DNA from: Deltaproteobacteria bacterium
GTDB lineage: Bacteria > Desulfobacterota > Desulfobulbia > Desulfobulbales > SURF-16
Assembly (NCBI GenBank): GCA_016219175.1
Contig: JACRCD010000028.1
Location: forward strand, 1-64,000
Direction: 5' to 3'
DNA: 64,000 nt
The first letter of the stretch is position 1. Each line of letters starts with the position of its first letter. The notes beneath the pieces were generated by a model, which was not told the origin of the DNA, searched no databases, and saw only the letters and a list, made by a program, of their open reading frames with translations. A program made the translations under genes and the position numbers. Positions 1-64,000 of the stretch are shown here, one piece after another.

Positions 1-582
1 AACGCCGCCATCGAAGCGGCCCGGGCCGGCGAACACGGCAAGGGGTTCGCCGTGGTGGCCTCGGAGGTCAGGAAACTCGCGGAACGGAGCCAGTCCGCCG
101 CGGGCGAGATCAGCAAGCTCTCCACCAGCAGCGTGGCCATCTCGGACACAGCGGGCAACATGTTAAACAAGATGCTGCCCGACATCCAGAAAACCGCCGA
201 ACTGGTGCAGGAGATCAGCGCCTCAAGCAAGGAGCAGGATACCGGGGCCGAGCAGATCAACAAGGCCATCCAGCAGCTGGACCAGGTCATTCAGCAAAAC
301 GCCGGGGCGGCCGAGGAAATGGCCTCCACCACGGAAGAGCTGTCCAGCCAGGCCGAACAGCTGAAATCCACCATTGCCTTCTTCACCCTGGAGACGGGAA
401 GCCGCCAGCGGATTGCCACCGCGCCCCGGAGCGGCTCGGCCAGACAGCTTGCCCTGGGTCGCCATACCACAGCCCGCCCGGCCGCGCCCAAATCCGCCAA
501 GGAGGAGAAAGGGGGAGCGATTCTCGACATGGGGGTCACATGGGGCGCTGATCATCTTGATAACGAGTTTGAAAAATACTGA
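1..582 (+). CDS. Methyl-accepting chemotaxis protein, C-terminal part (5' truncated by window)
   Basis: The reading frame is open from base 1, so only the last ~193 residues are seen. It begins inside the conserved cytoplasmic hairpin tip of chemoreceptors ([20 protein letters not shown] then [10 protein letters not shown]), the part that binds CheW and CheA. After it come the descending helix of the four-helix bundle and a basic, Pro/Ala-rich tail. No CheR-binding pentapeptide is visible at the C-terminus. cheR, cheD and cheB follow on the same strand after 114 bp, so the receptor very likely heads or belongs to this chemotaxis gene group. The sensory domain lies outside the window and the ligand cannot be guessed. 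Confidence 0.95.
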
Positions 583-696
583 TCCAGCTCCTCTGAAGGT
601 GTTTGGGTTGTGGGATGTAAGGGAAAAACTCAACCTCCTGAACCCTGCTTCCCGCAACCTAACATACTAAAATCCTAAAGACAAAAATTCACCCTT

Positions 697-1545
697 ATGA
701 TGCAAAATTCCCCAGCCGCCATGAAGGATAAGGAGTTTCAAAACTTCAGCTCCTTCATCTTTGATCACGTAGGCATCAAACTGCCTCCGGCCAAGAAGAC
801 CATGCTTGAGGCCCGCTTGCAAAAACGGCTCAAGGCTCTTAATATAGCCACTTTCGAGGCTTACAGTGATCTGGTTTTCAGCCCCGAGGGCCAGTCCACC
901 GAGCTGATTCACTTTATTGATGTGGTCACCACCAATAAGACGGATTTTTTCCGGGAACCTGCCCATTTTGATTATTTGACCAAAACCGCACTGCCAGCAA
1001 TCTTGCAGAAACGCGGGGGTTACCTGAGAGAACCGGTGCGAATCTGGAGCGCCGGTTGCTCCAGTGGCGAGGAACCGTACACGTTGGCCATGGTAATGTC
1101 CGAATTCGCGGATGACCGTCAGGATTTCCGCTTTTCGATCCTCGCCTCGGACATCAGCACCCGGATCCTGGACAAAGCCAAAAAAGCGGTTTATCCGGAA
1201 GAAAGCACGAGCACTATCTCAGCCATTCTCAAAAAAAAGTATCTTCTGCGCAGCAAAGACCGGAATAGTTCGCTGGTGCGTATCTGCCCTGCCCTGCGTT
1301 CTCAGATTGTCTTCAAAAGAATCAATTTCATGGATGACGACTTCGGTTTTTCCGACAAAATGGATATTATCTTCTGCCGTAATGTTGTTATTTACTTTGA
1401 TAAACCCACCCAGCAAGCCTTGATGCGCAAGTTTCACCGTCAGTTAAGGACGGACGGGTATCTGTTTCTCGGTCATTCCGAGACATTGAACGGCCTGGAT
1501 GTCGACTTCCGCGCCGTGTCCTCGACCGTGTATCGAAAAACATGA
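697..1545 (+). CDS. cheR: Chemotaxis protein methyltransferase CheR
   Basis: SAM-dependent glutamate methyltransferase that methylates chemoreceptors for adaptation. The 282 residues match the family's usual length. An N-terminal helical CheR_N domain (about residues 10-65) precedes the methyltransferase domain, with the SAM loop IWSAGCSSGEEPYTLA, and FCRNVVIYFDKPTQ further on. It ends in the typical FLGHSETL segment. The stop overlaps the next start by 4 bp (ATGA), which points to translational coupling with cheD. An in-frame ATG at 721 is an alternative start; neither has a strong ribosome site. Confidence 0.96.
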   Translation: MMQNSPAAMKDKEFQNFSSFIFDHVGIKLPPAKKTMLEARLQKRLKALNIATFEAYSDLVFSPEGQSTELIHFIDVVTTNKTDFFREPAHFDYLTKTALPAILQKRGGYLREPVRIWSAGCSSGEEPYTLAMVMSEFADDRQDFRFSILASDISTRILDKAKKAVYPEESTSTISAILKKKYLLRSKDRNSSLVRICPALRSQIVFKRINFMDDDFGFSDKMDIIFCRNVVIYFDKPTQQALMRKFHRQLRTDGYLFLGHSETLNGLDVDFRAVSSTVYRKT

Positions 1546-2051
1546 AACGTGTTATCGCCTCCCATGGGCGACATGTCTATCTGAAACCGGGCGAGGTGCT
1601 GGTCTCGCGCAATCCGGTGCTGGTTTCCACCGTGCTGGGATCGTGCGTGGCCGTGACCATGTTTTCGCCGGGACCAGGAGTTGGCGCAATCTGCCATGCC
1701 ATGCTGCCGGACAGCGGTGGACGAAACGAAGACCTGCGCTATGTCGACACGGCGGTGCGTTACATTTATCGCAAAATCATTGAATATGGCGCGAAAGATA
1801 CTATAGTGATCAAGCTTTTCGGAGGAGCGCAGGTGCTGGCTTTAGGACACTATGCCTTGGCAAAACGGACCATTGGCGAGCTGAACGTAACTCGGGCGGA
1901 AGAGATCCTCAGTCTCCTCGGCCTCACGGTTACCAATGCCGATATCGGCGGCATCCTTGGCCGCAAGCTGTATTTTTCAACCATGAATGGAGCTGTCTAT
2001 GTCAGACGGATGGGACGGAAGCCCGCTTCATTACCCGGAGACAAGACATGA
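1542..2051 (+). CDS. cheD: Chemoreceptor glutamine deamidase CheD
   Basis: CheD deamidates specific glutamines on chemoreceptors and, in other species, interacts with CheC. Family marks are [10 protein letters not shown], with the catalytic Cys at residue 35, and AICHAMLP, with the His at 52; KLFGGAQVL lies in the middle. The 169 residues fit the family. It sits in a tight cheR-cheD-cheB string with 4-bp overlaps at both ends, so all three are almost certainly one operon acting on the same receptors. No cheC, cheA or cheW is seen nearby, so the rest of the pathway must be elsewhere or upstream. Confidence 0.95.
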
Positions 2052-3121
2052 AGAAAATCAAGGTGCTGGTTGTTGATGATTCAGCGCTGGTGCGGCAAAC
2101 ACTGTGTGACATACTCAATTCCGACCCCGGCATCGAGGTTGTGGCGACCGCGGGTGATCCCTTCCTGGCGGCGGAACGGCTGAAGACGGTCGTGCCTGAC
2201 GTCATTACGCTGGACATCGAGATGCCGCGCATGGACGGCCTGACCTTTCTGCAAAAAATAATGAGCCAGCATCCCCTGCCGGTGGTGATGTGTTCCAGTC
2301 TGGCGCTAAGCGGCAGTGAAACGGCGCTCAAGGCCATGGAATACGGGGCGGTTGATATCATCACCAAGCCGAAAATGGGCACCAAGCAGTTCATTGAAGA
2401 ATCGCGGGTGACGATATGCGACGCGATCAAAGGCGCCGCCGCCGCGCGTCTGGGCAGGCGGCCGGAGCGCAGCTCCCTGAAGGAGGTTTCCCCGAAATAC
2501 ACCGCTGATGTGATTATGGAGAAGCCAAGCTCCAAGGCCATGATCCAGACGACCGAGAAGGTGGTAGTGGTTGGGGCCTCAACCGGTGGCACCGAGGCGC
2601 TCAAGGTTTTTCTGGAGATGCTGCCGGAAGACACGCCTGGCATTGTCATTGTTCAGCATATGCCGGAAAATTTTACCGCCGCCTTTGCCAAACGTCTCGA
2701 CTCCACCTGCCGGGTAACCGTCAAGGAGGCCCAGGATAACGATACCGTGGTGCGCGGCCGGGCGCTCATCGCCCCCGGCAATCATCATACCCTGCTCAAA
2801 CGCAGCGGAGCGCGCTACTATGTGGAAATCAAGGACGGCCCGCTGGTGTCCCGCCATCGTCCATCGGTGGATGTGCTCTTCCGCTCGGCGGCGCGCTATG
2901 CCGGCAGGAATGCGGTCGGGGTGATCATGACCGGCATGGGAGACGATGGAGCCCGCGGCATGAAGGAGCTGTTTGATGCCGGCGCCATCAACATCGCCCA
3001 GGATGAGGCCAGCTGCGTGGTCTATGGCATGCCGAATGAGGCGGTCAAGCACGGCGGGGTCCACAAAATCATGCCCCTGCAGCTTATCGGCCCCGAGGTC
3101 CTGCTGCTGTGCCGAGGGTAA
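2048..3121 (+). CDS. cheB: Chemotaxis response regulator protein-glutamate methylesterase CheB
   Basis: Two-domain CheB of 357 residues. The N-terminal receiver has the acidic pair D10/D11, the phospho-acceptor D56 in [11 protein letters not shown], and a TKP motif. A linker (about 120-170) leads to the esterase domain, with catalytic Ser178 in GASTGG, His204 in VQHMPEN and Asp300 in TGMGDDGA. When phosphorylated it removes methyl groups from chemoreceptors, opposing CheR. Its start overlaps the cheD stop by 4 bp. It is the last gene of the run; the next gene is convergent. Confidence 0.97.
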
Positions 3122-3149
3122 TTTAATTGCATCCTCTGCTCCCCTAACC

Positions 3150-3995
3150 TTATGCAAGCAGCAGAAACAGGACTCCGTTCAAGGCGGCCCAGACGAGCAC
3201 CAGGATGGTTACGGCTGCGCAACCGATGCCGAGCAACCTGTGACCTGCATTTTCTCTTTTTCGTTCCTGGTATCCCAGCATATAGCCAAGCAGGGCCCCC
3301 GCGGCCATACCGCCGCCATGCCCCCAGTTATTAATGCCCGGTACGATCAGGCCAAAAACAAAAATACTGACGGCCCAGCCGCCGACCTGCCGGTAAAGAT
3401 TGTCTCCGTAGGTCCCCCCGCGGCTTCTGCCGTAGTAAAGCGCGGCCCCGACAAGACTGCACACCGCGGCAGAGGCTCCGATGGTAAAGGGAATGCCGGC
3501 CAGAAAGGAAAGGATAAACCCGGCTACCCCCCCCAGGGTGTAGATGGCAAACATCCGGTACAGGCCATATTCGCGAATAATAAGAGGCCCTATCTGCTGC
3601 AGAGCGATCATATTGAAAATGATGTGCAGAAGACTGCCGTGCAGATAATTCGCCGACACAAGAGACCACCAGCGATGCAGCTGCAGAATGGAGACGGTGC
3701 CGGTCGAACCGAGGATCAGCAGGCTTCTGTTATCCGGTGACAGAAAATGAAGGGGATTGAAGGCAAAACCTGAAGCACGGGGATTCAGCAGCAGGGAAAG
3801 CACGTACATGCCGACATTGACATAGATGATGAGAGTGATGATCCGGCCCGGATCGACAAGGCCCGCCATAAGACGATTATTTTTCCACCAGGAGCCGGGT
3901 CTGCCTATACCGCAATAGGGACAGATCCGTTCATCCCGGCTGACAAGGCGCCGGCAGCCCGGGCAGAGAATCGAATTTTTAGCGTGCCGCATCAT
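3150..3995 (-). CDS. Rhomboid family intramembrane serine protease with N-terminal zinc ribbon
   Basis: The 281-residue protein opens with a zinc-ribbon-like Cys4 segment (CPGC, then CPYCG at about residues 11-28). A membrane domain of several hydrophobic helices follows. Rhomboid landmarks are NYLHGSLLHIIFNM, the nucleophile motif GASA in FTIGASAAVCSL, and a later GHGGGMAAGALLGY helix bearing the catalytic His. The residue after the Ser is Ala instead of the usual Gly, a tolerated variation. It starts 5 bp after a small Cys-rich ORF on the same strand, so the two are probably cotranscribed. ATG at 3992 is an equally good start. The substrate is unknown. Confidence 0.88.
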   Translation of the reverse strand: MMRHAKNSILCPGCRRLVSRDERICPYCGIGRPGSWWKNNRLMAGLVDPGRIITLIIYVNVGMYVLSLLLNPRASGFAFNPLHFLSPDNRSLLILGSTGTVSILQLHRWWSLVSANYLHGSLLHIIFNMIALQQIGPLIIREYGLYRMFAIYTLGGVAGFILSFLAGIPFTIGASAAVCSLVGAALYYGRSRGGTYGDNLYRQVGGWAVSIFVFGLIVPGINNWGHGGGMAAGALLGYMLGYQERKRENAGHRLLGIGCAAVTILVLVWAALNGVLFLLLA

Positions 3996-4000
3996 ACCCT

Positions 4001-4192
4001 TTAACTGCTCTCAGCCCCTTCCCGCGCCTGGCAGCATAACGCACATTCGATGTTGTCGCTGCTGCACTTGTCAACCAGCCGCCAGTGACCATCCAGACTC
4101 TCTCCCGCATGTTTTTTTCGGCAACTTTCACAGACCCATATTTCTTTTTTTCTGCCCCTGCTGCCTATGACAACATACTGAAACATTTTCAT
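4001..4192 (-). CDS. Small Cys-rich hypothetical protein
   Basis: A 63-residue ORF with two pairs of cysteines (CESCRKKH near residue 21 and ECALCC near residue 49), so it is probably a small metal-binding (zinc-ribbon-like) protein. It lies 5 bp upstream of the rhomboid gene on the same strand; this tight spacing is the main reason to call it real. I do not recognise the family. No signal peptide or membrane helix is present. Confidence 0.55.
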   Translation of the reverse strand: MKMFQYVVIGSRGRKKEIWVCESCRKKHAGESLDGHWRLVDKCSSDNIECALCCQAREGAESS

Positions 4193-4280
4193 CCGCTGTT
4201 ATACCAAGTGAGATTGGAGGGGTGCGAAGGCTTTTTTTCTCTTGCACATTCCCGAGGAAAGAAACTTCATGCTTCCTGCA

Positions 4281-4311
4281 AAAAAAAAACCCCGCATGAT
4301 GCGGGGTTTTT
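4281..4311 (-). terminator. Intrinsic terminator of the cold-shock gene
   Basis: Read on the minus strand, a perfect inverted repeat (CCCCGCAT/ATGCGGGG, 4290-4306) is followed by a run of nine T. It lies 20 bp past the stop codon of the cold-shock gene. Confidence 0.85.
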
Positions 4312-4330
4312 CGCGGTTACTTACAGAGAA

Positions 4331-4531
4331 TTACTTCTGTACAACATTCTGTGCCGCCGGGCCCTTGGGGCCATCGACAACGTCGAAAGTAACACGGGCG
4401 CCTTCAGCAAGAGATTTGAAACCTTGGGCCTGAATAGCGGAATGATGGACAAAAATATCCTTACCGCCGTCCTGCTCAATAAAACCAAAACCCTTAGCAT
4501 CGTTGAACCATTTAACTTTACCTTCTGCCAT
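4331..4531 (-). CDS. Cold-shock protein, CspA family
   Basis: A 66-residue single cold-shock domain, the full length for the family. The RNP1 motif KGFGFIEQ and RNP2-like DIFVHHSAI are both intact, and the protein starts with the typical [11 protein letters not shown]. Such proteins bind single-stranded nucleic acid and melt RNA secondary structure. A good ribosome site (AAGGAG) precedes the ATG. The gene stands alone with its own terminator. Its upstream region contains a second terminator-like hairpin (see the leader entry), which may control expression. Confidence 0.95.
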
Positions 4532-4629
4532 TTTGCAACACTCCTTGAAAACTTTGGGCCATATGGACCGCTTGATAATTTGTCCGATTTACCGAATGAA
4601 TAAACCGGTTTGCAGCTTGCCTGTTAAAA

Positions 4630-4711
4630 CAAAAAACCGCACATCCTCTTTGTCGAGATTGTGCGGTTATCTTTTTTTAGTATTTTTTTACTACAAACAG
4701 CTACTGCACAT
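4630..4711 (-). ncRNA. Candidate leader attenuator or small RNA upstream of the cold-shock gene
   Basis: On the minus strand, a 9-bp stem (AACCGCACA at 4635-4643 pairing with 4660-4668) is followed by a T run, forming an intrinsic terminator about 100 bp before the cold-shock ATG. Upstream stands a plausible promoter at 4717-4744. A transcript from it would be about 80 nt and end at this hairpin. That fits a small RNA or a regulated attenuator in a long csp leader. The rest of the 430-bp gap to the cysteine desulfurase shows no gene. Confidence 0.4.
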
Positions 4712-4716
4712 TTATT

Positions 4717-4744
4717 ATTATATATTAACACCTTCCCATAGCAA
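4717..4744 (-). promoter_or_regulatory. Candidate sigma-70 promoter for the csp leader/sRNA
   Basis: On the minus strand: -35 TTGCTA (4739-4744), 16-bp spacer, -10 TATAAT (4717-4722), in a very AT-rich stretch. Called on sequence match only. Confidence 0.45.
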
Positions 4745-4970
4745 AAAGCTATGATTTTTTTTACAATGATAAATATAAATCGGATGGCGCGAACTAAATG
4801 GCCGCCCCCAACACGGCAAGCGGGAACAACAAAACAGGAAAGAGGATTTCATGAAAAGGCAAGAGACATGAGTGAAGGTGCTTTTCTTATGCCTTTTGCC
4901 TATCGCCGATTGCCTCATCCCCGATGCATGAAAACAGGGCTTTCACAAAAAGTAATAAAGAGTGACACAT

Positions 4971-6113
4971 ATGGCTCAACCAATATATCTGGATTACAAC
5001 GGCACCACACCCCACGCCCCCGAGGTTATCGAGGCCATGCGCCCTTTTTGGGAACAGGAGTTCGGCAACCCGTCAAGTTCCCACTGGTACGGCATCGCCC
5101 CCCGGCAGGCGGTGGAAAAGGCGCGGCGCCAGGTGGCGCACCTGCTGAATTGTGAAGCCGACGAGATCATCTTCACCAGCGGCGGCACCGAGTCGAATAA
5201 CCACGCCATCAAGGGCATGGCCATGCACCTCAGGGACAAAGGCAACCATATCATCACCAGCAGCATCGAACATCCGGCTGTCCTTGAGGTATGCCGGGCT
5301 CTTGCCGCATACGGCGTGGAAACCACCTACCTGCCAGTCGACCGCCAGGGACTCGTCACTCCCGCCGAGGTGGAGAAGGCCATCCGTCCGGAAACCATTC
5401 TGATCACCATCATGCACAGCAACAACGAGGTCGGCGCCTTGCAGCCCATAGGCGAAATCAGCGAAATCGCCCGCGGGCATGGCGTCGTCATGCACTCGGA
5501 CGCCGCCCAATCAGTGGGCAAGGTGACGGTTGATGTGCGCGCCCTGGGTCTTGATCTGCTTTCCGTGGCCGGCCACAAACTTTACGCGCCCAAAGGCGTC
5601 GGCGCGCTTTTCATCCGCGGGTCAGTGACTCCTGCAAAATTCTGCCACGGGGCCGGACAGGAAAAAGGATGGCGGGCGGGTACGGAAAATGTGCCGGGGA
5701 TTGTCGGACTGGGCAAGGCCTGCGAAATTGCCGGCCGGGACGCTGCCGACAATTTCAGCCATATGCAGACCCTGCGCGACCGGCTCCATCAAGGTTTAAC
5801 CGGAAATCTGGGCCAGATTGTTGCGTTGAACGGCCATCCGGAAAAAAGACTGCCCAATACCCTGAGCGTCTCTTTCCGGGGACTTGAGGCACACCGCATT
5901 CTGGAGGAAATAGGCCTGGAGGTCGCCGCCTCGCCTGGAGCGGCCTGCCATTCGGACAAGATAGAGATCTCCCATGTCCTGCAAGCCATGGGGGTTCCAG
6001 GGGAATGGGCCAGGGGCGCCCTGCGCTTCAGCGTCGGCCGTCCGACCACCGCGGCCCAGATAGACAGGGCCATAACCGTCATCACCAATGCGGCCGGAAA
6101 ACTCGGGGGGTGA
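4971..6113 (+). CDS. Cysteine desulfurase, NifS/IscS family
   Basis: A PLP enzyme of 380 residues that takes sulfur from cysteine for Fe-S cluster or other thio-cofactor assembly. It starts with the family pattern YLDYNGTTPH. The PLP lysine is in SVAGHKLYAPKGVGAL, and HSDAAQSVGK and TGGTESNNHAI-like segments are present. The active-site Cys lies in SPGAACHS on a short loop, as in NifS-like (group I) enzymes. ATG at 4971 is preferred over GTG at 4962 because AAAGAG lies 8 bp upstream of it. No iscU or iscR neighbour is present, so it is a stand-alone copy whose acceptor is unknown. Confidence 0.93.
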   Translation: MAQPIYLDYNGTTPHAPEVIEAMRPFWEQEFGNPSSSHWYGIAPRQAVEKARRQVAHLLNCEADEIIFTSGGTESNNHAIKGMAMHLRDKGNHIITSSIEHPAVLEVCRALAAYGVETTYLPVDRQGLVTPAEVEKAIRPETILITIMHSNNEVGALQPIGEISEIARGHGVVMHSDAAQSVGKVTVDVRALGLDLLSVAGHKLYAPKGVGALFIRGSVTPAKFCHGAGQEKGWRAGTENVPGIVGLGKACEIAGRDAADNFSHMQTLRDRLHQGLTGNLGQIVALNGHPEKRLPNTLSVSFRGLEAHRILEEIGLEVAASPGAACHSDKIEISHVLQAMGVPGEWARGALRFSVGRPTTAAQIDRAITVITNAAGKLGG

Positions 6114-6146
6114 GCCGCGCAGGGAAACCATTTCACAAAAAAAGTA

Positions 6147-6761
6147 TCAGCGCAGCTTTTTCAGAAGCTTGTTTATGGCCTCGACTTCAAGATGATCCGG
6201 ATCGAAATCGCGGCCAAACTCTGCCAGCAGTTCACCATTCTCCTCATCCTCCGGATTTTCCAGGGCAACAAGAAAATCCTCATAACCGGGAATGCCGCCG
6301 ATATCCTCGGGCGGACAGGCCCGCGCCCCGTCCAGCAGGACGGCATGCTTGACGATCGTCTCTCCGGCCGCAATGACCTTTTCCACTTTAATCTCATGCC
6401 GCCATGAATCACCGAAATCGTACTCGTAGATGAATTTCTTCCGGTCCACCTCTTCGATCTCACACAGCTTCACCTTGCCTTCATCCAGCACCCTGACTCC
6501 CTCCGAGATATCTTCCGGGGCAGGCGGGGCATAAAAATTCCGGCCGGCAATAAAATGATGCATGTGGCTATCCGTCCAGCCCATGCACCGCTGGATGACC
6601 TTATGGAGCTTAGCGAGGGAGATGTTGCCCGGAACCTGCACGCGTCGCCAGATTGGCGGCTTCGCTCCGGTCAGGACGATTTTCAGCTGAAATACCTCGG
6701 CCGGTCTTTTTTTAGATTTTACGGACTTCCGCGGAAAATCCACCCTGATTATCTTGCCCAT
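6147..6761 (-). CDS. pRiA4b ORF-3-like (IS1096 passenger-type) protein
   Basis: About 204 residues. The pattern QLKIVLTGAKPPIWRRVQVP, then LHKVIQRCMGW and HMHHFI, then YEYDFGDSWRHEI and a Cys-containing CPPEDIGG with PGYEDFL, is characteristic of the PRiA4_ORF3 family (PF07929). These proteins are widespread in chromosomes, plasmids and some transposons; their biochemical role is unknown. ATG at 6761 is chosen over TTG at 6776 because AAAGG sits 7 bp upstream. No transposase or inverted repeats lie beside it, so it does not look mobile here. Confidence 0.88.
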   Translation of the reverse strand: MGKIIRVDFPRKSVKSKKRPAEVFQLKIVLTGAKPPIWRRVQVPGNISLAKLHKVIQRCMGWTDSHMHHFIAGRNFYAPPAPEDISEGVRVLDEGKVKLCEIEEVDRKKFIYEYDFGDSWRHEIKVEKVIAAGETIVKHAVLLDGARACPPEDIGGIPGYEDFLVALENPEDEENGELLAEFGRDFDPDHLEVEAINKLLKKLR

Positions 6762-6789
6762 TCTTTTACCTTTCAATAGAGGGGAGGGG

Positions 6790-7617
6790 TTAATTCTCCC
6801 CCACTGTAAAAATACCCGCCGGACCCTGATATTCGACCAGGGTTGCGGTCAGCGCGCCAATCACTATTTTCGCTTTGATTTCCACCGGAATACGGTAAGA
6901 ATCATCCGTCATCCAGATGAGGGGGGCTCCGGCCTTCTGATACAGCCCCTTGAAGGTCAGGTGCGGTTTGACCCGCAATGTGCTTTTTTTACCCAGGATT
7001 GTCTCCAGGGTATCCCTCCCATCCACGGTAATCTCGACCTTATGCCGTTTTTCATCGGCAAAAGCCGGCAAGATGCTTTTCGTTCCCGCCCCAAAGGACA
7101 TGACCCGTAAAAAAAGAAAGGAACTGAACTCATTATGAACCGGGCCGTCCACCTCGAAAACTTGCGGGGCATCATTATTTTTTCCATAGGTAATGCGGCC
7201 AATACCCTGGTCGTACACCGTCGTTTTATTGTTTTTCCGGCGCCCTTCCCGCTGGATCATTTCGTAATGGCGGGGCAGGCGCAGCGCGCCGGTAACCGTT
7301 GTTGTAAAGCTATCCTCCACCGGATAAAAAACATCCAGCAACCCCGTTGATTTCACCTTGACACTGATAAGAAAGTGTTCGCCCTCACCTTGCTGTTTCA
7401 CGACCTGCATGAACAGTTCTCCGGCCGTAACCCCCATCCAGCTTACCGAATAACGCATTGTCTCTTCACCTCCGTAGGCGGTGCGCAGCAGATTCTCATC
7501 GGGCAGGGGAAAGTCAGGGGGGAAAAAGGAAGAGGTCGCCCCAGGAAAACCGGCTGTCCCGAGAAAAAGAGCTCCGGACAGGACAATGACCGCCAGCAGA
7601 CGGGTAACAATGGTCAT
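6790..7617 (-). CDS. DUF3108 domain protein with signal peptide
   Basis: A 275-residue protein with an N-terminal signal peptide (hydrophobic stretch ~5-22), so it is exported. The body matches DUF3108, with MRYSVSWMGVTAGELFM near the start and a beta-rich fold. Members are periplasmic or outer-membrane-associated proteins of unknown biochemistry. The start overlaps the stop of the upstream TerC gene by 4 bp (ATGA), so the two are translated from one message. What links a TerC protein and DUF3108 is not evident. Confidence 0.85.
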   Translation of the reverse strand: MTIVTRLLAVIVLSGALFLGTAGFPGATSSFFPPDFPLPDENLLRTAYGGEETMRYSVSWMGVTAGELFMQVVKQQGEGEHFLISVKVKSTGLLDVFYPVEDSFTTTVTGALRLPRHYEMIQREGRRKNNKTTVYDQGIGRITYGKNNDAPQVFEVDGPVHNEFSSFLFLRVMSFGAGTKSILPAFADEKRHKVEITVDGRDTLETILGKKSTLRVKPHLTFKGLYQKAGAPLIWMTDDSYRIPVEIKAKIVIGALTATLVEYQGPAGIFTVGEN

Positions 7618-8345
7618 ATTTGCCGATGCAGCTTGACCGGCCGGGAAGCCCTCACTCGGATGTTCAACATCTCCACGCAGACGGAGAAGGCCATGGCAAA
7701 ATAAACATAGCCCTTGGGAATATGCAGGCCGAACCCCTCACCCATGAGGGTGAAACCAACCAGGATGAGGAAACTGAGGGCCAGCATCTTGATAGTGGGG
7801 TGCTTTTCAACAAAGTCGCCTATGGCGGCGGCCGCAAACATCATAACCCCCACGGAGATGACGATGGCCAGGATCATGATCGTCAGATGCCGGGCAAGGC
7901 CCACGGCCGTGATGACCGAATCGAGGGAAAAGACGATATCAATGATGGCGATCTGAATAAGCACCGAGGCAAAACCGGCAGCGGTGCTCTTGCGCTCCTC
8001 TTCTTCTTCCGGTCCCTCCAGATTGTTATGGATTTCATGGGTGCTTTTGGCCAGCAGGAAAAGGCCGCCGCCGAGCAGAATAAGATCCCGGCCGGATATG
8101 GCCTTGGCGAGAACGGTAAACAGAGGCTCAGTCAAGCTCATGACCCAGGTCAGGGAGAGCAGCAGGCCGATCCGGGTCAGCATGGCCAGCATGAGGCCAA
8201 AGGACCTTCCGCGCCGGCGCTGCTCTTCGGGCAGACGGCCGGCGAGAATCGTCAGAAAAATAATATTGTCTATGCCGAGAACAATTTCCAGCGCCGTCAG
8301 CGTGGCAAGGGCAATCCATGCCTGCGGGTCGTATATCCAGTCCAT
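7614..8345 (-). CDS. TerC family integral membrane protein
   Basis: A 243-residue polytopic protein with about seven hydrophobic helices. The helix 1 motif EIVLGIDNIIFL and the later IDIVFSLDSVITAVG carry the paired acidic residues typical of TerC/YgdQ-type proteins. The family has been linked to metal (Mn) efflux during exoenzyme metallation and to tellurite resistance, but the substrate of this member cannot be told. It is the first gene of a two-gene unit with the DUF3108 protein. Confidence 0.9.
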   Translation of the reverse strand: MDWIYDPQAWIALATLTALEIVLGIDNIIFLTILAGRLPEEQRRRGRSFGLMLAMLTRIGLLLSLTWVMSLTEPLFTVLAKAISGRDLILLGGGLFLLAKSTHEIHNNLEGPEEEEERKSTAAGFASVLIQIAIIDIVFSLDSVITAVGLARHLTIMILAIVISVGVMMFAAAAIGDFVEKHPTIKMLALSFLILVGFTLMGEGFGLHIPKGYVYFAMAFSVCVEMLNIRVRASRPVKLHRQI

Positions 8346-8547
8346 ATTCAGATTTCTTTCCTAATAAAGTTCATTTAAATGCGATATCCCCTTCATGACA
8401 TTTTTCCGCATCCTTGACTTAAATCAAAGATCCTTTGCCCGGCCATGATTATAATGGAATAATACAACAATCAATGGCGGAGGGTGGCAAAAAAAAAGCA
8501 AGCGGACTCCCTTTCAATAACATGCCGAACCAACCAGGAGGCGGGCA

Positions 8548-8865
8548 ATGAAAAAAATAGCATTGGATCAAACAGCCATATTTACGGAAGGTGGAATCAA
8601 CAAGTTTCTGGTGCATGATTCCCCCTATTTCAAGATCATAAACTTCAACATCAAGGCAGGCCACACCTTTCCGGTCCACTCCCACCAGATAGAAGGCCAG
8701 CTCTCCATCCAGGTCGTGGCGGGCAATGGCGAATTCCTGGGCAAGGACAACTCCGCCCTGCCGGCCAACCCGGGAGACATCCTCATCTCCGATATCAGCG
8801 AGCCGCATGGGGCCCGGGCTATTACCGATATGCGGATTCTCGTCACCATTGCCCCGCCCATTTAA
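8548..8865 (+). CDS. Small single-domain cupin protein
   Basis: A 105-residue protein with cupin motif 1 (GHTFPVHSHQIEGQLSI; His and Glu metal ligands) and motif 2 (PGDILISDISEPHGARAI). It probably forms a metal-binding beta-barrel. Enzymatic or sensory function is not predictable from this fold alone. A strong ribosome site (AGGAGG) lies 7 bp before the ATG. It is a monocistron between divergent and convergent neighbours. Confidence 0.8.
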   Translation: MKKIALDQTAIFTEGGINKFLVHDSPYFKIINFNIKAGHTFPVHSHQIEGQLSIQVVAGNGEFLGKDNSALPANPGDILISDISEPHGARAITDMRILVTIAPPI

Positions 8866-8920
8866 CTCATGAGGCGACGGCGACGATGGCAATATAAAAT
8901 ACCGGGCCAGCGGCTGCAAG

Positions 8921-9760
8921 CTATAGTACGCCCCGGTAAAAGGCCAGCCTGGCGGCATATGGCCGAAAGATATTGTGCAGCCCGCTTCTTTCCTGCTCGG
9001 AAAGCAAGGGCTGAGCCGCGGCAACAGCCAGGGTCCGCACCTCCTCTGCCGTGGCGCAGCCGACAATGGCCACGGTAACCCCGGAGGAGAGGGCATAGCG
9101 GATGAGCAGTTCCGCGGTGACACCAAGTTCAGGCAGGATGTAATGGGCTGCCCCCAGAATCTTCATGCCGATAACGGCAATGCCTTTCTGCCGGGCCGCC
9201 TCCATGGTATGGGTCAAAAATCCGCCCAGCACTCCCTCAACCGGATTGACCGGCAGCAGAACGGCATCCACCGGCCATTCCCGCACCGCCCTGGTCAGTA
9301 CAGCCGGATCATGATGGCCCGTGACCCCGATGGCGCGCACCAGGCCGCTTTTTTTCGCCTCGACAAAGGCCTCAAGCGCCCCGCCGGGGCCGGAGATGGT
9401 CAGCAGGTCTTCCTCGGTGCGCACATCATGGATCTGCCAGAGATCAAGATACGGGGTGTGCAACCGCTGCAGGGTGGCGGCCAGATCAGCCAGAGCGGAG
9501 TCCTTGTCGCGGGAGGCTGATTTGCTGGTCTGAAAAATCGATTCCCGCAGCCCGGGATCGTGTTCCCATATGGATCCGTAATAGACCTCGCTGTCCGAGT
9601 AGACCCGGGCCGAATCAAAGTAAGTGACGCCCTGACTGACGGCCTGCCGGATGACCGACTGGGCCTCTGTTCCCCTGCCAAAGGTGCGCAGCACCCCTTC
9701 GCCGCCCAGGCCGGCAATCGACACCTGCCGCTGCCCGCCGCCAAAAGAAACAGTCTTCAT
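8921..9760 (-). CDS. Aldo/keto reductase family oxidoreductase
   Basis: A 279-residue TIM-barrel NAD(P)H-dependent reductase. The catalytic Asp/Tyr region is YFDSARVYSDSEVYYG, and DLWQIHDVRTEEDL is the strand with the conserved His. GVTGHHDPAVLTRAV and AIVGCATAEEV match the cofactor-binding C-terminal part. It belongs to the short stand-alone branch without a C-terminal 4Fe-4S domain. Substrate unknown. It lies 55 bp downstream of ppnP on the same strand and may be cotranscribed. Confidence 0.88.
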   Translation of the reverse strand: MKTVSFGGGQRQVSIAGLGGEGVLRTFGRGTEAQSVIRQAVSQGVTYFDSARVYSDSEVYYGSIWEHDPGLRESIFQTSKSASRDKDSALADLAATLQRLHTPYLDLWQIHDVRTEEDLLTISGPGGALEAFVEAKKSGLVRAIGVTGHHDPAVLTRAVREWPVDAVLLPVNPVEGVLGGFLTHTMEAARQKGIAVIGMKILGAAHYILPELGVTAELLIRYALSSGVTVAIVGCATAEEVRTLAVAAAQPLLSEQERSGLHNIFRPYAARLAFYRGVL

Positions 9761-9815
9761 CCCACCCCTCCCTGGTACAAAAAGATGCCCGCCAGACGCA
9801 GTCAGACGGAAAATC

Positions 9816-10130
9816 CTATTTGATGAAGGAGCAGCAGTAATCCGTCAGCTCCTTGATCCGCAGGCCGAACTTCGAATTGGCCGGCACGTCGAATGACTCG
9901 CCGCCCTTCACCTGGCGCCAGCCGGCAGCGCCGGGCAGCAGGACCTCCAGGTCGCCGGCGAGAATCTCCATGATCTCCGCATCCGCCGTGTTGAATTCAT
10001 AATCGCCGGGCAGCATGACCCCTAGGGTCTTCTTGCTGCCATCCGCGAATATGACGGTGCGGCTGGTGACTTTGCCGCCAAAATAAACATTGGCCTTTTT
10101 TACCACTGTGACATTGTTGAATTCAGACAT
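9816..10130 (-). CDS. ppnP: Pyrimidine/purine nucleoside phosphorylase PpnP
   Basis: A 104-residue small cupin of the PpnP (YaiE, DUF1255) family, which phosphorolyses a broad set of nucleosides to the base and ribose 1-phosphate. Diagnostic stretches are [37 protein letters not shown] and [13 protein letters not shown]. The length is exactly that of the family. It probably acts in nucleoside salvage. Confidence 0.93.
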
Positions 10131-10139
10131 GTGCTTTTC

Positions 10140-10318
10140 GCTCCCTGTTTGTTTTCCGGTAAATTAAATGTGAAATGTTTGCATGGCAGCAGGAGACAGC
10201 CATGGGCCGTGCGAAAATAAATACCATTTTTTACCGAATGCTACAGGAAATAGCAATGGCGTTTTCCCTTCCGCGTCGGCAAAAAACAAGAGCCTACCTA
10301 ACAGTAGGTTTTTTAATT
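10140..10318 (+). ncRNA. Intergenic region ending in an orphan terminator; possible small RNA
   Basis: Between divergent ppnP and the lipoprotein gene, a stem (CCTAC/GTAGG, about 10295-10310) followed by TTTTTT is a good plus-strand terminator. No recognisable plus-strand gene precedes it, and the lipoprotein promoter lies after it. A short transcript from this ~150-bp stretch would explain it, but I see no convincing promoter for that transcript. Confidence 0.3.
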
Positions 10319-10322
10319 TTCG

Positions 10323-10352
10323 TTGTATTTTGCTCTCTTTTACGTATATAAT
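10323..10352 (+). promoter_or_regulatory. Candidate sigma-70 promoter of the His-rich lipoprotein gene
   Basis: -35 TTGTAT (10323-10328), 18-bp spacer, and a perfect -10 TATAAT (10347-10352), about 68 bp before the start codon. Confidence 0.55.
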
Positions 10353-10419
10353 CTCTACAAGAGACAGCTTATTTACCATAAAAAAACACCAGCTGCAAAA
10401 AATAGAGGAGATGATCCCC

Positions 10420-11025
10420 ATGAGACAATTGTTGATTCTTGCCGTTCTTTTTTTCATCGCCGGCTGCCATTCATCACCTTCCTATCAGTGGTCGGACAAA
10501 CCGCTGTCGGACCGGGAAAAAAAAGCTCTGACCGCGGTCATGGATGTCTACCGGCAAAATAACATATCCGTGCTGGATGAATACGGCACGGAAAGACAAG
10601 TGGTCGGCGCCCAGATGGGTGTCATGCCAAGCAAGTGCGACATGGAACATGACCGCGACATGCCCGCGGAACATCACGAAGGGCATCATGCAGAGCATCA
10701 CCAGGGACATGAGGGGCATGAACACCACCACGACATGGAGGAGGGAGCGCAGAGCGAAGATCATCTGGCCACCCTGCTCAGCAAGGCAATGATCGAGAAA
10801 AAAAAGGAATACAGCCAGCCGACTGTCATCCTGGAGGAGGAGGTCTATTTCTACAAAACAATCTATGTCGCCACGGTGGATGATAAAACCCTCACCCTGC
10901 AAAAAACCGCGGCCAGGGAAGATGCGGACCAAAGAAGCGCTGAACCGGTCGAGCCGTCCCTTCTTAAGGAGATTGCCGGGGCTGCCGGAGGCGCCGTGAC
11001 GGAAGACCACATCATGTTGCCCTGA
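10420..11025 (+). CDS. Histidine-rich lipoprotein, unknown function
   Basis: The start at 10420 is chosen because GAGGAG lies 9 bp upstream; ATG at 10411 abuts that site. The protein has 201 residues and begins with a lipoprotein signal (MRQLLILAVLFFIAGC; lipobox Cys at 16), so it should be lipidated and periplasm-facing. Residues ~76-105 carry 12 histidines among acidic residues (AEHHEGHHAEHHQGH and following), a likely metal-binding or metal-buffering segment. No known domain is recognised. It is a single gene with its own promoter and terminators. Confidence 0.8.
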   Translation: MRQLLILAVLFFIAGCHSSPSYQWSDKPLSDREKKALTAVMDVYRQNNISVLDEYGTERQVVGAQMGVMPSKCDMEHDRDMPAEHHEGHHAEHHQGHEGHEHHHDMEEGAQSEDHLATLLSKAMIEKKKEYSQPTVILEEEVYFYKTIYVATVDDKTLTLQKTAAREDADQRSAEPVEPSLLKEIAGAAGGAVTEDHIMLP

Positions 11026-11027
11026 TT

Positions 11028-11055
11028 ACCGGCGGAAAAAATATTTTCCGCCGGT
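11028..11055 (+). terminator. Perfect 12-bp hairpin directly after the lipoprotein gene
   Basis: ACCGGCGGAAAA (11028-11039) pairs perfectly with TTTTCCGCCGGT (11044-11055). It lacks a following T run, so it may protect the mRNA 3' end or act together with the next terminator. Confidence 0.5.
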
Positions 11056-11106
11056 TGCGAAACCTGGACAAAACACGATTTATTGATTATATATACTCTG
11101 TTGACG

Positions 11107-11134
11107 CGGGCCGGATTACCGGCCCGTTTTTTTT
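11107..11134 (+). terminator. Intrinsic terminator before prfC
   Basis: A perfect 8-bp stem (CGGGCCGG/CCGGCCCG) with a 4-nt loop is followed by eight T. It ends the lipoprotein transcript 30 bp before the prfC start, so prfC translation must be supplied by a promoter overlapping this region, or by read-through. Confidence 0.85.
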
Positions 11135-11163
11135 GCCAGATTCGCATATAAGGTAGTAAGAAA

Positions 11164-12750
11164 TTGAGCAGTAAACTTCTGAAAGAGATCAAACGTCGCC
11201 GCACCTTCGGCATCATCAGCCATCCCGATGCCGGGAAAACCACCCTCACTGAAAAGCTGCTGCTGTTTGGCGGCGCCATCCAGCTGGCCGGCGCGGTCAA
11301 ATCACGCAAAACCGCCAACCACGCCGTGAGCGACTGGATGGCCATTGAACAGGAACGCGGCATCTCCGTCACCTCCTCGGTGATGAAATTCGATTACCGC
11401 GACTACGAGATCAACCTGTTGGACACCCCGGGCCACCAGGACTTTTCCGAGGACACCTACCGGGTGCTGACCGCGGTGGACAGCGCCCTGATGGTCATTG
11501 ACAACGCCAAGGGCGTGGAGTCCCAGACCGAGAAGCTCATGGAGGTGTGCCGCATGCGCAACACGCCGGTCATCACCTTTATCAACAAGCTTGACCGGGA
11601 GGGCAAGGACCCGCTGGATATCCTGGCGGAAATCGAAGACAAGCTGCAGATCGAATGCACCCCCCTTTCCTGGCCCATCGGCATGGGCAAGACCTTCAAG
11701 GGGGTCTACAACATGTACAAAGGCGAGCTGCAGCTCTTTACCCCCAGCCAGGAAAGACGTCCGCAGGACACCATTGTGGTCAGGGACATTGATGCCCCCC
11801 TGCTTGACCAGCTGCTGGGCAGGCAGGCCGACAAACTGCGCGAGGATATCGAACTGCTGGAAGGGGCGGCCAATCCCTTTGAGCATGAGGAATATCTGAA
11901 GGCGAGCCAGAGTCCGGTATTTTTCGGCAGCGCCATCAACAATTTCGGGGTCAAGGAACTGCTTGACGCCTTTGTCGAGCTGGCCCCCGCCCCCGGTCCG
12001 CGCCCCACCACCAGCCGCGAGGTCGCGCCCGAAGAGGACAGTTTCTCGGGATTTACTTTCAAAATACAGGCCAACATGAATCCGGCCCACCGGGACCGCA
12101 TTGCCTTTTTCCGTATCTGCTCGGGCAAATTCACCCGCGGCATGAAAGTGCGACATCACCGCCTCGGCAAGGAGGTTTCCCTGGCCAACGCCACCATCTT
12201 CATGGCCCAGGATCGCACCAACATTGAGGAGGCCTATCCCGGAGACATCATCGGCATCCATAATCACGGCACCATCAAGATCGGCGACACCTTTACCGAC
12301 AAGGAACCGCTGAAATTCACCGGCATTCCCAATTTCGCGCCTGAACATTTCCGCCGGGTGCTGCTGAAAAACCCGCTGAAGATGAAGCAGCTGAACAAAG
12401 GGTTGATCCAGCTGGCGGAGGAAGGGGCGGTCCAGCTCTTCCGGCCGCTCATGGGCAGTGATTATATACTGGGAGCGGTAGGCGTGCTGCAGTTTGATGT
12501 GACCATGGCGCGGCTCAAGGCTGAGTATAGTGTTGACGCGGTTTATGAAGGGGTAAATTATGCCACGGCGCGCTGGATAAGCTGCGCCGATGTTAAAAAA
12601 CTCGAGGAATTCAAGCAGAAGAAACAGGCCAACCTGGCTTTCGACGGCGAGGGGCATCTCGCCTTTCTGGCCTCCAGCGAATGGAATCTGTCCCGCACCA
12701 TGGAGCTGTTTCCGGATATCGTTTTCCATAAAACCAGGGAGCATAGTTAA
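11164..12750 (+). CDS. prfC: Peptide chain release factor 3
   Basis: A translational GTPase (528 residues, full length) that recycles RF1/RF2 from the ribosome after termination. G motifs: [15 protein letters not shown] (P-loop), [10 protein letters not shown] (switch I), DTPGHQDF (G3) and [11 protein letters not shown] (G4). The closely RF3-specific phrase [19 protein letters not shown] separates it from EF-G. The start is TTG with a weak AAGG-type site. A terminator follows the gene at once. Single-gene unit. Confidence 0.97.
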
Positions 12751-12770
12751 ACCCCCTGGTTCAATAGGCA

Positions 12771-12807
12771 AAAAAAGAGAGGAATAAAGTTATTTTCCTC
12801 TTTTTTT
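12771..12807 (+). terminator. Intrinsic terminator after prfC
   Basis: An A-rich arm plus GAGGAA (12779-12784) pairs with TTCCTC (12795-12800), followed by a T7 run. The flanking A and T runs also make it work on the opposite strand. Confidence 0.8.
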
Positions 12808-12893
12808 GCTTGCAATATTTCAGCAATTAATTAAATTATAAAAAACTTAAATGATAAAGTATTTAGCCTGACAACGAAAAAATCGGAGCTGCC

Positions 12894-13637
12894 ATGAAAG
12901 AAAAACAATCCCGCAAAATCACCCAGTGGCTTATGGCGCCACTTCTTCCCCTGATCATTATCGGAGGGTATTTCCAGCCTTATCTCGGCTATGTGGCGCT
13001 GGCCATGATGCTTCTCATGTTTATCCTGGCCCTGTTCCGCGGCAGATTCTACTGCGGATGGATCTGCGCCATGGGAGCTTTTCACGAGAGGGTGTTATCG
13101 TTAGTCAGCCGCAGGAAGAAAATGCTGCCCGTTTTCAAGGCCGGCTGGTTCAGGTGGCTGCTCTTTGCCCTGATGATGGGGCTGCTGACTTTGCGGCTTA
13201 TCGCCGCGGAAGGCGATCCGGAAAAAATCGGGGCGGCCTTTGTCATGATGTGGACCCTGTCCACGGGCCTGGCCATCTTTATCGGTATGATCTGGAAGCC
13301 GAGATCGTGGTGCAGCCTCTGCCCCATGGCGACCTTTCAGGGACTCATCGCCCCCTGCAATTATCTGTTGCAGGTGGCGCCGTCGTGCAAGGAATGCGGG
13401 ATCTGCCGGAAAAGCTGCCCCATCGAGACCAGCCCGGCCTCTTTCAAATCACAGGGATTTGTCACCAGCAGTGAGTGCATGCGCTGCGGCAACTGCACGG
13501 TGAACTGCCCCACCGGCGCCCTGGAATTCCAGAAGAACCGGCTCAAGGGCTGCACCCTGTTCAGCTCCCTCGTCCGCAAATTCCGGCCCTCGCCGGAAAA
13601 TGAGAGTAGTTTTTCTTTCGATTCGCGGAAAATATAG
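12894..13637 (+). CDS. Membrane-bound 4Fe-4S polyferredoxin (NapH/CcoG-like)
   Basis: A 247-residue protein with about four transmembrane helices. Membrane-embedded Cys motifs are FYCGWICAMGAF and WCSLCPMATF, typical of NapH/NosR/RdxA-type proteins. A C-terminal pair of 4Fe-4S sites follows (CKECGICRKSCP and CMRCGNCTVNCP). It probably passes electrons between the quinone pool and a cytoplasmic or periplasmic partner. The convergent gene downstream is a small sulfite reductase; a functional link is possible but not shown. Confidence 0.88.
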   Translation: MKEKQSRKITQWLMAPLLPLIIIGGYFQPYLGYVALAMMLLMFILALFRGRFYCGWICAMGAFHERVLSLVSRRKKMLPVFKAGWFRWLLFALMMGLLTLRLIAAEGDPEKIGAAFVMMWTLSTGLAIFIGMIWKPRSWCSLCPMATFQGLIAPCNYLLQVAPSCKECGICRKSCPIETSPASFKSQGFVTSSECMRCGNCTVNCPTGALEFQKNRLKGCTLFSSLVRKFRPSPENESSFSFDSRKI

Positions 13638-13640
13638 GAA

Positions 13641-13759
13641 CCGTCCGAGGGGCCGAGAACAACGCCTATTTTTTCGTAAGGTGCGCAACGGCTGTTTGTT
13701 GCGCACCCGGACGGAAACGCCACGATAAAACCGGTGGGCATGATGAACCCATGCCCACC
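13641..13759. terminator. Structured convergent intergenic region with nested inverted repeats
   Basis: Between two convergent genes. The outer stem CCGTCCG/CGGACGG (13641-13647, 13708-13714) encloses a perfect 9-bp hairpin GGTGCGCAA/TTGCGCACC (13680-13688, 13699-13707). A second perfect 10-bp hairpin, GGTGGGCATG/CATGCCCACC (13733-13742, 13750-13759), is followed on the minus strand by GGTTTT. Most likely bidirectional transcription ends. Confidence 0.55.
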
Positions 13760-13785
13760 CTTCTACCCGGCTTATGCTCTCGTAA

Positions 13786-14388
13786 TCAGACCGCCTCGGG
13801 ATAAGGGAAATCGGGGTGATCAATCAGCTTGAACATGCGCTGCTTCTTTACGGTGTGCGCATCATGGAAATTGACCAGTTTTTCAATGGCCTCCAGCACC
13901 TCATCCTCGGTCGCCTTGCGCAGAATGCGGCGGCCGACCTTGGGATACGGCCCGCCCTTGCCGCCGACATACACCTCAAAGCCCGCCCTGGTGGCCATGA
14001 CCCCGATATCCGTCGTCAACACCCCGGAACAGGAGAGATTGCAGCCTGAAACAGCAATCTTGAATTTCGGCTTGGTAACGGCCTTGTCCTTGAAACGCGC
14101 CAGGATGGCCTCCGAAAGTTTTTCCGTATCAATAATGCCCAGATTGCAATGGGGCATCCCTACACAGACCCGCGGCAGGGGGAATTTTCCCGGCCCCTTG
14201 AACTGAGCCCCCAGGGCGGCAAGTTCCCCCTTGATGGCGTCGGCGCTTTCGTCAGGAACATTGATCAGCCGCAAATTCTGGACGGTGGAAAGATAGACGC
14301 CGAGGTTATATTGCTCGGCCAGATCCCGCGCTTTGCCCATGATGTCCAGAGGCAGGCGTCCCGCCGGTAGCAGCACTGTAATATTCAT
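13786..14388 (-). CDS. Small assimilatory-type (low-spin) sulfite reductase
   Basis: About 200 residues holding one ferredoxin-like half domain and the siroheme/4Fe-4S site: CVGMPHC (Cys-x5-Cys) and SGCNLSCSG (Cys-x3-Cys). This is the single-subunit size of the low-spin sulfite reductase (P590 type) known from Desulfovibrio. That enzyme reduces sulfite to sulfide; its place in vivo is unclear. ATG at 14388 (MNITVLLPAG) is preferred; an upstream ATG at 14436 would add 16 residues not typical of the family. It cannot be a dsrA or dsrB subunit, as it is only half their length. Confidence 0.82.
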   Translation of the reverse strand: MNITVLLPAGRLPLDIMGKARDLAEQYNLGVYLSTVQNLRLINVPDESADAIKGELAALGAQFKGPGKFPLPRVCVGMPHCNLGIIDTEKLSEAILARFKDKAVTKPKFKIAVSGCNLSCSGVLTTDIGVMATRAGFEVYVGGKGGPYPKVGRRILRKATEDEVLEAIEKLVNFHDAHTVKKQRMFKLIDHPDFPYPEAV

Positions 14389-14691
14389 AATGTTTTCCCA
14401 CTGTTGATTTAATAACCGGGCAAACAGAGCAGACAAAAAAAACAGCCAAATCCCCTCGCGCCCCTCACCCTTTCCTGAAAATTCTATACCCGAATTTTAA
14501 TGGTCTCGCAACAACTCACACGGGTTGCCATCCACCTGACAAATATCAATAAATTACCCTCGCGCCGCCGGAGGCCGAGGACCTTTTTACCTGGTTGTCA
14601 ATTTTTCCGTTCTTTCAAAAAGAATTTTATAGCCCTTTCAGCCATCTCCGGTTAAATAACGATTCTTACAGAAATTACAGGAGAAGATAAA
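14389..14691. other. Divergent intergenic region without a gene
   Basis: Holds the promoters of the sulfite reductase (minus) and the 143-residue protein (plus). AGGAG stands before the 14692 start. I see no small ORF or strong hairpin. Confidence 0.5.
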
Positions 14692-15123
14692 ATGGGACAT
14701 CACGCAAATAACCCGTACGGGTCAGGTGACAAGGCGGTCAGGGCAATTGACCGCAAGAGAGAGCAGGAACGAAAAATCATGCTCTCAGCGGCATTCAAAT
14801 TCGCCGATGAGCTGGCTCAGAAGCTTGTGCAACGCCTGCTGGATCAGCATATCATCGAAACCACCTCCGACAGCGCCATCAGGGAACTTTTCGCCAACCT
14901 GCTGCGCAATCTGCAGGACATGGAAGATTTTGACCTCCAGTTCAAAATCGCCCCGCTCAGGAAACTGGCGCCCAATCCGAACTTCATGAGTCTTTACTTC
15001 ACCCAGTACATCATTGAAGATCTGGTCAACCATCCCAAGATTGATGATGTATTCGGAGATGACGTCGACGTGTACAAGGCAGTTGATTCGGTATTGGACA
15101 AGATACGCCCCACCGATCTGTAA
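14692..15123 (+). CDS. Hypothetical protein, 143 residues
   Basis: I do not recognise the family. The first ~30 residues are polar (MGHHANNPYGSGDKAV). The rest is strongly helical in character, with a central LAQKLVQRLLDQH helix and an acidic C-terminal third (DDVFGDDVDVYKAVD). No Cys, no signal peptide, no membrane segment. A good ribosome site (AGGAG) precedes it. It lies 15 bp before a radical SAM gene on the same strand, so the two are probably cotranscribed and may act together. Confidence 0.75.
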   Translation: MGHHANNPYGSGDKAVRAIDRKREQERKIMLSAAFKFADELAQKLVQRLLDQHIIETTSDSAIRELFANLLRNLQDMEDFDLQFKIAPLRKLAPNPNFMSLYFTQYIIEDLVNHPKIDDVFGDDVDVYKAVDSVLDKIRPTDL

Positions 15124-15138
15124 CATTTTTCCAGAGCC

Positions 15139-16431
15139 ATGAGTCCGCAGCATCCTTCCCGCATGCCCTGCCTGGTATTTGCCAATACCAAAGGCGAAAT
15201 CCAGGATTTTCCGGAGCTTGAGATGGCGGGCCGCAGCGGCTCCTGGTTTTTCAGACCGGAACTTGAAGATATTATTCCCTTGCCCCAAGGGAGCGAACTT
15301 TTTGTCCTGCCCCAGAGAATACCCATCGGCATGGAAAAAAATTCCGGCGACCCTGTCCTGCTCGACGAAAATCCCTATACTTCCCGCGATGGCATTCAGG
15401 CTGTGGCAGCCTTCATGGCCCCGGCCCACACCGCCATATTTACCGCGGCCTATGAAAAAAAATCTCCGGACGTGGACCCCCTTCCCCTCTTCGCTTACAC
15501 TGCGGTGGGCTGGCTCGATGAGCGCTTCTGGGTCTGCGGATTCCGCAGCGATGAGGACATCCGCCAGGACAGCGCCGGCTTTCAGCCCGGACGGATCAGA
15601 AAAGAGACGGAAAAGAAATTAAAGGCTTTTCCCCATAACCGGCTCATTCAACACCTGGGCAAATGCTGTCTGGCTTACAGCTGTCCGGCCGCCAAGAACT
15701 ACTTTCTCGGCCGCTATGAAGCGCCCCTGCCCACCTCGCCCGGCTGTAACGCCCAATGCGTGGGCTGCATTTCCCTGCAAGCCTCGGGCTGCTGCCCCTC
15801 CACCCAGGAGCGCATCAAATTTATCCCCACCCCGGCGGAGATTGCTGAAATAGCCGTGCCCCACCTGAACTCGGCCCCGCGTCCCGTGGTCAGTTTCGGC
15901 CAGGGCTGCGAGGGGGAACCGTTGCTGCAGGCCGATACCATTGAAAAAGCCATCCGTCTCATCCGCGCGCAGACCGGCCGCGGCACCATCAACCTCAACA
16001 GCAATTCCAGCCTGCCTGAGGCCGTGGCCCGCCTGGCCGCGGCCGGACTCGATTCGATCCGGGTCAGCATGAACAGCGCCCGCAAAGGGTGTCACACCCT
16101 CTATTACCGGCCCCAGGGCTTTGATTTCAAGAACGTGCTGGAATCGATCCTGACCATGAAAAAGGCGGGACGCTTTGTCTCCCTCAACTATTTCATCCTG
16201 CCCGGTTTCACCGATGATCCGGAGGAGTACGCCGCCCTGTGCGACCTGGTTGATCTCTACCGGCCCGATCTGATCCAGCTGCGCAACCTCAACATGGACC
16301 CGGACTGGTATTTCGAGGTGGTGCAGCACCCGGCTAAAGAAAAACCCATGGGCATGCGCAACTGGCTGGCCCAGCTGCGCCTGCGCTTTCCGGAACTCAA
16401 ATTCGGTTACTTCAACCCACCCCTGCGCTGA
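15139..16431 (+). CDS. Radical SAM enzyme, function unknown
   Basis: A 430-residue protein. The radical SAM 4Fe-4S motif is CNAQCVGC (Cys-x3-Cys-x2-Cys), preceded by ~190 residues without a clear known domain. Downstream are VVSFGQGCEGEPLLQ (glycine-rich SAM loop), NLNSNSSLPEAV and the strand DSIRVSMNSA, all typical of the partial TIM barrel. Extra cysteines directly after the motif (SGCCPSTQE) could hold a second metal site. The substrate is unknown. A decayed copy of the last ~25 codons of a related gene lies at 21.4-21.5 kb. Confidence 0.85.
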   Translation: MSPQHPSRMPCLVFANTKGEIQDFPELEMAGRSGSWFFRPELEDIIPLPQGSELFVLPQRIPIGMEKNSGDPVLLDENPYTSRDGIQAVAAFMAPAHTAIFTAAYEKKSPDVDPLPLFAYTAVGWLDERFWVCGFRSDEDIRQDSAGFQPGRIRKETEKKLKAFPHNRLIQHLGKCCLAYSCPAAKNYFLGRYEAPLPTSPGCNAQCVGCISLQASGCCPSTQERIKFIPTPAEIAEIAVPHLNSAPRPVVSFGQGCEGEPLLQADTIEKAIRLIRAQTGRGTINLNSNSSLPEAVARLAAAGLDSIRVSMNSARKGCHTLYYRPQGFDFKNVLESILTMKKAGRFVSLNYFILPGFTDDPEEYAALCDLVDLYRPDLIQLRNLNMDPDWYFEVVQHPAKEKPMGMRNWLAQLRLRFPELKFGYFNPPLR

Positions 16432-16503
16432 CCTGAAATTCCCGGCTCTTCGACGTTTCGTCTGGATTTACCGGAGGGATGAAACCGGAAGATTATTTGA
16501 TTT

Positions 16504-16550
16504 TTTCAGATGTTCGCTGGGGCAATCCCAAGGGTTGAACGGCTCAGAGC
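16504..16550 (+). repeat. Direct repeat copy A flanking the toxin-antitoxin locus
   Basis: A 47-bp stretch matching 17351-17397 at 38 of 47 positions. It contains a short hairpin CAATC-ccaag-GGTTG. The other copy has CAACC-gcaag-GGTTG, so pairing is kept through a compensating change. It abuts the antitoxin stop codon. The core GTTGAAC fits the GTTRRRY integron core pattern, but the rest is too short for a normal attC. Confidence 0.7.
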
Positions 16551-16903
16551 TAACCGGCCGGCTGTTTTTTGGCGGTCCGCGTTGAGCGACTGGTTCGGCC
16601 CTCGGCTTTTCGCGCTTTCGTTTCTTTGACTAGCCTCAACTCAAGACGGCACCCGAGGGCGTTGGCGTATTTTTGGAGGGTGGCGAGTGATGGAGAGTGT
16701 TTCCCCCTGCCGGATTCCAGACGTGCGACCGCGGACTGTGTGGTGCCGATGCGTTCGGCAATTTCCGCTTGTGTGACTCCAGCGGCCGCGCGCGCTTTCA
16801 GAAACTCGTCCAGAAAAGCAAATTCCTCGCCAAGCCGGTCGTATTCGGCTTTTACGTCTGCGCGCTCAAGTGCGCGGGCTTTAAGCTCTTTATGTGTGAG
16901 CAT
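16550..16903 (-). CDS. HigA-like antitoxin, XRE family HTH
   Basis: A 117-residue DNA-binding protein. The HTH lies at about residues 43-95, with VTQAEIAERIGTTQSAVARL the clear XRE recognition segment and SPSLATLQKYANALG after it. The basic C-terminal tail (KARKAEGRTSRSTR) is unusual in length. The start overlaps the toxin gene by 14 bp. Toxin first, antitoxin second is the HigBA order; the antitoxin probably represses its own operon. Confidence 0.88.
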   Translation of the reverse strand: MLTHKELKARALERADVKAEYDRLGEEFAFLDEFLKARAAAGVTQAEIAERIGTTQSAVARLESGRGKHSPSLATLQKYANALGCRLELRLVKETKARKAEGRTSRSTRTAKKQPAG

Positions 16904-17222
16904 TTTTGATCTCCTTCATCCTCCGTCGCGCGATTGCGAGTTCTTTGGGCGGAGTTTTGTCCGTTTTCTTTATGAATTGGTGCAGAATCACGATCTTCTT
17001 GCCGGCCGCAGTACAGTAGAACACTCGCGCGATTCCTTCGGCACCCTTTAGCCGCAACTCAAACAGGCCGTCACCCATGGCGCGTGTATGCGGCATGCCG
17101 AGGTCCGGGCCGTAGAGCTCCATGCGGTCGGAATAGCGAAGGAACCGGCCAAGAAAGCCGGCCGGCATTGCAAGAATTTCTTCCTGCAGAGAGTCGCTGC
17201 AGTAGGTAATTACCCAACTCAT
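16890..17222 (-). CDS. HigB/RelE-like toxin (phage-derived Gp49-like family)
   Basis: About 110 residues starting at MSWVITYCSDS. The pattern FELRLKGAEGIARVFYC, then KKIVILHQFIKKTDKTP, then a basic helix EIAIARRRM-like is typical of Gp49-like RelE-superfamily toxins, which cut mRNA on the ribosome. A longer upstream ORF (to 17378) is open but its added 52 residues look non-coding. It lies directly upstream of, and overlapping, the HTH antitoxin gene. Confidence 0.87.
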   Translation of the reverse strand: MSWVITYCSDSLQEEILAMPAGFLGRFLRYSDRMELYGPDLGMPHTRAMGDGLFELRLKGAEGIARVFYCTAAGKKIVILHQFIKKTDKTPPKELAIARRRMKEIKNAHT

Positions 17223-17350
17223 ATGGAAATTATAGCGTATTTGCGATATCTGGTCTAGGATATTGTCAGACTTTCTTTTTGAGGTCGGGAGGCGTGGGGA
17301 CGTCCATGAAATATTAAGTTTCTGATGTTGCCCATCGTACATTTTTATAG

Positions 17351-17397
17351 TTTCAGATGTCCGATATGGCAACCGCAAGGGTTGAACGTCCGAGAGC
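17351..17397 (+). repeat. Direct repeat copy B flanking the toxin-antitoxin locus
   Basis: Second copy of the 47-bp repeat at 16504-16550 (38/47 identical), about 130 bp upstream of the toxin start. The two copies bracket the toxin-antitoxin operon, suggesting it was acquired or can move as a unit, or that a shared insertion site was duplicated. Confidence 0.7.
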
Positions 17398-17445
17398 GTA
17401 GAAGCGAGCAGAGTGGAGACAGTATGCCGCGCATTGTTAGTGTTT

Positions 17446-18924
17446 TCAACAGAGCTTGACTTCTAATTCGCCTATTGCCTGGTCAAATATTTTATCCAAA
17501 ACTGGAATTGGAGTTTGTGCATATGAGCCTAAGTGCATGTCAAACAAATACTTCTTCTTCATTGGATCAGAGTTATCCTCAGCTGCTTTTTTGAGGATCT
17601 CCGATATGATATTGCCGTTAGCAATGACAACCTTTATTAATTCCTCGAAGCTTTTCACCGAGGTGAAAAAGATGTTCCGAAGCGAAACGCATGTGCTATC
17701 AATGTTCTTTGCAGTAGTGTAAGTTTGGAGTGGCTCCGCTAAAAATTCATTCCACAGGTCTTGGCCATCACTCAGGTACATTTCCTTGTACGTGACAACT
17801 ATTGCAAATAACGCTTTATCTTTGAGAATAGTTCTGCCTTCCTCAGTGTTTTTCAGTAAATGACCAAACTCGTATATCTGTTCAAATGACTTGATAATAC
17901 TGGTTTTAAGTTGAGTTGTCAAAACCGCGTTGGTAGGATTTATTTGAGCATAAGGATGCATTTCAACCCCTTTAACCTCTATTAAGACCACAGCATCACA
18001 AAGCTCAAGCACCGCATCGCATACCCTCCTCTTCTTGAAAATTTCTTTCAGCCTGACTTCCGGAATGTAGGATAAATTATTTTCATCCATAAGTCGGTTA
18101 ATGTAATTCTCGAATATGACTCCAAAGGCTTGGGTAAAGTCGCGACCTTGTGCATCTTTTAGTTTGTCATAAATCGCATGCTTGATTTTTTCTTGCAATA
18201 CGTATGGCGAGTAGCAGTAATATCTATCATTAATTCTAAGAAATGGGTACTGCTTCAAAGGAGTTTGCTCAGTCAGTTGTAAAAGCTTATCTTCCGTATT
18301 TTCATAATGTCGTTCAAAAAATTGTTTAGTATCTTCCACAGAAAGAGCAACAAGAAGGAAAAATGATTCTATGACCTTTTCACTAAAGCCCAAGGGAGCA
18401 AACCACTCTTTAGTTATATAGTTTCTACCACTGACATCGATAAACCCCGACCATGCTGATAACAGCATTTGAAGAAATGTGTTTATTTCTAGCCCTGTGA
18501 TGGCTAAGAATTCTTCATTCAGTTTGGCGGCAGCGGCACCATCAAAGATCAGGAGCTGTCTCGCTAGGTCACTTGATGTAATCGATCGCTGAAACCAAAA
18601 TTGCTGAAATGCCAGTGTTCGCATGAACTTGCTGGCACCACCTTTCTCTCCATTAAAAAAACGGGATTCTTTTGCAAGTTCATTGACGTAATCCAGGGCA
18701 CAATTAATGTTTTCTATCGTTGCTGTCTTGTTACTATTTTTCCCGCCTTCTAAAAATGCAATTTTTATCAAATACAAAAGACCCCAAGGATAGTATCCTC
18801 CGTTCGCATAGACAGCGTTTTTGCTTATCTCATGTAATTTTGTAATGCATGGTAATACAATGGATAACGGGTCGTAATTCCTTATCTTATTTCGTAAAAC
18901 TTTATAATCTTCATAACTTGCCAT
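17446..18924 (-). CDS. Unknown 492-residue protein with PD-(D/E)XK-like nuclease core
   Basis: No family recognised. The N-terminal ~250 residues are helical. In the C-terminal half, IFENYINRLM (a helix with a conserved-type Glu) is followed by CDAVLELCDAVVLIEVKG, giving D303-x12-E316-x-K318. That spacing fits the PD-(D/E)XK nuclease superfamily. A later VVTYKEMYL strand is compatible with that fold. The gene is visibly AT-rich (the line 18721-18780 has 18 G+C of 60), unlike its neighbours, so it was probably acquired. It stands between a toxin-antitoxin pair and a trypsin-like peptidase. A defence role is a guess from context. Confidence 0.8.
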   Translation of the reverse strand: MASYEDYKVLRNKIRNYDPLSIVLPCITKLHEISKNAVYANGGYYPWGLLYLIKIAFLEGGKNSNKTATIENINCALDYVNELAKESRFFNGEKGGASKFMRTLAFQQFWFQRSITSSDLARQLLIFDGAAAAKLNEEFLAITGLEINTFLQMLLSAWSGFIDVSGRNYITKEWFAPLGFSEKVIESFFLLVALSVEDTKQFFERHYENTEDKLLQLTEQTPLKQYPFLRINDRYYCYSPYVLQEKIKHAIYDKLKDAQGRDFTQAFGVIFENYINRLMDENNLSYIPEVRLKEIFKKRRVCDAVLELCDAVVLIEVKGVEMHPYAQINPTNAVLTTQLKTSIIKSFEQIYEFGHLLKNTEEGRTILKDKALFAIVVTYKEMYLSDGQDLWNEFLAEPLQTYTTAKNIDSTCVSLRNIFFTSVKSFEELIKVVIANGNIISEILKKAAEDNSDPMKKKYLFDMHLGSYAQTPIPVLDKIFDQAIGELEVKLC

Positions 18925-19064
18925 TGTTTCTCTATCTATTTCTTGTTGTTCAAAGTCGAGGGTAACCTGCCGTGAGTAAACTGAAAGTTGCTTTCAATTG
19001 CGTAAACACTATGGTTGCTACACCCAAAAAACTGACGTGCTCGCGGTCAGCATTTAACCATCGG

Positions 19065-19811
19065 TTAGGATTTTAGTGGAATTTCTTTTTCTGTATGAAC
19101 ATAAATATCCACATCTGTATTTTTAAAAATTGAAAAAATAGCCTGTGGATTTAACGCCATACCTAGCTCGACAATTTTCGAAACTTTTTCTTTATAATCG
19201 TCTGATTCAACGACGGTGTGATGCACGATCTCTGATTCTCTTGACCCATAAGCACACCCGACAATTCCTGTTTGTCTTTTTTCGACTCCTTCAAATTTAA
19301 GATGACAGATCAAAGGTGAGCCACTCATACCAAACAATACCGGAAAACTTAATTCAAATGAGTCAGGGTAATTGTCATCTCTTGAAATACCAGTAATGTA
19401 CCCCCGGAGATATCTTTGTCTAAATGGTAATTTTTCAGGGCCTATCGGTTCATTTACATACCCATACACCTCAACTTCACTGCCTAAATTTATTAATGTC
19501 TCGTCGATGAAAGGCCAAAAAATGTTTATTGAAGGAGGCGATATGCTTTTGCACAAGGCAATGTCGTATTTAGAAGAAATATGTATAATTTCAATTTCAG
19601 TTTCTTGTTTAATTCCAAGTTGATAACTAATAATTTTTTCATTTTCAAGCAGAGAACTAATAACATGATTACACGTAATAAGATGGCCTTTGCTATCGAT
19701 ATAAAAACCCGTTCCTAAAAAACGAAATTTGTTGGGGTTATTTCTTGGAATTGCAAGAAGCGGAACAATTATATCCTCTACATACAACTCATTTTCCATT
19801 TCCATATTCAT
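19065..19811 (-). CDS. Trypsin-like serine peptidase, cytoplasmic, island gene
   Basis: About 248 residues with start at 19811, where AGGATG-type ribosome site precedes ATG; a longer frame to 19916 is open. Chymotrypsin-fold catalytic triad: His49 in HLITCNHVISS, Asp83 in SKYDIALCKS, Ser163 in FGMSGSPLI. No signal peptide or membrane helix in this form, so it should act in the cytoplasm. No PDZ domain. It is AT-rich like the nuclease-like gene 140 bp downstream on the same strand, and the two form the core of the island. Peptidases of this fold occur beside some defence genes, but no partner here is diagnostic. Confidence 0.82.
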   Translation of the reverse strand: MNMEMENELYVEDIIVPLLAIPRNNPNKFRFLGTGFYIDSKGHLITCNHVISSLLENEKIISYQLGIKQETEIEIIHISSKYDIALCKSISPPSINIFWPFIDETLINLGSEVEVYGYVNEPIGPEKLPFRQRYLRGYITGISRDDNYPDSFELSFPVLFGMSGSPLICHLKFEGVEKRQTGIVGCAYGSRESEIVHHTVVESDDYKEKVSKIVELGMALNPQAIFSIFKNTDVDIYVHTEKEIPLKS

Positions 19812-20036
19812 ATTTTCACATCCTAACCAGTTATCAGCTAGACGGATAATCATAACACTGCTTTGTTTACCCGGCCAATACGAAAAAAAATGACGTAACC
19901 ATAATATTTCATTCAATTTAGCAAATGACTAATATGCGCTCCGCGGATGAGTCGTTGCCGCCATGCCGCCATTCGTTTCCTATCTCTCTGACACCTTAAA
20001 CAATTCAATGCCATCCCGGCAAAAAAGGCGGCCTCA

Positions 20037-21218
20037 CTACTCACCGATATAGAGGCCGAACTCCTCCCGCACTGCCTGGATGGGGATGGCGAAGCCGATA
20101 CCCTGGGTGTCCCGCAGGATCATGGTGTTGATGCCGAGCACCCTGCCATTCTCATCCACCAGCGGGCCGCCGCTGTTGCCCGGGTTGATGGGGGCATCGG
20201 TCTGGATGAACGACTGACCGTCACGCTCCCGGAATCCGGAGATAACACCGCTGGTCACCGTGTGGCGCAAACCGGACGGGCTGCCGATGGTGTACACCCG
20301 GCCGCCCTGCGCCATCCGTTGCGAGCCAACGTCCTGCGGTTTGAGCACCGGGGCGTTGTAGCAGTGCACCGAAAGCAGGGCAAGGTCGGTGCGGTCACTG
20401 AGGCGCACCGACTGCACGGCAAGCTCGGTGCCGTCGATCAGGGTCACCCGGACATCCGCCGGTTTGACACTCTTGCCCATCAGCTGAAGCTGCTTGGTCT
20501 CTTCCTGATGGATGGCGGTGTACTTGGCAACCTCCTCCCGCCTCCGGCGCAGCTCTTCCTCTATGTCCCGCTTGAGCACCCGATCTGTCACCCTGGCCAG
20601 TTGCCCCTCCACCCGCTCGATGTTGCGGCGCTCCCGCTCCAGATCGCCGGCCAGCTTGTCAACATTGGCCTGGAGGGTTTTGAGGGCGGCGGAGTCCATC
20701 CGCACCACATGCAGGTTGGTGACGATAGAGCCGTTGGCGGTGACGAAGAAACCGGAGCCGCCTCCCCAGGGGGTCTTGATGGAGACCGTGGCGTTGCGCG
20801 CCTCCTCCACCGGGTTGGCGGGGGGAAAGGCGGCTGCCAGCTGCCCGGCCAACCCTTCGGGGCGGGAGTCAGCCGGGAGCGCCGGCGGGACGCCCTTGCG
20901 GTTTTTTTCCACTGGTTGCGGCTCCGGTTGCGTCTCCGGAGAAGAGACCTCCACCGCCACCTGGCCGGGCGGCGGAACAACGCGCTCCCCCTGCAACAGA
21001 TACCAGCCGGTGGCGGCCACAATCAACAGCACCCCGGCCGCCAGCAGCCCTTTATTCCTTGGCCTCTCCCGGGGCGACATTTCGGATGACGGCTGTTTTG
21101 CATGGAGTTCCCCGGCTTGCCGGGCCATCCGAGAAGACTGGTAGCGGGCAAAAATCAAGCCGCAGCGTGGGCATTCAACTTCACTCTCTCCATCATGGCC
21201 GCATTTCGGACACTGCAT
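20037..21218 (-). CDS. Membrane-anchored HtrA-like serine protease with zinc ribbon and coiled-coil insertion
   Basis: 393 residues. An N-terminal zinc ribbon (CPKCGHDG, CPRCGLIF, residues 3-22) is followed by one membrane helix (~57-75), a Pro-rich linker, then the protease domain. Triad: His170 (TNLHVVRM), Asp278 (RTDLALLSV) and Ser349 (GNSGGPLV). The His-Asp gap is 108 residues, against about 30 in DegP/DegS, because a charged coiled coil (about 178-250, with ERERRNIERVEGQL and RRRREEVAKY) is inserted. There is no PDZ domain. Topology suggests a cytosolic zinc ribbon and a periplasmic protease. GC-rich, so not part of the AT-rich island. Confidence 0.88.
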   Translation of the reverse strand: MQCPKCGHDGESEVECPRCGLIFARYQSSRMARQAGELHAKQPSSEMSPRERPRNKGLLAAGVLLIVAATGWYLLQGERVVPPPGQVAVEVSSPETQPEPQPVEKNRKGVPPALPADSRPEGLAGQLAAAFPPANPVEEARNATVSIKTPWGGGSGFFVTANGSIVTNLHVVRMDSAALKTLQANVDKLAGDLERERRNIERVEGQLARVTDRVLKRDIEEELRRRREEVAKYTAIHQEETKQLQLMGKSVKPADVRVTLIDGTELAVQSVRLSDRTDLALLSVHCYNAPVLKPQDVGSQRMAQGGRVYTIGSPSGLRHTVTSGVISGFRERDGQSFIQTDAPINPGNSGGPLVDENGRVLGINTMILRDTQGIGFAIPIQAVREEFGLYIGE

Positions 21219-21711
21219 CGCTCCCCTCCGTTATTGTCAAACCGTGCCTGTTCGCCGCAGGGCACACCATTTTTTTCCTGAAAACCGCGGGTTAAATGGC
21301 CCATACCCTCCTCTAACCCTATGTGATAGTATAAATTATTTTCCCGGCACATCCAATATGTTACTCCTATAATAATTTTAATATGAAAGCGGACCACCCT
21401 TCTCATTACCCATGCAGAAACAGTGCGCTTTCCTGTTTCGTTGAGGCTTGCCGGGCCGGTCCAGCTTCGGCAACGCTTTCCGGTACTCAAATTCGGCTAT
21501 GTCAATCCTTGCCTGCGATAAAAAAAGACGGGATCACCCTGGGCGCGGCCCGCTGTTTCCTCTGTTTACCCCCATCCTCTCCTCCCAAACCGAGAAAAGT
21601 TTCGCTTTATTTGCTGCATTTTGGGGAAAACGTTCTATTATTTATTGTAGGGTAACACGAAATCCGTGCACTTAAGGTCCCATCCTATTCCCCAAAAGAG
21701 GAAGCAGGCCG
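21219..21711. other. Intergenic region with a gene fragment
   Basis: This 490-bp gap between divergent genes holds AT-rich promoter-like sequence around 21310-21380 and the radical SAM fragment at 21444-21521. I see no intact gene. Confidence 0.6.
21444..21521 (+). pseudogene. Decayed C-terminal fragment of a radical SAM paralogue
   Basis: In one frame it reads QLRQRFPVLKFGYVNPCLR then stop at 21519-21521. The intact radical SAM protein at 15139-16431 ends QLRLRFPELKFGYFNPPLR then stop. Identity is also clear at the DNA level. Only about 20-25 codons remain, and no upstream part is recognisable. It marks a lost gene or a recombination end point. Confidence 0.7.
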
Positions 21712-22779
21712 ATGAAAAAAAAAGGTGATATCGTGTCCGTCTCTCCTCCCATCCAGCCGAGCAAAAGCCTCTACCTGGCCCGGGAGATCAAGGACACAAG
21801 GATGCACTACTCGCTGCGCCAGACCTATCGCGACGAAGCAGGCGGTCTGCTGCTCCATCGGGAAATCTTTGCTCTGGGGGATAGCCCGCAACAGTTTATC
21901 ATCTACCTGGGCGACCACGGCTATGGCCTTGACGACGCACTGACGGAGGCCATTTCTCCCTATATTGCCGGCGACGGGGCGGAGATGGCGGAAAAGCTCC
22001 TGTGGCCCTTTGTTCGAAAAGAGGTCCGCGCCAAACTCGAGCCCTTCATGAACCGGGGCGGCCGCCCGGCCATCACCAAGGTGACCGCCGAGGAACAGGC
22101 GGCCATTGACCGGGAAATCCACCTCTTTGACCGGCGCAGGCTCCATTTTCTCTGGTACGGCGCCATTGACCAGAGCGGCCTGTACCGGATGCCGGCCAAA
22201 CTGTGCCGCAAGCTGCTGGGCAAATCGCGGGATGAGAAGGAACAGTATTTCATCGAAAGGGAACAGGTCTTCCATGCCGACCAGGTGAAGGAATATCTGT
22301 TTACCATCTTTGATCTCCAGCGCCATTTCAGCCAGTCCTATGCCCGCATCATGCCCCAGGGCCTGGACCAGGATGAGCTTGACGGATTCATGGTCGAGGA
22401 ACTCTGCCGTCTCAATGAGGACAAGGAGTTCTGGCTGGGCATGGATAAGGCAGCCGGCCTGCGGCCCTATCTCATCCGTTATCTCATCATGTTTTTTGAT
22501 TATGATTTCAGCGCCAGCCAGGCCCTTGACGACTACATCAGACAGTTCTTGAACAGCCACCGGCAATTCCGTTTTCCGCAAAAAAACAAGCCGATGGACA
22601 TGAACAAGGCCAGCGAGATATTCGGGGAACCGGCCGAGAGTCTGGCTAAAATGAACGATCGCGAGCTGACCCGCCTTTACCGGCGGCGGGCTAAAGAGCT
22701 GCATCCCGATACGGGCGGGGAGCATGATAAGTTTGTCCGGCTCAAGGAGGCCTTTGAAGCGTTGCTTCGCAAACGCTGA
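21712..22779 (+). CDS. Protein with C-terminal J domain
   Basis: 355 residues. The last ~60 residues form a J domain with the HPD motif (RRRAKELHPDTGGEHDKF) that would stimulate an Hsp70 ATPase. The first ~290 residues are unrecognised, apart from a conserved-looking start (SKSLYLAREIKDTRMHYSLR). No zinc-finger or Gly/Phe region, so it is a type III J protein with an unknown substrate or targeting domain. A YcaO-TPR gene lies 113 bp downstream on the same strand. Confidence 0.82.
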   Translation: MKKKGDIVSVSPPIQPSKSLYLAREIKDTRMHYSLRQTYRDEAGGLLLHREIFALGDSPQQFIIYLGDHGYGLDDALTEAISPYIAGDGAEMAEKLLWPFVRKEVRAKLEPFMNRGGRPAITKVTAEEQAAIDREIHLFDRRRLHFLWYGAIDQSGLYRMPAKLCRKLLGKSRDEKEQYFIEREQVFHADQVKEYLFTIFDLQRHFSQSYARIMPQGLDQDELDGFMVEELCRLNEDKEFWLGMDKAAGLRPYLIRYLIMFFDYDFSASQALDDYIRQFLNSHRQFRFPQKNKPMDMNKASEIFGEPAESLAKMNDRELTRLYRRRAKELHPDTGGEHDKFVRLKEAFEALLRKR

Positions 22780-22892
22780 AAGCAAACCTGGACTCTTTGC
22801 AAAACCGGAGAAATCGATTACATAGTGGTATCAATTTTCTCGCAGCTTAAGCTGCGCCATCAAGAGTCACCACAGCAGTACGAGGAAATATC

Positions 22893-24635
22893 ATGGAAAA
22901 AAAGCCGATCCGTCTTGCAGACTGTTTCAAACATTACACCCTTGACCAGGACAAGGTCTGCACCCCCACTGAAACTATCAAGCGCTTCAAGGAAAGACTC
23001 CAGGAAGTGCAGCTCGATGTGCTGAAAGAAGTACGGCGCATTGACAACGGCCGTCTGGACATTCCCGTCTATTTCAGTGTCTGCGGCAAGGACGCCCTGG
23101 CCACCATCGGCACCAAAAAACAGATGGGCAAGGGCAGCACCCCGGAGCAGTCCCAGGCCAGCGCCTGCATGGAGCTGGGCGAGCGCTTCAGTTTTTTTTC
23201 CTTCATGAAAAATCCGGACAACTTCATCCATGACACCTACGCCAACCTGAAGAAGTCAAACTATCCCCTGTTGCCCCTGCAAACCATGTTGCAGTCGGTG
23301 CACGACACCACCACCGGCGTCGCCACCCTGGAAAAACTTATTGACAACGTCCCCATCCAATGGACCTGGGCCACCAATCTGAACAGACAGGAGGAGGTGC
23401 TGGTTCCATTCAGCTGGTTTTACGCCATCAACGAATTCAACGGCCCTTCCGCCGGCAACTCGCTGGAAGAGGCCATCAGCCAGGGGGTCTGCGAGGTGGT
23501 CGAGCGTCACGTTTCGGCGGTGGTCAGCCACGATAGACATCCGGTTCCGGCCATTGACACCCTGTCCATCATGGACCCCATCGCCCGCGAACTGCTGGCC
23601 AAATTCACCAGAAACGGCATTGAGGTCCACCTCAATGATTTCACCCTGGACACGGGTATTCCGACAGTTGGGGCACTGGCCATCGACCGCTCGACCTTCC
23701 CGGAAAGCAGCGAGATCGTCTATACGGCCGGCACCACGCCCAACGCGGAAAAGGCGGTGATCCGCGCCCTTACCGAGGTGGCCCAGCTGGCCGGAGACTT
23801 CAACTCAAAAGCCAATTATGTGGCCAGCGGGCTGCCCAAACCCCTGTCCATGGATGAGGTTCCCTATCTCACCCATTCCGGCCGCAGCGTCACCATCGAG
23901 GAGATGCCCGATCTGTCCGACGACAACATCAAGGTGGAGCTCGAAAATTGCCTGGCGGCCCTGGCCAGAATCAACCTGGAGGTGTACATTATCAACGTCA
24001 CCCACCCGCGGCTGAACATCCCGGCCATTTACACCATCATCCCGGGCGCCCATTTCCGGGAACGGTCCCGCATCAATAACGTGGGCCTCTTTGCCGCCAA
24101 GCTGGTGGCGGAAAAAATCGCGGACCCGCGCACCTGCCGGGAGAGTCTGCTGGCCATGCAGGAGGTGCTGCCCCAAGCCTATTATCTTGAATTCTATCTC
24201 GGCCGCAACCTCATGGAAACCGGCCAGATCGAGGAGGCCCTGCATCATCTGCACAGGGCGCTCACCCTGCGGCCCGAAGAGGAGGACATCCCCTATATCT
24301 ACTCCTACATCGGCGACGGTTTAAAGAGCATCGGCCGCTTTGACGAGGCCATTGCCGCCATCCGGCAGGGATTGGACCATGACGAGGAACGGCCCGACAT
24401 GCACAACATCCTCGGCGTCTGCTATTTCAAGCTGGGCCAGCATGACAAGGCCATCAGCCATTTCCACCGGGCGGTGGAACTGGCCCCCACCTCAGCCATT
24501 GATTACGCCAACCTCGGGGTCAACTACCGCAAAATCGGCAAGACGGGCGAGGCGGCCAAATACCTTGAGCTGGCCCTGTCCATGGACCCCAGCATCGAAT
24601 TCGCCAGGGAACAGCTGGCGGCCTGCCAAGGGTAG
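22893..24635 (+). CDS. YcaO-domain protein fused to TPR repeats
   Basis: 580 residues. The N-terminal ~400 residues match YcaO: KGSTPEQSQASACMELGERF, GNSLEEAISQGVCEVVERH and RALTEVAQLAGDF carry the Glu/Gln/Arg residues of the unusual ATP site. YcaO enzymes phosphorylate amide backbones to make azolines or thioamides, or help methylthiotransferases (E. coli YcaO). The C-terminal ~170 residues hold at least three TPR units (for example DMHNILGVCYFKLGQHDKAI). No precursor peptide, TfuA or E1-like partner is seen nearby, so the substrate is unknown. Confidence 0.88.
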   Translation: MEKKPIRLADCFKHYTLDQDKVCTPTETIKRFKERLQEVQLDVLKEVRRIDNGRLDIPVYFSVCGKDALATIGTKKQMGKGSTPEQSQASACMELGERFSFFSFMKNPDNFIHDTYANLKKSNYPLLPLQTMLQSVHDTTTGVATLEKLIDNVPIQWTWATNLNRQEEVLVPFSWFYAINEFNGPSAGNSLEEAISQGVCEVVERHVSAVVSHDRHPVPAIDTLSIMDPIARELLAKFTRNGIEVHLNDFTLDTGIPTVGALAIDRSTFPESSEIVYTAGTTPNAEKAVIRALTEVAQLAGDFNSKANYVASGLPKPLSMDEVPYLTHSGRSVTIEEMPDLSDDNIKVELENCLAALARINLEVYIINVTHPRLNIPAIYTIIPGAHFRERSRINNVGLFAAKLVAEKIADPRTCRESLLAMQEVLPQAYYLEFYLGRNLMETGQIEEALHHLHRALTLRPEEEDIPYIYSYIGDGLKSIGRFDEAIAAIRQGLDHDEERPDMHNILGVCYFKLGQHDKAISHFHRAVELAPTSAIDYANLGVNYRKIGKTGEAAKYLELALSMDPSIEFAREQLAACQG

Positions 24636-24672
24636 GGACGGAAGCACACCGGCCAGGAAACCCTTGAACTGC

Positions 24673-24748
24673 CCGCGGGGTGCGACACGACTGTGTCCCG
24701 CACCCCGCGGACCTGATTGATTCAAACGGCCCGGCCTGGCGCAGGCCG
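24673..24748. terminator. Two GC-rich hairpins between convergent genes
   Basis: A perfect 12-bp stem CCGCGGGGTGCG/CGCACCCCGCGG (24673-24684, 24699-24710), then a perfect 7-bp stem CGGCCTG/CAGGCCG (24732-24748). No T run follows on either strand. Probably transcription end or mRNA-stabilising structures for the convergent genes. Confidence 0.45.
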
Positions 24749-24802
24749 TTATCATACCACGCGCCTTCCTCTTACGGACCGAGCCGGGATGAAGCAATAA
24801 TT

Positions 24803-27178
24803 TCAGCTTTCCTTGCCTGATGCATGTAACTGCTGTTGTTCCTCAATCTTTTTAACCACGTCTTTTGCCACCTCAAGTATTTCCATGGCGGTCCGCACCT
24901 CCTCGCCCAGGAACAGTTTCAGCCCGGCGATCAGGGGTTCGAGATGGTTTGCCGCAGGTGAGTTGACGAGCAGCTCAAGCGCCTCCTTTGCCAGCCCTCG
25001 GGCGGCAAGGCCGGTGAACAGCTCGATGGCGTCCTCGATTGTGTCCTCAACAACAGCAGGGTCCTGAAGGTATTTCCCCGCCGCCTCCAACGCTTGGCCG
25101 CCCTTGCCGAACTGGCAGAGGATGAAAACCAAGGCATGATAATTGTTATGGAACCCTGCGAGTCCCAGGAATTGTTTTATTGCGTGGGGCAAAGCTTCTT
25201 CTGCCTCCTCAGGCCAGTCAAGTCTGCCGAGTGTGAGTCCCTTGTTAACAAGTGCCAATGCCACTTTCTCCGCCAGTTTCATTTCCTTCCTGCCGACATA
25301 GCGGCGTACCACCTCATCATAGGCAACTATTGCTTCGTCGAACCTGTCAAGTCTGCAAAGGGTGATTCCTTTACTAATAAGAGCCAATGCCACTTTCTCC
25401 GCCACTTCCATTTCATCCCTGCCACCGTTGCGTCTCACGACCTCGTCATACACGGCAATTTCTTCTTCAAACCTGTCAAGCTTGCCGAGAGCAACCCCCT
25501 TATTGCCAAGAGCGACTGCCACTCTCTTTGCAAGTTCTTTTTCCTCCCTGCCGCCGTATCGCTGCACCACTTCGTCGCAGGCTGTTATTGCTTCGTCAAA
25601 CCTGTTGAGCAGCCGGAGGGTAATGCCCTTGTTAACATGGGCTCGGGACACTTCATGCAAAAATGGCAATGTCTCCATGCTGCCAAACCGGATGACGGCC
25701 TGTTCAAACATGGCCAATGCTTGTTCGAGATTTCCTCCCCAAAAAAATTGCCCACCCTGCTCGTTTATTTTGCGAACCTCCTCCAGTTCGACCTCCTCGC
25801 TAACAGGCTCTTCTTTTCCCTCTCCCGCCACCCTCTCCGCGGTCATGAAATTTCTCAGCGATTCGTCAAGATAGGGAGACTCCAGAAAACTCCTGGGCGT
25901 GGACTCTATGATTCTATTGATGAGCTGCCGGTCCCGGACCGATTTGATGATTTCCCCGTAAGCCGTGTAATGATCCCGGCACAGTTCCGGGGCCAGCCGG
26001 CACGCCTCTTCGGCCAGTATCCTGGTGGCTGATTCAGGACCGTACATGGCGACCATGAAGGTTACGGTCGCCCTGACCCGGTCGGCTGACCTGCCCCGTC
26101 TGCGCATGAGATAGTAAATATTGTAGATCCCTTCGGCGATTCTGTACCATTTGGTCTTCTTGCTGCGCGACTCGACGACCACGTCGCCCCGGCCGGCAAG
26201 CCGGTTCAGCAGGGAGCTGGTCTTGTTGACATCAAGCCTTGCAATGCGGGCGATCTCGCGGGCGGTTGCCGGTTTCCACAGTTCGGCCAGGCTCAGATAC
26301 ACCTTTCTCTCAATGGACGGCATATGGTCGATACGGCTCTTGAAATAATCGGTATGGTCGTCGATCAAATCGACCAGATCATCAAGAAGCTGCCTGAAGG
26401 AACGGTGGGCGCCGAATTTGGCGATAATGGCAAGCAGACGGGGATTGCCGCCGGTGAGGATCCGTATCGGCCTGATCTGGTTGCCGGGAAGCCTCCCGCC
26501 AGTCACCAGTTCCCAGACGACATTGCATTCTTCATCATCCAGGGGTTTAAGCTCATGCATCTTGAACATTTCAAACATAGCGTGGGAGGGATTTTCAATG
26601 TCCTCAAACCGACTGGTGGCCGTGGCCAGCAGCATGAGCCGCGGCTCGTTGATCAGGGTATGGCGCATCTTCCATGCCTCGCCGTCACTTGCCAGGTCGC
26701 CAAACAGCATATTGAGATTTTCAACGATCAGCAGAATCCTCTTGCCCCGGCTGTCGGCAAAATCAAGCAGCTGCCAGAGCGGGCGCTCTCCCAGCCTCTG
26801 ATCGTCGAGTTCGTCTCGCATCTCATGGTAGGCGCGCAGCCATTTTTCCTCACCGGTCTGATCAGCCAGATGAGACAGGGCCTCAAGCCAGAAATCAGCA
26901 GCCGAGGTAGCCCGGTAGCTTTCCTCGGAAAAAACCAGGGGATACCACTGGCTGCGCAGCCCGGCGTCCCGCTCAATTTCCGCGGCCACGCGCAGGGCCA
27001 GGGTTGTCTTGCCGCTGCCCCGCGGACCTGTAACCAGAACGTGTTGATTGGAACTTGTCGTATTTTCGCTGATGATCCTGATGATCATTTCGAGATCAAC
27101 CTGGCGAACCACGAAGTTGTTGATCAGCTCGGCCTCGGAAAGAAATGAGGGGTTGTATTTGACGATACGTCGCGCCAT
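24803..27178 (-). CDS. STAND-like P-loop ATPase with winged helix and C-terminal TPR array
   Basis: 791 residues; the start at 27178 lies 2 bp after the upstream gene's stop. Walker A is GPRGSGKTTLALRV (~residues 50-58), Walker B RILLIVENLNMLFG, and a sensor-like LLLATATSRF follows. A winged-helix segment (TAREIARIARLDVNKTSSLL) follows the ATPase, then a helical region and TPR-like repeats. Three of these repeats are near-identical at 129-bp spacing (25213-25620), a sign of recent tandem duplication. The order ATPase, wHTH, TPR is typical of signal-transduction ATPases with numerous domains. No effector domain is visible, so function is open. Confidence 0.85.
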   Translation of the reverse strand: MARRIVKYNPSFLSEAELINNFVVRQVDLEMIIRIISENTTSSNQHVLVTGPRGSGKTTLALRVAAEIERDAGLRSQWYPLVFSEESYRATSAADFWLEALSHLADQTGEEKWLRAYHEMRDELDDQRLGERPLWQLLDFADSRGKRILLIVENLNMLFGDLASDGEAWKMRHTLINEPRLMLLATATSRFEDIENPSHAMFEMFKMHELKPLDDEECNVVWELVTGGRLPGNQIRPIRILTGGNPRLLAIIAKFGAHRSFRQLLDDLVDLIDDHTDYFKSRIDHMPSIERKVYLSLAELWKPATAREIARIARLDVNKTSSLLNRLAGRGDVVVESRSKKTKWYRIAEGIYNIYYLMRRRGRSADRVRATVTFMVAMYGPESATRILAEEACRLAPELCRDHYTAYGEIIKSVRDRQLINRIIESTPRSFLESPYLDESLRNFMTAERVAGEGKEEPVSEEVELEEVRKINEQGGQFFWGGNLEQALAMFEQAVIRFGSMETLPFLHEVSRAHVNKGITLRLLNRFDEAITACDEVVQRYGGREEKELAKRVAVALGNKGVALGKLDRFEEEIAVYDEVVRRNGGRDEMEVAEKVALALISKGITLCRLDRFDEAIVAYDEVVRRYVGRKEMKLAEKVALALVNKGLTLGRLDWPEEAEEALPHAIKQFLGLAGFHNNYHALVFILCQFGKGGQALEAAGKYLQDPAVVEDTIEDAIELFTGLAARGLAKEALELLVNSPAANHLEPLIAGLKLFLGEEVRTAMEILEVAKDVVKKIEEQQQLHASGKES
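25213..25620 (-). repeat. Tandem 129-bp coding repeats (TPR units)
   Basis: Phrases encoding RLDRF-(D/E)-E recur near 25597, 25468, 25339 and 25213, giving spacings of 129, 129 and 126 bp. Each unit encodes 42-43 residues with the shared core DEVVRR, then AEKVALAL and KG.TL. It lies inside the STAND-like ATPase gene. Confidence 0.75.
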
Positions 27179-27180
27179 GG

Positions 27181-28431
27181 CTAGATCCCCCTCTCCAGGA
27201 CCGGCACATGAAACAAGCCGTAGCGCTTTTTCCACCAGTCCTGCAGAAGATGGGACGCAAAGACATAGCCGCCCTTTCCTGCCTTGAGGTAACCGTCGTG
27301 CTCCAGCACCCGCAGGATCTCCTCTTCCGCCTCCCGGGCACTGCTTTGCGCAAACTCATACTCTTTTTGCAGGGCGGCCAGCGCCTGCCGGCCGAGACAG
27401 CCGGTGACCGCCGTCTCGGTAAGTATCTCCAGGGCCAGGGGGTAGATCTCAAACCCCAGCACGAGCTTTAGCCGGTCTTCATAGTGGGTGAGCTCCGCAT
27501 GGCCGCGAATGCCGAGCATCTCATTTTCGTAGATGTCGTTTACTTCATCGGGGAAGAAATCCATCCTGCCCCTGCGTTTGCACCGGTCATGAACATGGGA
27601 GAAAAACATCTGCACATGGTGGGGAATGCAGCAACCGAGCCTTTTTGCCATGACTGCTTCGGCCTTGTCCTTGAAGTGGATACCGTATTCGTTTGCCAAG
27701 GCCCGCAGGCATCCCGCGGCAATCTCTTCATCCCAGGGCTTGAGGTCAAAGGGCTGAAAGTTGTTGATGGTCGCACTCAGCCCGGCCTGCCGGAGTATCG
27801 GTTCAAAGCCGATGCTGCCGGAAAGGACAATGCGCACCTTTCCCTGATGCAGAAGACTGTTCTTTCTGAGCCAGGACATGAATTGGTCCACCCTTGCCCT
27901 GCTTTCGCGGGTTATCCTGAAGTCTTCGCCCTTGAGAATGCGGTTGACCATGAGCGGCACTTCATCGATCAGCAGCAGAACAGGCTTATCGATCCCCGCC
28001 AGAATTGAGAAAATCGAGTCGCCTTTTTCACTCCAGTTGCCGGATGTCAACCCGGCTCGCAATCTGATGCCCATCTCGCCGAGATTGAGCTCCTCGACCG
28101 TGTCGGTTAATTTGTTCAAGGCATTGGCAAAGAGATCTTTTGTCTTGTTCCAGAGAGAGTTGTGGGGTTTCAGCGCCAGGCTTATGTCAACGATGGCGTC
28201 TTCGGCCGAGGCTGCCTTCTGCAGATCAACAAACAGACAGAGATACCGGCTGCTCAACTGCCTCTTCACCTCCTGCATCAGGCTGGTTTTGCCCATCCGT
28301 CTTTGCGCGGCCAACAGGATATGAGCCCCCTCGTCAAGCTTGTTGATCAGCAGCTCGATATCCTTTTCCCTGTCCCAAAAGCGATCCCCTTCCACATAAT
28401 TACCGTATGCCTGCTTCAATTTTTCCTGCAT
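27181..28431 (-). CDS. P-loop ATPase (archaeal-ATPase-like), first gene of a paired ATPase operon
   Basis: 416 residues. Walker A lies in AAQRRMGKTSLMQEV (~39-47) and Walker B in PVLLLIDEVPLMVN. VRIVLSGSIGFEPIL is the sensor-1 strand. The C-terminal ~80 residues look like a winged helix (AALQKEYEFAQSS, VLEHDGYL). It opens the operon; the second ATPase follows after 2 bp, so the two are tightly coupled and probably form one complex. Upstream are repeated TGTTGGCAA half-sites, suggesting local repression. It may be a regulatory, defence or toxin-antitoxin-like module; nothing decides. Confidence 0.82.
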   Translation of the reverse strand: MQEKLKQAYGNYVEGDRFWDREKDIELLINKLDEGAHILLAAQRRMGKTSLMQEVKRQLSSRYLCLFVDLQKAASAEDAIVDISLALKPHNSLWNKTKDLFANALNKLTDTVEELNLGEMGIRLRAGLTSGNWSEKGDSIFSILAGIDKPVLLLIDEVPLMVNRILKGEDFRITRESRARVDQFMSWLRKNSLLHQGKVRIVLSGSIGFEPILRQAGLSATINNFQPFDLKPWDEEIAAGCLRALANEYGIHFKDKAEAVMAKRLGCCIPHHVQMFFSHVHDRCKRRGRMDFFPDEVNDIYENEMLGIRGHAELTHYEDRLKLVLGFEIYPLALEILTETAVTGCLGRQALAALQKEYEFAQSSAREAEEEILRVLEHDGYLKAGKGGYVFASHLLQDWWKKRYGLFHVPVLERGI

Positions 28432-28461
28432 CGCTATCCTCCTAATCTATAAAAACAATTC

Positions 28462-28537
28462 TGTTGGCAACAATCTTGTTGGCAAACTACCACTCACTTC
28501 CCCATCTGTCAAGTCTTGCCAACAAATTTGTTTGCAG
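28462..28537. promoter_or_regulatory. Operator-like repeats upstream of the ATPase operon
   Basis: Two direct copies of TGTTGGCAA (28462-28470, 28477-28485; 15-bp pitch) and an inverted pair TTGCCAACA-aatt-TGTTTGCAG (28516-28537). The four half-sites lie just upstream of the 28431 start, as expected for an autoregulatory binding site. Confidence 0.65.
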
Positions 28538-28621
28538 ACAAAACGAGAGCGGGATATTGCCGTTATCCATGAGGTCATTCTTCCTTCCCCGCCAAGAACA
28601 GAATTAAAGATAGAGAACTAT

Positions 28622-28650
28622 TTGACAATTATTCTTTTTTTTCACATATA
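28622..28650 (+). promoter_or_regulatory. Candidate sigma-70 promoter of the methyltransferase gene
   Basis: Perfect -35 TTGACA (28622-28627), 17-bp spacer, -10 CATATA (28645-28650) within a TATATATAT run; about 90 bp before the GTG start. Confidence 0.55.
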
Positions 28651-28737
28651 TATATCGATTAAGAATATTTACGTCGCCTATGCAGTACCTGACACAGACA
28701 TATAGTCAAGACCATTCGACAGACAGGAGAGCAAGAA

Positions 28738-29568
28738 GTGAATGACGCCTATGTGCACGGCTACGATCCACGGGAAAACATCCGCTTGCAGGACCAGGCC
28801 TCAACCCTTGTTGAGCTGTTGCACGCTGACACAAGCTACCCCCCGGGCAGCCTGGTTCTCGAGGCCGGCTGCGGAGTCGGCGCCCAGACAGTCACCCTGG
28901 CCGCTAACAGCCCCCAGGCCAGCATCATCTCGGTTGACATCTCTGAAAAGTCAGTGACCGAAGCCAGGCGCAAAGTGCGGCAGACAGGATTGACCAATGT
29001 CGAATTCCAGCAGGGCGACATCTTTCACCTGCCCTTTGCGCCGGAGTCATTTGACCATATCTTCGTCTGTTTCGTGCTTGAGCACCTGCCCCGGCCGGCG
29101 GACGCCCTGTCCGTGCTGAAAACCTTTCTGAAGGCCGGCGGGACGATAACCGTTATCGAGGGCGATCACGGCTCAACCTTTTTCTTTCCGGACAGCGAAG
29201 CAGCGCATCAAGCCATTCAATGCCAGGTCGAGCTGCAGAAACGGGCCGGCGGCAACGCCAATATCGGCAGACAGGTTTATCCTCTCCTGCAGGAGGCGGG
29301 TTTTTCCGCCATCCATGTTTCCCCTCGTCTGGTGTATGTCGACGGGGCCAGACCGGAACTGGTCGACGGCTTCACCAAAAAGACCTTTACCGCCATGATC
29401 GAGGGGGTGCGCGAGGGTGCGCTCAAAGCGGGGATGATTGCTGAAACCGCCTTTGATCAAGGCATCCGGGACCTTTACCGGACAACGGAGCCGGACGGTG
29501 TTTTCTGCTATACCTTTTTCAAGGGCATGGCCATCAAGAAAGGAGAGCATGAAGCAAACCCTGATTGA
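28738..29568 (+). CDS. SAM-dependent methyltransferase, class I
   Basis: 276 residues starting at GTG with GGAG 8-9 bp upstream. Motif I is VLEAGCGVGAQTVTLA, motif II ISVDISEKS, motif III FQQGDIFHLPFAPESFD, and post III HIFVCFVLEHLPRP: a Rossmann methyltransferase of the UbiE/Methyltransf_11/25 type. Substrate unknown. Its 3' end overlaps the next gene by 20 bp, so the two are cotranscribed. Confidence 0.92.
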   Translation: MNDAYVHGYDPRENIRLQDQASTLVELLHADTSYPPGSLVLEAGCGVGAQTVTLAANSPQASIISVDISEKSVTEARRKVRQTGLTNVEFQQGDIFHLPFAPESFDHIFVCFVLEHLPRPADALSVLKTFLKAGGTITVIEGDHGSTFFFPDSEAAHQAIQCQVELQKRAGGNANIGRQVYPLLQEAGFSAIHVSPRLVYVDGARPELVDGFTKKTFTAMIEGVREGALKAGMIAETAFDQGIRDLYRTTEPDGVFCYTFFKGMAIKKGEHEANPD

Positions 29569-30871
29569 AATATCATTAATCATTTTCCTGATCATCGTAA
29601 ACGGGGTATTCGCCCTGGCGGAGATCGCCCTGGTTTCAGCCAGAAAGGCGCGGCTGCAACAGTGGGCGGCGGAAGGAGACACAAAGGCGGGCATCGCCCT
29701 TGAACTCGCCGATGCCCCGAACAACTTTTTGTCCACCATCCAAATCGGCATCACCTTTATCGGCATTCTGGCGGGCGCTTTTGGCGGGGCAACCCTTGCT
29801 GAGCTGCTCACCCCGCGCATTGCCGCCTTTCCCCTGCTTGCTCCGCACAGTGAAGGGATCGCCTTCACGATCGTGGTTGTCGGCATCACCTATCTCTCCC
29901 TGATCATCGGCGAACTGGCCCCCAAACGGCTGGCTCTTAATAATCCGGAAAAGGTGGCCCGCCTTGTTGCCCCCTCCATAAAGCAGCTTTCACGGCTGGC
30001 GCATCCATTAGTGATTTTGCTGAGTGGTTCAACCAGCCTGCTGCTCCGCGTTTTTCGCGTGAAACCATCCTCCGAGCCGGGCATTACGGAGGAAGAGATA
30101 AAGTTACTGATCAACTCAGGAACACAGGCTGGAATATTTCAGGAATTTGAACAGGATACCATCGAGCGCGTCTTTCGTCTGGCCGACCGCCGCGTGGCGG
30201 TGTTGATGACACCCAGGGCAAACGTCATCTGGCTTGATCTGAACGAAAGCGAGGAAGAAATAAAACGAAAAATCGCCCTGCATAAATTTTCCTTCTTCCC
30301 AGTCGCGCAAAACGCCCTTGACGACATTGTCGGGGTCATCCGGGCGAAAGAACTGCTTTCCCTTACCATGGAAGGGAAAGCGTTTAACCTGCGGGAAATA
30401 TCCCGCAAGCCGCTCTTTGTCTGGGAATCAACGCCGGCGGTTAAAGTCCTGGAACTTTTCAAGAAATCGGGCATGCACATCGCCCTTGTTGTCGATGAGT
30501 ACGGGGCAATCCATGGTCTTGTGACCTTCGGCGATATTCTGCGCTCGGTTTTTGAGGAAATCGAAGACGGAGCGGAGGGGGAAAAGGAAATCGTGGAACG
30601 GGAAGACGGCTCTCTGCTCATATCGGGAAGCCTTCCCCTGGACGAATTCATGGATTACCTTGAGGCGGGGAAACTAAGCGTGGAAGAACGCACGGAGATG
30701 CACACCGTGGGCGGTTTCGTCATGGAAAAGATCGGCGCCGTGCCTGCCGAGGGGCAGCATTTCGAATGGAAGGGACTGCGATTCGAGGTGGTTGACATGG
30801 ACGGCAGGAGGGTCGATAAGATTTTAATGTCTGGTATGAAACGGAAAAAAACCGAGGCACAGCAACAATAA
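29549..30871 (+). CDS. CNNM/CorC (hemolysin C) family membrane protein
   Basis: 440 residues. The start at 29549 has AGGAGA 6 bp upstream; a longer frame from 29438 lies inside the methyltransferase gene. An N-terminal DUF21 domain with three or four membrane helices (IGELAPKRLALNNPEKVA is diagnostic) is followed by a CBS pair (VLMTPRANVIWLDLNESEEE to VVDEYGAIHGLVTFGDIL) and a C-terminal CorC_HlyC domain. The family is linked to Mg2+/Co2+ transport or efflux; some members lack transport activity. Confidence 0.93.
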   Translation: MKQTLIEISLIIFLIIVNGVFALAEIALVSARKARLQQWAAEGDTKAGIALELADAPNNFLSTIQIGITFIGILAGAFGGATLAELLTPRIAAFPLLAPHSEGIAFTIVVVGITYLSLIIGELAPKRLALNNPEKVARLVAPSIKQLSRLAHPLVILLSGSTSLLLRVFRVKPSSEPGITEEEIKLLINSGTQAGIFQEFEQDTIERVFRLADRRVAVLMTPRANVIWLDLNESEEEIKRKIALHKFSFFPVAQNALDDIVGVIRAKELLSLTMEGKAFNLREISRKPLFVWESTPAVKVLELFKKSGMHIALVVDEYGAIHGLVTFGDILRSVFEEIEDGAEGEKEIVEREDGSLLISGSLPLDEFMDYLEAGKLSVEERTEMHTVGGFVMEKIGAVPAEGQHFEWKGLRFEVVDMDGRRVDKILMSGMKRKKTEAQQQ

Positions 30872-30942
30872 AAGACACCAAGCTCTTCTGGCGGCTACGC
30901 CTCTGAAAAGAGAGCTGTGTAAAAAATTTTCGGAGATGCATC

Positions 30943-31650
30943 ATGAAAACCATCGGCATCATCGGCGGCATCGGCCCGGAATCAACAATCGACTACTACC
31001 GGAGAATCATCGGCGTTTTCAACTCCTCCTTTGAGGGGTATGTGCAACCGGAGATCATCATCTTCAGCGTCAACATGCGCGAGCTCATGGAACTGGTGAA
31101 TCAAGCGGCCTGGGAGAAAATGGCGCGCTGGCTGGCAGCAAAGGTCCAGGACGTGCATCGGGCCGGGGCCGATTTCGCCGCCATCGCCTCCAATACCCCG
31201 CACATTGTCTTCGACGAGGTGCGGACCCGCTCCCCCATCCCGCTGCTGAGCATTGTCCGCGCCACCTGCACCAGGGCGCGGCAACTGGGGCTTAAAAACA
31301 TCGGCCTGATGGGCACCAGCCTGACCATGACCGCTGATTTCTACAAAAGGCCCTTCCTGGAACAGGGCATCAACGTAGTCGTCCCCACCGCGGACGAACA
31401 GCAGCTGATCCACCACAAACTCTTTGCCGAAATCGAACTGGGCCTGTTCAATGAATCAACCCGTAACGAGCTGCTGGGAATCGCGGCAAGGATGGTGCGG
31501 GAGGACCGGATTGACTCATTGGTCCTGGGCTGCACCGAGCTGCCGCTGATCCTGCCCGAAACGGAATTCGGCATCCCCTTTCTCAACACCACGGCCATTC
31601 ACTGCGACAGCATCATCAACTACTGCCTGGGAGGCGAAGACACGCCCTGA
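30943..31650 (+). CDS. Aspartate/glutamate racemase family protein
   Basis: 235 residues of the PLP-independent racemase fold: MKTIGIIGGIGPESTIDYY at the start, LGLKNIGLMGTSLTM in the middle, and LVLGCTELPLIL holding the C-terminal catalytic Cys. The N-terminal catalytic position reads AIASNTPHIVFDE, with Ser where classic Asp racemases have Cys (PCNTAH). The E. coli broad-range racemase YgeA has Thr there, so one-sided or broad-range racemisation is possible. GGAG lies 8 bp before the ATG. Confidence 0.88.
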   Translation: MKTIGIIGGIGPESTIDYYRRIIGVFNSSFEGYVQPEIIIFSVNMRELMELVNQAAWEKMARWLAAKVQDVHRAGADFAAIASNTPHIVFDEVRTRSPIPLLSIVRATCTRARQLGLKNIGLMGTSLTMTADFYKRPFLEQGINVVVPTADEQQLIHHKLFAEIELGLFNESTRNELLGIAARMVREDRIDSLVLGCTELPLILPETEFGIPFLNTTAIHCDSIINYCLGGEDTP

Positions 31651-31652
31651 TC

Positions 31653-32321
31653 CTACTCTTCAAACACCAGGGATTCCACTTCGGCCCCAAGGGATTGCAG
31701 GGCGACATGCATATCAGTAACAAAGCCCTCCGGTCCGCACACATAAAAATAGTGACTGAAATCACTGACCGTCTCCCGAAGCAGTTCGCTGGTGATACGG
31801 CCATGGTAGTAACCGGGCGTATTTTCTTTTGACAGGATGAAAAAGCTGTCCGCGCCGAAAAAATGACGCAATTCCTTTTCACAGATAATGTCGTTTTTTG
31901 TCTTGTTGGCAAAGAGCAGCTGGTGGTTGCCGGTATTACCCCGGGAGACGAGATGACGGCAGATACCGAGAAAGGGGGTGATACCCGCCCCGGCCGCAAT
32001 AAAGACCCCTGGCCCCTTATAACGGATGGTGCCGAAAGGTTCGGAGATGAAAAGCTCATCGCCCGGCTGCAAGCCGTGCAGTTTTTCCGTCACCCCATGA
32101 TGGCCGGGGTAGCACTTTATGGTGAATTCCAGCACCTGATCATGGGGCAGAGAGGTGGGGGTAAACGGCCTACCCTCTTCGTCTTTCCAGCGCTGCTTGT
32201 TGATGACAAGCTCAACGCCTTGCCCCGGTTCGTGGATGAAATTCTCCGGCTTGCCGATAATAAAGCGTTTGACGTCATGGGTGACAAATTCAGTCATGAG
32301 GATGGATGATTTATATTTCAT
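31653..32321 (-). CDS. Ferredoxin/flavodoxin-NADP reductase-type flavoprotein
   Basis: About 222 residues with start at 32321 (GGAG upstream). FAD-domain residues include PFTPTSLPHDQVLEF, where the usual R-x-Y-S/T is altered to F-T-P-T-S. The NAD(P)-domain has VFIAAGAGITPFLGI and FYVCGPEGFVTDM. It resembles the short flavin reductase/hmp-like reductases without a 2Fe-2S domain. Probable role: electron transfer between NAD(P)H and a small redox partner. The EncFtn ferritin gene upstream on the same strand (82 bp) could be its neighbour in iron handling. Confidence 0.85.
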   Translation of the reverse strand: MKYKSSILMTEFVTHDVKRFIIGKPENFIHEPGQGVELVINKQRWKDEEGRPFTPTSLPHDQVLEFTIKCYPGHHGVTEKLHGLQPGDELFISEPFGTIRYKGPGVFIAAGAGITPFLGICRHLVSRGNTGNHQLLFANKTKNDIICEKELRHFFGADSFFILSKENTPGYYHGRITSELLRETVSDFSHYFYVCGPEGFVTDMHVALQSLGAEVESLVFEE

Positions 32322-32403
32322 GCGTTCTGCTCCTTGGCTGGCATGTGCTGTCGACACTGCGGCAACCGCCGTCTAAACAAGAGGCTTATTGCGGCGATAG
32401 CCG

Positions 32404-32706
32404 TCACTCTTTACCGAGTTCGTGTTCAGCAATATCCTTTTCCGTGAAAAGATACTCTTTCAGCTCAGCGGAAAACCGGTCGTCATGGCGCCTCATCCAT
32501 TCCAGGAGCATGGCGGCATGCTCCTTTTCCTCATCCCGGTTATGGATGAGGATTTTGCGCAACGCCTCGTCTTCGCATACCTCGCCCCTCTGATTATACC
32601 AGTCTATGGCCTCAAGTTCCTCGATCAGGGAAATGATGGCGCGATGAAAATTCTTGACGCCTGCCGAGAGGGCTTCGCTTCTTTCATGCAATGCTTCGTG
32701 TGACAT
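32404..32706 (-). CDS. Encapsulated-ferritin-like protein (EncFtn family)
   Basis: 100 residues; GGGAGA precedes ATG at 32706. It matches the EncFtn pattern very closely: IEELEAIDWYNQR, then HNRDEEKEHAAMLLEW, then ELKEYLFTEKDIAEHE. Ferroxidase ligands by family comparison are E30, E60 and H63, with Y37 conserved. EncFtn forms ring-shaped decamers that oxidise Fe2+ and is normally packed in an encapsulin shell. No encapsulin gene lies nearby, and the chain ends shortly after FTEKDIAEHELGKE without a recognisable cargo-loading peptide. Confidence 0.9.
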   Translation of the reverse strand: MSHEALHERSEALSAGVKNFHRAIISLIEELEAIDWYNQRGEVCEDEALRKILIHNRDEEKEHAAMLLEWMRRHDDRFSAELKEYLFTEKDIAEHELGKE

Positions 32707-32721
32707 AACAGCGGTCTCCCT

Positions 32722-32913
32722 ATTTTTGATGAACTCGTAAAAAGTCGGCGGCAAAGCCCGGATGGCTAAGTAACAAAATTTGACATACAAGACGTAGTGT
32801 ATTTTTGAGAGCGAGGCGATACATGCGGTATGCCGAACGAACAAAAATGCGCTACAACGCAGTAGATCGAATTTATGCCCTTCAGGGTATTTTTTACGAC
32901 GCCATCATTTTTG
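32722..32913. mobile_element. MITE-like element with imperfect terminal inverted repeats
   Basis: Left end GATGAACTCGTAAAAA (32728-32743); right end TTTTTTACGACGCCATC (32890-32906), whose complement reads GATGGCGTCGTAAAAA. The ends match at 13 of 16. ATTTTTG flanks both ends (32722-32728, 32907-32913), like a 7-bp target duplication. No coding capacity inside. The gap up to 33328 shows nothing else convincing. Confidence 0.5.
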
Positions 32914-33328
32914 GGGTCCCCTTCCCTCCCCTGGAGGGTTCGAGGGAACCGGTTCAGTCCCGCAATATTGCAAAATAAATGCCGGAAAACAATTGCGACT
33001 GACCGGCCTGAGATTAATGGGAACAATATTTGCAATTTATCTGCGTCCAGAGCATGGCCGGGCCGCCGGCGGAATCGCTCTGCCGGCATGGTCCGCTCTC
33101 TTGATCATGAGGGTTCTCGGGCGCTGGAGGCATGATCATTCCTCTGCCGCGGTGCTTACTTTGCGGAAGGGAAGGGATGATAACTATTTCCCGCCCGCAC
33201 CGGAAGGCTTGCTGTTTATGAATCATTTTTTATTTTTGCCACGGAGGAAACCGGATGAAAGGAAATCAGATAAAAAGAATCGATATAAGCATTGTGGGGA
33301 TGGCGCCTGATTTGCCACAGCCCGGAAG

Positions 33329-33529
33329 ATGACCGGGGTTCTGGCTGCCGCGGGCAATCCCGATGCAGCCCTGGTTACCTGGTTTGATAAGGAGAAAAAT
33401 CAGCATTGGCCGGAAGATGTCGGGCCGGATACCGAGGAGTTTAAAAGGTGGCGGTTCTATGGCATACATCATGGCGGCCGTCTGGAGATCCATGTCAATG
33501 ACGGTCAATATATAATGATGTATAGCTGA
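33329..33529 (+). CDS. Possible small protein, 66 residues
   Basis: The frame reads well (TWFDKEKNQHWPEDVGP, then KRWRFYGIHHGGRLEIHVND). It is coupled by an ATGA overlap to a 25-codon upstream ORF (33254-33331) that has a strong GGAGGA ribosome site. Alternatively the two are one frameshifted gene. No family recognised. Confidence 0.4.
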   Translation: MTGVLAAAGNPDAALVTWFDKEKNQHWPEDVGPDTEEFKRWRFYGIHHGGRLEIHVNDGQYIMMYS

Positions 33530-33800
33530 GAAGGTCAGCCGGAAAACTTTTTTGACCCCGGAGAAAGAAAGGGGTGAGGGAGAGGGATGCGCATCATCCC
33601 CATTACCGCTGAGCGACAAATGGAAGCTAGGCAACCTTCCTGATCGGACGATTTATCCTGCCGGAAAGGAAAAATCCTCTTTAGCAGGACAGCCGAGTGG
33701 GGTGAGAGTGCCTCCACGGGACAGGTCCGCTCACCCGTCCGAGGCCGAAAAAAATATCCCGGCCATCGCGGCTTGACTCGGCCTGTTCAGGAAAAGGTGC

Positions 33801-34415
33801 TTATTTACCCTTTTGCGCCACAGCCGGATACAATTCACTGTAACAGTCAGGACAAATGTCGTGGGACTCTCCCTTGGCGTGATTTTTAATGTAGGTGCCG
33901 ATTTGCTGCCAGTTGCCGTCGTTGTCGCGAATTCTCCGGCAGGCTGCGCAGATGGGCAGTATGCCCTGGAGAATCTCCAGCTGATCCAGGATTTTTGAAA
34001 GATCGCCAAGCAGCCGTTCCTTTTCCTGCAATGTCTTTTTGCGCTCTATGGAGTAGGAAATAGACCTGTTCAGCAGGATTGAGGTGATCTGGTTTTTTTC
34101 GATATAGTCCTGGGCTCCGTAACGGACGGCCTGCAGGGCAATCTGTTCGTCCTGCAGGCCCGTGAGGACAATGATCACCACCCCCGGAAATTTCGTGGTC
34201 AGGGTCCGGACCGTATCCAGGCCGGAAGAGTCGGGAAGGCTCAGATCCAGGAGCACGACATCGATATCGTTGTCTTTCAGCCGTTCTATGGCCTCGGCCA
34301 GGGTCTCGTTAACGGCTATATCATACTGTTTCCGGGGGGCCTCGCTGAGTTGTTCCTTAATCAGGAGCACATCGGCAGGATTATCTTCAACGATGAGAAG
34401 GGATGTGTTTCTCAT
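33801..34415 (-). CDS. Response regulator with C-terminal Cys4 tail
   Basis: 204 residues. The receiver domain (1-120) is complete: EDNPADV acidic pocket, phospho-acceptor in VVLLDLSLPDSSG, VLTG, and a Lys equivalent in DYIEKNQI. A helical linker then leads to a zinc-binding-like tail: ICAACRRIRDNDGNWQQI and HDICPDCYSELYP (two CxxC pairs). The same layout occurs in the regulator at 49079-49687. There is no DNA-binding domain; output is probably protein-protein contact. No kinase is adjacent. Confidence 0.88.
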   Translation of the reverse strand: MRNTSLLIVEDNPADVLLIKEQLSEAPRKQYDIAVNETLAEAIERLKDNDIDVVLLDLSLPDSSGLDTVRTLTTKFPGVVIIVLTGLQDEQIALQAVRYGAQDYIEKNQITSILLNRSISYSIERKKTLQEKERLLGDLSKILDQLEILQGILPICAACRRIRDNDGNWQQIGTYIKNHAKGESHDICPDCYSELYPAVAQKGK

Positions 34416-34902
34416 TTTTTTGTTTCGCCTCTCAATTTTGACGGTCGCGGCAAAAGCTGCCCGCCCGCCATACAGTGCATTGTAACTATCTGAATTATCA
34501 TCTCAAAAAGCTGGGGCCAAGACTTTTATCAAGCCGGCGATTTCCCATTGCGGATCAGTTTCAAATACGTATAACTACCTATTTTGGTCAGACTACCCGA
34601 GATGACATTTTTTTATATTCATCAAAAAAATGTAGACAAGCTGATGGATTATACAGCAAAATGTATACCGATAGTATATAGCATAATAAAAGAAAAATTC
34701 ACTGTTTAAACTATTTTCTTTAACTTTTCATCAATTTGAATCCGGAAGAGAAGCTGGCCAACAGCCTTTTGGTCCGAAAGAAACAAGACAATGCTTTACA
34801 TGGCGGCACCTTTTTATTCATTATGATGCCGGGTGAAGCGAATGCCGGCAAGAAAAGATACCACATCGGACACATGAAGAATGCAGGAATGGAGAATATT
34901 TT
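34416..34902. other. Intergenic region without recognisable gene
   Basis: A ~490-bp divergent region, AT-rich from 34560 to 34740, with several TATA-like stretches near 34640-34690. No clear sigma-54 site or hairpin was found. A 60-codon frame at 34736 has no supporting features. Confidence 0.4.
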
Positions 34903-36369
34903 ATGGCGGAAATTCTAATAGTTGACCAAGAAAGAATTTTCTCCGACTCGTTACAGCAGCTGGCTGCTGCCGATGGAATTCGCATAACCTGGGCAGAGAG
35001 CATCCGAAACGGCATTAATCTCTGCCTGGCCCAACCCTTTGATGTAATCCTGCTCAAGAACCAATTGACGGATGGCAGGGCCTCCGATGCCATCCCCTTG
35101 TTTTTTGAAGGAAAACATTCTCCGGAGCTGATCGTCTATGCCGATGAGGCGGACCCGGACGAAGCGGAACAGGTGCTGACCAAAGGGGCCTGGGACTATA
35201 TTATTTACCCGTGGAGCCCCAAGTCAATGATGGAGCTGCTGCTCAGGGCCATCCGCTTCAGGGAGGAAAAACAGAGTAAATCCGGGGGAAAACTTACCGC
35301 CATCTGTGCCGAGCTGCAGAACGAAGGCATTGTCGGTTCAAGTTCAATACTGCAGTCCTGCCTGAATATCGTAGCCAAGGCCGCTCAGTCGGATGCAAAC
35401 ATCCTTATCACCGGAGAATCCGGTACCGGCAAGGAGCTGTTTGCCGCCGCCATTCATAAAATCAGCCCGCGAGCGGATAAGAAATTTGTCATCGTCGATT
35501 GCGCCGCGCTGCCGGCCGAGCTGGTGGAAAGCATTTTGTTCGGCCATGAAAGGGGGGCCTTTACCGGTGCGACCAAAAATAAATCCGGGCTTGTCGAACT
35601 GGCGCACAACGGCACCCTTTTTCTGGATGAGGTTGGTGAACTGCCGCTCGAAATCCAGAAAAAATTTCTTCGCGTCCTGCAGGAGAGGGTCTTTCTCCCT
35701 GTCGGCAGCACGGCACAGATACGAAGCAATTTCAGGCTGATTGCGGCAACCAATAAGGATCTGGATCAACTGCAAAAAAACGGGGCCTTCAGGGAAGATC
35801 TGCTGTACCGGCTGAAGACATTTCATCTCGAGCTGCCGTCCCTCCGCATACGGGTTGGTGACATTACCGAGCTTGCCTACTATTTCAGATCAATGTACAG
35901 CCAGCGGACCAAGGAAAAGGAAAAAGGTTTTTCTCCCGATTTCCTGATGGTGCTGAAGCAGTACAGCTGGCCCGGCAATGTCCGCGAGCTTTTCCAGGTC
36001 CTGGAGCGATCGATCACCGCAGCCGGGGACTACGATACCCTCTATCCCATGCATCTGCCCACCAGCATTCGTGTGGCCGTCACCCGTCAGGTGCTTGACG
36101 CCCGCCAGAGCAGAGGAGACACCCGCGCCGGATTCGCCGCGAATCGTCGTTATGAGGCTGACGGTGGAGATCTTTTTGCCGGAGACAACCCGCCTACGCT
36201 GCAGGCCGTGCGCCAGAAGGCCATCGAGGTGGAAGAAAAGAAATATCTCCAAGGGCTCATGGAATTTACCCGGGGGGATATCAAAAAATCATGCCGGATT
36301 TCGGAACTTTCCCGCTCCAGGCTTTATGATCTGCTAAAAAAGTACCAGTTGACCTGCAAAAACGGTTGA
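34903..36369 (+). CDS. NtrC-family sigma-54 activator with degenerate receiver
   Basis: 488 residues. N-terminal receiver-like domain, central AAA+ (about 145-385) and C-terminal Fis-type HTH (GDIKKSCRISELSRSRLYDL). The AAA+ is intact: GESGTGKELFAAAI, GAFTGATKNKSG (the sigma-54 contact GAFTGA), LFLDEVGELP and a WPGNVREL end. The receiver has lost its phospho-acceptor: the strand reads DVILLKNQLTDG, with Lys52 where Asp is expected, and the acidic pair is VDQE. It may be constitutive, ligand-controlled or controlled by a partner protein. A sigma-54 promoter occurs at 52.1 kb; whether this protein serves it is unknown. Confidence 0.92.
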   Translation: MAEILIVDQERIFSDSLQQLAAADGIRITWAESIRNGINLCLAQPFDVILLKNQLTDGRASDAIPLFFEGKHSPELIVYADEADPDEAEQVLTKGAWDYIIYPWSPKSMMELLLRAIRFREEKQSKSGGKLTAICAELQNEGIVGSSSILQSCLNIVAKAAQSDANILITGESGTGKELFAAAIHKISPRADKKFVIVDCAALPAELVESILFGHERGAFTGATKNKSGLVELAHNGTLFLDEVGELPLEIQKKFLRVLQERVFLPVGSTAQIRSNFRLIAATNKDLDQLQKNGAFREDLLYRLKTFHLELPSLRIRVGDITELAYYFRSMYSQRTKEKEKGFSPDFLMVLKQYSWPGNVRELFQVLERSITAAGDYDTLYPMHLPTSIRVAVTRQVLDARQSRGDTRAGFAANRRYEADGGDLFAGDNPPTLQAVRQKAIEVEEKKYLQGLMEFTRGDIKKSCRISELSRSRLYDLLKKYQLTCKNG

Positions 36370-36562
36370 TCCCGCCCTCTCGCCTCTTCCCTTGCCAATC
36401 CCCTCGCCTGCCGCACCGTCAATTCTCTGCATACCGGTATTTTTTTTCGCTGTTTCCCCTTGATTTTAAATAAGTGGTGCGGGATTTGCTTAACAGATCT
36501 CTGCAGATGGCAGGCCACGGGATATCGGCACTGCCCGACAAGCCACGGACAATGGAGGCGTC

Positions 36563-38293
36563 ATGGATTATACAATACTGATTGGGGGAGAGGCCGGACA
36601 GGGCTTGCAGACAGTCGGCGCCGCCTTGGCCAGGGTGCTGAGCCGGCAGGGTTATCATGTTTTTACCCACCAGGATTACATGTCCCGCATCCGGGGGGGC
36701 CACAATTTTTATCAGATCAGGGTCTCGGAAAAGCCGCTTTGCGCCTCAACGGACCAGATTCATATCCTTGTCGCCCTGGACAGGGATACCATCATCATCC
36801 ATCAGGATGCCCTGCTTGAGCACGGCATTATCCTCCATGACCCGCAAGCCGCGGCTGAAGAGTTCAGCGGGGACCGTTTCATGGCCACCCCCTTTGTCCG
36901 GCTGGCCGAAGAAAGCGGCGGCGGCAAGATCATGGCCAACAGCGTGGCCATCGGCGCCGTGCTCGGCCTGTTCGGCCTGAGCCCTGAAATCATGCGGGAG
37001 GTGCTGGCCGATTTTCTCAGCAAAAAAAATGAGGAAATCCTTAACCAGAATCTGCTCGCCGTCAAGGCCGGCCATGACCATAGCCGCCGCCACTGCACCC
37101 GCCTGCAACACTTTGCGGTGCGCCAATCCGCCGGGAAGAAATTGATGCTGATCAACGGCACCCAGGCTGTGGCCGCCGGGGCGCTGATGAGCGGCTGCAA
37201 GTTCTATGCGGCCTATCCCATGACCCCGTCAACCGGCATCATGGTCTATCTAGCCGGCAAAAGTGCTGAATTCAACATCGTCGTGGAGCAGGCCGAGGAT
37301 GAGATCAGCGCCATCAACATGGCGCTGGGCGCCTCCTATGCCGGGGTGCGGGCCATGACCGGCACCTCGGGCGGCGGCTTTGCCCTGATGACGGAAGGAC
37401 TGTCACGGGCCGGCATGACAGAAACACCCCTGGTGATCATGGAGGGGCAGCGGCCCGGGCCGGCCACCGGTCTGCCCACCCGCACGGAACAGGGTGATCT
37501 CTCTTTTGTCATCCATGGCGGCCATGGCGAATTTCCACGGGTCGTCCTCACCCCGGGCAGCCCGGAGCAGGCCTTTTTTGCGGCCAACAAGGCCTTTGAT
37601 CTGGCGGAAAAATACCAGATCCCGGTCTTTATCCTGACTGATCAGTATCTGGCTGATACGGAGTGGACCTATGAGGGCCTTGACCCAGAGAAGCTGATAT
37701 ATGAGGATTATCGTTTACGTGGCGGCTCCCTGCGGGGGCTTGCCGAATACAAACGCTACGCCTTCACCGACAGCGGCATATCGCCCCTGGCCGTTCCCGG
37801 TGATTCGACCCATCTGGTGGTGGTTGACAGCGATGAACATGACGAAGAGGGGCATATCATCGAGGACGCCGCCACCCGGGTCAAGATGGTGCACAAAAGG
37901 CTGTTTGCCAAAAGGGCCGGACTGCGGGCGGAAATCGCCCTGCCGGTTTGGCATGGGGACCAGGAGGCCCGGATGGTGCTGCTGGGCTTCGGCTCCACCT
38001 TGGGGGTGATGCGGGAGGTGGTCGATGAACTCGCCGGCAGCTCCCCCATCGCCATGCTCCATTTCAGCGAGGTCTACCCCTTTCCCGCCCTTGAAGAGCA
38101 TGGCTTGCTGGACAGGCTGCGGAAGGCGGAACAGACCATCTGCATCGAAAACAACGCCACCGGGCAGTTTGAGCGGCTGCTGCGGGCGGAAACCGGATTT
38201 TGCTGCACAGGGCGCATCAACCGCTACGACGGCCGGCCCTTTACCCTGGAATCGCTGGTGCAGCAGGTGCGGGCACAGATGGCAAGGATGTGA
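36563..38293 (+). CDS. korA: 2-oxoacid:acceptor oxidoreductase, fused gamma-alpha subunit
   Basis: 576 residues. The gamma domain comes first (ILIGGEAGQGLQTVGAALA, RIRGGHNFYQI), then the alpha/PP domain (INGTQAVAAGALMSGCKFYA, YPMTPSTGIMVYLAG, EQAEDEISAINMALGASYA). Together with the beta subunit downstream it forms a CoA-dependent ferredoxin oxidoreductase for 2-oxoglutarate or a similar acid. Substrate is not certain; the fused gamma-alpha form with separate beta is KorAB-like. GGAGG precedes the ATG. The partner gene is 180 bp away, separated by a palindromic repeat. Confidence 0.92.
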   Translation: MDYTILIGGEAGQGLQTVGAALARVLSRQGYHVFTHQDYMSRIRGGHNFYQIRVSEKPLCASTDQIHILVALDRDTIIIHQDALLEHGIILHDPQAAAEEFSGDRFMATPFVRLAEESGGGKIMANSVAIGAVLGLFGLSPEIMREVLADFLSKKNEEILNQNLLAVKAGHDHSRRHCTRLQHFAVRQSAGKKLMLINGTQAVAAGALMSGCKFYAAYPMTPSTGIMVYLAGKSAEFNIVVEQAEDEISAINMALGASYAGVRAMTGTSGGGFALMTEGLSRAGMTETPLVIMEGQRPGPATGLPTRTEQGDLSFVIHGGHGEFPRVVLTPGSPEQAFFAANKAFDLAEKYQIPVFILTDQYLADTEWTYEGLDPEKLIYEDYRLRGGSLRGLAEYKRYAFTDSGISPLAVPGDSTHLVVVDSDEHDEEGHIIEDAATRVKMVHKRLFAKRAGLRAEIALPVWHGDQEARMVLLGFGSTLGVMREVVDELAGSSPIAMLHFSEVYPFPALEEHGLLDRLRKAEQTICIENNATGQFERLLRAETGFCCTGRINRYDGRPFTLESLVQQVRAQMARM

Positions 38294-38316
38294 AAATACG
38301 ATTTCATCAAACAAAT

Positions 38317-38447
38317 GAGCCTGTTGCAAAAGCCGGGGACAGCCGTCATTCCGGCGGGCTTTTCACCGGAGTTCAAATTCTAACTGTCTGAAAAAAATGG
38401 ATCCCCGATAAAAGCATGCGGGGATGACATACGTTTTGCAGAGGCTC
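38317..38447. repeat. Palindromic intergenic repeat (REP/MITE-like) between korA and korB
   Basis: Outer inverted ends GAGCCTGTTGCAAAA (38317-38331) and TTTTGCAGAGGCTC (38434-38447). Inside, GTCATTCCGG...CCGG and GGATCCCCG...CGGGGATGAC form two further hairpins. The GTCATTCC...GGATGAC layout recalls palindromic repeats found many times in related genomes. It interrupts an otherwise normal two-gene operon. Confidence 0.7.
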
Positions 38448-38473
38448 AAATAACCGCTTTCTTGAGGCTGACA

Positions 38474-39325
38474 ATGGTTGAACTGGAAGATTATAAAGGA
38501 CAAAAACCCGCATGGTGTCCGGGCTGCGGTAATTACAGCCTTATCGACACGCTGAAAAGAACCCTGGTGGAACTTGAGATCCCGCCCCACCGTCTCGTCG
38601 TGGTTTCCGGCATCGGCCAGGCGGCCAAGCTCCCCCATTATCTACGCTGCAACACCTTTAACGGGCTGCACGGCAGGGCCCTGCCCGTGTCCACCGGGGT
38701 ATCCATGGTGAATCCGGAGATGCTGGTGCTGGTTACCACCGGTGACGGCGATTGCTATGGCGAGGGGGGCAACCATCTGCTGCATGCCATCCGCCGCAAT
38801 ATCAACGTCAAGCTTTTTGTCCATGACAATCAGGTTTACGGGCTCACCAAGGGCCAGGCCTCGCCAACGACCATGGAAGGGGTGAAGACCAAGACCCAGC
38901 CCTTCGGGGTCTTTTCATCGCAGCTCAATCCCCTGACCCTGGCCATCGCCCTGGATTGCGCTTTCGTGGCCCGGGGTTTCACCGGAGACAGACCTCTGCT
39001 GCAGGCGCTGATGGCGGCCGCCATCAGACATAAGGGCTTTGCCCTCATTGATATCCTCCAGCCCTGCATCACCTTTAACAAGGTCAACACCTATAAGTGG
39101 TATAAGGAGCGGGTCTATCCCCTGGAGGCGGATTATGATGCGACCGACCGGATGACCGCCTTCCAACGCTCACTGGAATGGGGAGAGAGGATCCCCACCG
39201 GGATTTTTTACCAGCATGAAAAGCCGGTTTTGACCGATATGCTGCCGCCGTTGCAGCCCGGTCCCCTGCCGACCCAGCCCTTTGACCGCCAGGCGGCCAA
39301 AGGGGTGCTGCGGGAGTTCTATTGA
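38474..39325 (+). CDS. korB: 2-oxoacid:acceptor oxidoreductase, beta subunit
   Basis: 283 residues starting at ATG 38474 (GAGG 8 bp upstream) in place of TTG 38462. A 4Fe-4S/TPP domain protein: PAWCPGCGNYSLIDTL at the start, the TPP-binding GDGDCYGEGGNHLLHAI, then HDNQVYGLTKGQASPT. Cys in PAWCPGCG and FALIDILQPCITFN bind the cluster. It is the catalytic partner of the fused gamma-alpha protein upstream. Confidence 0.92.
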   Translation: MVELEDYKGQKPAWCPGCGNYSLIDTLKRTLVELEIPPHRLVVVSGIGQAAKLPHYLRCNTFNGLHGRALPVSTGVSMVNPEMLVLVTTGDGDCYGEGGNHLLHAIRRNINVKLFVHDNQVYGLTKGQASPTTMEGVKTKTQPFGVFSSQLNPLTLAIALDCAFVARGFTGDRPLLQALMAAAIRHKGFALIDILQPCITFNKVNTYKWYKERVYPLEADYDATDRMTAFQRSLEWGERIPTGIFYQHEKPVLTDMLPPLQPGPLPTQPFDRQAAKGVLREFY

Positions 39326-39434
39326 TGCAAAGTGACGGGTGGCGGGCATGGTCCGCTGCGCTAGGAACGGGCCATGCCCGTGATCAGATTTTATGCATCC
39401 ATTCTCAGCGGAGAGTGGCGAGGACAGAGCAGCT

Positions 39435-40697
39435 ATGAAGCATGTCGTTATTGTGGGAGGGGGCTTTGCCGGCCTGAATGCGGCCAAGGCTCTCGGCAAC
39501 AGAAAAAACATCCGGGTCACCCTGGTTGACCGCCTCAATCACCATCTGTTTCAACCCCTGCTTTATCAGGTTGCCATGGCGGCCTTGAGCCCGGCGGAAA
39601 TCGCCGCCCCGATCCGCCATATCCTGGCAAAATACCGGAACATCACCGTGCTGCAGGACGAGGTGGTGGATGTCGATCGAAAGCATCGCGCCGTTATCGC
39701 CACGGAATGCACCCTGCACTATGATTACCTGATCCTGGCCTGCGGGGTGAAACACACCTATTTCGGCCATGAAGAATGGGAGGAATACGCGCCGGGGCTG
39801 AAAACCATCGAACAGGCCACGGAGATCCGGCGCCGGGTACTGAACGCCTTTGAGGCCGCGGAACGGAGCCGGGACCCAGCCAGACAGCGCAGACATCTTA
39901 CCTTTGTCATCGTGGGGGGCGGCCCCACCGGGGTGGAACTGGCCGGCGCCATCGGCGAAATGAGCCATCACACCCTGACCAAGGATTTTCGCAACATCAA
40001 TCCCCGGCTGGCCCGCATCATCCTGATCGAGGCCGGCCCACGCATCCTGCCGTCCTTTTCCGGGAAAATGGCGGCCAAGGCGGCGGAAGATCTGAAAAAA
40101 CTCGGGGTGCAGATCCGGACCTCAAGTCCTGTCACGGGCATTGACAGCGAAGGGGTCCTAATCAACCAGGAACGGCTGGAGGCCGGAGCCATTCTCTGGG
40201 CCGCGGGCGTCCAGGCGGCCCCGCTCGGCCAAAAGCTGGGGGCGGAGGCCGATGCCATGGGCAGAATCGTGGTGGAGGGTGATCTCAGCCTCAAAAATCA
40301 TCCGGAAATCTTCGTCGCCGGAGATCAGGCCTTTTTTGCCCACAGCCACCCCTCGCCGCTGCCGTGCCTGGCGCCTGTCGCCTTGCAGCAGGGACGATTC
40401 ATCGCCAGAAACATCCTGGCCGAAACCGCGGGCAGAAGGAGGCGTCAGTTTCACTATCTGGATAAAGGCCAACTTGCCGCCATCGGCCGCAGCAAGGCGA
40501 TCATCGAACTGGGCCGCCTGCGCCTTGAGGGCTTCTGGGCCTGGGTTGCCTGGCTGGTTATCCATATCTATTACCTCATCAGCTTTGAAAACAAGCTCTT
40601 TGTCACCCTGCACTGGGCCTGGTCTTTTTTCAGTTTCCGTCGCGGCGCCCGGCTGATCATCGGCAAGGAGTGGCGCTTTTACCGGGGTTCCAAGTAG
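39435..40697 (+). CDS. ndh: Type II NADH dehydrogenase (NDH-2)
   Basis: 420 residues. FAD-binding VIVGGGFAGLNAAKALG at the N-terminus and NAD-binding FVIVGGGPTGVELAGAI in the middle. EIFVAGDQAFF is the second FAD motif, and LAPVALQQGRFIARN the quinone-side signature. The C-terminus (FWAWVAWLVIHIYYLI, FSFRRGARLIIG) is the amphipathic membrane anchor of NDH-2. It oxidises NADH and reduces quinone without pumping protons. ATG at 39435 is preferred to an upstream ATG at 39393 (14 extra residues). Confidence 0.92.
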   Translation: MKHVVIVGGGFAGLNAAKALGNRKNIRVTLVDRLNHHLFQPLLYQVAMAALSPAEIAAPIRHILAKYRNITVLQDEVVDVDRKHRAVIATECTLHYDYLILACGVKHTYFGHEEWEEYAPGLKTIEQATEIRRRVLNAFEAAERSRDPARQRRHLTFVIVGGGPTGVELAGAIGEMSHHTLTKDFRNINPRLARIILIEAGPRILPSFSGKMAAKAAEDLKKLGVQIRTSSPVTGIDSEGVLINQERLEAGAILWAAGVQAAPLGQKLGAEADAMGRIVVEGDLSLKNHPEIFVAGDQAFFAHSHPSPLPCLAPVALQQGRFIARNILAETAGRRRRQFHYLDKGQLAAIGRSKAIIELGRLRLEGFWAWVAWLVIHIYYLISFENKLFVTLHWAWSFFSFRRGARLIIGKEWRFYRGSK

Positions 40698-41123
40698 AGG
40701 GCGGATATATCTCTTCCCGCCTGTCCTTTAGCCTTCAATCTATCGACCTACCCCCTGAGCAGTTACGGCCATTAACCGATTCATTCATTTCCGCAGGTGG
40801 GATTTGCAAAAATCAGGCAAGACATATTGAGGCAGCAGCAACTATTGCGCTCAAACCAACAGTTTTGGCACAGTAATTGAAACTAAAGTGTAATCAATAA
40901 TTTTATCTATTTATGGTTACTCCTTGTCTGGGTTCTTGGCTGTGAGGGCCGGCAAGCGGTTATGTCTGAGGCGAACAATATTGCCAGGGGCGTGCTTTTT
41001 AGCTTCGAAGCAAGGGCTTGTCCTGTGATATGAGATTAGTGGACAATGTCCTATACGGCAGGACAGTCCGTGCGGTCATTTTCTTAATTTTCCCATCGGC
41101 TTTCTGTTTACGGATACCTATTT
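40698..41123. promoter_or_regulatory. Intergenic region with GGAC/GTCC operator-like repeats
   Basis: A 426-bp gap with no gene. Near its end, GGACAATGTCC (41041-41051, a perfect 4+4 palindrome) overlaps GTCCT-atacggc-AGGAC (41048-41064). An upstream TGTCC and a downstream AGTCC add further half-sites. These could bind a regulator of the flavoprotein/thioredoxin operon that follows. Confidence 0.4.
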
Positions 41124-42092
41124 ATGGAAAGAAAAAAAATAGTGGTCATAGGAGCGGGACCTGCCGGAATCGCAGCGGCGGTCGAGGTCAAGGAGGCAGG
41201 TTTGGCCCCGGCTGTGGTAGTGGAAAAGGCGGGGCATGCCTGCGACACCATTGTCCGCTTCTACCGGGATGGGAAACGGGTCGATGCTGACTACCAGAAG
41301 GTGAAGGTTGCCCAGCAGGGGTTACTTTCATTTGCCACGGAAAGCAAAGAAGAGTTCCTGGCCGAAATGGACAGCGTGATCAACAGACATGTGCTGGATA
41401 TCCGCTATAACCAGGAATGCCACAAAATCGAGGTTAAAAACGACACCTTTCACATCCATACCGCCGGAGGTTTGAGTCTTGAGGCAAACATCGTGGTCGC
41501 CGCCATCGGCATCTTTGGCAAACCCGTCCGGCCCGCCTACCCCATTCCCAAGGAATTACGCGACAAAATCCTGTTTTCCCTGCCCAAGGAGCCGTTGGAC
41601 GGCAAAGATGTGCTGGTGGTCGGCGGAGGTGATTCAGCCGCCGAGGCTGCCTGTTTTCTTTGCCAGAAAAACAGGGTGACCCTCTCCTACCGCCGGCCCA
41701 ACTTTTTTCGGATTAATGAAATAAACATGTGCACCTTGAACGGTTGTTGCTGCGAGGGCAAGGTAAAAACCAAGATGCCCTCCGATATTGAGGGGCTGGA
41801 GCCGGAAGGAAAGCGCATCAAGGTCCTGTTCAACAACGACACTCCGCTGAGTTTCGATGTGCTGTTCTATTTTCTGGGCGGTTCCACTCCCCAGGTCTTT
41901 CTGGAAAATGCCGGGGTAAGGTTCAGCGGCAGAAAACCCCAGGCGGATGAATGCGGAGAAACAAATATTCCCAGACTCTTTCTGGCCGGCGACCTGGTGC
42001 TGGACAGGGGCTCGATCATGGGAGCCTTCAATTCGGCCTACCTGGTCAAAAACGGGATTCTCAGCCGTTACCGGGAGTTGGTCACGGTATAG
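41124..42092 (+). CDS. FAD-dependent thioredoxin-reductase-like flavoprotein
   Basis: 322 residues. FAD motif IVVIGAGPAGIAAAVEV at the N-terminus, NAD(P)-motif DVLVVGGGDSAAEAACFLC in the middle, FLAGDLVLDRGSIMGAF at the end. It resembles the YpdA/TrxR-like two-dinucleotide group but lacks the CxxC redox pair of true thioredoxin reductases at the usual position. A Cys-rich loop (MCTLNGCCCEG) is present instead. A UGA-containing thioredoxin-fold gene starts 145 bp downstream, which makes an enzyme-substrate pair plausible. Confidence 0.82.
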   Translation: MERKKIVVIGAGPAGIAAAVEVKEAGLAPAVVVEKAGHACDTIVRFYRDGKRVDADYQKVKVAQQGLLSFATESKEEFLAEMDSVINRHVLDIRYNQECHKIEVKNDTFHIHTAGGLSLEANIVVAAIGIFGKPVRPAYPIPKELRDKILFSLPKEPLDGKDVLVVGGGDSAAEAACFLCQKNRVTLSYRRPNFFRINEINMCTLNGCCCEGKVKTKMPSDIEGLEPEGKRIKVLFNNDTPLSFDVLFYFLGGSTPQVFLENAGVRFSGRKPQADECGETNIPRLFLAGDLVLDRGSIMGAFNSAYLVKNGILSRYRELVTV

Positions 42093-42236
42093 GAGCGTTT
42101 AAAAACGAAGAATCTTCCTTGCCGGCCGTGGCGAGGGGGTTGCGAAGACATGGGCGATACCACGGGGATCCGCTTCTAGCGGGTTCACGCCGGATTACCC
42201 GAACTTGAAAGTCAAACACGAAAAGGAGACAATGAC

Positions 42237-42806
42237 ATGGAAACAAAAATTCAATGGCAAAACGACCTGGAGAAAGCCCTGAAGTGGGCCAAGTCCGAAA
42301 ACAAGCCCGTGTTTCTGGATTTCTTCAACCCCCAGTGAATCGGCTGTCAACAAATGGATGCAGTTACGTATCCACATGCAAAAGTTGCCGAGTTCATTAC
42401 TAAAAATATGATTGCCGTTCGGGTGCCCTCGGATGCAAAGCCACTATCGGTGGATTTCAATGTTAACTGGACCCCCACCCTGATCACGCTGGGCTCCGAC
42501 GGCAGAGAGCATCATCGGACCCTTGGCTTTCTGGCCCCGGAGGAACTGATTCCCTCCCTGCTGCTGGGCATGGCCAAGGTGCATTTTGACGCCGGACAAT
42601 TCGATGAGGCCCTTGCCGGTTTGGCGGCATTACTGACAGAATATCCGAAAAGCGATGCCGCTCCCGAAGCCATCTACCTGCGGGGGGTCAACCGGTATAA
42701 AAGCACCCATGAGGCCAAACCCCTCAAAGAGGCCTATGAACAGCTGCTGGCTGAACATGCTTCCAGTGAATGGACCAAAAGGGCCTATCCCTACCGGTTG
42801 CTGTAA
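42237..42806 (+). CDS. Thioredoxin-fold selenoprotein (UGA-encoded Sec, UxxC), with TPR-like C-terminus
   Basis: ATG at 42237 has AAGGAGA 7 bp upstream. The frame reads FLDFFNPQ, then UGA (42336-42338), then IGCQQMDAVTYP and continues to 42806. The UGA thus falls on the first Cys of a thioredoxin CxxC site, giving UIGC. The N-terminal part without the stop is clearly protein-like, so a simple start at 42354 would cut the domain in two. A SECIS-like hairpin follows (see that entry). Residues ~125-189 look TPR-like (DAGQFDEALAGLAALLTEYP). A real nonsense mutation is the alternative. Total 189 residues including Sec. Confidence 0.8.
42355..42374 (+). promoter_or_regulatory. Bacterial SECIS-like element
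   Basis: TGGATGC (42355-42361) pairs with GTATCCA (42368-42374), 7 bp with one G-U wobble, closing a 6-nt loop AGTTAC with G at its second position. The loop begins 23 nt after the UGA, inside the 16-37 nt window described for bacterial SECIS elements. It directs SelB-dependent Sec insertion if functional. Confidence 0.65.
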
Positions 42807-42912
42807 ACAGATTTCCGCCCGGCGACGGGAAGAGGTAAACCGCGCACGACAGGGACCGCTGACTGCGCAGCAAAGGCAGCAAAGGCGGCCATGGGATCAG
42901 GAAGAATTGCAA

Positions 42913-43095
42913 AGAGCTTGTTCGTATAAATAAGCTTTTCAGGAATCACGCCGTGTTTCAGACGGGTTTGGCCGTGACGATCAAACAAAACCGCGGGGGT
43001 AGCCCGCGCGGCAGCGAAAATTTATGATTGGAAAACGGCCCGGGCCGGCAAAAGACGGATATGGGAGCAAAAGGTTCTATTTACGGACAAGCTCT
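42913..43095. mobile_element. MITE-like element with terminal inverted repeats
   Basis: Left end AGAGCTTGTTCGTATAAA (42913-42930); right end TTTACGGACAAGCTCT (43080-43095), whose complement AGAGCTTGTCCGTAAA matches almost fully. It contains a GC-rich hairpin CGCGGG-ggtag-CCCGCG and no ORF. It fills most of the 327-bp gap before the ferredoxin gene. Confidence 0.55.
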
Positions 43096-43133
43096 AAGCT
43101 TACAGAAAAATAACTATTTAATGGAGATATGCT

Positions 43134-43319
43134 ATGTGGCAAGTAGAGGTTGACAAAGACAAATGCAGCGGCGACGAGGAGTGTGTCAACGCCTGCCCGG
43201 CCCAGGTGTTTGAGATGGTGGACGGCAAATCGGAACCGGTGAACATGGATGAGTGTCTCGGTTGTGAAACATGCATTGAGGTCTGCCCGGAGGATGCCAT
43301 TACCGTCACTGAAATGTGA
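43134..43319 (+). CDS. Ferredoxin, two-cluster type
   Basis: 61 residues. The second cluster motif is standard (CLGCETCIEVCP). The first is stretched: CSGDEECVNACP, with Cys-x5-Cys-x3-Cys and no Cys at one usual position, so that site may hold a 3Fe-4S cluster or a 4Fe-4S cluster with a different ligand. Strongly acidic. A small electron carrier lying among oxygen-defence genes. Confidence 0.9.
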   Translation: MWQVEVDKDKCSGDEECVNACPAQVFEMVDGKSEPVNMDECLGCETCIEVCPEDAITVTEM

Positions 43320-43436
43320 CCCCGCTGAAACCATTAACCACGCAGAAAAGAGGGGTGCCGCCCTGATATTGCATAAATCAAACGAGCTTTGGCGGCTCGG
43401 GAAGTTCAGGATAACAGATAACCCCGGAGGTTCAGG

Positions 43437-43934
43437 ATGAATATTTATGGGTTTGCCATGCAGATGGAAAAGGACGGCGAAAATTATTATCGGCAGCTGG
43501 CGGAGCAAAGCGGATCAGCCGGACTGAAAAAAATATTTGTCATGCTGGCGAATGAAGAGGTGAAGCACTACCATGTGGTGGAGCTGCTGAGCAAAAAATC
43601 CGGCTCTCCGCAAATGGCGGAAACAAAGGTGCTGGAAAATGTCAAAAATATCTTTGTCGAGATGAGGGCAACCAAGGATGTACCGCACATCGACACCACG
43701 ACAGAGACGCAGAGCTACCGCAAGGCCCGCGACCTTGAGGAGGAAAGCCGGAAGTTCTACCTGGAAAAGGCCGGACAGGCTGAAAATGAGGAGGAACGGC
43801 GGATCCTGCTGCAATTGGCCGGAGAAGAAGGAAAACATCTGCGTATCATGGAAAATATTGTCGACTTTGTCTCAAGGCCTGAGCCGGGGCACTGGCTGGA
43901 AAATGCGGAATGGCATCATCTGCTGGAGTATTAA
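43437..43934 (+). CDS. Ferritin-like (rubrerythrin-type) diiron protein
   Basis: 165 residues forming a four-helix bundle. MEKDGENYYRQLAEQS and LANEEVKHYHVVELL give one set of ligands (E and ExxH); LEEESRKFYLEKA and LLQLAGEEGKHLRIMENI give the second. No rubredoxin domain. This family of short rubrerythrin-like proteins is common in anaerobes and may act in peroxide or iron handling. GGAGG precedes the ATG. Confidence 0.87.
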   Translation: MNIYGFAMQMEKDGENYYRQLAEQSGSAGLKKIFVMLANEEVKHYHVVELLSKKSGSPQMAETKVLENVKNIFVEMRATKDVPHIDTTTETQSYRKARDLEEESRKFYLEKAGQAENEEERRILLQLAGEEGKHLRIMENIVDFVSRPEPGHWLENAEWHHLLEY

Positions 43935-43941
43935 TGGGAGG

Positions 43942-44158
43942 CAACAGGTACAAGGCAATAAACAAAAGGCCGTAGGCAAGAGGCACAAGGCAAAAAACAG
44001 TGTGGTATGCAGGGGCGGTTTTATGCCCGCTCTGCCAAGGCAAGTCAAAAGGCAGGTCGTGGTGCGACAGTGGCATCATGCCCACCCGGCGGGAAAGACT
44101 CCCCTTATGCCTACTGCCTCTTGCCCACTGCCACTTGCCTATTGCCTAACATTTTTTC
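43942..44158. mobile_element. Inverted-repeat element with ~50-bp AGGCA-rich arms
   Basis: The left arm (about 43948-44000) carries GGCAATA, GGCAAGAGGCA and AAGGCA; the right arm (44103-44150) carries the complements TGCCT, TGCCTCTTGCC and TATTGCC in mirrored order. GGCAAGAGGCA matches perfectly. No ORF. A half-similar AGGCAAAAGGCATAAG stretch lies near 4890-4915 on the other strand. Confidence 0.5.
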
Positions 44159-44283
44159 ACCCTCGTTTTTCAGATTACGGTTCCAATCCGCCGTGAAAAG
44201 GATTAAATCGGCTGAGTGAGGTTTCCCGCGCCCGCGGGGGGCAGGCATGTCATGAAACTTTATGGAATTTTGCGGAGAGAACA

Positions 44284-44832
44284 ATGAAAAAGATGACTGA
44301 ACAGCACCTTATCAATGCCTTTGGCGGTGAAAGCATGGCGCACATGCGCTATCTGCATTTTGCCGACCAGGCGTCACGGGAAAACTTTACCAATGTGGCG
44401 CGTCTGTTTAACGCCATCGCCCACGCCGAATACATTCACGCCGGAGACCATTACCAGGAACTCAAACATCTGAACAACGGTTTTGTGGCAAACAGCATGG
44501 GCGCCTTCGGACCGGGTGACACGCGGAAGAATCTCGGCCTGGCCATTGCCGGCGAAACGTTTGAGATTACGGAAATGTATCCCGCCTACATCGAGGTTGC
44601 CAAACTGCAGAATGAAAATGGCGCCCGCCGTACCTTTGAATGGTCGTATGCAACGGAAAAAATGCACAAGTCCCTTTTTGAGAAGGCACTCGAGGCCGTC
44701 AGCCAGGGCAGGGATGTGGAAGTCGGGCCGGTGCAGGTATGCAAGATATGTGGATATACCCTGGATGGGGATGCTCCGGATAAGTGCCCGGTATGCGGCG
44801 CAAAAAAAGAAAATTTTCACGAGTTTTCCTGA
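44284..44832 (+). CDS. Rubrerythrin
   Basis: 182 residues. N-terminal diiron four-helix domain (LINAFGGESMAHMRY, FNAIAHAEYIHAGDHY, FEWSYATEKMHKSLFE) and a C-terminal rubredoxin-like domain with CKICGYTLDGDAPDKCPVCG. It reduces hydrogen peroxide in the cytoplasm of anaerobes, taking electrons from rubredoxin or ferredoxin. Preceded by AGAGA. With the ferredoxin and ferritin-like protein upstream it forms an oxygen-defence group. Confidence 0.93.
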   Translation: MKKMTEQHLINAFGGESMAHMRYLHFADQASRENFTNVARLFNAIAHAEYIHAGDHYQELKHLNNGFVANSMGAFGPGDTRKNLGLAIAGETFEITEMYPAYIEVAKLQNENGARRTFEWSYATEKMHKSLFEKALEAVSQGRDVEVGPVQVCKICGYTLDGDAPDKCPVCGAKKENFHEFS

Positions 44833-44997
44833 CGCAGGGTCGCATTACGCATACCGGGGAGGGGCGCCCATGACCTTGCAACCCTTTTCCAGGTCTTTTT
44901 TTTTATTAAAATACCCTCTTGCTCCCTCGTTCTCGTTAAAGAATAGCTTTCGAGGAGCGCGGCAACAGAAAAAATCGCACCCGGTTACTTACTATCA

Positions 44998-47900
44998 ATG
45001 CAAATAAAAAAAGAACCGCCCATCTCGCCCCGCAGCATCCTCATGCTCCTCCTTGTCCTGGCCGGGCTCTATGTCTGCAGCTTGCACAGCTTCCTGCTGT
45101 TTCACAGTCTTGTCGAGCTTTTCAGCATCTCTGTCGCGGGCGGCATCTTCATGTTGGCCTGGAACGCCCGCGCTATCATGCGCAACAATTATTTCCTCTT
45201 TCTCGGCATTTCCTACTTTTTTGTCGGCATTCTCGGCCTGTTTCACATCCTCACCTATAAAGGCATGGGAATTTTCCAGGGTGACGAAGCCAACATGGCG
45301 ACGCAGTTCTGGATAGGGACCCGTTATCTCGAGGGCTTTTCCCTGCTGGCCTCGCCAATATTTTTCACCAGGAAACTTCGACCGGTCTGGACCATCGTCT
45401 TTTTTTCCTTACTCACCTCAGTTGTTATCTGGATGATTTTTTCCGGTTTTTTTCCCATCTGTTACGAGACAGGGCGCGGACTCACCACATTCAAAAAAGT
45501 GAGCGAATACCTCATTTCCCTGATCCTGCTCGGTTCCCTGTTCATGCTTTACACCAGGCGGCGCCTGATTGACGCCAATCTTCTCATGCTGATTGCCGTG
45601 GCAATCCTTTTTGCCGTCATTGCTGAAGTCAGTTTTACCAGCTATGTCAGCGTCTATGGGAAAATGAATGTTTTCGGCCACCTGTTCCGATTCATCTCCT
45701 TCTATCTAATCTACAAGGCCATTATTGAAACCGGCCTGAAAAAGCCCTATGAACTGCTGTTTGCCGATTTGAAAAAAAACGAGGCGGCGATCAGAAACAG
45801 TGAACAGGAATTCCGCGCCATGTTTGAACTGTCGGCCGTGGGCATGGCTCAGTCCGATCCGGTGACAGATCATTTTGTCAGGGTAAATGACCGGCTCTGC
45901 CGGATCACCGGCTATAGCGCGGATGAACTGCTCACCATGTCATCCGCCGACCTCACCTGCCCTGAAGATCTGGCCAGGGAGGGCATGCAGTGCAGTGCAG
46001 GGAATACCTGGAAGAAGGAAATGCGTTATAGCCGCAAGGATGGCGTCATCATCTGGGTCAAGATCACCGGCACCGCCATTGGCGCGCAGGGTGACCAGCC
46101 GCAAAGGAACATGGCCATCATCGAGGACATTACCGAACGGAAAACAGCGGAGCAGACCCTGCGCGACAACGAAAAAAAATATCGGCTGCTCTTTGAGAAC
46201 ATGCTGAACGGATTTGCCTATCACCGGATCATCGTCGATGAACAAAATGTCCCCCTTGACTATATCTTCCTTGAAGTCAACAGCGCCTTTGAACGGAAGA
46301 CCGGCCTGGTCAGGGAGCAAATCATCGGCAGACGGGTGACCGAGGCGCTGCCCCATATCCGCGAGGACGACTTTGATTGGATCGGCGTGTTCGGCAAGGT
46401 TGCCCTGACCGGCGAGGCCGTCTATTTCGACCAGTATATCCCCAAGCTGAACAAATGGTTTTCCTTCGCCGCCTACAGCCCTGAACAGGGTTTTTTTGCC
46501 GTCGTTATCAGAGACATTACCCTGAGTAAGCAGGCCGAGCAAAAACTGCGCAGGAGCGAGTGGCGGTTCAAGGGAACTTTTGAAAATGCGGCGGTGGGCT
46601 TTGCCCAGGTCAGCCTGGAAGGACGCTGGCTGGATGCCAACAGTAAACTGTGCGATATCCTAGGCTACAGCCGTGAGGAACTGCTGCAAAAGACCCTGCG
46701 GGAAATCACCCATCCCGAAGACCTGGAGGAGGATAATGCCCAGGCCAGCCGTCTGGCCTGCGGCAGGATCGATCATTACTCCATGGAAAAACGTTACCTG
46801 CACAAGGATGGGCATATCATCTGGACCAACCTGACCTGCAGCATGCAGCTGGATGATGAAGGCAATCCGCTCTATTTTATTAATGTCGTCGAGGATATCG
46901 GCTGGCGCAAGCGCGTTGAACAGGCACTAAAGGAGAGTGAGGAAAAATTCCGGCTGCTGGCTGACAGCATCAAGGATGTGATCTGGATGAGCTCCCCCGG
47001 GGTGGAAAAAATGATCTATATCAATCCGGCCTATGAAGCGATATGGGGCCGGACCTGTGAAAGTCTGTACATCAGCCCTGCCTCGTTTGCCGAAGCCATC
47101 CATCCTGACGACATGGAACTGATGGCCGACGCCTTTCAGCAGCATGCCGCTGGCAAGTGGCATTTCAACTACCGCATTGTCCGTCCTGACGGGACCGTGC
47201 GCTGGATTGAGGATGCGGGCTCTCCCATCTACGACGAAAAAGGCGACATCGTGCGCATGGTGGGGGTGGCCCGGGATGTCACGGAGCGCAAACAGGCCGA
47301 ACAGGCCAGGGAAAAATATCTTCTGCGGCTGAACGGTCTGCTCGGCATTTCCGCATCGGTGCTCTCGGCCAGGAGCACCCAGGATATGCTGCAGAAGGTG
47401 ATTGATGCCGCGGTGGAGCTGACCGACGCCATATACGGCACCTCCGGTCACGGCTTTCGCGAAGGGTCGTTCCAGATCGGCGCCACCTCCCGGTCGGCCG
47501 AGGCCTCGCCCTGTCCTCCCGGCAATCTCTTTGTTGTGGAAAAAGGCGGGGTGTATCAGGAGCTTATCGATGCAAACCGATCGCTGCGCCTCACCGACGA
47601 GCAACTGCGCAAGCACCCCCGATGGCAGGGGCTGCCGGCCGGTCATGCCCCGCTTGACGGGCTGCTCGGCGTCAGCCTGACCGGCCGGGATGATAAAGCC
47701 AGAGGCATGATCATGGTAACCTGCAAAAAAGAGGGAGAGTTCAGCCTGGAGGATGAGATCCTGCTCAGACAGCTGGCATCGCTGGCTTCTCTCGGCCTGC
47801 AGCATATCGAGGCCCGTGAGCAAGCCGAACAGAAGGCCCTGGAGGCGGATCTGGGGAGGAAAAGGCTCATTGAACTCACCGGGGAACTTGAACGGTCCAA

Positions 47901-48582
47901 CAAGGATCTGCAGCAGTTTGCCTATATCGCCTCCCATGACCTGCAGGAACCGCTCCGCACCGTCGCTGGCTTTGTCCAGCTTTTGAGCAAACGTTACAGG
48001 GGCAAACTTGATGAGAAGGCCGACAGTTTCATCGACTTTGCGGTTGACGGCACGACATACATGCAGAAGCTGCTAAATGACCTGCTCGCCTATTCACGGG
48101 TGGGAGGCGGCGAATTACAACTGCAGCCGCTGGCCTTGAAGACCTGCGTCGAGCGGGCCGTGATGAACCTGAAAAAATCAATTGATGACAATGGCGCGAC
48201 TATTGAGTGCGACACCATGCCCACTGTCTTTGCCGACGAGATGCAGATGGTCCAGCTGCTGCAGAACCTGATCGGCAATGCCGTCAAGTTTCGCGGCCAG
48301 GAACCCCCGCATATTCAAATTTCGGCCGAGGCGACAGGGCATGAATGGCTGATCCGCATCAGGGATAACGGCATCGGCATCGATCCGCAGCATCACGACC
48401 GTATCTTTCTCATGTTCAAGCGCCTGCACAGACGAGGCGAGTATCCGGGTACCGGCATCGGTCTTGCATTATGCAAGAAGATTGTAGAGCGGCATGGCGG
48501 CCGCATGTGGGTCGAACCGGCGCCCGAAAAAGGAACGGCATTTTATATTTCGCTGCCGGCCGGGAGTGGCGAGCGGTCATGA
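44998..48582 (+). CDS. MASE3-PAS-GAF hybrid sensor histidine kinase
   Basis: 1194 residues. N-terminal ~250 residues form a MASE3-type membrane sensor (seven or so helices; FLGISYFFVGILGLFHIL). Four PAS domains follow (about 265-780), then a GAF domain (about 785-950), a coiled linker, HisKA (IASHDLQEPLRTVAGFVQLL, His ~981) and HATPase_c (NLIGNAVKFRGQ, RIRDNGIGID, GTGIGLALCKKIVERHGG). It phosphorylates on its His and passes the group to a regulator. The next gene, an Rcp1-like regulator, overlaps by 4 bp and is the likely partner. Ligand unknown. Confidence 0.92.
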   Translation: MQIKKEPPISPRSILMLLLVLAGLYVCSLHSFLLFHSLVELFSISVAGGIFMLAWNARAIMRNNYFLFLGISYFFVGILGLFHILTYKGMGIFQGDEANMATQFWIGTRYLEGFSLLASPIFFTRKLRPVWTIVFFSLLTSVVIWMIFSGFFPICYETGRGLTTFKKVSEYLISLILLGSLFMLYTRRRLIDANLLMLIAVAILFAVIAEVSFTSYVSVYGKMNVFGHLFRFISFYLIYKAIIETGLKKPYELLFADLKKNEAAIRNSEQEFRAMFELSAVGMAQSDPVTDHFVRVNDRLCRITGYSADELLTMSSADLTCPEDLAREGMQCSAGNTWKKEMRYSRKDGVIIWVKITGTAIGAQGDQPQRNMAIIEDITERKTAEQTLRDNEKKYRLLFENMLNGFAYHRIIVDEQNVPLDYIFLEVNSAFERKTGLVREQIIGRRVTEALPHIREDDFDWIGVFGKVALTGEAVYFDQYIPKLNKWFSFAAYSPEQGFFAVVIRDITLSKQAEQKLRRSEWRFKGTFENAAVGFAQVSLEGRWLDANSKLCDILGYSREELLQKTLREITHPEDLEEDNAQASRLACGRIDHYSMEKRYLHKDGHIIWTNLTCSMQLDDEGNPLYFINVVEDIGWRKRVEQALKESEEKFRLLADSIKDVIWMSSPGVEKMIYINPAYEAIWGRTCESLYISPASFAEAIHPDDMELMADAFQQHAAGKWHFNYRIVRPDGTVRWIEDAGSPIYDEKGDIVRMVGVARDVTERKQAEQAREKYLLRLNGLLGISASVLSARSTQDMLQKVIDAAVELTDAIYGTSGHGFREGSFQIGATSRSAEASPCPPGNLFVVEKGGVYQELIDANRSLRLTDEQLRKHPRWQGLPAGHAPLDGLLGVSLTGRDDKARGMIMVTCKKEGEFSLEDEILLRQLASLASLGLQHIEAREQAEQKALEADLGRKRLIELTGELERSNKDLQQFAYIASHDLQEPLRTVAGFVQLLSKRYRGKLDEKADSFIDFAVDGTTYMQKLLNDLLAYSRVGGGELQLQPLALKTCVERAVMNLKKSIDDNGATIECDTMPTVFADEMQMVQLLQNLIGNAVKFRGQEPPHIQISAEATGHEWLIRIRDNGIGIDPQHHDRIFLMFKRLHRRGEYPGTGIGLALCKKIVERHGGRMWVEPAPEKGTAFYISLPAGSGERS

Positions 48583-49034
48583 ACAGCGAAACAAAAAATT
48601 GCATTGAAATATTGCTGGTGGAAGATAACCCGGCGGATGTGCTCTTAATGGAAGAGGCCATGCATGATGCGGGCAGCTGCAACAAACTGCATGTGGTCAA
48701 TGACGGGGAAGAGGCAATGGCGTATTTACGCGGTCAGGGGGTATATGCCGCCGCGCCGCGTCCTGATCTCGTCATGCTTGATCTCAACCTGCCGAAAAAA
48801 GACGGCCGGGAGGTGCTGAAGGAAATCAAGGAGGACAGCGGCCTCATGCATATTCCGGTGATTATCATCTCCACCTCCCAGTCCGAGGAGGAGATTTTAA
48901 ACAGTTACCGGCTGCACGCCAACTGTTTCATCTCAAAGCCGGTTGATTTAAACAAGTTTATTGCAATCGTGCAGGCCATTGACGATTTCTGGTTTTCCGT
49001 GGCCAGGCTTCCTTCCAAAGCATGCCAGAGTTGA
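48579..49034 (+). CDS. Single-domain response regulator (Rcp1-like)
   Basis: 151 residues, receiver only. EILLVEDNPADVLLMEEA with the acidic pocket, phospho-acceptor in DLVMLDLNLPKKDG, then IISTSQSEEEI and ISKPVDL with the conserved Lys. The insertion after strand 2 (YLRGQGVYAAAPRPD) is typical of Rcp1-type regulators paired with phytochrome-like or PAS kinases. Overlaps the kinase stop by ATGA; start chosen on that coupling. Confidence 0.92.
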   Translation: MNSETKNCIEILLVEDNPADVLLMEEAMHDAGSCNKLHVVNDGEEAMAYLRGQGVYAAAPRPDLVMLDLNLPKKDGREVLKEIKEDSGLMHIPVIIISTSQSEEEILNSYRLHANCFISKPVDLNKFIAIVQAIDDFWFSVARLPSKACQS

Positions 49035-49078
49035 TGGCACGGCGCGGCCGTGTATGAACATTACCAAGGTCGGTGCGT

Positions 49079-49687
49079 ATGAATAATCAATCCATCACCA
49101 TTTTGTATATTGAGGATAACGCTGCTGATGTCGTGCTGGTGCAAGAAATGCTTGCGGATGAGCCAAACCTGATCTGCGTCCTGGAAAACTCTCCCAGGCT
49201 TGCGGCCGGCATGGAGCGCCTTGAAGCAGGCGGGATCGATCTGACTCTGCTGGATCTCTCCCTGCCCGACAGTCATGGGCTTGAGACCTTTCTGGCCTTG
49301 AAAAACAAAATGAGCGGCATGCCGGTCATTGTCATGACCGGCACCGATGACGAAGCGCTGGCCGTGAAGGCGGTGCAGGCCGGGGCCCAGGATTACCTGG
49401 TGAAGAGACATCTTGACACCAACCTGCTGGTCCGCGCCATCCGTTATGCCATTGAACGGGAGAAGCTGCTCGCCAGTCTGCGCCAGGCCTCGGAGCAGAT
49501 CAAAACATTGAAGGGTTTTATCCCCATCTGCGCCTCGTGCAAAAATGTGCGTGACGACAAGGGGTTCTGGCATCAGGTTGAATCATATATCAGCAAGCAC
49601 TCCGATGCGGAATTCAGCCATGGCATCTGTCCTGATTGCGCCCAGAAGCTCTACCCTGATTTTTTAACGAAACGGGGAACAGAATGA
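49079..49687 (+). CDS. Response regulator with C-terminal Cys4 tail
   Basis: About 202 residues from ATG 49079 (GTG 49073 is also possible). Receiver: IEDNAADVVLVQEM, LTLLDLSLPDSHG, VMTGTDDE, DYLVKRHLD. A linker helix is followed by CASCKNVRDDKGFWHQV and GICPDCAQKLYP, two CxxC pairs. Same design as the regulator at 33801-34415. It lies 44 bp after the Rcp1-like gene and is likely cotranscribed with the kinase, giving a three-gene signalling unit. Confidence 0.9.
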   Translation: MNNQSITILYIEDNAADVVLVQEMLADEPNLICVLENSPRLAAGMERLEAGGIDLTLLDLSLPDSHGLETFLALKNKMSGMPVIVMTGTDDEALAVKAVQAGAQDYLVKRHLDTNLLVRAIRYAIEREKLLASLRQASEQIKTLKGFIPICASCKNVRDDKGFWHQVESYISKHSDAEFSHGICPDCAQKLYPDFLTKRGTE

Positions 49688-49758
49688 TTTTCGCAAAAGC
49701 CGCGAAAAAAATTCAGACCAATCAGACTGATTAAGCAGGAAGCTCTCGCAATCGCTCC

Positions 49759-51771
49759 CTATCTCAGGGCCAAATCGACGACCTCGCCGAATTCGCTGGT
49801 CGTAATGATCCGCAGCTCTTTTACTATATCCTCGGGAATCTCCCCCAGGTCCGCCTTGTTGGGCAACGGCAGAATGACGGTCTTCATCCCCGCCCGCCGG
49901 GCCGCGAGTATCTTATCGCGTATGCCGCCCACCGGCAGTATTCTGCCGCTTAAGGTCAATTCCCCGGTGAGGGCGACATCCTTTCTGACCGGCCGTTTCG
50001 TCAACAGGGAAAGAAGGGCCATAGCGACAGTGAGCCCTGCCGAGGGCCCATCCTTGGGAACGGCCCCGGCGGGTACATGAATATGAATATCATGTCCCGC
50101 GAAAAAATCCTCCGCGACATGAAACCTCTCGGCATTGCTGCGGATATAGCTGAGGGCGGCCTGGGCCGACTCTTTCATCACATCACCCAGGGAGCCGGTA
50201 AGTATGAGATTTTCTTTCCCTTTCATTATCGTCGCTTCAACAAAGAGGATCTGCCCGCCGGCCTCGGTCAAGGCCAGACCGGTGGCCACCCCCACCCTTT
50301 CCGTGTCATCCGCCAGTTCAAAGAAAAATTTACGCGGCCCGAGATATTTTTCCAGCAGGTCCGGGGTAATCTCCACGGTGCCGCCGGCTCCACCGCCGCT
50401 TAATACCTCCCTGGCTGTTTTCCGGCAGATTGCCGCAATCTGCCGCTGCACGTTGCGCAGTCCCGCCTCCCGGGTATATTCCCGCACTATCTTGCGGACC
50501 GCTGCCTCGGTGAAACGCAGAGCCCGGCGGGAGAGCCCCGACTCCTCAATTTCCCGGGGAACCAGATAATGAAGCGCTATCTTTTCCTTTTCCTCCTCCG
50601 TATAGCCGGAAAAGGGGATGAGTTCCAGCCGGTCAAGCAGGGGCGGAGGGATGCGATCGGTCGTATTGGCGGTGGCGATAAACATAACCCGGGACAGATC
50701 AAAGGGCAGATCAAGATAATTATCAATGAAGTGGGTGTTCTGAGTATGATCGAGCACTTCAAGCAGCGCCGAGGCAGGATCGCCCTTGAAATCATTGCCG
50801 ATCTTATCTATTTCATCAAGCATGACAACGGGATTTCTGGCCCCGGCCCGGCGGATTTCCTGAATAATGCGGCCGGGCAAGGCCCCGACATAACTTCTCC
50901 GGTGTCCTCTGATCTCAGCCTCATCCTTCATGCCAGCCAGGGAAATCCGGATAAATTTCCGGCCAAGACACTTGGCGATGGATTTCTGCAGGGAGGTCTT
51001 GCCCGTGCCGGGCGGGCCGACAAAACAGAGAATGGGCCCCTTGGAACCAAGCTGTTTTTTCTTTCCGGCCACAGCCCCCTTGAGCGTGGCTCGCAGTTCA
51101 TCAAGATTTAAGGGCTTGGCCAGAAAGTAAAATGAGCCTTTTTTCATGGCCTCAACCGCAGCCGGGGTCGTGGCATAGCCGGTGACAATGATTACCTCGG
51201 TGCCGGCATTGCGGGCTTTGGCTTTCTCCAGCACATCCATGCCGTCGGCCCCCGCCATCTTCAAATCGGTCACCACCAGATCAAAGCGGTTCCGGCCCAA
51301 AATATCCAAGGCCTCGACCCCGCTTGCGGCGCAGGTCACCTCATATCCTTCCTTGTCCAGCACATGCTGCAGATTGAGGCGGGCGGTTTCATCATCATCA
51401 ACGAGAAGCACGTTATGCCGGCAGGAAAGTTTGAGTATCCGCACGGCAAGGTATTCCATGATGCGCTCTTTCACGTCATCCAGACCGTAGTGATCCTCGT
51501 CGAGAATCCTCTGGGCATGGCTGATATCCAGGTTGTCCTCGGTTAAGGTGTTCCACGGCAGACTGGTGAGATATTCAATATAATTGACGCCGATGGAGTA
51601 TTCGGCCGTGTTGCAGTTGGTTTTTTCGAGTTTCTCAATTTCCTTCAGGGCCGCTTTTTCCACCAAGGGCGGCATTTCGGACTGGAGGACCGAAGCGCGT
51701 AATTTTTCCATTTCAGGGGAAATTTCCCGACCCTGTTGTTCCTGCCCCTGCCATCTGTCAAATAGACCCAT
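49759..51771 (-). CDS. Lon-type AAA+ protease with an inserted response-regulator receiver domain
   Basis: 670 residues from ATG 51771, which has GGGGAG upstream; ATG 51837 is less likely. The usual N-terminal LAN substrate domain is missing. A short helical Lon linker (YLTSLPWNTLTEDN, HYGLDDVKERIMEYLA) is interrupted after RILKLS by a whole receiver (about 115-235: VLLVDDDETARL, phospho-acceptor D169 in VVTDLKMAG, VTGYAT, LAKPLNLDEL). The AAA+ module then resumes: GPPGTGKTS with Lys258, VVMLDEIDK. The protease domain has Ser577 (KDGPSAGL) and Lys620 (GGIRDKILAARRAG), spaced 43 as in E. coli Lon. All catalytic and receiver residues are present. It probably is a phosphorylation-controlled protease. 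Confidence 0.93.
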   Translation of the reverse strand: MGLFDRWQGQEQQGREISPEMEKLRASVLQSEMPPLVEKAALKEIEKLEKTNCNTAEYSIGVNYIEYLTSLPWNTLTEDNLDISHAQRILDEDHYGLDDVKERIMEYLAVRILKLSCRHNVLLVDDDETARLNLQHVLDKEGYEVTCAASGVEALDILGRNRFDLVVTDLKMAGADGMDVLEKAKARNAGTEVIIVTGYATTPAAVEAMKKGSFYFLAKPLNLDELRATLKGAVAGKKKQLGSKGPILCFVGPPGTGKTSLQKSIAKCLGRKFIRISLAGMKDEAEIRGHRRSYVGALPGRIIQEIRRAGARNPVVMLDEIDKIGNDFKGDPASALLEVLDHTQNTHFIDNYLDLPFDLSRVMFIATANTTDRIPPPLLDRLELIPFSGYTEEEKEKIALHYLVPREIEESGLSRRALRFTEAAVRKIVREYTREAGLRNVQRQIAAICRKTAREVLSGGGAGGTVEITPDLLEKYLGPRKFFFELADDTERVGVATGLALTEAGGQILFVEATIMKGKENLILTGSLGDVMKESAQAALSYIRSNAERFHVAEDFFAGHDIHIHVPAGAVPKDGPSAGLTVAMALLSLLTKRPVRKDVALTGELTLSGRILPVGGIRDKILAARRAGMKTVILPLPNKADLGEIPEDIVKELRIITTSEFGEVVDLALR

Positions 51772-52085
51772 TTCTCCCCTCCCCACAAATTCCGTCTGCC
51801 CCAGGCATTGCAAGGGAATGCCAACGAGTTCTTCCATCCTTTCAGATTCCGGTCGGTTCCCTAAAGCTCTTGATCTACATCAGTTTCCTGGAAAAGCCAG
51901 CGAAATCCGCTAGCCCAGCCATGCTTGTTACTTTTTGCAACACAACTATTAACAAAACGCAACATTGCCATATCTTATTGTTTTCAGGGAAATGTTCCTG
52001 TAACAACAGGCGCATGATTCAAAACGCAACACCAAAAAAAAATCATCTTTTCTTATCAAATATAATTTTACAAACAATATCGATA

Positions 52086-52123
52086 TGTTGCAACAAAAAC
52101 CATCCTTTGGCATTCCTGTTGCA
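52086..52123 (+). promoter_or_regulatory. Sigma-54 promoter (-24/-12) with adjacent palindrome
   Basis: TGGCATTCCTGTTGCA (52108-52123) has GG and GC exactly 10 bp apart, the sigma-54 geometry. A perfect palindrome TGTTGCAACA (52086-52095) stands just upstream, and further GCAACA copies lie near 51935, 51961 and 52025, as expected of activator sites. It points to the 58-residue ORF at 52217. Confidence 0.7.
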
Positions 52124-52216
52124 ATATAACATGGCAAAAGGAGAAGCTGACGTATAAATGACAGCGTCGCAACACTCACTCATTACTACTCAATTACCAA
52201 GATGGAGGAATAAGTC

Positions 52217-52393
52217 ATGTACACCAAAAATAGCCTGAACCTATGGGACCGACTCATGATGGCAATCACCTTTGCCGAGTCAGGCGAACATGAAACCGCA
52301 AAAAACATACTTGATCCGGTCAAGGAAAACCGCAAGGGGAATGAAAAAAGAATCAATGACCAGAACAGCAACCGCCCTGAATTAAGACTGTAG
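52217..52393 (+). CDS. Small conserved-looking protein, 58 residues
   Basis: Starts at ATG with GGAGGA 8 bp upstream, so a strong translation site. Sequence MYTKNSLNLWDRLMMAITFA then a polar, basic tail (EHETAKNILDPVKENRKGNE). It resembles small hypothetical proteins in related sulfate reducers, but I cannot name a family. Preceded by a sigma-54 promoter. It is divergent from the receiver-Lon gene, which shares the same 445-bp intergenic region. Confidence 0.7.
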   Translation: MYTKNSLNLWDRLMMAITFAESGEHETAKNILDPVKENRKGNEKRINDQNSNRPELRL

Positions 52394-52558
52394 ACCCCTT
52401 CAGCTCCCTGACTTCGTTTCGTAAACCGCGGTGCAGGTGGATAAACTGAAAGCGGGAGGATGAAGGCGCAGACGGCTTGCCGGCCTTAGACAATGCCGGC
52501 ACGTACAGCCTTAAGTCCTTCTGCACTCAACCCAGCTATCCGAATGGTTATATTTTTT

Positions 52559-53008
52559 CTACAGCAGCACCACTAAAATGACCCCGCCGGCAAAGACAAC
52601 CAGATTGCAGCCGGCTGAGATACCGTGCAGCTTGGCAAATTCCCGGCGCAGAGGGTGGTCTTTCGGCGTGGTTACAAATGATGGAATTTCCCGTTTCAGG
52701 GCCGCTGCCTTTGGTTCGATATAAAAGGACTGAAAGGCAGTGGCGCCTGTCATAATTGCCAGCAGCGCAGCCACAACGGCAAAATGGCGCAGCTGGTTGC
52801 GCACCGCGGGCAAGGCAAGCAGGGCCACAATGCCGCAGGCAAGACCCCAGCGAAAATAGCCGGGGAAGAGATAACCGACTATGCGGCCGGCCACGTCCCG
52901 GCTTTCGCTGCGGAAAATCAACGGGGTAAGGACAAAGGTAAAGAGCGCGACCCCGCCAAGCCAGAAGGCCACGGCGAGGCGGAGAACTGCGTTGCTGATT
53001 GCGGTCAT
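52559..53008 (-). CDS. DUF4149 membrane protein
   Basis: 149 residues with about four membrane helices (LRLAVAFWLGGVALFTFVL, FRWGLACGIVALLALPAV, and two more). The layout and the conserved RREFAKLHGISAGCNLV segment fit DUF4149. Function unknown. A fragment of a peptidoglycan transglycosylase gene lies 20 bp upstream on the same strand. Confidence 0.8.
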   Translation of the reverse strand: MTAISNAVLRLAVAFWLGGVALFTFVLTPLIFRSESRDVAGRIVGYLFPGYFRWGLACGIVALLALPAVRNQLRHFAVVAALLAIMTGATAFQSFYIEPKAAALKREIPSFVTTPKDHPLRREFAKLHGISAGCNLVVFAGGVILVVLL

Positions 53009-53027
53009 GGAGTGATCCCCCCGTTTT

Positions 53028-53265
53028 TTAAAGTTCCCGAAGATAGCCGACGCCGCCCAATTGCCGCATCTGTGCCGCGATCCAGCGCATTCTTTGCCGC
53101 ACGCAGGGCGAAGGATTTTTCGCCTTGAGCACCTTCGGGTTGGAAAGCACCGCGGCCAGCAGGGCGACCTCCCGTTCCGTCAGTCCCAGGGGGTTTCTTG
53201 CCGAACGCCCTCTCGGCCGCGCCTTGCACGCCATATATGTTATCGCCGAATTCCGCTATATTCAC
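53028..53265 (-). pseudogene. mtgA: Frameshifted C-terminal remnant of monofunctional transglycosylase MtgA
   Basis: The reading NIAEFGDNIYGVQGAAERAF in one frame continues, after a shift near 53200, as NPLGLTEREVALLAAVLSNP and then KVLKAKNPSPCVRQRMRWIA in another. Together these match the end of MtgA (glycosyltransferase family 51), which polymerises lipid II. The catalytic N-terminal part is absent. A broken gene, not a functional short protein. Confidence 0.78.
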
Positions 53266-53603
53266 CTTTTTCTTTCTCCGGCTCGTTTCAGGAAATAAAA
53301 ATCCGACGACAGTAACCTCCCGCACCGTTCATTTTGGCCCCGTGACCTCCCAAGGCAAATGATCTTCCATATCACGCCTGGCCGGACGGGTTTATCCACC
53401 GGGTAGCCCCCCTGAAAAATCGGCGGCTTTACTCTGAAATTGCTTGACAACGGGCAGGTTCATGGCAAAGTAGTGCCGTAAAACAGGCTGCGGCAATGAA
53501 AAGGGTAGGAGTCGGCAGCGATTACGCAACCATTTCTTTTAAGCCCTTGTTCTATTATAAGCAGTCAGCCCGAATAATTCGATACCAAAAAACAGGATCC
53601 CGT
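53266..53603. other. Intergenic region upstream of the symporter gene
   Basis: A 338-bp region. It contains a perfect TTGACA at 53444-53449 as a possible -35, with a poor -10 (AAAGTA) 17 bp on. No further mtgA sequence and no ORF are seen. Confidence 0.4.
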
Positions 53604-54926
<1,323 letters not shown>

Positions 54927-55010
54927 GACCCTGACAAGAGGGAATACAGCCCGAGGCGCCGGCTACCAAACCCCGCTCGGCATTCCCAGGAATTACCCTG
55001 TCCAGAAAGC

Positions 55011-55120
55011 AGCTTAGGGGCCGTTGTAAAATAACCATTACAGATTTGATCTTGCATATACGGCCCCTTATGCCGTTGCCACGCATGGCGTGTTACAGTA
55101 ATTTATTGACAACGGCTTAG
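55011..55120. repeat. Palindromic element of about 110 bp
   Basis: Left arm GCTTAGGGGCCGTTGTAAAA and right arm TTATTGACAACGGCTTAG are imperfect complements; GGGGCCGT (55017-55024) also pairs with ACGGCCCC (55060-55067), so alternative folds exist. No ORF. It occupies part of the 327-bp gap after the symporter gene. Confidence 0.5.
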
Positions 55121-55253
55121 CCTCTGGCCGGACCCGTCATTGACAAACCCTGGCCAACTGCGTATATATTGACAATTATTACTCATGCCGCGCATGGACC
55201 CTTCCCCTGCCTGCCAATGCCGGGTTACACCCTGCCAAACAAAGGATTACCTG

Positions 55254-56216
55254 ATGATTTCAGTCTCTATGAAACGGTTTGCCCCTGTTTTTCTTGTTTT
55301 TTTCACTCTTACCCTTTTCGGCATCGGCGTCACGGCCGACACTGCCGATGCCCGCTCCCGTTCAGGTGGCCGCTCATTCAGCAGCGCGCCCGCCTATAAA
55401 AAACCACCGGCGCAAAGCCCCGCCAAACAATATAATACACCCGGCGGCAGTGGCGGTTTCATGCGGGGGCTTGCCGGCGGCCTGGTGGGCGGCGCCATCG
55501 GCAGCATGCTGTTCGGCGGGCTGGCTAATGCGGGCGCGGGGGGCGGTATCGGCGGCAGCGGCATCGGTCTGTTGCAGATTATCATCTTCGCTGCCCTTGC
55601 TTATTTTATCTACAGCCGTTTCATAAAAAAACGCATGACGCCAGCCCATGCCCAATACCAGCAAACCATGACCGGCCCGTCCGCGCCATTTGCCGGCGGC
55701 ATGCCAAACGGTGGCGGTATGAACTATCCCCCGCCGCCACCTGCTTTCGGCAACGGCTCTCTGACGGATGGGATCGACATGATCCGCCGCTCTGAACCGG
55801 CGTTTGATCCGGAATATTTCAAGGAAGTTGCCCAGGATGTTTTTTTTCAGGTCCAGGCCGGCTGGATGCGCCGCGATATTCAATCTTACCGTCATCTGCT
55901 CGGACAGCGCCTGGCCACGGAATATGAGTCCCATTTCGCCGAAATGCAGAAAAACGGCCAGATCAACAAACTGGAAAACATCGCCGTGCGCAAGGTAGAG
56001 GTGGTGGCCGCGGGCTCGGACGGCAACGAGGAATTCGTCTCCGTTCTCTTTACCGCCAACCTGCTCGACTATACCGTGGATGAACAGAGCTCCGCCATCA
56101 TCCGGGGCAGCAATACGGAACCGGTGAAATTTGCCGAAAAATGGACATGGGCGCGTCCCGCCGGCACGGAAATCTGGAAACTTGAGGGCATTGAGGTCAT
56201 GGATAATGCCCACTAA
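55254..56216 (+). CDS. Tim44-like domain protein with membrane anchor
   Basis: About 320 residues from ATG 55254 (AAAGGA upstream). Signal-type N-terminus (FAPVFLVFFTLTLFGIG), a Ser/Gly-rich stretch, a Gly-rich helix (GLAGGLVGGAIGSMLFGGLA) and a membrane helix (IGLLQIIIFAALAYFIYSRF). The C-terminal ~150 residues form the Tim44-like domain (FDPEYFKEVAQDVFFQVQAG, then WTWARPAGTEIWKLEGIE). The bacterial role is unknown; some members (TimA) are thought to be adaptors. A proline-rich linker joins the parts. Confidence 0.87.
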   Translation: MISVSMKRFAPVFLVFFTLTLFGIGVTADTADARSRSGGRSFSSAPAYKKPPAQSPAKQYNTPGGSGGFMRGLAGGLVGGAIGSMLFGGLANAGAGGGIGGSGIGLLQIIIFAALAYFIYSRFIKKRMTPAHAQYQQTMTGPSAPFAGGMPNGGGMNYPPPPPAFGNGSLTDGIDMIRRSEPAFDPEYFKEVAQDVFFQVQAGWMRRDIQSYRHLLGQRLATEYESHFAEMQKNGQINKLENIAVRKVEVVAAGSDGNEEFVSVLFTANLLDYTVDEQSSAIIRGSNTEPVKFAEKWTWARPAGTEIWKLEGIEVMDNAH

Positions 56217-56381
56217 GAGCTGCCGGGTATGTTGGAACATACTTTCATGACGTTAGCGCCCCGGCATCAGACAGACACAGCCCCGCCCCTGGACAGGTAA
56301 AGAAGCAATCTCTATTATTTTTTTAAAAAATTAATTATATTTTTTATACCTCCGCGGAATATGGTAATATGGACTTTGCCG

Positions 56382-56448
56382 TGAAAAAGATGCCCTGCGC
56401 ACAGGGCTTCCGGTCCGTATTCCATGCCCAGGCGGGTATCTTTTTTCA
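56382..56448 (+). terminator. Long stem-loop with T run, upstream of motA
   Basis: TGAAAAAGATGCCC (56382-56395) pairs with GGGTATCTTTTTTCA (56434-56448). The CCC at 56393-56395 can instead pair in a small perfect hairpin CCCTG-cgca-CAGGG (56393-56406), so two folds compete. It could be the terminator of the Tim44-like gene or an attenuator in the motA leader. Another hairpin GGAGAC-ttt-GTCTCC follows at ~56463. Confidence 0.5.
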
Positions 56449-56514
56449 TCGCGCGACAGCAGGGAGACTTTGTCTCCTCCTCATTGATCCTTTTTCTGCA
56501 AACTAATTTTTCTC

Positions 56515-57273
56515 ATGGATAAAGCTACTCTACTCGGTATATTGCTGGGGTTCGGGGCCGTATTCGGCGGGCAGGTCCTTGAAGGCGGCCACATCAGCGC
56601 TCTCATTCAACCAACCGCCTTTCTCATTGTGGTTGGGGGAACCCTGGGGGCCACCCTGGTTTCCTTTCCTCTCGGGGTCATTTTCAAGGCCCTGCGTGAT
56701 GCGAAAAAGGCCTTGGTTTATACGGAAAGAGAACCGGGGCAGATCATTAAAACGCTGGCCGGCTATGCGGATAAAGCCAGGCGGAATGGGTTGCTGGCCT
56801 TGGAAGATGAGGCGAAAAGAAGCCCGGACCGCTTCATCAAAAAAGGGGTCTCCATCATGGTGGACGGTGGGGATGCCAAACAGTTGCAGGATTTTCTGGA
56901 GATAGAGATCAACACCTTTGAGGAAGAAGCCAAGCTCAGCGCTGAGGTCTTCGAGGCCGCCGGAGGATTCGCGCCCACCATCGGCATTATCGGCGCCGTT
57001 CTCGGTCTTATCCATGTCATGAACAATCTATCCAATACCGCAGCCCTTGGCGCGGGAATCGCCGTTGCCTTTGTTGCCACAATCTACGGTCTGATGACTG
57101 CCAATATTATCTGTATCCCCATCAGCACCAAGCTGAAAAAACGGATGAAAGAAGAGCTGCTGATCAAGGAACTCACCTTGAAGGGGCTTCTTGACATCCT
57201 TGAGGGGGTAAATCCCCGCTTCATCGTTGAAAAGCTGCAGGGATTCTATCTGGACAAACAGGAAGAAAAGTAA
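56515..57273 (+). CDS. motA: Flagellar motor stator protein MotA
   Basis: 252 residues, four membrane helices: LLGILLGFGAVFGG, then FLIVVGGTLGATLVSFPLG, a cytoplasmic loop with the torque-related charged residues, then GFAPTIGIIGAVLGLIHVM and GAGIAVAFVATIYGLMTAN. A MotA/PomA-type stator part that forms the ion path together with MotB. The motB gene follows after 49 bp. No other flagellar genes are in the window. Confidence 0.94.
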   Translation: MDKATLLGILLGFGAVFGGQVLEGGHISALIQPTAFLIVVGGTLGATLVSFPLGVIFKALRDAKKALVYTEREPGQIIKTLAGYADKARRNGLLALEDEAKRSPDRFIKKGVSIMVDGGDAKQLQDFLEIEINTFEEEAKLSAEVFEAAGGFAPTIGIIGAVLGLIHVMNNLSNTAALGAGIAVAFVATIYGLMTANIICIPISTKLKKRMKEELLIKELTLKGLLDILEGVNPRFIVEKLQGFYLDKQEEK

Positions 57274-57322
57274 AGGGAACCTTAAGGCATTCAGAGACTG
57301 AGAATTTTCCACAGGCAAATTC

Positions 57323-58126
57323 ATGGCAAAAAAGGCGAAACACGAAAAAGAACCGAATCTGGAGCGGTGGCTCGTCTCCTATGCCGATTTCATCACCCTG
57401 CTTTTTGCTGTTTTTGTCATGCTCTATGCCATGTCCCGCGCTGACCAGCAAAAAATAGAACAGGTGTCCCTGGCCATCCGCGAGGCCTTTGGCGTCGCCC
57501 AAACCACCTCGGCGCCTTCCATGAATGTTATAGAGTCCCTTGATTTTCCCCGCATTCCCGCCGAAGATGCGCAACCTCCGCAGCCCGACACTGAAATTGA
57601 GGAGGACGCCTCGCATCCCTATGCGGAAGAAAAAGAGTTCAGCGACATCAAACAGGAAATATCGGACATGCTTGCCGCCAAAGGGGCGCAGGACAAAATC
57701 AACCTCAATGTCAACAAACGGGGCCTGGTCATCAGCCTCAAGGAAGCCGGGTTCTTCGACTCCGGCAGGGCTGAGATCCGCCCGGCCTCCATCGTTCTCC
57801 TCCAGGAAATCGGCAATTCGATCATGGGCTTTGCCAACGATGTCCGCATAGAGGGCCACACCGATAACGTCCCGATAAAGGGCGGAGCCTTTCTGTCAAA
57901 CTGGGAATTGTCCAGCACCCGTTCCACCACTATTGTCCATTATTTTATCGATACCCTTCATTTTCCGCCCGGCAGGCTTTCGGTGGTTGGCTATGGCGAA
58001 TACCGACCCGTTGCCGACAACAAAGAAGAAAGCGGCCGGGCCAAAAACCGGCGCGTTGACATCGTTCTTCTCTCCAAGGCCGCCCAGCAGGCCGAGCCGC
58101 GCGCGCTCAAGCCGGAAGAAAACTGA
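57323..58126 (+). CDS. motB: Flagellar motor protein MotB
   Basis: 267 residues. A cytoplasmic start, one membrane helix with the ion-carrying Asp (SYADFITLLFAVFVMLYAMS), a plug/linker and a periplasmic OmpA-like peptidoglycan-binding domain (IEGHTDNVPIKG, NWELSSTRSTTIV, VGYGEYRPVADN). It anchors the stator to the cell wall. The ion (H+ or Na+) cannot be told with confidence. Confidence 0.95.
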   Translation: MAKKAKHEKEPNLERWLVSYADFITLLFAVFVMLYAMSRADQQKIEQVSLAIREAFGVAQTTSAPSMNVIESLDFPRIPAEDAQPPQPDTEIEEDASHPYAEEKEFSDIKQEISDMLAAKGAQDKINLNVNKRGLVISLKEAGFFDSGRAEIRPASIVLLQEIGNSIMGFANDVRIEGHTDNVPIKGGAFLSNWELSSTRSTTIVHYFIDTLHFPPGRLSVVGYGEYRPVADNKEESGRAKNRRVDIVLLSKAAQQAEPRALKPEEN

Positions 58127-58180
58127 CCAATCGCCAACAGAGGTCAGCGTGGGGTTTCCGAGTAACAGTTTTATTAATGA

Positions 58181-59338
58181 TCAGCGCAGCCTTGCCTTTT
58201 TCAGCTCATCCAGGCGATAAAACGTTCCCCGCCAGACAATGCCCTGATCGGCAACAGTCTTCAGCACAGCCCTCCATGTCATATACAATCGGATATAAGG
58301 GGTCACCGGGAACCATACGATACAGCGGCAATTCATGCCGCTGTATGCCGCCGCCATGAGCAACAGCCCTCCCTGCAGCACAATAATTGCCCCGTTGACC
58401 ACCCGGGTAGCGCCCTGGGTCAGAAAAAGCGCCCACAGCGGCCACATGCTGACCAGCAGCTGCAAACAGGTCAACAGACAGAGGCGCTGAAAACTGTATT
58501 CCAGCGCGGCATAGGTATTTTTCATAAGCCCCCGGCTCATTTCCCGGACCGTGGCGTACCATTTCACCGCAACAAAATGGTAACCATACAGACATTCCTG
58601 TCTGAAGCCTTCCCGTTTCATAAGCTTGCCCAGCATGATGTCGTCCACGGGGCACAGCCGGATTGCCCCATGGCCGCCTGCCTCTCTATAGGCGGCACTC
58701 CTGACAAGATTAAAGGCGCCGATGCCGATAAATTTTTTCGAACCGGGATCGGACGCCTTCCATGGCCGCAAATAGCTGACAAGGCTTGCTCCGAATTCGA
58801 TCGCCACCATCTGCAGCAACCCGGACGGCAGCACGGCCTTGAAAAAAAGAGTGAGATGATCCAGTCCGCGGGCAACCATCCTGGACATCGCCCTTTTTAA
58901 GGTCGAGGGCTCCATGACAACATCGGCATCGGTAAAAAGAAAATACTCTCCGCTTGCCCGGGCGGCGCCCAGCTGCAAAGCATGATTCTTGCCGAGCCAG
59001 CCAGGTGGCAGCTCACTCACCTGCATGACCTTGAGTTGGGGATAAAGGACGCGCATCTCCTCCAGGATGACACCAGTCCCATCGGTGGAGCGGTCGTTGA
59101 TGACGATAATTTCCAGAGGATCATAATCAAGGGACAGCACCGAGGAAAGGGCCTCCCTGATATTTGCCTCCTCGTTGAGGGCGGGAATGATAATTGACAC
59201 AGCGGGCTGAACATCATCAGCCAGCGGGGTCATATTGTCCAGCCACTCAATACGCAGCGCCCCGAGGACCCCTTCAATACCGAGTAAGATCATGCCGATC
59301 AGGGTGACAACCGCCAACCAGAACAAAAAATCCATCAT
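58181..59338 (-). CDS. Membrane-bound glycosyltransferase family 2
   Basis: 385 residues. An N-terminal membrane helix, the GT2 catalytic domain (VSIIIPALNEEANIREAL, INDRSTDGT, the DxD in FLFTDADVVM) and two or three C-terminal helices. GWLGKNHALQLGA and FIGIGAFNLVRSAAY are shared with carotenoid or hopanoid-associated transferases (CrtQ/HpnB type). The acceptor is unknown; no hopanoid or carotenoid genes are nearby. The downstream motB is convergent. Confidence 0.85.
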   Translation of the reverse strand: MMDFLFWLAVVTLIGMILLGIEGVLGALRIEWLDNMTPLADDVQPAVSIIIPALNEEANIREALSSVLSLDYDPLEIIVINDRSTDGTGVILEEMRVLYPQLKVMQVSELPPGWLGKNHALQLGAARASGEYFLFTDADVVMEPSTLKRAMSRMVARGLDHLTLFFKAVLPSGLLQMVAIEFGASLVSYLRPWKASDPGSKKFIGIGAFNLVRSAAYREAGGHGAIRLCPVDDIMLGKLMKREGFRQECLYGYHFVAVKWYATVREMSRGLMKNTYAALEYSFQRLCLLTCLQLLVSMWPLWALFLTQGATRVVNGAIIVLQGGLLLMAAAYSGMNCRCIVWFPVTPYIRLYMTWRAVLKTVADQGIVWRGTFYRLDELKKARLR

Positions 59339-59445
59339 GTACGAAATCCCGCCAACCGTAGCAAAAAAAGGTCAATCGCTTTCATGCCGTTTATCCACAT
59401 TTCTAGAGTATAACAGGAAGCATTCTCCCGCTGCATTAATTTTGC

Positions 59446-59474
59446 TTGACACCCCCCCTGCTGCCCACATACAT
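59446..59474 (+). promoter_or_regulatory. Candidate sigma-70 promoter of the channel gene
   Basis: Perfect -35 TTGACA (59446-59451), 17-bp spacer, -10 ATACAT (59469-59474); 54 bp before the 59528 start. Confidence 0.5.
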
Positions 59475-59527
59475 TCATTGGCAGACATCCCCTGAAATGA
59501 TCACAATCACCTTTTTCCCGACCAACT

Positions 59528-60565
59528 ATGCACTACTCCACCGATCAGAACGAACCACCCCCGGAATCCACCGAAAAGGCCGTGCTTCTGCAGCAGGAGG
59601 CAAGTCTGCTTTTTGATCAGGGAGACTGCGAAGCAAGCCGCGACAAATACCAGGAGGCCGGGGAAATATATTTCAAATCAGGGAATGGTTCTCAGGCAGG
59701 GGTCTGTTTCCGCGCCGCTGCCAACTGCAGCCGCCATCTCCAGGATTTCAACAGCGCGGTGCGTCTGTATGAAAAGGCAGGGGATGCCTATCATCATGCC
59801 GAAGAATCGCAGCTTGCGGCCCGCTGTTACCGGCAGGCCGCGGATTTCTCCATGGAAAGCAATGAGGTGGAACAGGCTGCCCGCTGCTATATGACGGCCG
59901 GACAGCAATTTCAGTCCGGCGGCAATCTGGAAGCTGCCGCCAGTTGTTTCCGTGATGCGGGGACGGCAAATATGAAGCTTGGCGGCCATTCCGAGTGGCA
60001 GCCTTTTTTGAATGCCGCCGAATGCTATGCCAGGGCGGGAGATCACGAAAACACGGCAGATGCTTACTGTTCCGCCGCCGAATGCTATGCCGCCCAGAAA
60101 AATTACGAAAAAGAATCCGCCGGCTGTTATCGTAAGGCCAAGGTAGCTTACGGACTGGGAGGCAATTATGACCGCGCCGGCGCCATGCACTACCTGGAAA
60201 TGAAGATGGAACATCGCCGCATGAAACCCTTGTCCCGGCAAAGATTTCTGTCGTGGCTCTACGATATGGTCTGCGGTTATGGTGAAAGCGGCCCGAAAGT
60301 GATTGGCAGTTCAATTGCGATCATCCTCGTCTTTGCCCTTATCTATGCCACTGACAAGGACATGAACTTCGGAACACCGCAGGGCAGCACATGGTCCCGG
60401 CTTGCCGCCGCCGTCTACTTCAGCGTCATCACCTTTACCACCGTGGGCTATGGGGATATCACGCCGACGCTGTGGGCAAGGCCCTTTGCCATGACAGAGG
60501 CCTTTATCGGCGCCTTCATGATCGCCTTGTTTGTCCTGGTCTTCAGCCGCAAGGTTATGCGTTGA
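59528..60565 (+). CDS. TPR-domain potassium channel (two-TM pore)
   Basis: 345 residues. The first ~240 form five or six TPR/SEL1-like helical repeats with a recurrent A-x-C-Y core (AARCYRQAADF, AARCYMTAGQQF, ASCFRDAG, AAECYARAGD). The C-terminal ~90 residues are a two-helix K+ channel: TM1 VIGSSIAIILVFALIYA, then the pore helix, selectivity filter TVGYGD at residues 305-310, and TM2 FIGAFMIALFVLVF. The TPR domain lies on the cytoplasmic N-terminal side and could gate the pore by binding a protein. A pseudokinase gene follows after 52 bp. Confidence 0.9.
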   Translation: MHYSTDQNEPPPESTEKAVLLQQEASLLFDQGDCEASRDKYQEAGEIYFKSGNGSQAGVCFRAAANCSRHLQDFNSAVRLYEKAGDAYHHAEESQLAARCYRQAADFSMESNEVEQAARCYMTAGQQFQSGGNLEAAASCFRDAGTANMKLGGHSEWQPFLNAAECYARAGDHENTADAYCSAAECYAAQKNYEKESAGCYRKAKVAYGLGGNYDRAGAMHYLEMKMEHRRMKPLSRQRFLSWLYDMVCGYGESGPKVIGSSIAIILVFALIYATDKDMNFGTPQGSTWSRLAAAVYFSVITFTTVGYGDITPTLWARPFAMTEAFIGAFMIALFVLVFSRKVMR

Positions 60566-60617
60566 GTCGGCGGGAGTCACCTTTTTTTACCTAACATCAA
60601 ATTGTTAAAGAAAAAAA

Positions 60618-61535
60618 ATGATCAAAAAAATTAAAGGATACAGCCTGGATGAAAAGATAGGCATCGGAGCGCACGGTGGCATAGTCTATAAGGCGACCAG
60701 CCTGGCGAAGCAGGAACAGGTTGCCGTGCGGGAACTGCCTGCCAACCTCTGCACCAATGTCGGCTTTGTCAGCGAGCTGATCAGCCGCTGTCAGCGCGCC
60801 AGATACTTTGACCACCGGCACATCGTCAATACCAGAGAACTGATAGAGGAAAACCGGCAATATTATATCGTGCTGGATTACTTTGACGGGAAAAACCTGG
60901 ACAGGGCTTTTGGCGCAAAGAAAATTATAGAAACCGAACTGGCAGTCAAAATCGCCATGCAGACCGCCGGAGCACTGAGCTACCTGCACAGCAAACAGTT
61001 TTATCACGGAGACATAAGGCCACACAACCTGATGATCGACGATACCGGCGCGATCAAAATTTCCGAAGTTGAAATGCCGAATATTTATGGAATCCGCGGC
61101 TTGGATGTGACGGTTATGGGCACCGGAGTTTACTGCGCACCTGACCTTGTTTCCGGCAAATACGATGCCGCCTCGGATATTTATGCCCTTGGCGTAACCC
61201 TCTACCGCCTGGCTACCGGCACTGTTTCTCCTTTTGGAGTGAAGCCAAAGCTGCCCAGCGCCATTAATCCGGAAATCCCCCCCGAACTTGAGCGGATAAT
61301 CATGCAAGCCATGGCGCCGGCCGCTTCCGGCCGCTTCGCCTCGGCCTGGGAGATGATGCGCCAGCTTGGCTCCATCATCGGCGAGGAAAATTGTTGCGCC
61401 GGGACCCGGCCCATGCCACAACCATACTTTTCCCCCCAGCGGGACAACCGGCAAATCCCGGCCCTACCCGCTTCTCCATCCTCTCTCTGGCAGAGCTTCA
61501 AACGGAAACTGACAGGGAAAAACAAGGGGGAGTAA
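60618..61535 (+). CDS. Ser/Thr protein kinase-fold pseudokinase
   Basis: 305 residues with a kinase fold, but key residues are replaced. The glycine loop (GIGAHGGIVYKA) is fair. The VAIK lysine is Arg38 (VAVRELP). The catalytic loop is HGDIRPHN (130-137), with Asp kept but the Lys changed to Arg. The DFG motif is Ser-Glu-Val (149-151). GTGVYCAPDLVSGKYDAASD and YALGVTLYRLATG in the C lobe are normal. ATP-dependent transfer is unlikely; a binding role is more probable. A basic Pro-rich tail follows. The adjacent TPR-channel may be its partner. Confidence 0.87.
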   Translation: MIKKIKGYSLDEKIGIGAHGGIVYKATSLAKQEQVAVRELPANLCTNVGFVSELISRCQRARYFDHRHIVNTRELIEENRQYYIVLDYFDGKNLDRAFGAKKIIETELAVKIAMQTAGALSYLHSKQFYHGDIRPHNLMIDDTGAIKISEVEMPNIYGIRGLDVTVMGTGVYCAPDLVSGKYDAASDIYALGVTLYRLATGTVSPFGVKPKLPSAINPEIPPELERIIMQAMAPAASGRFASAWEMMRQLGSIIGEENCCAGTRPMPQPYFSPQRDNRQIPALPASPSSLWQSFKRKLTGKNKGE

Positions 61536-61539
61536 CCAA

Positions 61540-61758
61540 ATGGAAAAATTTCTCACCAATATGCCCTGGAGTATCCTGATCATCGCCTGCCTGACCCTGG
61601 GTCTGGCGCCCTTTCATCCACCCCACCTATGGGAAAAACTCCAGCTGCTGGCAAAGGGCCAACTTGTCCGGCCCCTGGACTGGTTTGACTTGTTATTACA
61701 TGGTTCGCCCTGGCTTCTGCTGGCGGCAAAGGCGGTATTTGCCTTGAAAACGTCGTAA
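61540..61758 (+). CDS. Small two-helix membrane protein
   Basis: 72 residues starting 4 bp after the pseudokinase stop, so surely cotranscribed. Two hydrophobic segments (WSILIIACLTLGLAPF and PWLLLAAKAVFAL) flank a polar loop with LDWFDLLLHG. The same protein type is often mislabelled 'RND transporter' in databases; there is no evidence for transport. Function unknown. Confidence 0.72.
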   Translation: MEKFLTNMPWSILIIACLTLGLAPFHPPHLWEKLQLLAKGQLVRPLDWFDLLLHGSPWLLLAAKAVFALKTS

Positions 61759-61837
61759 CACCAGGCAGCGCGATACATTACAGGCGATTTCCACCTCAGC
61801 ATCCTTTTCAATACCTTTAAACAACAAGGAGCTTGGC

Positions 61838-62356
61838 ATGAATCAAAAACTGGATTTTATTTTTCGCCGGCGCAGCATCCGCAAATACGAGGATAAAAAA
61901 ATTCCGGCGGAGCTGCTTACGGACCTGCTGGAGGCAGCCATGGCCGCCCCTTCAGCCGTTGCCAGGGACCCCTGGCACTTTATTGTCCTCCAGAGCCGGG
62001 AAAATCTGGACAGGCTGGCGGACATCCTGCCCCACGGCAAGATGCTGCGCCAGGCAACGGCGGCATTTGTCGTCTGCGGCGATATCAACAGAACCCACGA
62101 CAGGCAAGAATCATACATGTTGCAGGATTTAAGCGCCGCCGTGGAAAATGTCCTGCTGGCAGCCGCCGCTTCGGGCCTTGGCGCCTGCTGGCTCGGGGTC
62201 CATCCCCGTCAGGAAAGAATGGCGGGAATAATAAAGATGTTTCAGCTGCCGGACAATATTGTTCCCATGTGTGCCATCGCCTTAGGCTGGCCAGCCGAAA
62301 AACCCGAGGCGCGCACCCGTTACAGAAGCGAATGCGTGCATAGGGAACGGTGGTAG
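61838..62356 (+). CDS. Nitroreductase family protein
   Basis: 172 residues of the FMN nitroreductase fold: FIFRRRSIRKYEDKKI (FMN-binding Arg/Ser), AAMAAPSAVARDPWHFIV, and DLSAAVENVLLAAAASGLGA with the second FMN site near the end. It probably reduces nitro or quinone compounds with NAD(P)H. AGGAG precedes the ATG. Single gene after the pseudokinase cluster. Confidence 0.93.
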   Translation: MNQKLDFIFRRRSIRKYEDKKIPAELLTDLLEAAMAAPSAVARDPWHFIVLQSRENLDRLADILPHGKMLRQATAAFVVCGDINRTHDRQESYMLQDLSAAVENVLLAAAASGLGACWLGVHPRQERMAGIIKMFQLPDNIVPMCAIALGWPAEKPEARTRYRSECVHRERW

Positions 62357-62398
62357 CAGACTGACATTTACACAAGGCCCGGCGGCTCTGGCCACGGG

Positions 62399-62827
62399 TT
62401 AAGCGATTGCCACCAGTTCGATGTCAAAGGTCAGATCCTTTCCCGCCAGCGGGGGATTGGCATCAAGGATGATGTGTTCATCCGTTATGTCGGCCACAGA
62501 AACCATGACAGGTTCGCCATTGGGACCGTCCAGCTGCAGTCTCTGGCCAACTTCCGGATTCAGTCCAGGCGGCACCTGGTTCCTGGGAAAAGGCATCAGC
62601 AGCTCCTCGTTACGCGGTCCATAGGCTTTATGGGCCGGAATGACCACATTTTTTGAATCTCCCAGGTTCATCCCGAGCACGGCTTCCTCAAATCCGGGAA
62701 TTACCTGCCCGCTGCCAATGGTAAAACCTAAAGGATCACGCCCGGCGGAGGAGTCGAAGACACTCCCGTCATCAAATTTACCGGTGTAATGAATTTTAAC
62801 GCTGTCCCCTTTTTTTGCCTCTGCCAT
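62399..62827 (-). CDS. FKBP-type peptidyl-prolyl isomerase (SlyD-like)
   Basis: 142 residues with FKBP half (VKIHYTGKFDDGSVFDSS, then a GFEEAVLGMNLGDSK) interrupted by an inserted flap (PFPRNQVPPGLNPEVG) as in SlyD, and ending DLTFDIELVAIA. No His-rich metal tail as in E. coli SlyD. It acts as a prolyl isomerase and chaperone in the cytosol. Confidence 0.92.
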   Translation of the reverse strand: MAEAKKGDSVKIHYTGKFDDGSVFDSSAGRDPLGFTIGSGQVIPGFEEAVLGMNLGDSKNVVIPAHKAYGPRNEELLMPFPRNQVPPGLNPEVGQRLQLDGPNGEPVMVSVADITDEHIILDANPPLAGKDLTFDIELVAIA

Positions 62828-63298
62828 ATCATGCTCCTGTTTCGCTGTTGATAATCTATAAATTTTTCCGGAGTCGTCTCTGTAAATTCACAGCTCCTTG
62901 ACCACCCCTTGTTTTTGGCGGACCACTATAACATGAAAAAATCATAAAAGATACCGGTCATGTTCCCTTGACACGAATCCGCCAAAACCGGAGATCCGTT
63001 GCCGTTTGCCGGGAAGAACCCGCAGGCCACAAAGGGGAAACGTGTTAGCGGCGGATATATTAATATTTTTTGCGCATGCCGGTTGCATTTCACTGCCATT
63101 GATTATCTGTTTTTTAACAATTCGTACAAATAGCTGCCCCTCCCGCCAATGGACAAATCCGGGCTCGGAATAAGCCCATTGCGGCAATTTGCCACATTTC
63201 CGCAGCGATTATTCTGTGTTATTAGTAACTAAAGAATAAAATTCGAGCAGTGGGCCATCATCCTCATATCCGCTGTTGATACTACGGGGGGACATCTT
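62828..63298. other. Intergenic region without recognisable gene
   Basis: A 470-bp region between divergent genes. AT-rich near 63050-63100 and 63215-63240, which may hold promoters for the PAS regulator. No small ORF or clear hairpin stands out. Confidence 0.4.
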
Positions 63299-64000
63299 AT
63301 GGTAAAATTACCCAAGAGCACGAAAACTCCCAAGGTGGAAGACGCAATTTTCATGGTGAATTCCGCCTGGGAGCTCATCTCCTTCAATCGGGCGGCCGAA
63401 GAACTTTTTGGCCTTAAATCAGAGGATGTGATCGGCAGAAACTGTCATGCGATTTTCGGCAGTGACAAACGGTTTGCCGAGCTTTTCTCCGCCCTCTGCC
63501 CCTCTGTTTCCGCGGGAAAGATTGTAACTGATTTCAATCTGGTCATTGAAAACCCTGAAAAAAACACCTTGGCAGCTGTGCTGGCCACCGCCGTGCCAAT
63601 TCCCGATAAGGAAGGAAAGCCATCAGGGGCCATTGTCATTTTCCAGGATGCCTCATCAAGCTCGATGTGCAACCGGATGATCATAGACAGTATAGCCGAT
63701 GGAGTATTCACTGTTGATCGCAACTGGAAAATCACCTCCTTTAATGCCGCGGCCGAAGCCGTCACCGGCTGGAAGAGAGAGGATGCCATCGGGAAATTCT
63801 GCGGAGATGTTTTTCATTCCAGTATCTGCGGGAAAAGCTGCGCCATCGCCCAGAGCCTCTATTCCGGCAAACCGGTCGCCAACCGCTCGATCACCATTGC
63901 CACTATTGAGGGCAACCGCATTCCCATCAGTATCTGCGCCTCCCCATTAACCGACCATGAGGGAAACATCATCGGCGGCGTTGAAACTTTCCGTGATCTT
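63299..64000 (+). CDS. PAS-PAS regulator, N-terminal part (3' truncated by window)
   Basis: ATG at 63299; the frame stays open to the last base (234 codons). Two PAS domains: residues ~17-115 and ~130-234. The second carries VFHSSICGKSCAIAQSLYSG, a Cys pair commonly seen before AAA+ domains of sigma-54 activators in this phylum, so the missing part may hold AAA+ and Fis HTH. A histidine kinase is the alternative. Confidence 0.82.
   Translation, partial: MVKLPKSTKTPKVEDAIFMVNSAWELISFNRAAEELFGLKSEDVIGRNCHAIFGSDKRFAELFSALCPSVSAGKIVTDFNLVIENPEKNTLAAVLATAVPIPDKEGKPSGAIVIFQDASSSSMCNRMIIDSIADGVFTVDRNWKITSFNAAAEAVTGWKREDAIGKFCGDVFHSSICGKSCAIAQSLYSGKPVANRSITIATIEGNRIPISICASPLTDHEGNIIGGVETFRDL

Follow-up and report, generated by a model that had tools for sequence, protein, structure and literature searches.

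More than 110 prokaryotic selenoprotein families have been listed, many of which are thioredoxin-fold proteins carrying a UxxC motif (PMC13188914, PMC9312934). One of these, a thiol:disulfide interchange protein with a PF13098 domain and a UxxC motif, has been reported in Syntrophus and Geobacter (PMC1794560), and thiol:disulfide interchange protein selenoproteins have also been reported in ocean samples (PMC2398784). This listed family is described by UxxC and PF13098, appears as 'Trx-like 2' and cd02953, and has WP_011366075.1 as its representative (PMC13188914, PMC1794560, PMC2398784). A second point of reference is the chaperedoxin CnoX (YbbN), which in E. coli possesses an SxxC motif and a TPR domain, longer than the helical tail described below, that is made up of two five-helix subdomains (PMC8129009). 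Chaperedoxins of this kind are also marked by holdase activity and by handing clients over to GroEL/ES.

The locus described here lies in a window of 64,000 nucleotides (the whole stretch of DNA that was analyzed) and almost certainly encodes a selenoprotein, judging from sequence comparisons. This assignment is based on the conserved UGA, the Cys replacements at the same column, the RNA-level constraint on a hairpin, and the presence of the full Sec machinery. The explanation as a whole, in which SECIS-directed insertion of Sec34 would yield a thioredoxin-fold UxxC protein with a TPR-like helical domain, is very likely correct. The features of the locus are as follows.

41124-42092, + strand: upstream flavoprotein, YpdA/TrxR-like, a possible reductase (Pfam, NCBIfam)
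42223-42228, + strand: ribosome-binding site AAGGAG, 8 nt ahead of the start codon (sequence)
42237-42806, + strand: predicted selenoprotein gene, thioredoxin fold plus TPR-like helices, 189 residues (Pfam across the UGA; AlphaFold2)
42336-42338, + strand: UGA codon for the predicted Sec34 (68 of the 70 long homologues from the order have one in-frame TGA, the other 2 have Cys)
42345-42347, + strand: Cys37, second redox residue of UxxC (unchanged in all 34 aligned sequences)
42355-42374, + strand: putative SECIS hairpin, stem 42355-42361 with 42368-42374, loop AGUUAC 42362-42367, conserved G 42363
42468-42476, + strand: Trp78-Thr79-Pro80, probable cis-Pro loop position of the thioredoxin fold (W-T-P invariant in the 34-sequence alignment; cis-Pro role from the fold)
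42537-42803, + strand: C-terminal TPR-like helical domain, residues 101-189 (model helices; weak TPR matches; BamD-like and YbgF-like helical matches)

The reading frame extends from the ATG at 42237 to the TAA at 42804-42806, and the UGA is its sole interruption. Translation with UGA read as Sec gives METKIQWQNDLEKALKWAKSENKPVFLDFFNPQ-U-IGC-QQM...RLL, in which the redox site is UIGC. The initial annotation had placed the UGA at the first Cys position of a CxxC motif, within a frame that is open and protein-like on both sides. Both points are borne out, as the closest homologues that lack the UGA have Cys at this column and the matches to the Pfam families Thioredoxin_2, Thioredoxin_7, and Thioredox_DsbH, all above gathering scores, span the UGA (the PF13098 domain reaches 42.3 bits, with the cut-off at 27). 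The strong ribosome site that had been claimed for the upstream start is the AAGGAG listed above, and purine-rich GGAG-type sites precede the equivalent start in nearly all homologues. The warning that annotation from 42354 would drop the active site is also fair, since the mechanical ORF begins at this ATG (Met40) and the active site is lost. The gene illustrates how standard gene calling can remove active sites in selenium-using anaerobes.

Conservation of the UGA was followed in an order-level sample of 258 genomes. Among the long matches (E at most 1e-37, n = 70), 68 contain exactly one in-frame stop, which is TGA, and two contain none and read CIGC; the TGA column is identical across the loci examined. 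The UGA form recurs in many families of the phylum (395 genomes), where two further homologues without UGA, from G534 and G271, contain CxxC. In the more distant relatives, which reach at most 32% identity, the site is mostly CxxS or occupied by other residues, and UGA persists in some. The family, in which dozens of UGA homologues stand beside a handful of Cys ones, is a clean system in which to study the exchange of Sec and Cys. One idea considered and rejected was that the Cys form is tied to loss of selA. The Cys genomes G129 and G534 have no selA match, but selA is present in the Cys genomes G141 and G271, and G129 (L055, contig C1) keeps selB and tRNA-Sec; consequently, no such tie can be claimed. 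In a separate case, the homologue in G189:C12 (L062) is found in two pieces in different frames, with the break after an intact UGA region.

The bSECIS model specifies a loop of 3-9 nt, a stem of 4-16 bp, a G in the first two loop positions, a spacing of 16-37 nt, and an MFE of at most -7.5 (PMC13188914). The hairpin downstream of the UGA, UGGAUGC-AGUUAC-GUAUCCA, fits every one of these constraints, with a loop of 6 nt that has G at position 2 followed by U, a stem of 7 bp, a loop start 23 nt after the UGA, and an MFE of -8.6 kcal/mol. The fold of the single sequence exceeds shuffled versions only slightly in stability (z about -1 to -2), so that the hairpin by itself is unremarkable and the case for it rests on comparison across homologues. 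The loop G is kept in 83 of 83 homologues. The outermost stem pair (U-A) forms in only 36 of the 83, indicating that the conserved stem is 6 bp. Consequently, the earlier description of a 7-bp hairpin with G at loop position 2 at the right distance from the UGA stands for the loop and the spacing, and the conserved stem is one pair shorter than described. A search of Rfam, whose models may not cover bacterial SECIS elements, returned no SECIS match in the gene.

Codon usage in the loop argues for a constraint at the level of the RNA. The Thr44 codon is ACG in 98% of homologues versus 27% family-wide, and the Val43 codon is GTT in 91% versus 34%; in contrast, the fully conserved Thr79 and Pro80 each use four codons. 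The hairpin-loop codons thus appear frozen beyond what the protein needs, pointing to RNA-level constraint on the hairpin. Across 64 distinct sequences, 90.4% of cells are paired, compared to 17-57% with the partner slid. Double-sided changes, exchanging A-U with G-C and U-A with A-U, occur in 7 cells versus 0.7 in shuffles; these counts rest on two pairs in related sequences and are not probabilities, as the shuffles leave the relatedness of the sequences in. A covariance model built from these homologues gives the window copy 65.7 bits, by construction, and gives 12.9 and 7.9 bits to the Cys homologues L056 and L123. The Cys homologue L055 keeps 39.9 bits, and its Cys change looks recent. 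Asp41 is found with Tyr45 and Glu41 with Phe45 (42357-42359, 42369-42371; L098, L100), as the stem pair U-A/A-U would require. The Cys homologue L123 also has Glu41 and Phe45, and a protein-level cause of the 41/45 coupling is possible. The locus likewise lends itself to work on how a SECIS within a coding region constrains the encoded protein: codons 43-45 are nearly frozen, and codons 41 and 45 are tied together through pairs of the stem.

The genome (4.2 Mb, 98% complete) contains the machinery for Sec insertion. A look-up of selA, selB, selC (tRNA-Sec), and selD had been proposed, and all four were found above cut-offs: tRNA-Sec scores 68.9 bits (cut-off 47; next tRNA 41.6), and selA, selB, and selD score 619, 365, and 376 bits, all above curated cut-offs. 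The selD of this genome has an in-frame UGA of its own (STVKAAG-UGA-AAKLSPGD; L018 from 1481, G000:C88:161448-162374) and is a Sec-containing form. Of the genomes in the order that carry the UGA form (n = 67), seven, all drafts, lack a selA match; each of these seven has selB or tRNA-Sec above the cut-off.

The structure of the product was modeled with AlphaFold2 using 34 window and locus proteins as input, with Cys replacing Sec (pLDDT 97.1, pTM 0.91). Structure comparison of the model indicates that residues 1-100 adopt a thioredoxin fold for which DsbD-gamma is the nearest match (Z 13-14), while residues 101-189 form TPR-like helices with Z of about 12-13 to BamD, a range that may arise by chance for helical repeats. 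Inspection of the sequence by eye reveals neither a signal peptide nor a membrane segment, suggesting that the product is probably cytosolic. In the proposed mechanism, SelB and Sec-tRNA-Sec would decode the UGA as selenocysteine, directed by the hairpin, so that Sec34 and Cys37 would constitute the UxxC redox pair. Based on thioredoxin chemistry, Sec34 would attack a disulfide or oxidized thiol of a client, and Cys37 would resolve the selenenylsulfide. The Sec34/Cys37 pair would be regenerated by some flavoprotein or ferredoxin-linked reductase, while the helical domain may bind a client or partner. It is reasonably likely that the product functions as a disulfide reductase with a client-binding domain.

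The gene neighborhood varies between families (20 other loci). The initial annotation had noted a TrxR-like flavoprotein just upstream; a flavoprotein is present there, but its best NCBIfam score is YpdA-like (92 bits, cut-off 340) and not clearly TrxR (thioredoxin reductase, 56 bits, cut-off 343), with both scores below cut-off. This gene adjoins the selenoprotein gene in only 1 of the 20 other loci, that of a congener, and as the pairing holds only within the genus, the flavoprotein is no more than a possible dedicated reductase. Genes for a two-subunit 2-oxoacid:ferredoxin oxidoreductase recur within about 6 kb of the selenoprotein gene, on either side; they are present in the window (36563-39325) and near the gene in 7 of the 20 other loci, four of them from one genus (L105, L108, L109, L112, L117, L118, L119). 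Downstream of the gene, the window also contains ferritin-like and rubrerythrin genes, and ferritin-like genes are found close to it in 3 of the 20 other loci. In two genomes of one genus (G214:C59, G215:C202), the selenoprotein gene is ~1.6 and ~1.0 kb from selA. The oxidoreductase, ferritin-like, and selA neighbors are a hint of electron-transfer and selenium contexts.

Ordinary termination, an internal start, sequencing error, and genome-wide recoding are all unlikely given the conserved UGA and its Cys exceptions, the recurrence of the UGA form, and the over-conserved hairpin. If the UGA were a true stop, a shorter protein would be made from the ATG at 42354. All 34 aligned sequences have Met40, and the ORF downstream of it is open, as this reading expects; however, Met40 has no ribosome site, whereas the upstream ATG is preceded by AAGGAG, and Met40 is retained in Cys homologues, in which no stop precedes it. 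Moreover, the stretch ahead of the UGA contains conserved residues (Trp7, Lys23, Asn31, Pro32) and appears to be under coding constraint (e.g., dN/dS of 0.10 versus G240, a noisy value as only 32 codons were compared), making termination at this codon very improbable. The codon could also reflect an error in sequencing or a stop acquired by chance in a pseudogene, and the window itself provides a precedent. When the other UGA-joined frames of the window were screened, one, a DUF5619 gene (33254-33529, + strand) joined across a TGA at 33308, had a Pfam match. Its N-terminus (MKGNQIKRIDISIVGMAPD) is encoded in one frame and the remainder in another, and the homologues viewed have no TGA at that place, their usual N-terminus being found here in another frame. 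On these grounds the DUF5619 gene, although it mimics a selenoprotein, was rejected as one and is attributed to a frameshift near that TGA. For the thioredoxin-like gene, in contrast, dozens of genomes, independent of one another and spread over many families, have a TGA at one and the same column, and an error or chance stop there is hardly credible. A genome-wide code change, with UGA read as Trp or Cys, would also leave the read-through frame open, but it is equally hard to credit, as TGA is the stop codon of 27 among the window's 59 ORFs that reach 100 aa, many homologues of the selenoprotein gene themselves end in TGA, and a SECIS and Sec machinery are present.

The remaining alternative accepts the selenocysteine and concerns its use, in that the selenoprotein would be a thiol peroxidase or a selenium-delivery protein instead of a disulfide reductase. 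The ferritin-like and rubrerythrin genes downstream in the window, the ferritin-like genes at three other loci, and the two instances of nearby selA would suit such a role. However, the domain matches thiol-disulfide reductases, Pfam and NCBIfam searches gave no peroxiredoxin or GPX family match, and the neighbors in question differ between families, so that this alternative is possible but rather unlikely.

Returning to the reading as a thioredoxin-fold selenoprotein, the closest listed family is that of the UxxC thiol:disulfide interchange selenoproteins, under which the predicted protein falls when placed by domain and motif alone. Both have PF13098, Sec at the first position of UxxC, and Deltaproteobacterial hosts, whereas the TPR-like tail of the product goes unmentioned in the parts of those listings that were consulted. 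As its domain and motif fit this family, the description of the gene as another selenoprotein of a known kind is well supported. In the literature searched, the exact protein does not appear under any name, the nearest entries being the thiol:disulfide interchange proteins with UxxC and the generic class of thioredoxin-like selenoproteins. Similarly, no NCBIfam model (June 2026) reaches its cut-off on the protein and none names it; the NCBIfam selenoproteins TsoB, Trx7/PDZ, and VPGUxxT show weak similarity within the thioredoxin domain, with scores far below their cut-offs (43 versus 805, 27 versus 300, and 25 versus 275, respectively). DsbD gamma (the C-terminal domain of DsbD) and DsbH share the thioredoxin fold, with Z of 13-14 and about 25% identity. 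Unlike these proteins, the window protein has no membrane domain or evident signal peptide, would use Sec in place of the first Cys, and has an extra helical tail.

The arrangement of a thioredoxin domain followed by TPR helices resembles that of the CnoX/YbbN chaperedoxins, which give the top Foldseek whole-chain match, although the overall superposition is poor (TM 0.44, rmsd 11). The 50 matches listed in a second structural comparison do not include YbbN, which may rank below them. In contrast to E. coli CnoX, the window protein has a UxxC motif and a shorter tail, with TPR matches below or near the cut-off. A broader proposal, with somewhat less than an even chance of being right, is that the gene belongs to a widespread, unnamed selenoprotein family of the phylum, made up of Sec thioredoxins that carry a TPR-like domain of their own for binding clients, as a small Sec version of CnoX would. 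In such a family a mechanical caller would cut the protein at Met40, and the SECIS would hold codons fixed and might link residues 41 and 45. Should the TPR-like tail bind clients, the protein would be a Sec relative of the chaperedoxins.
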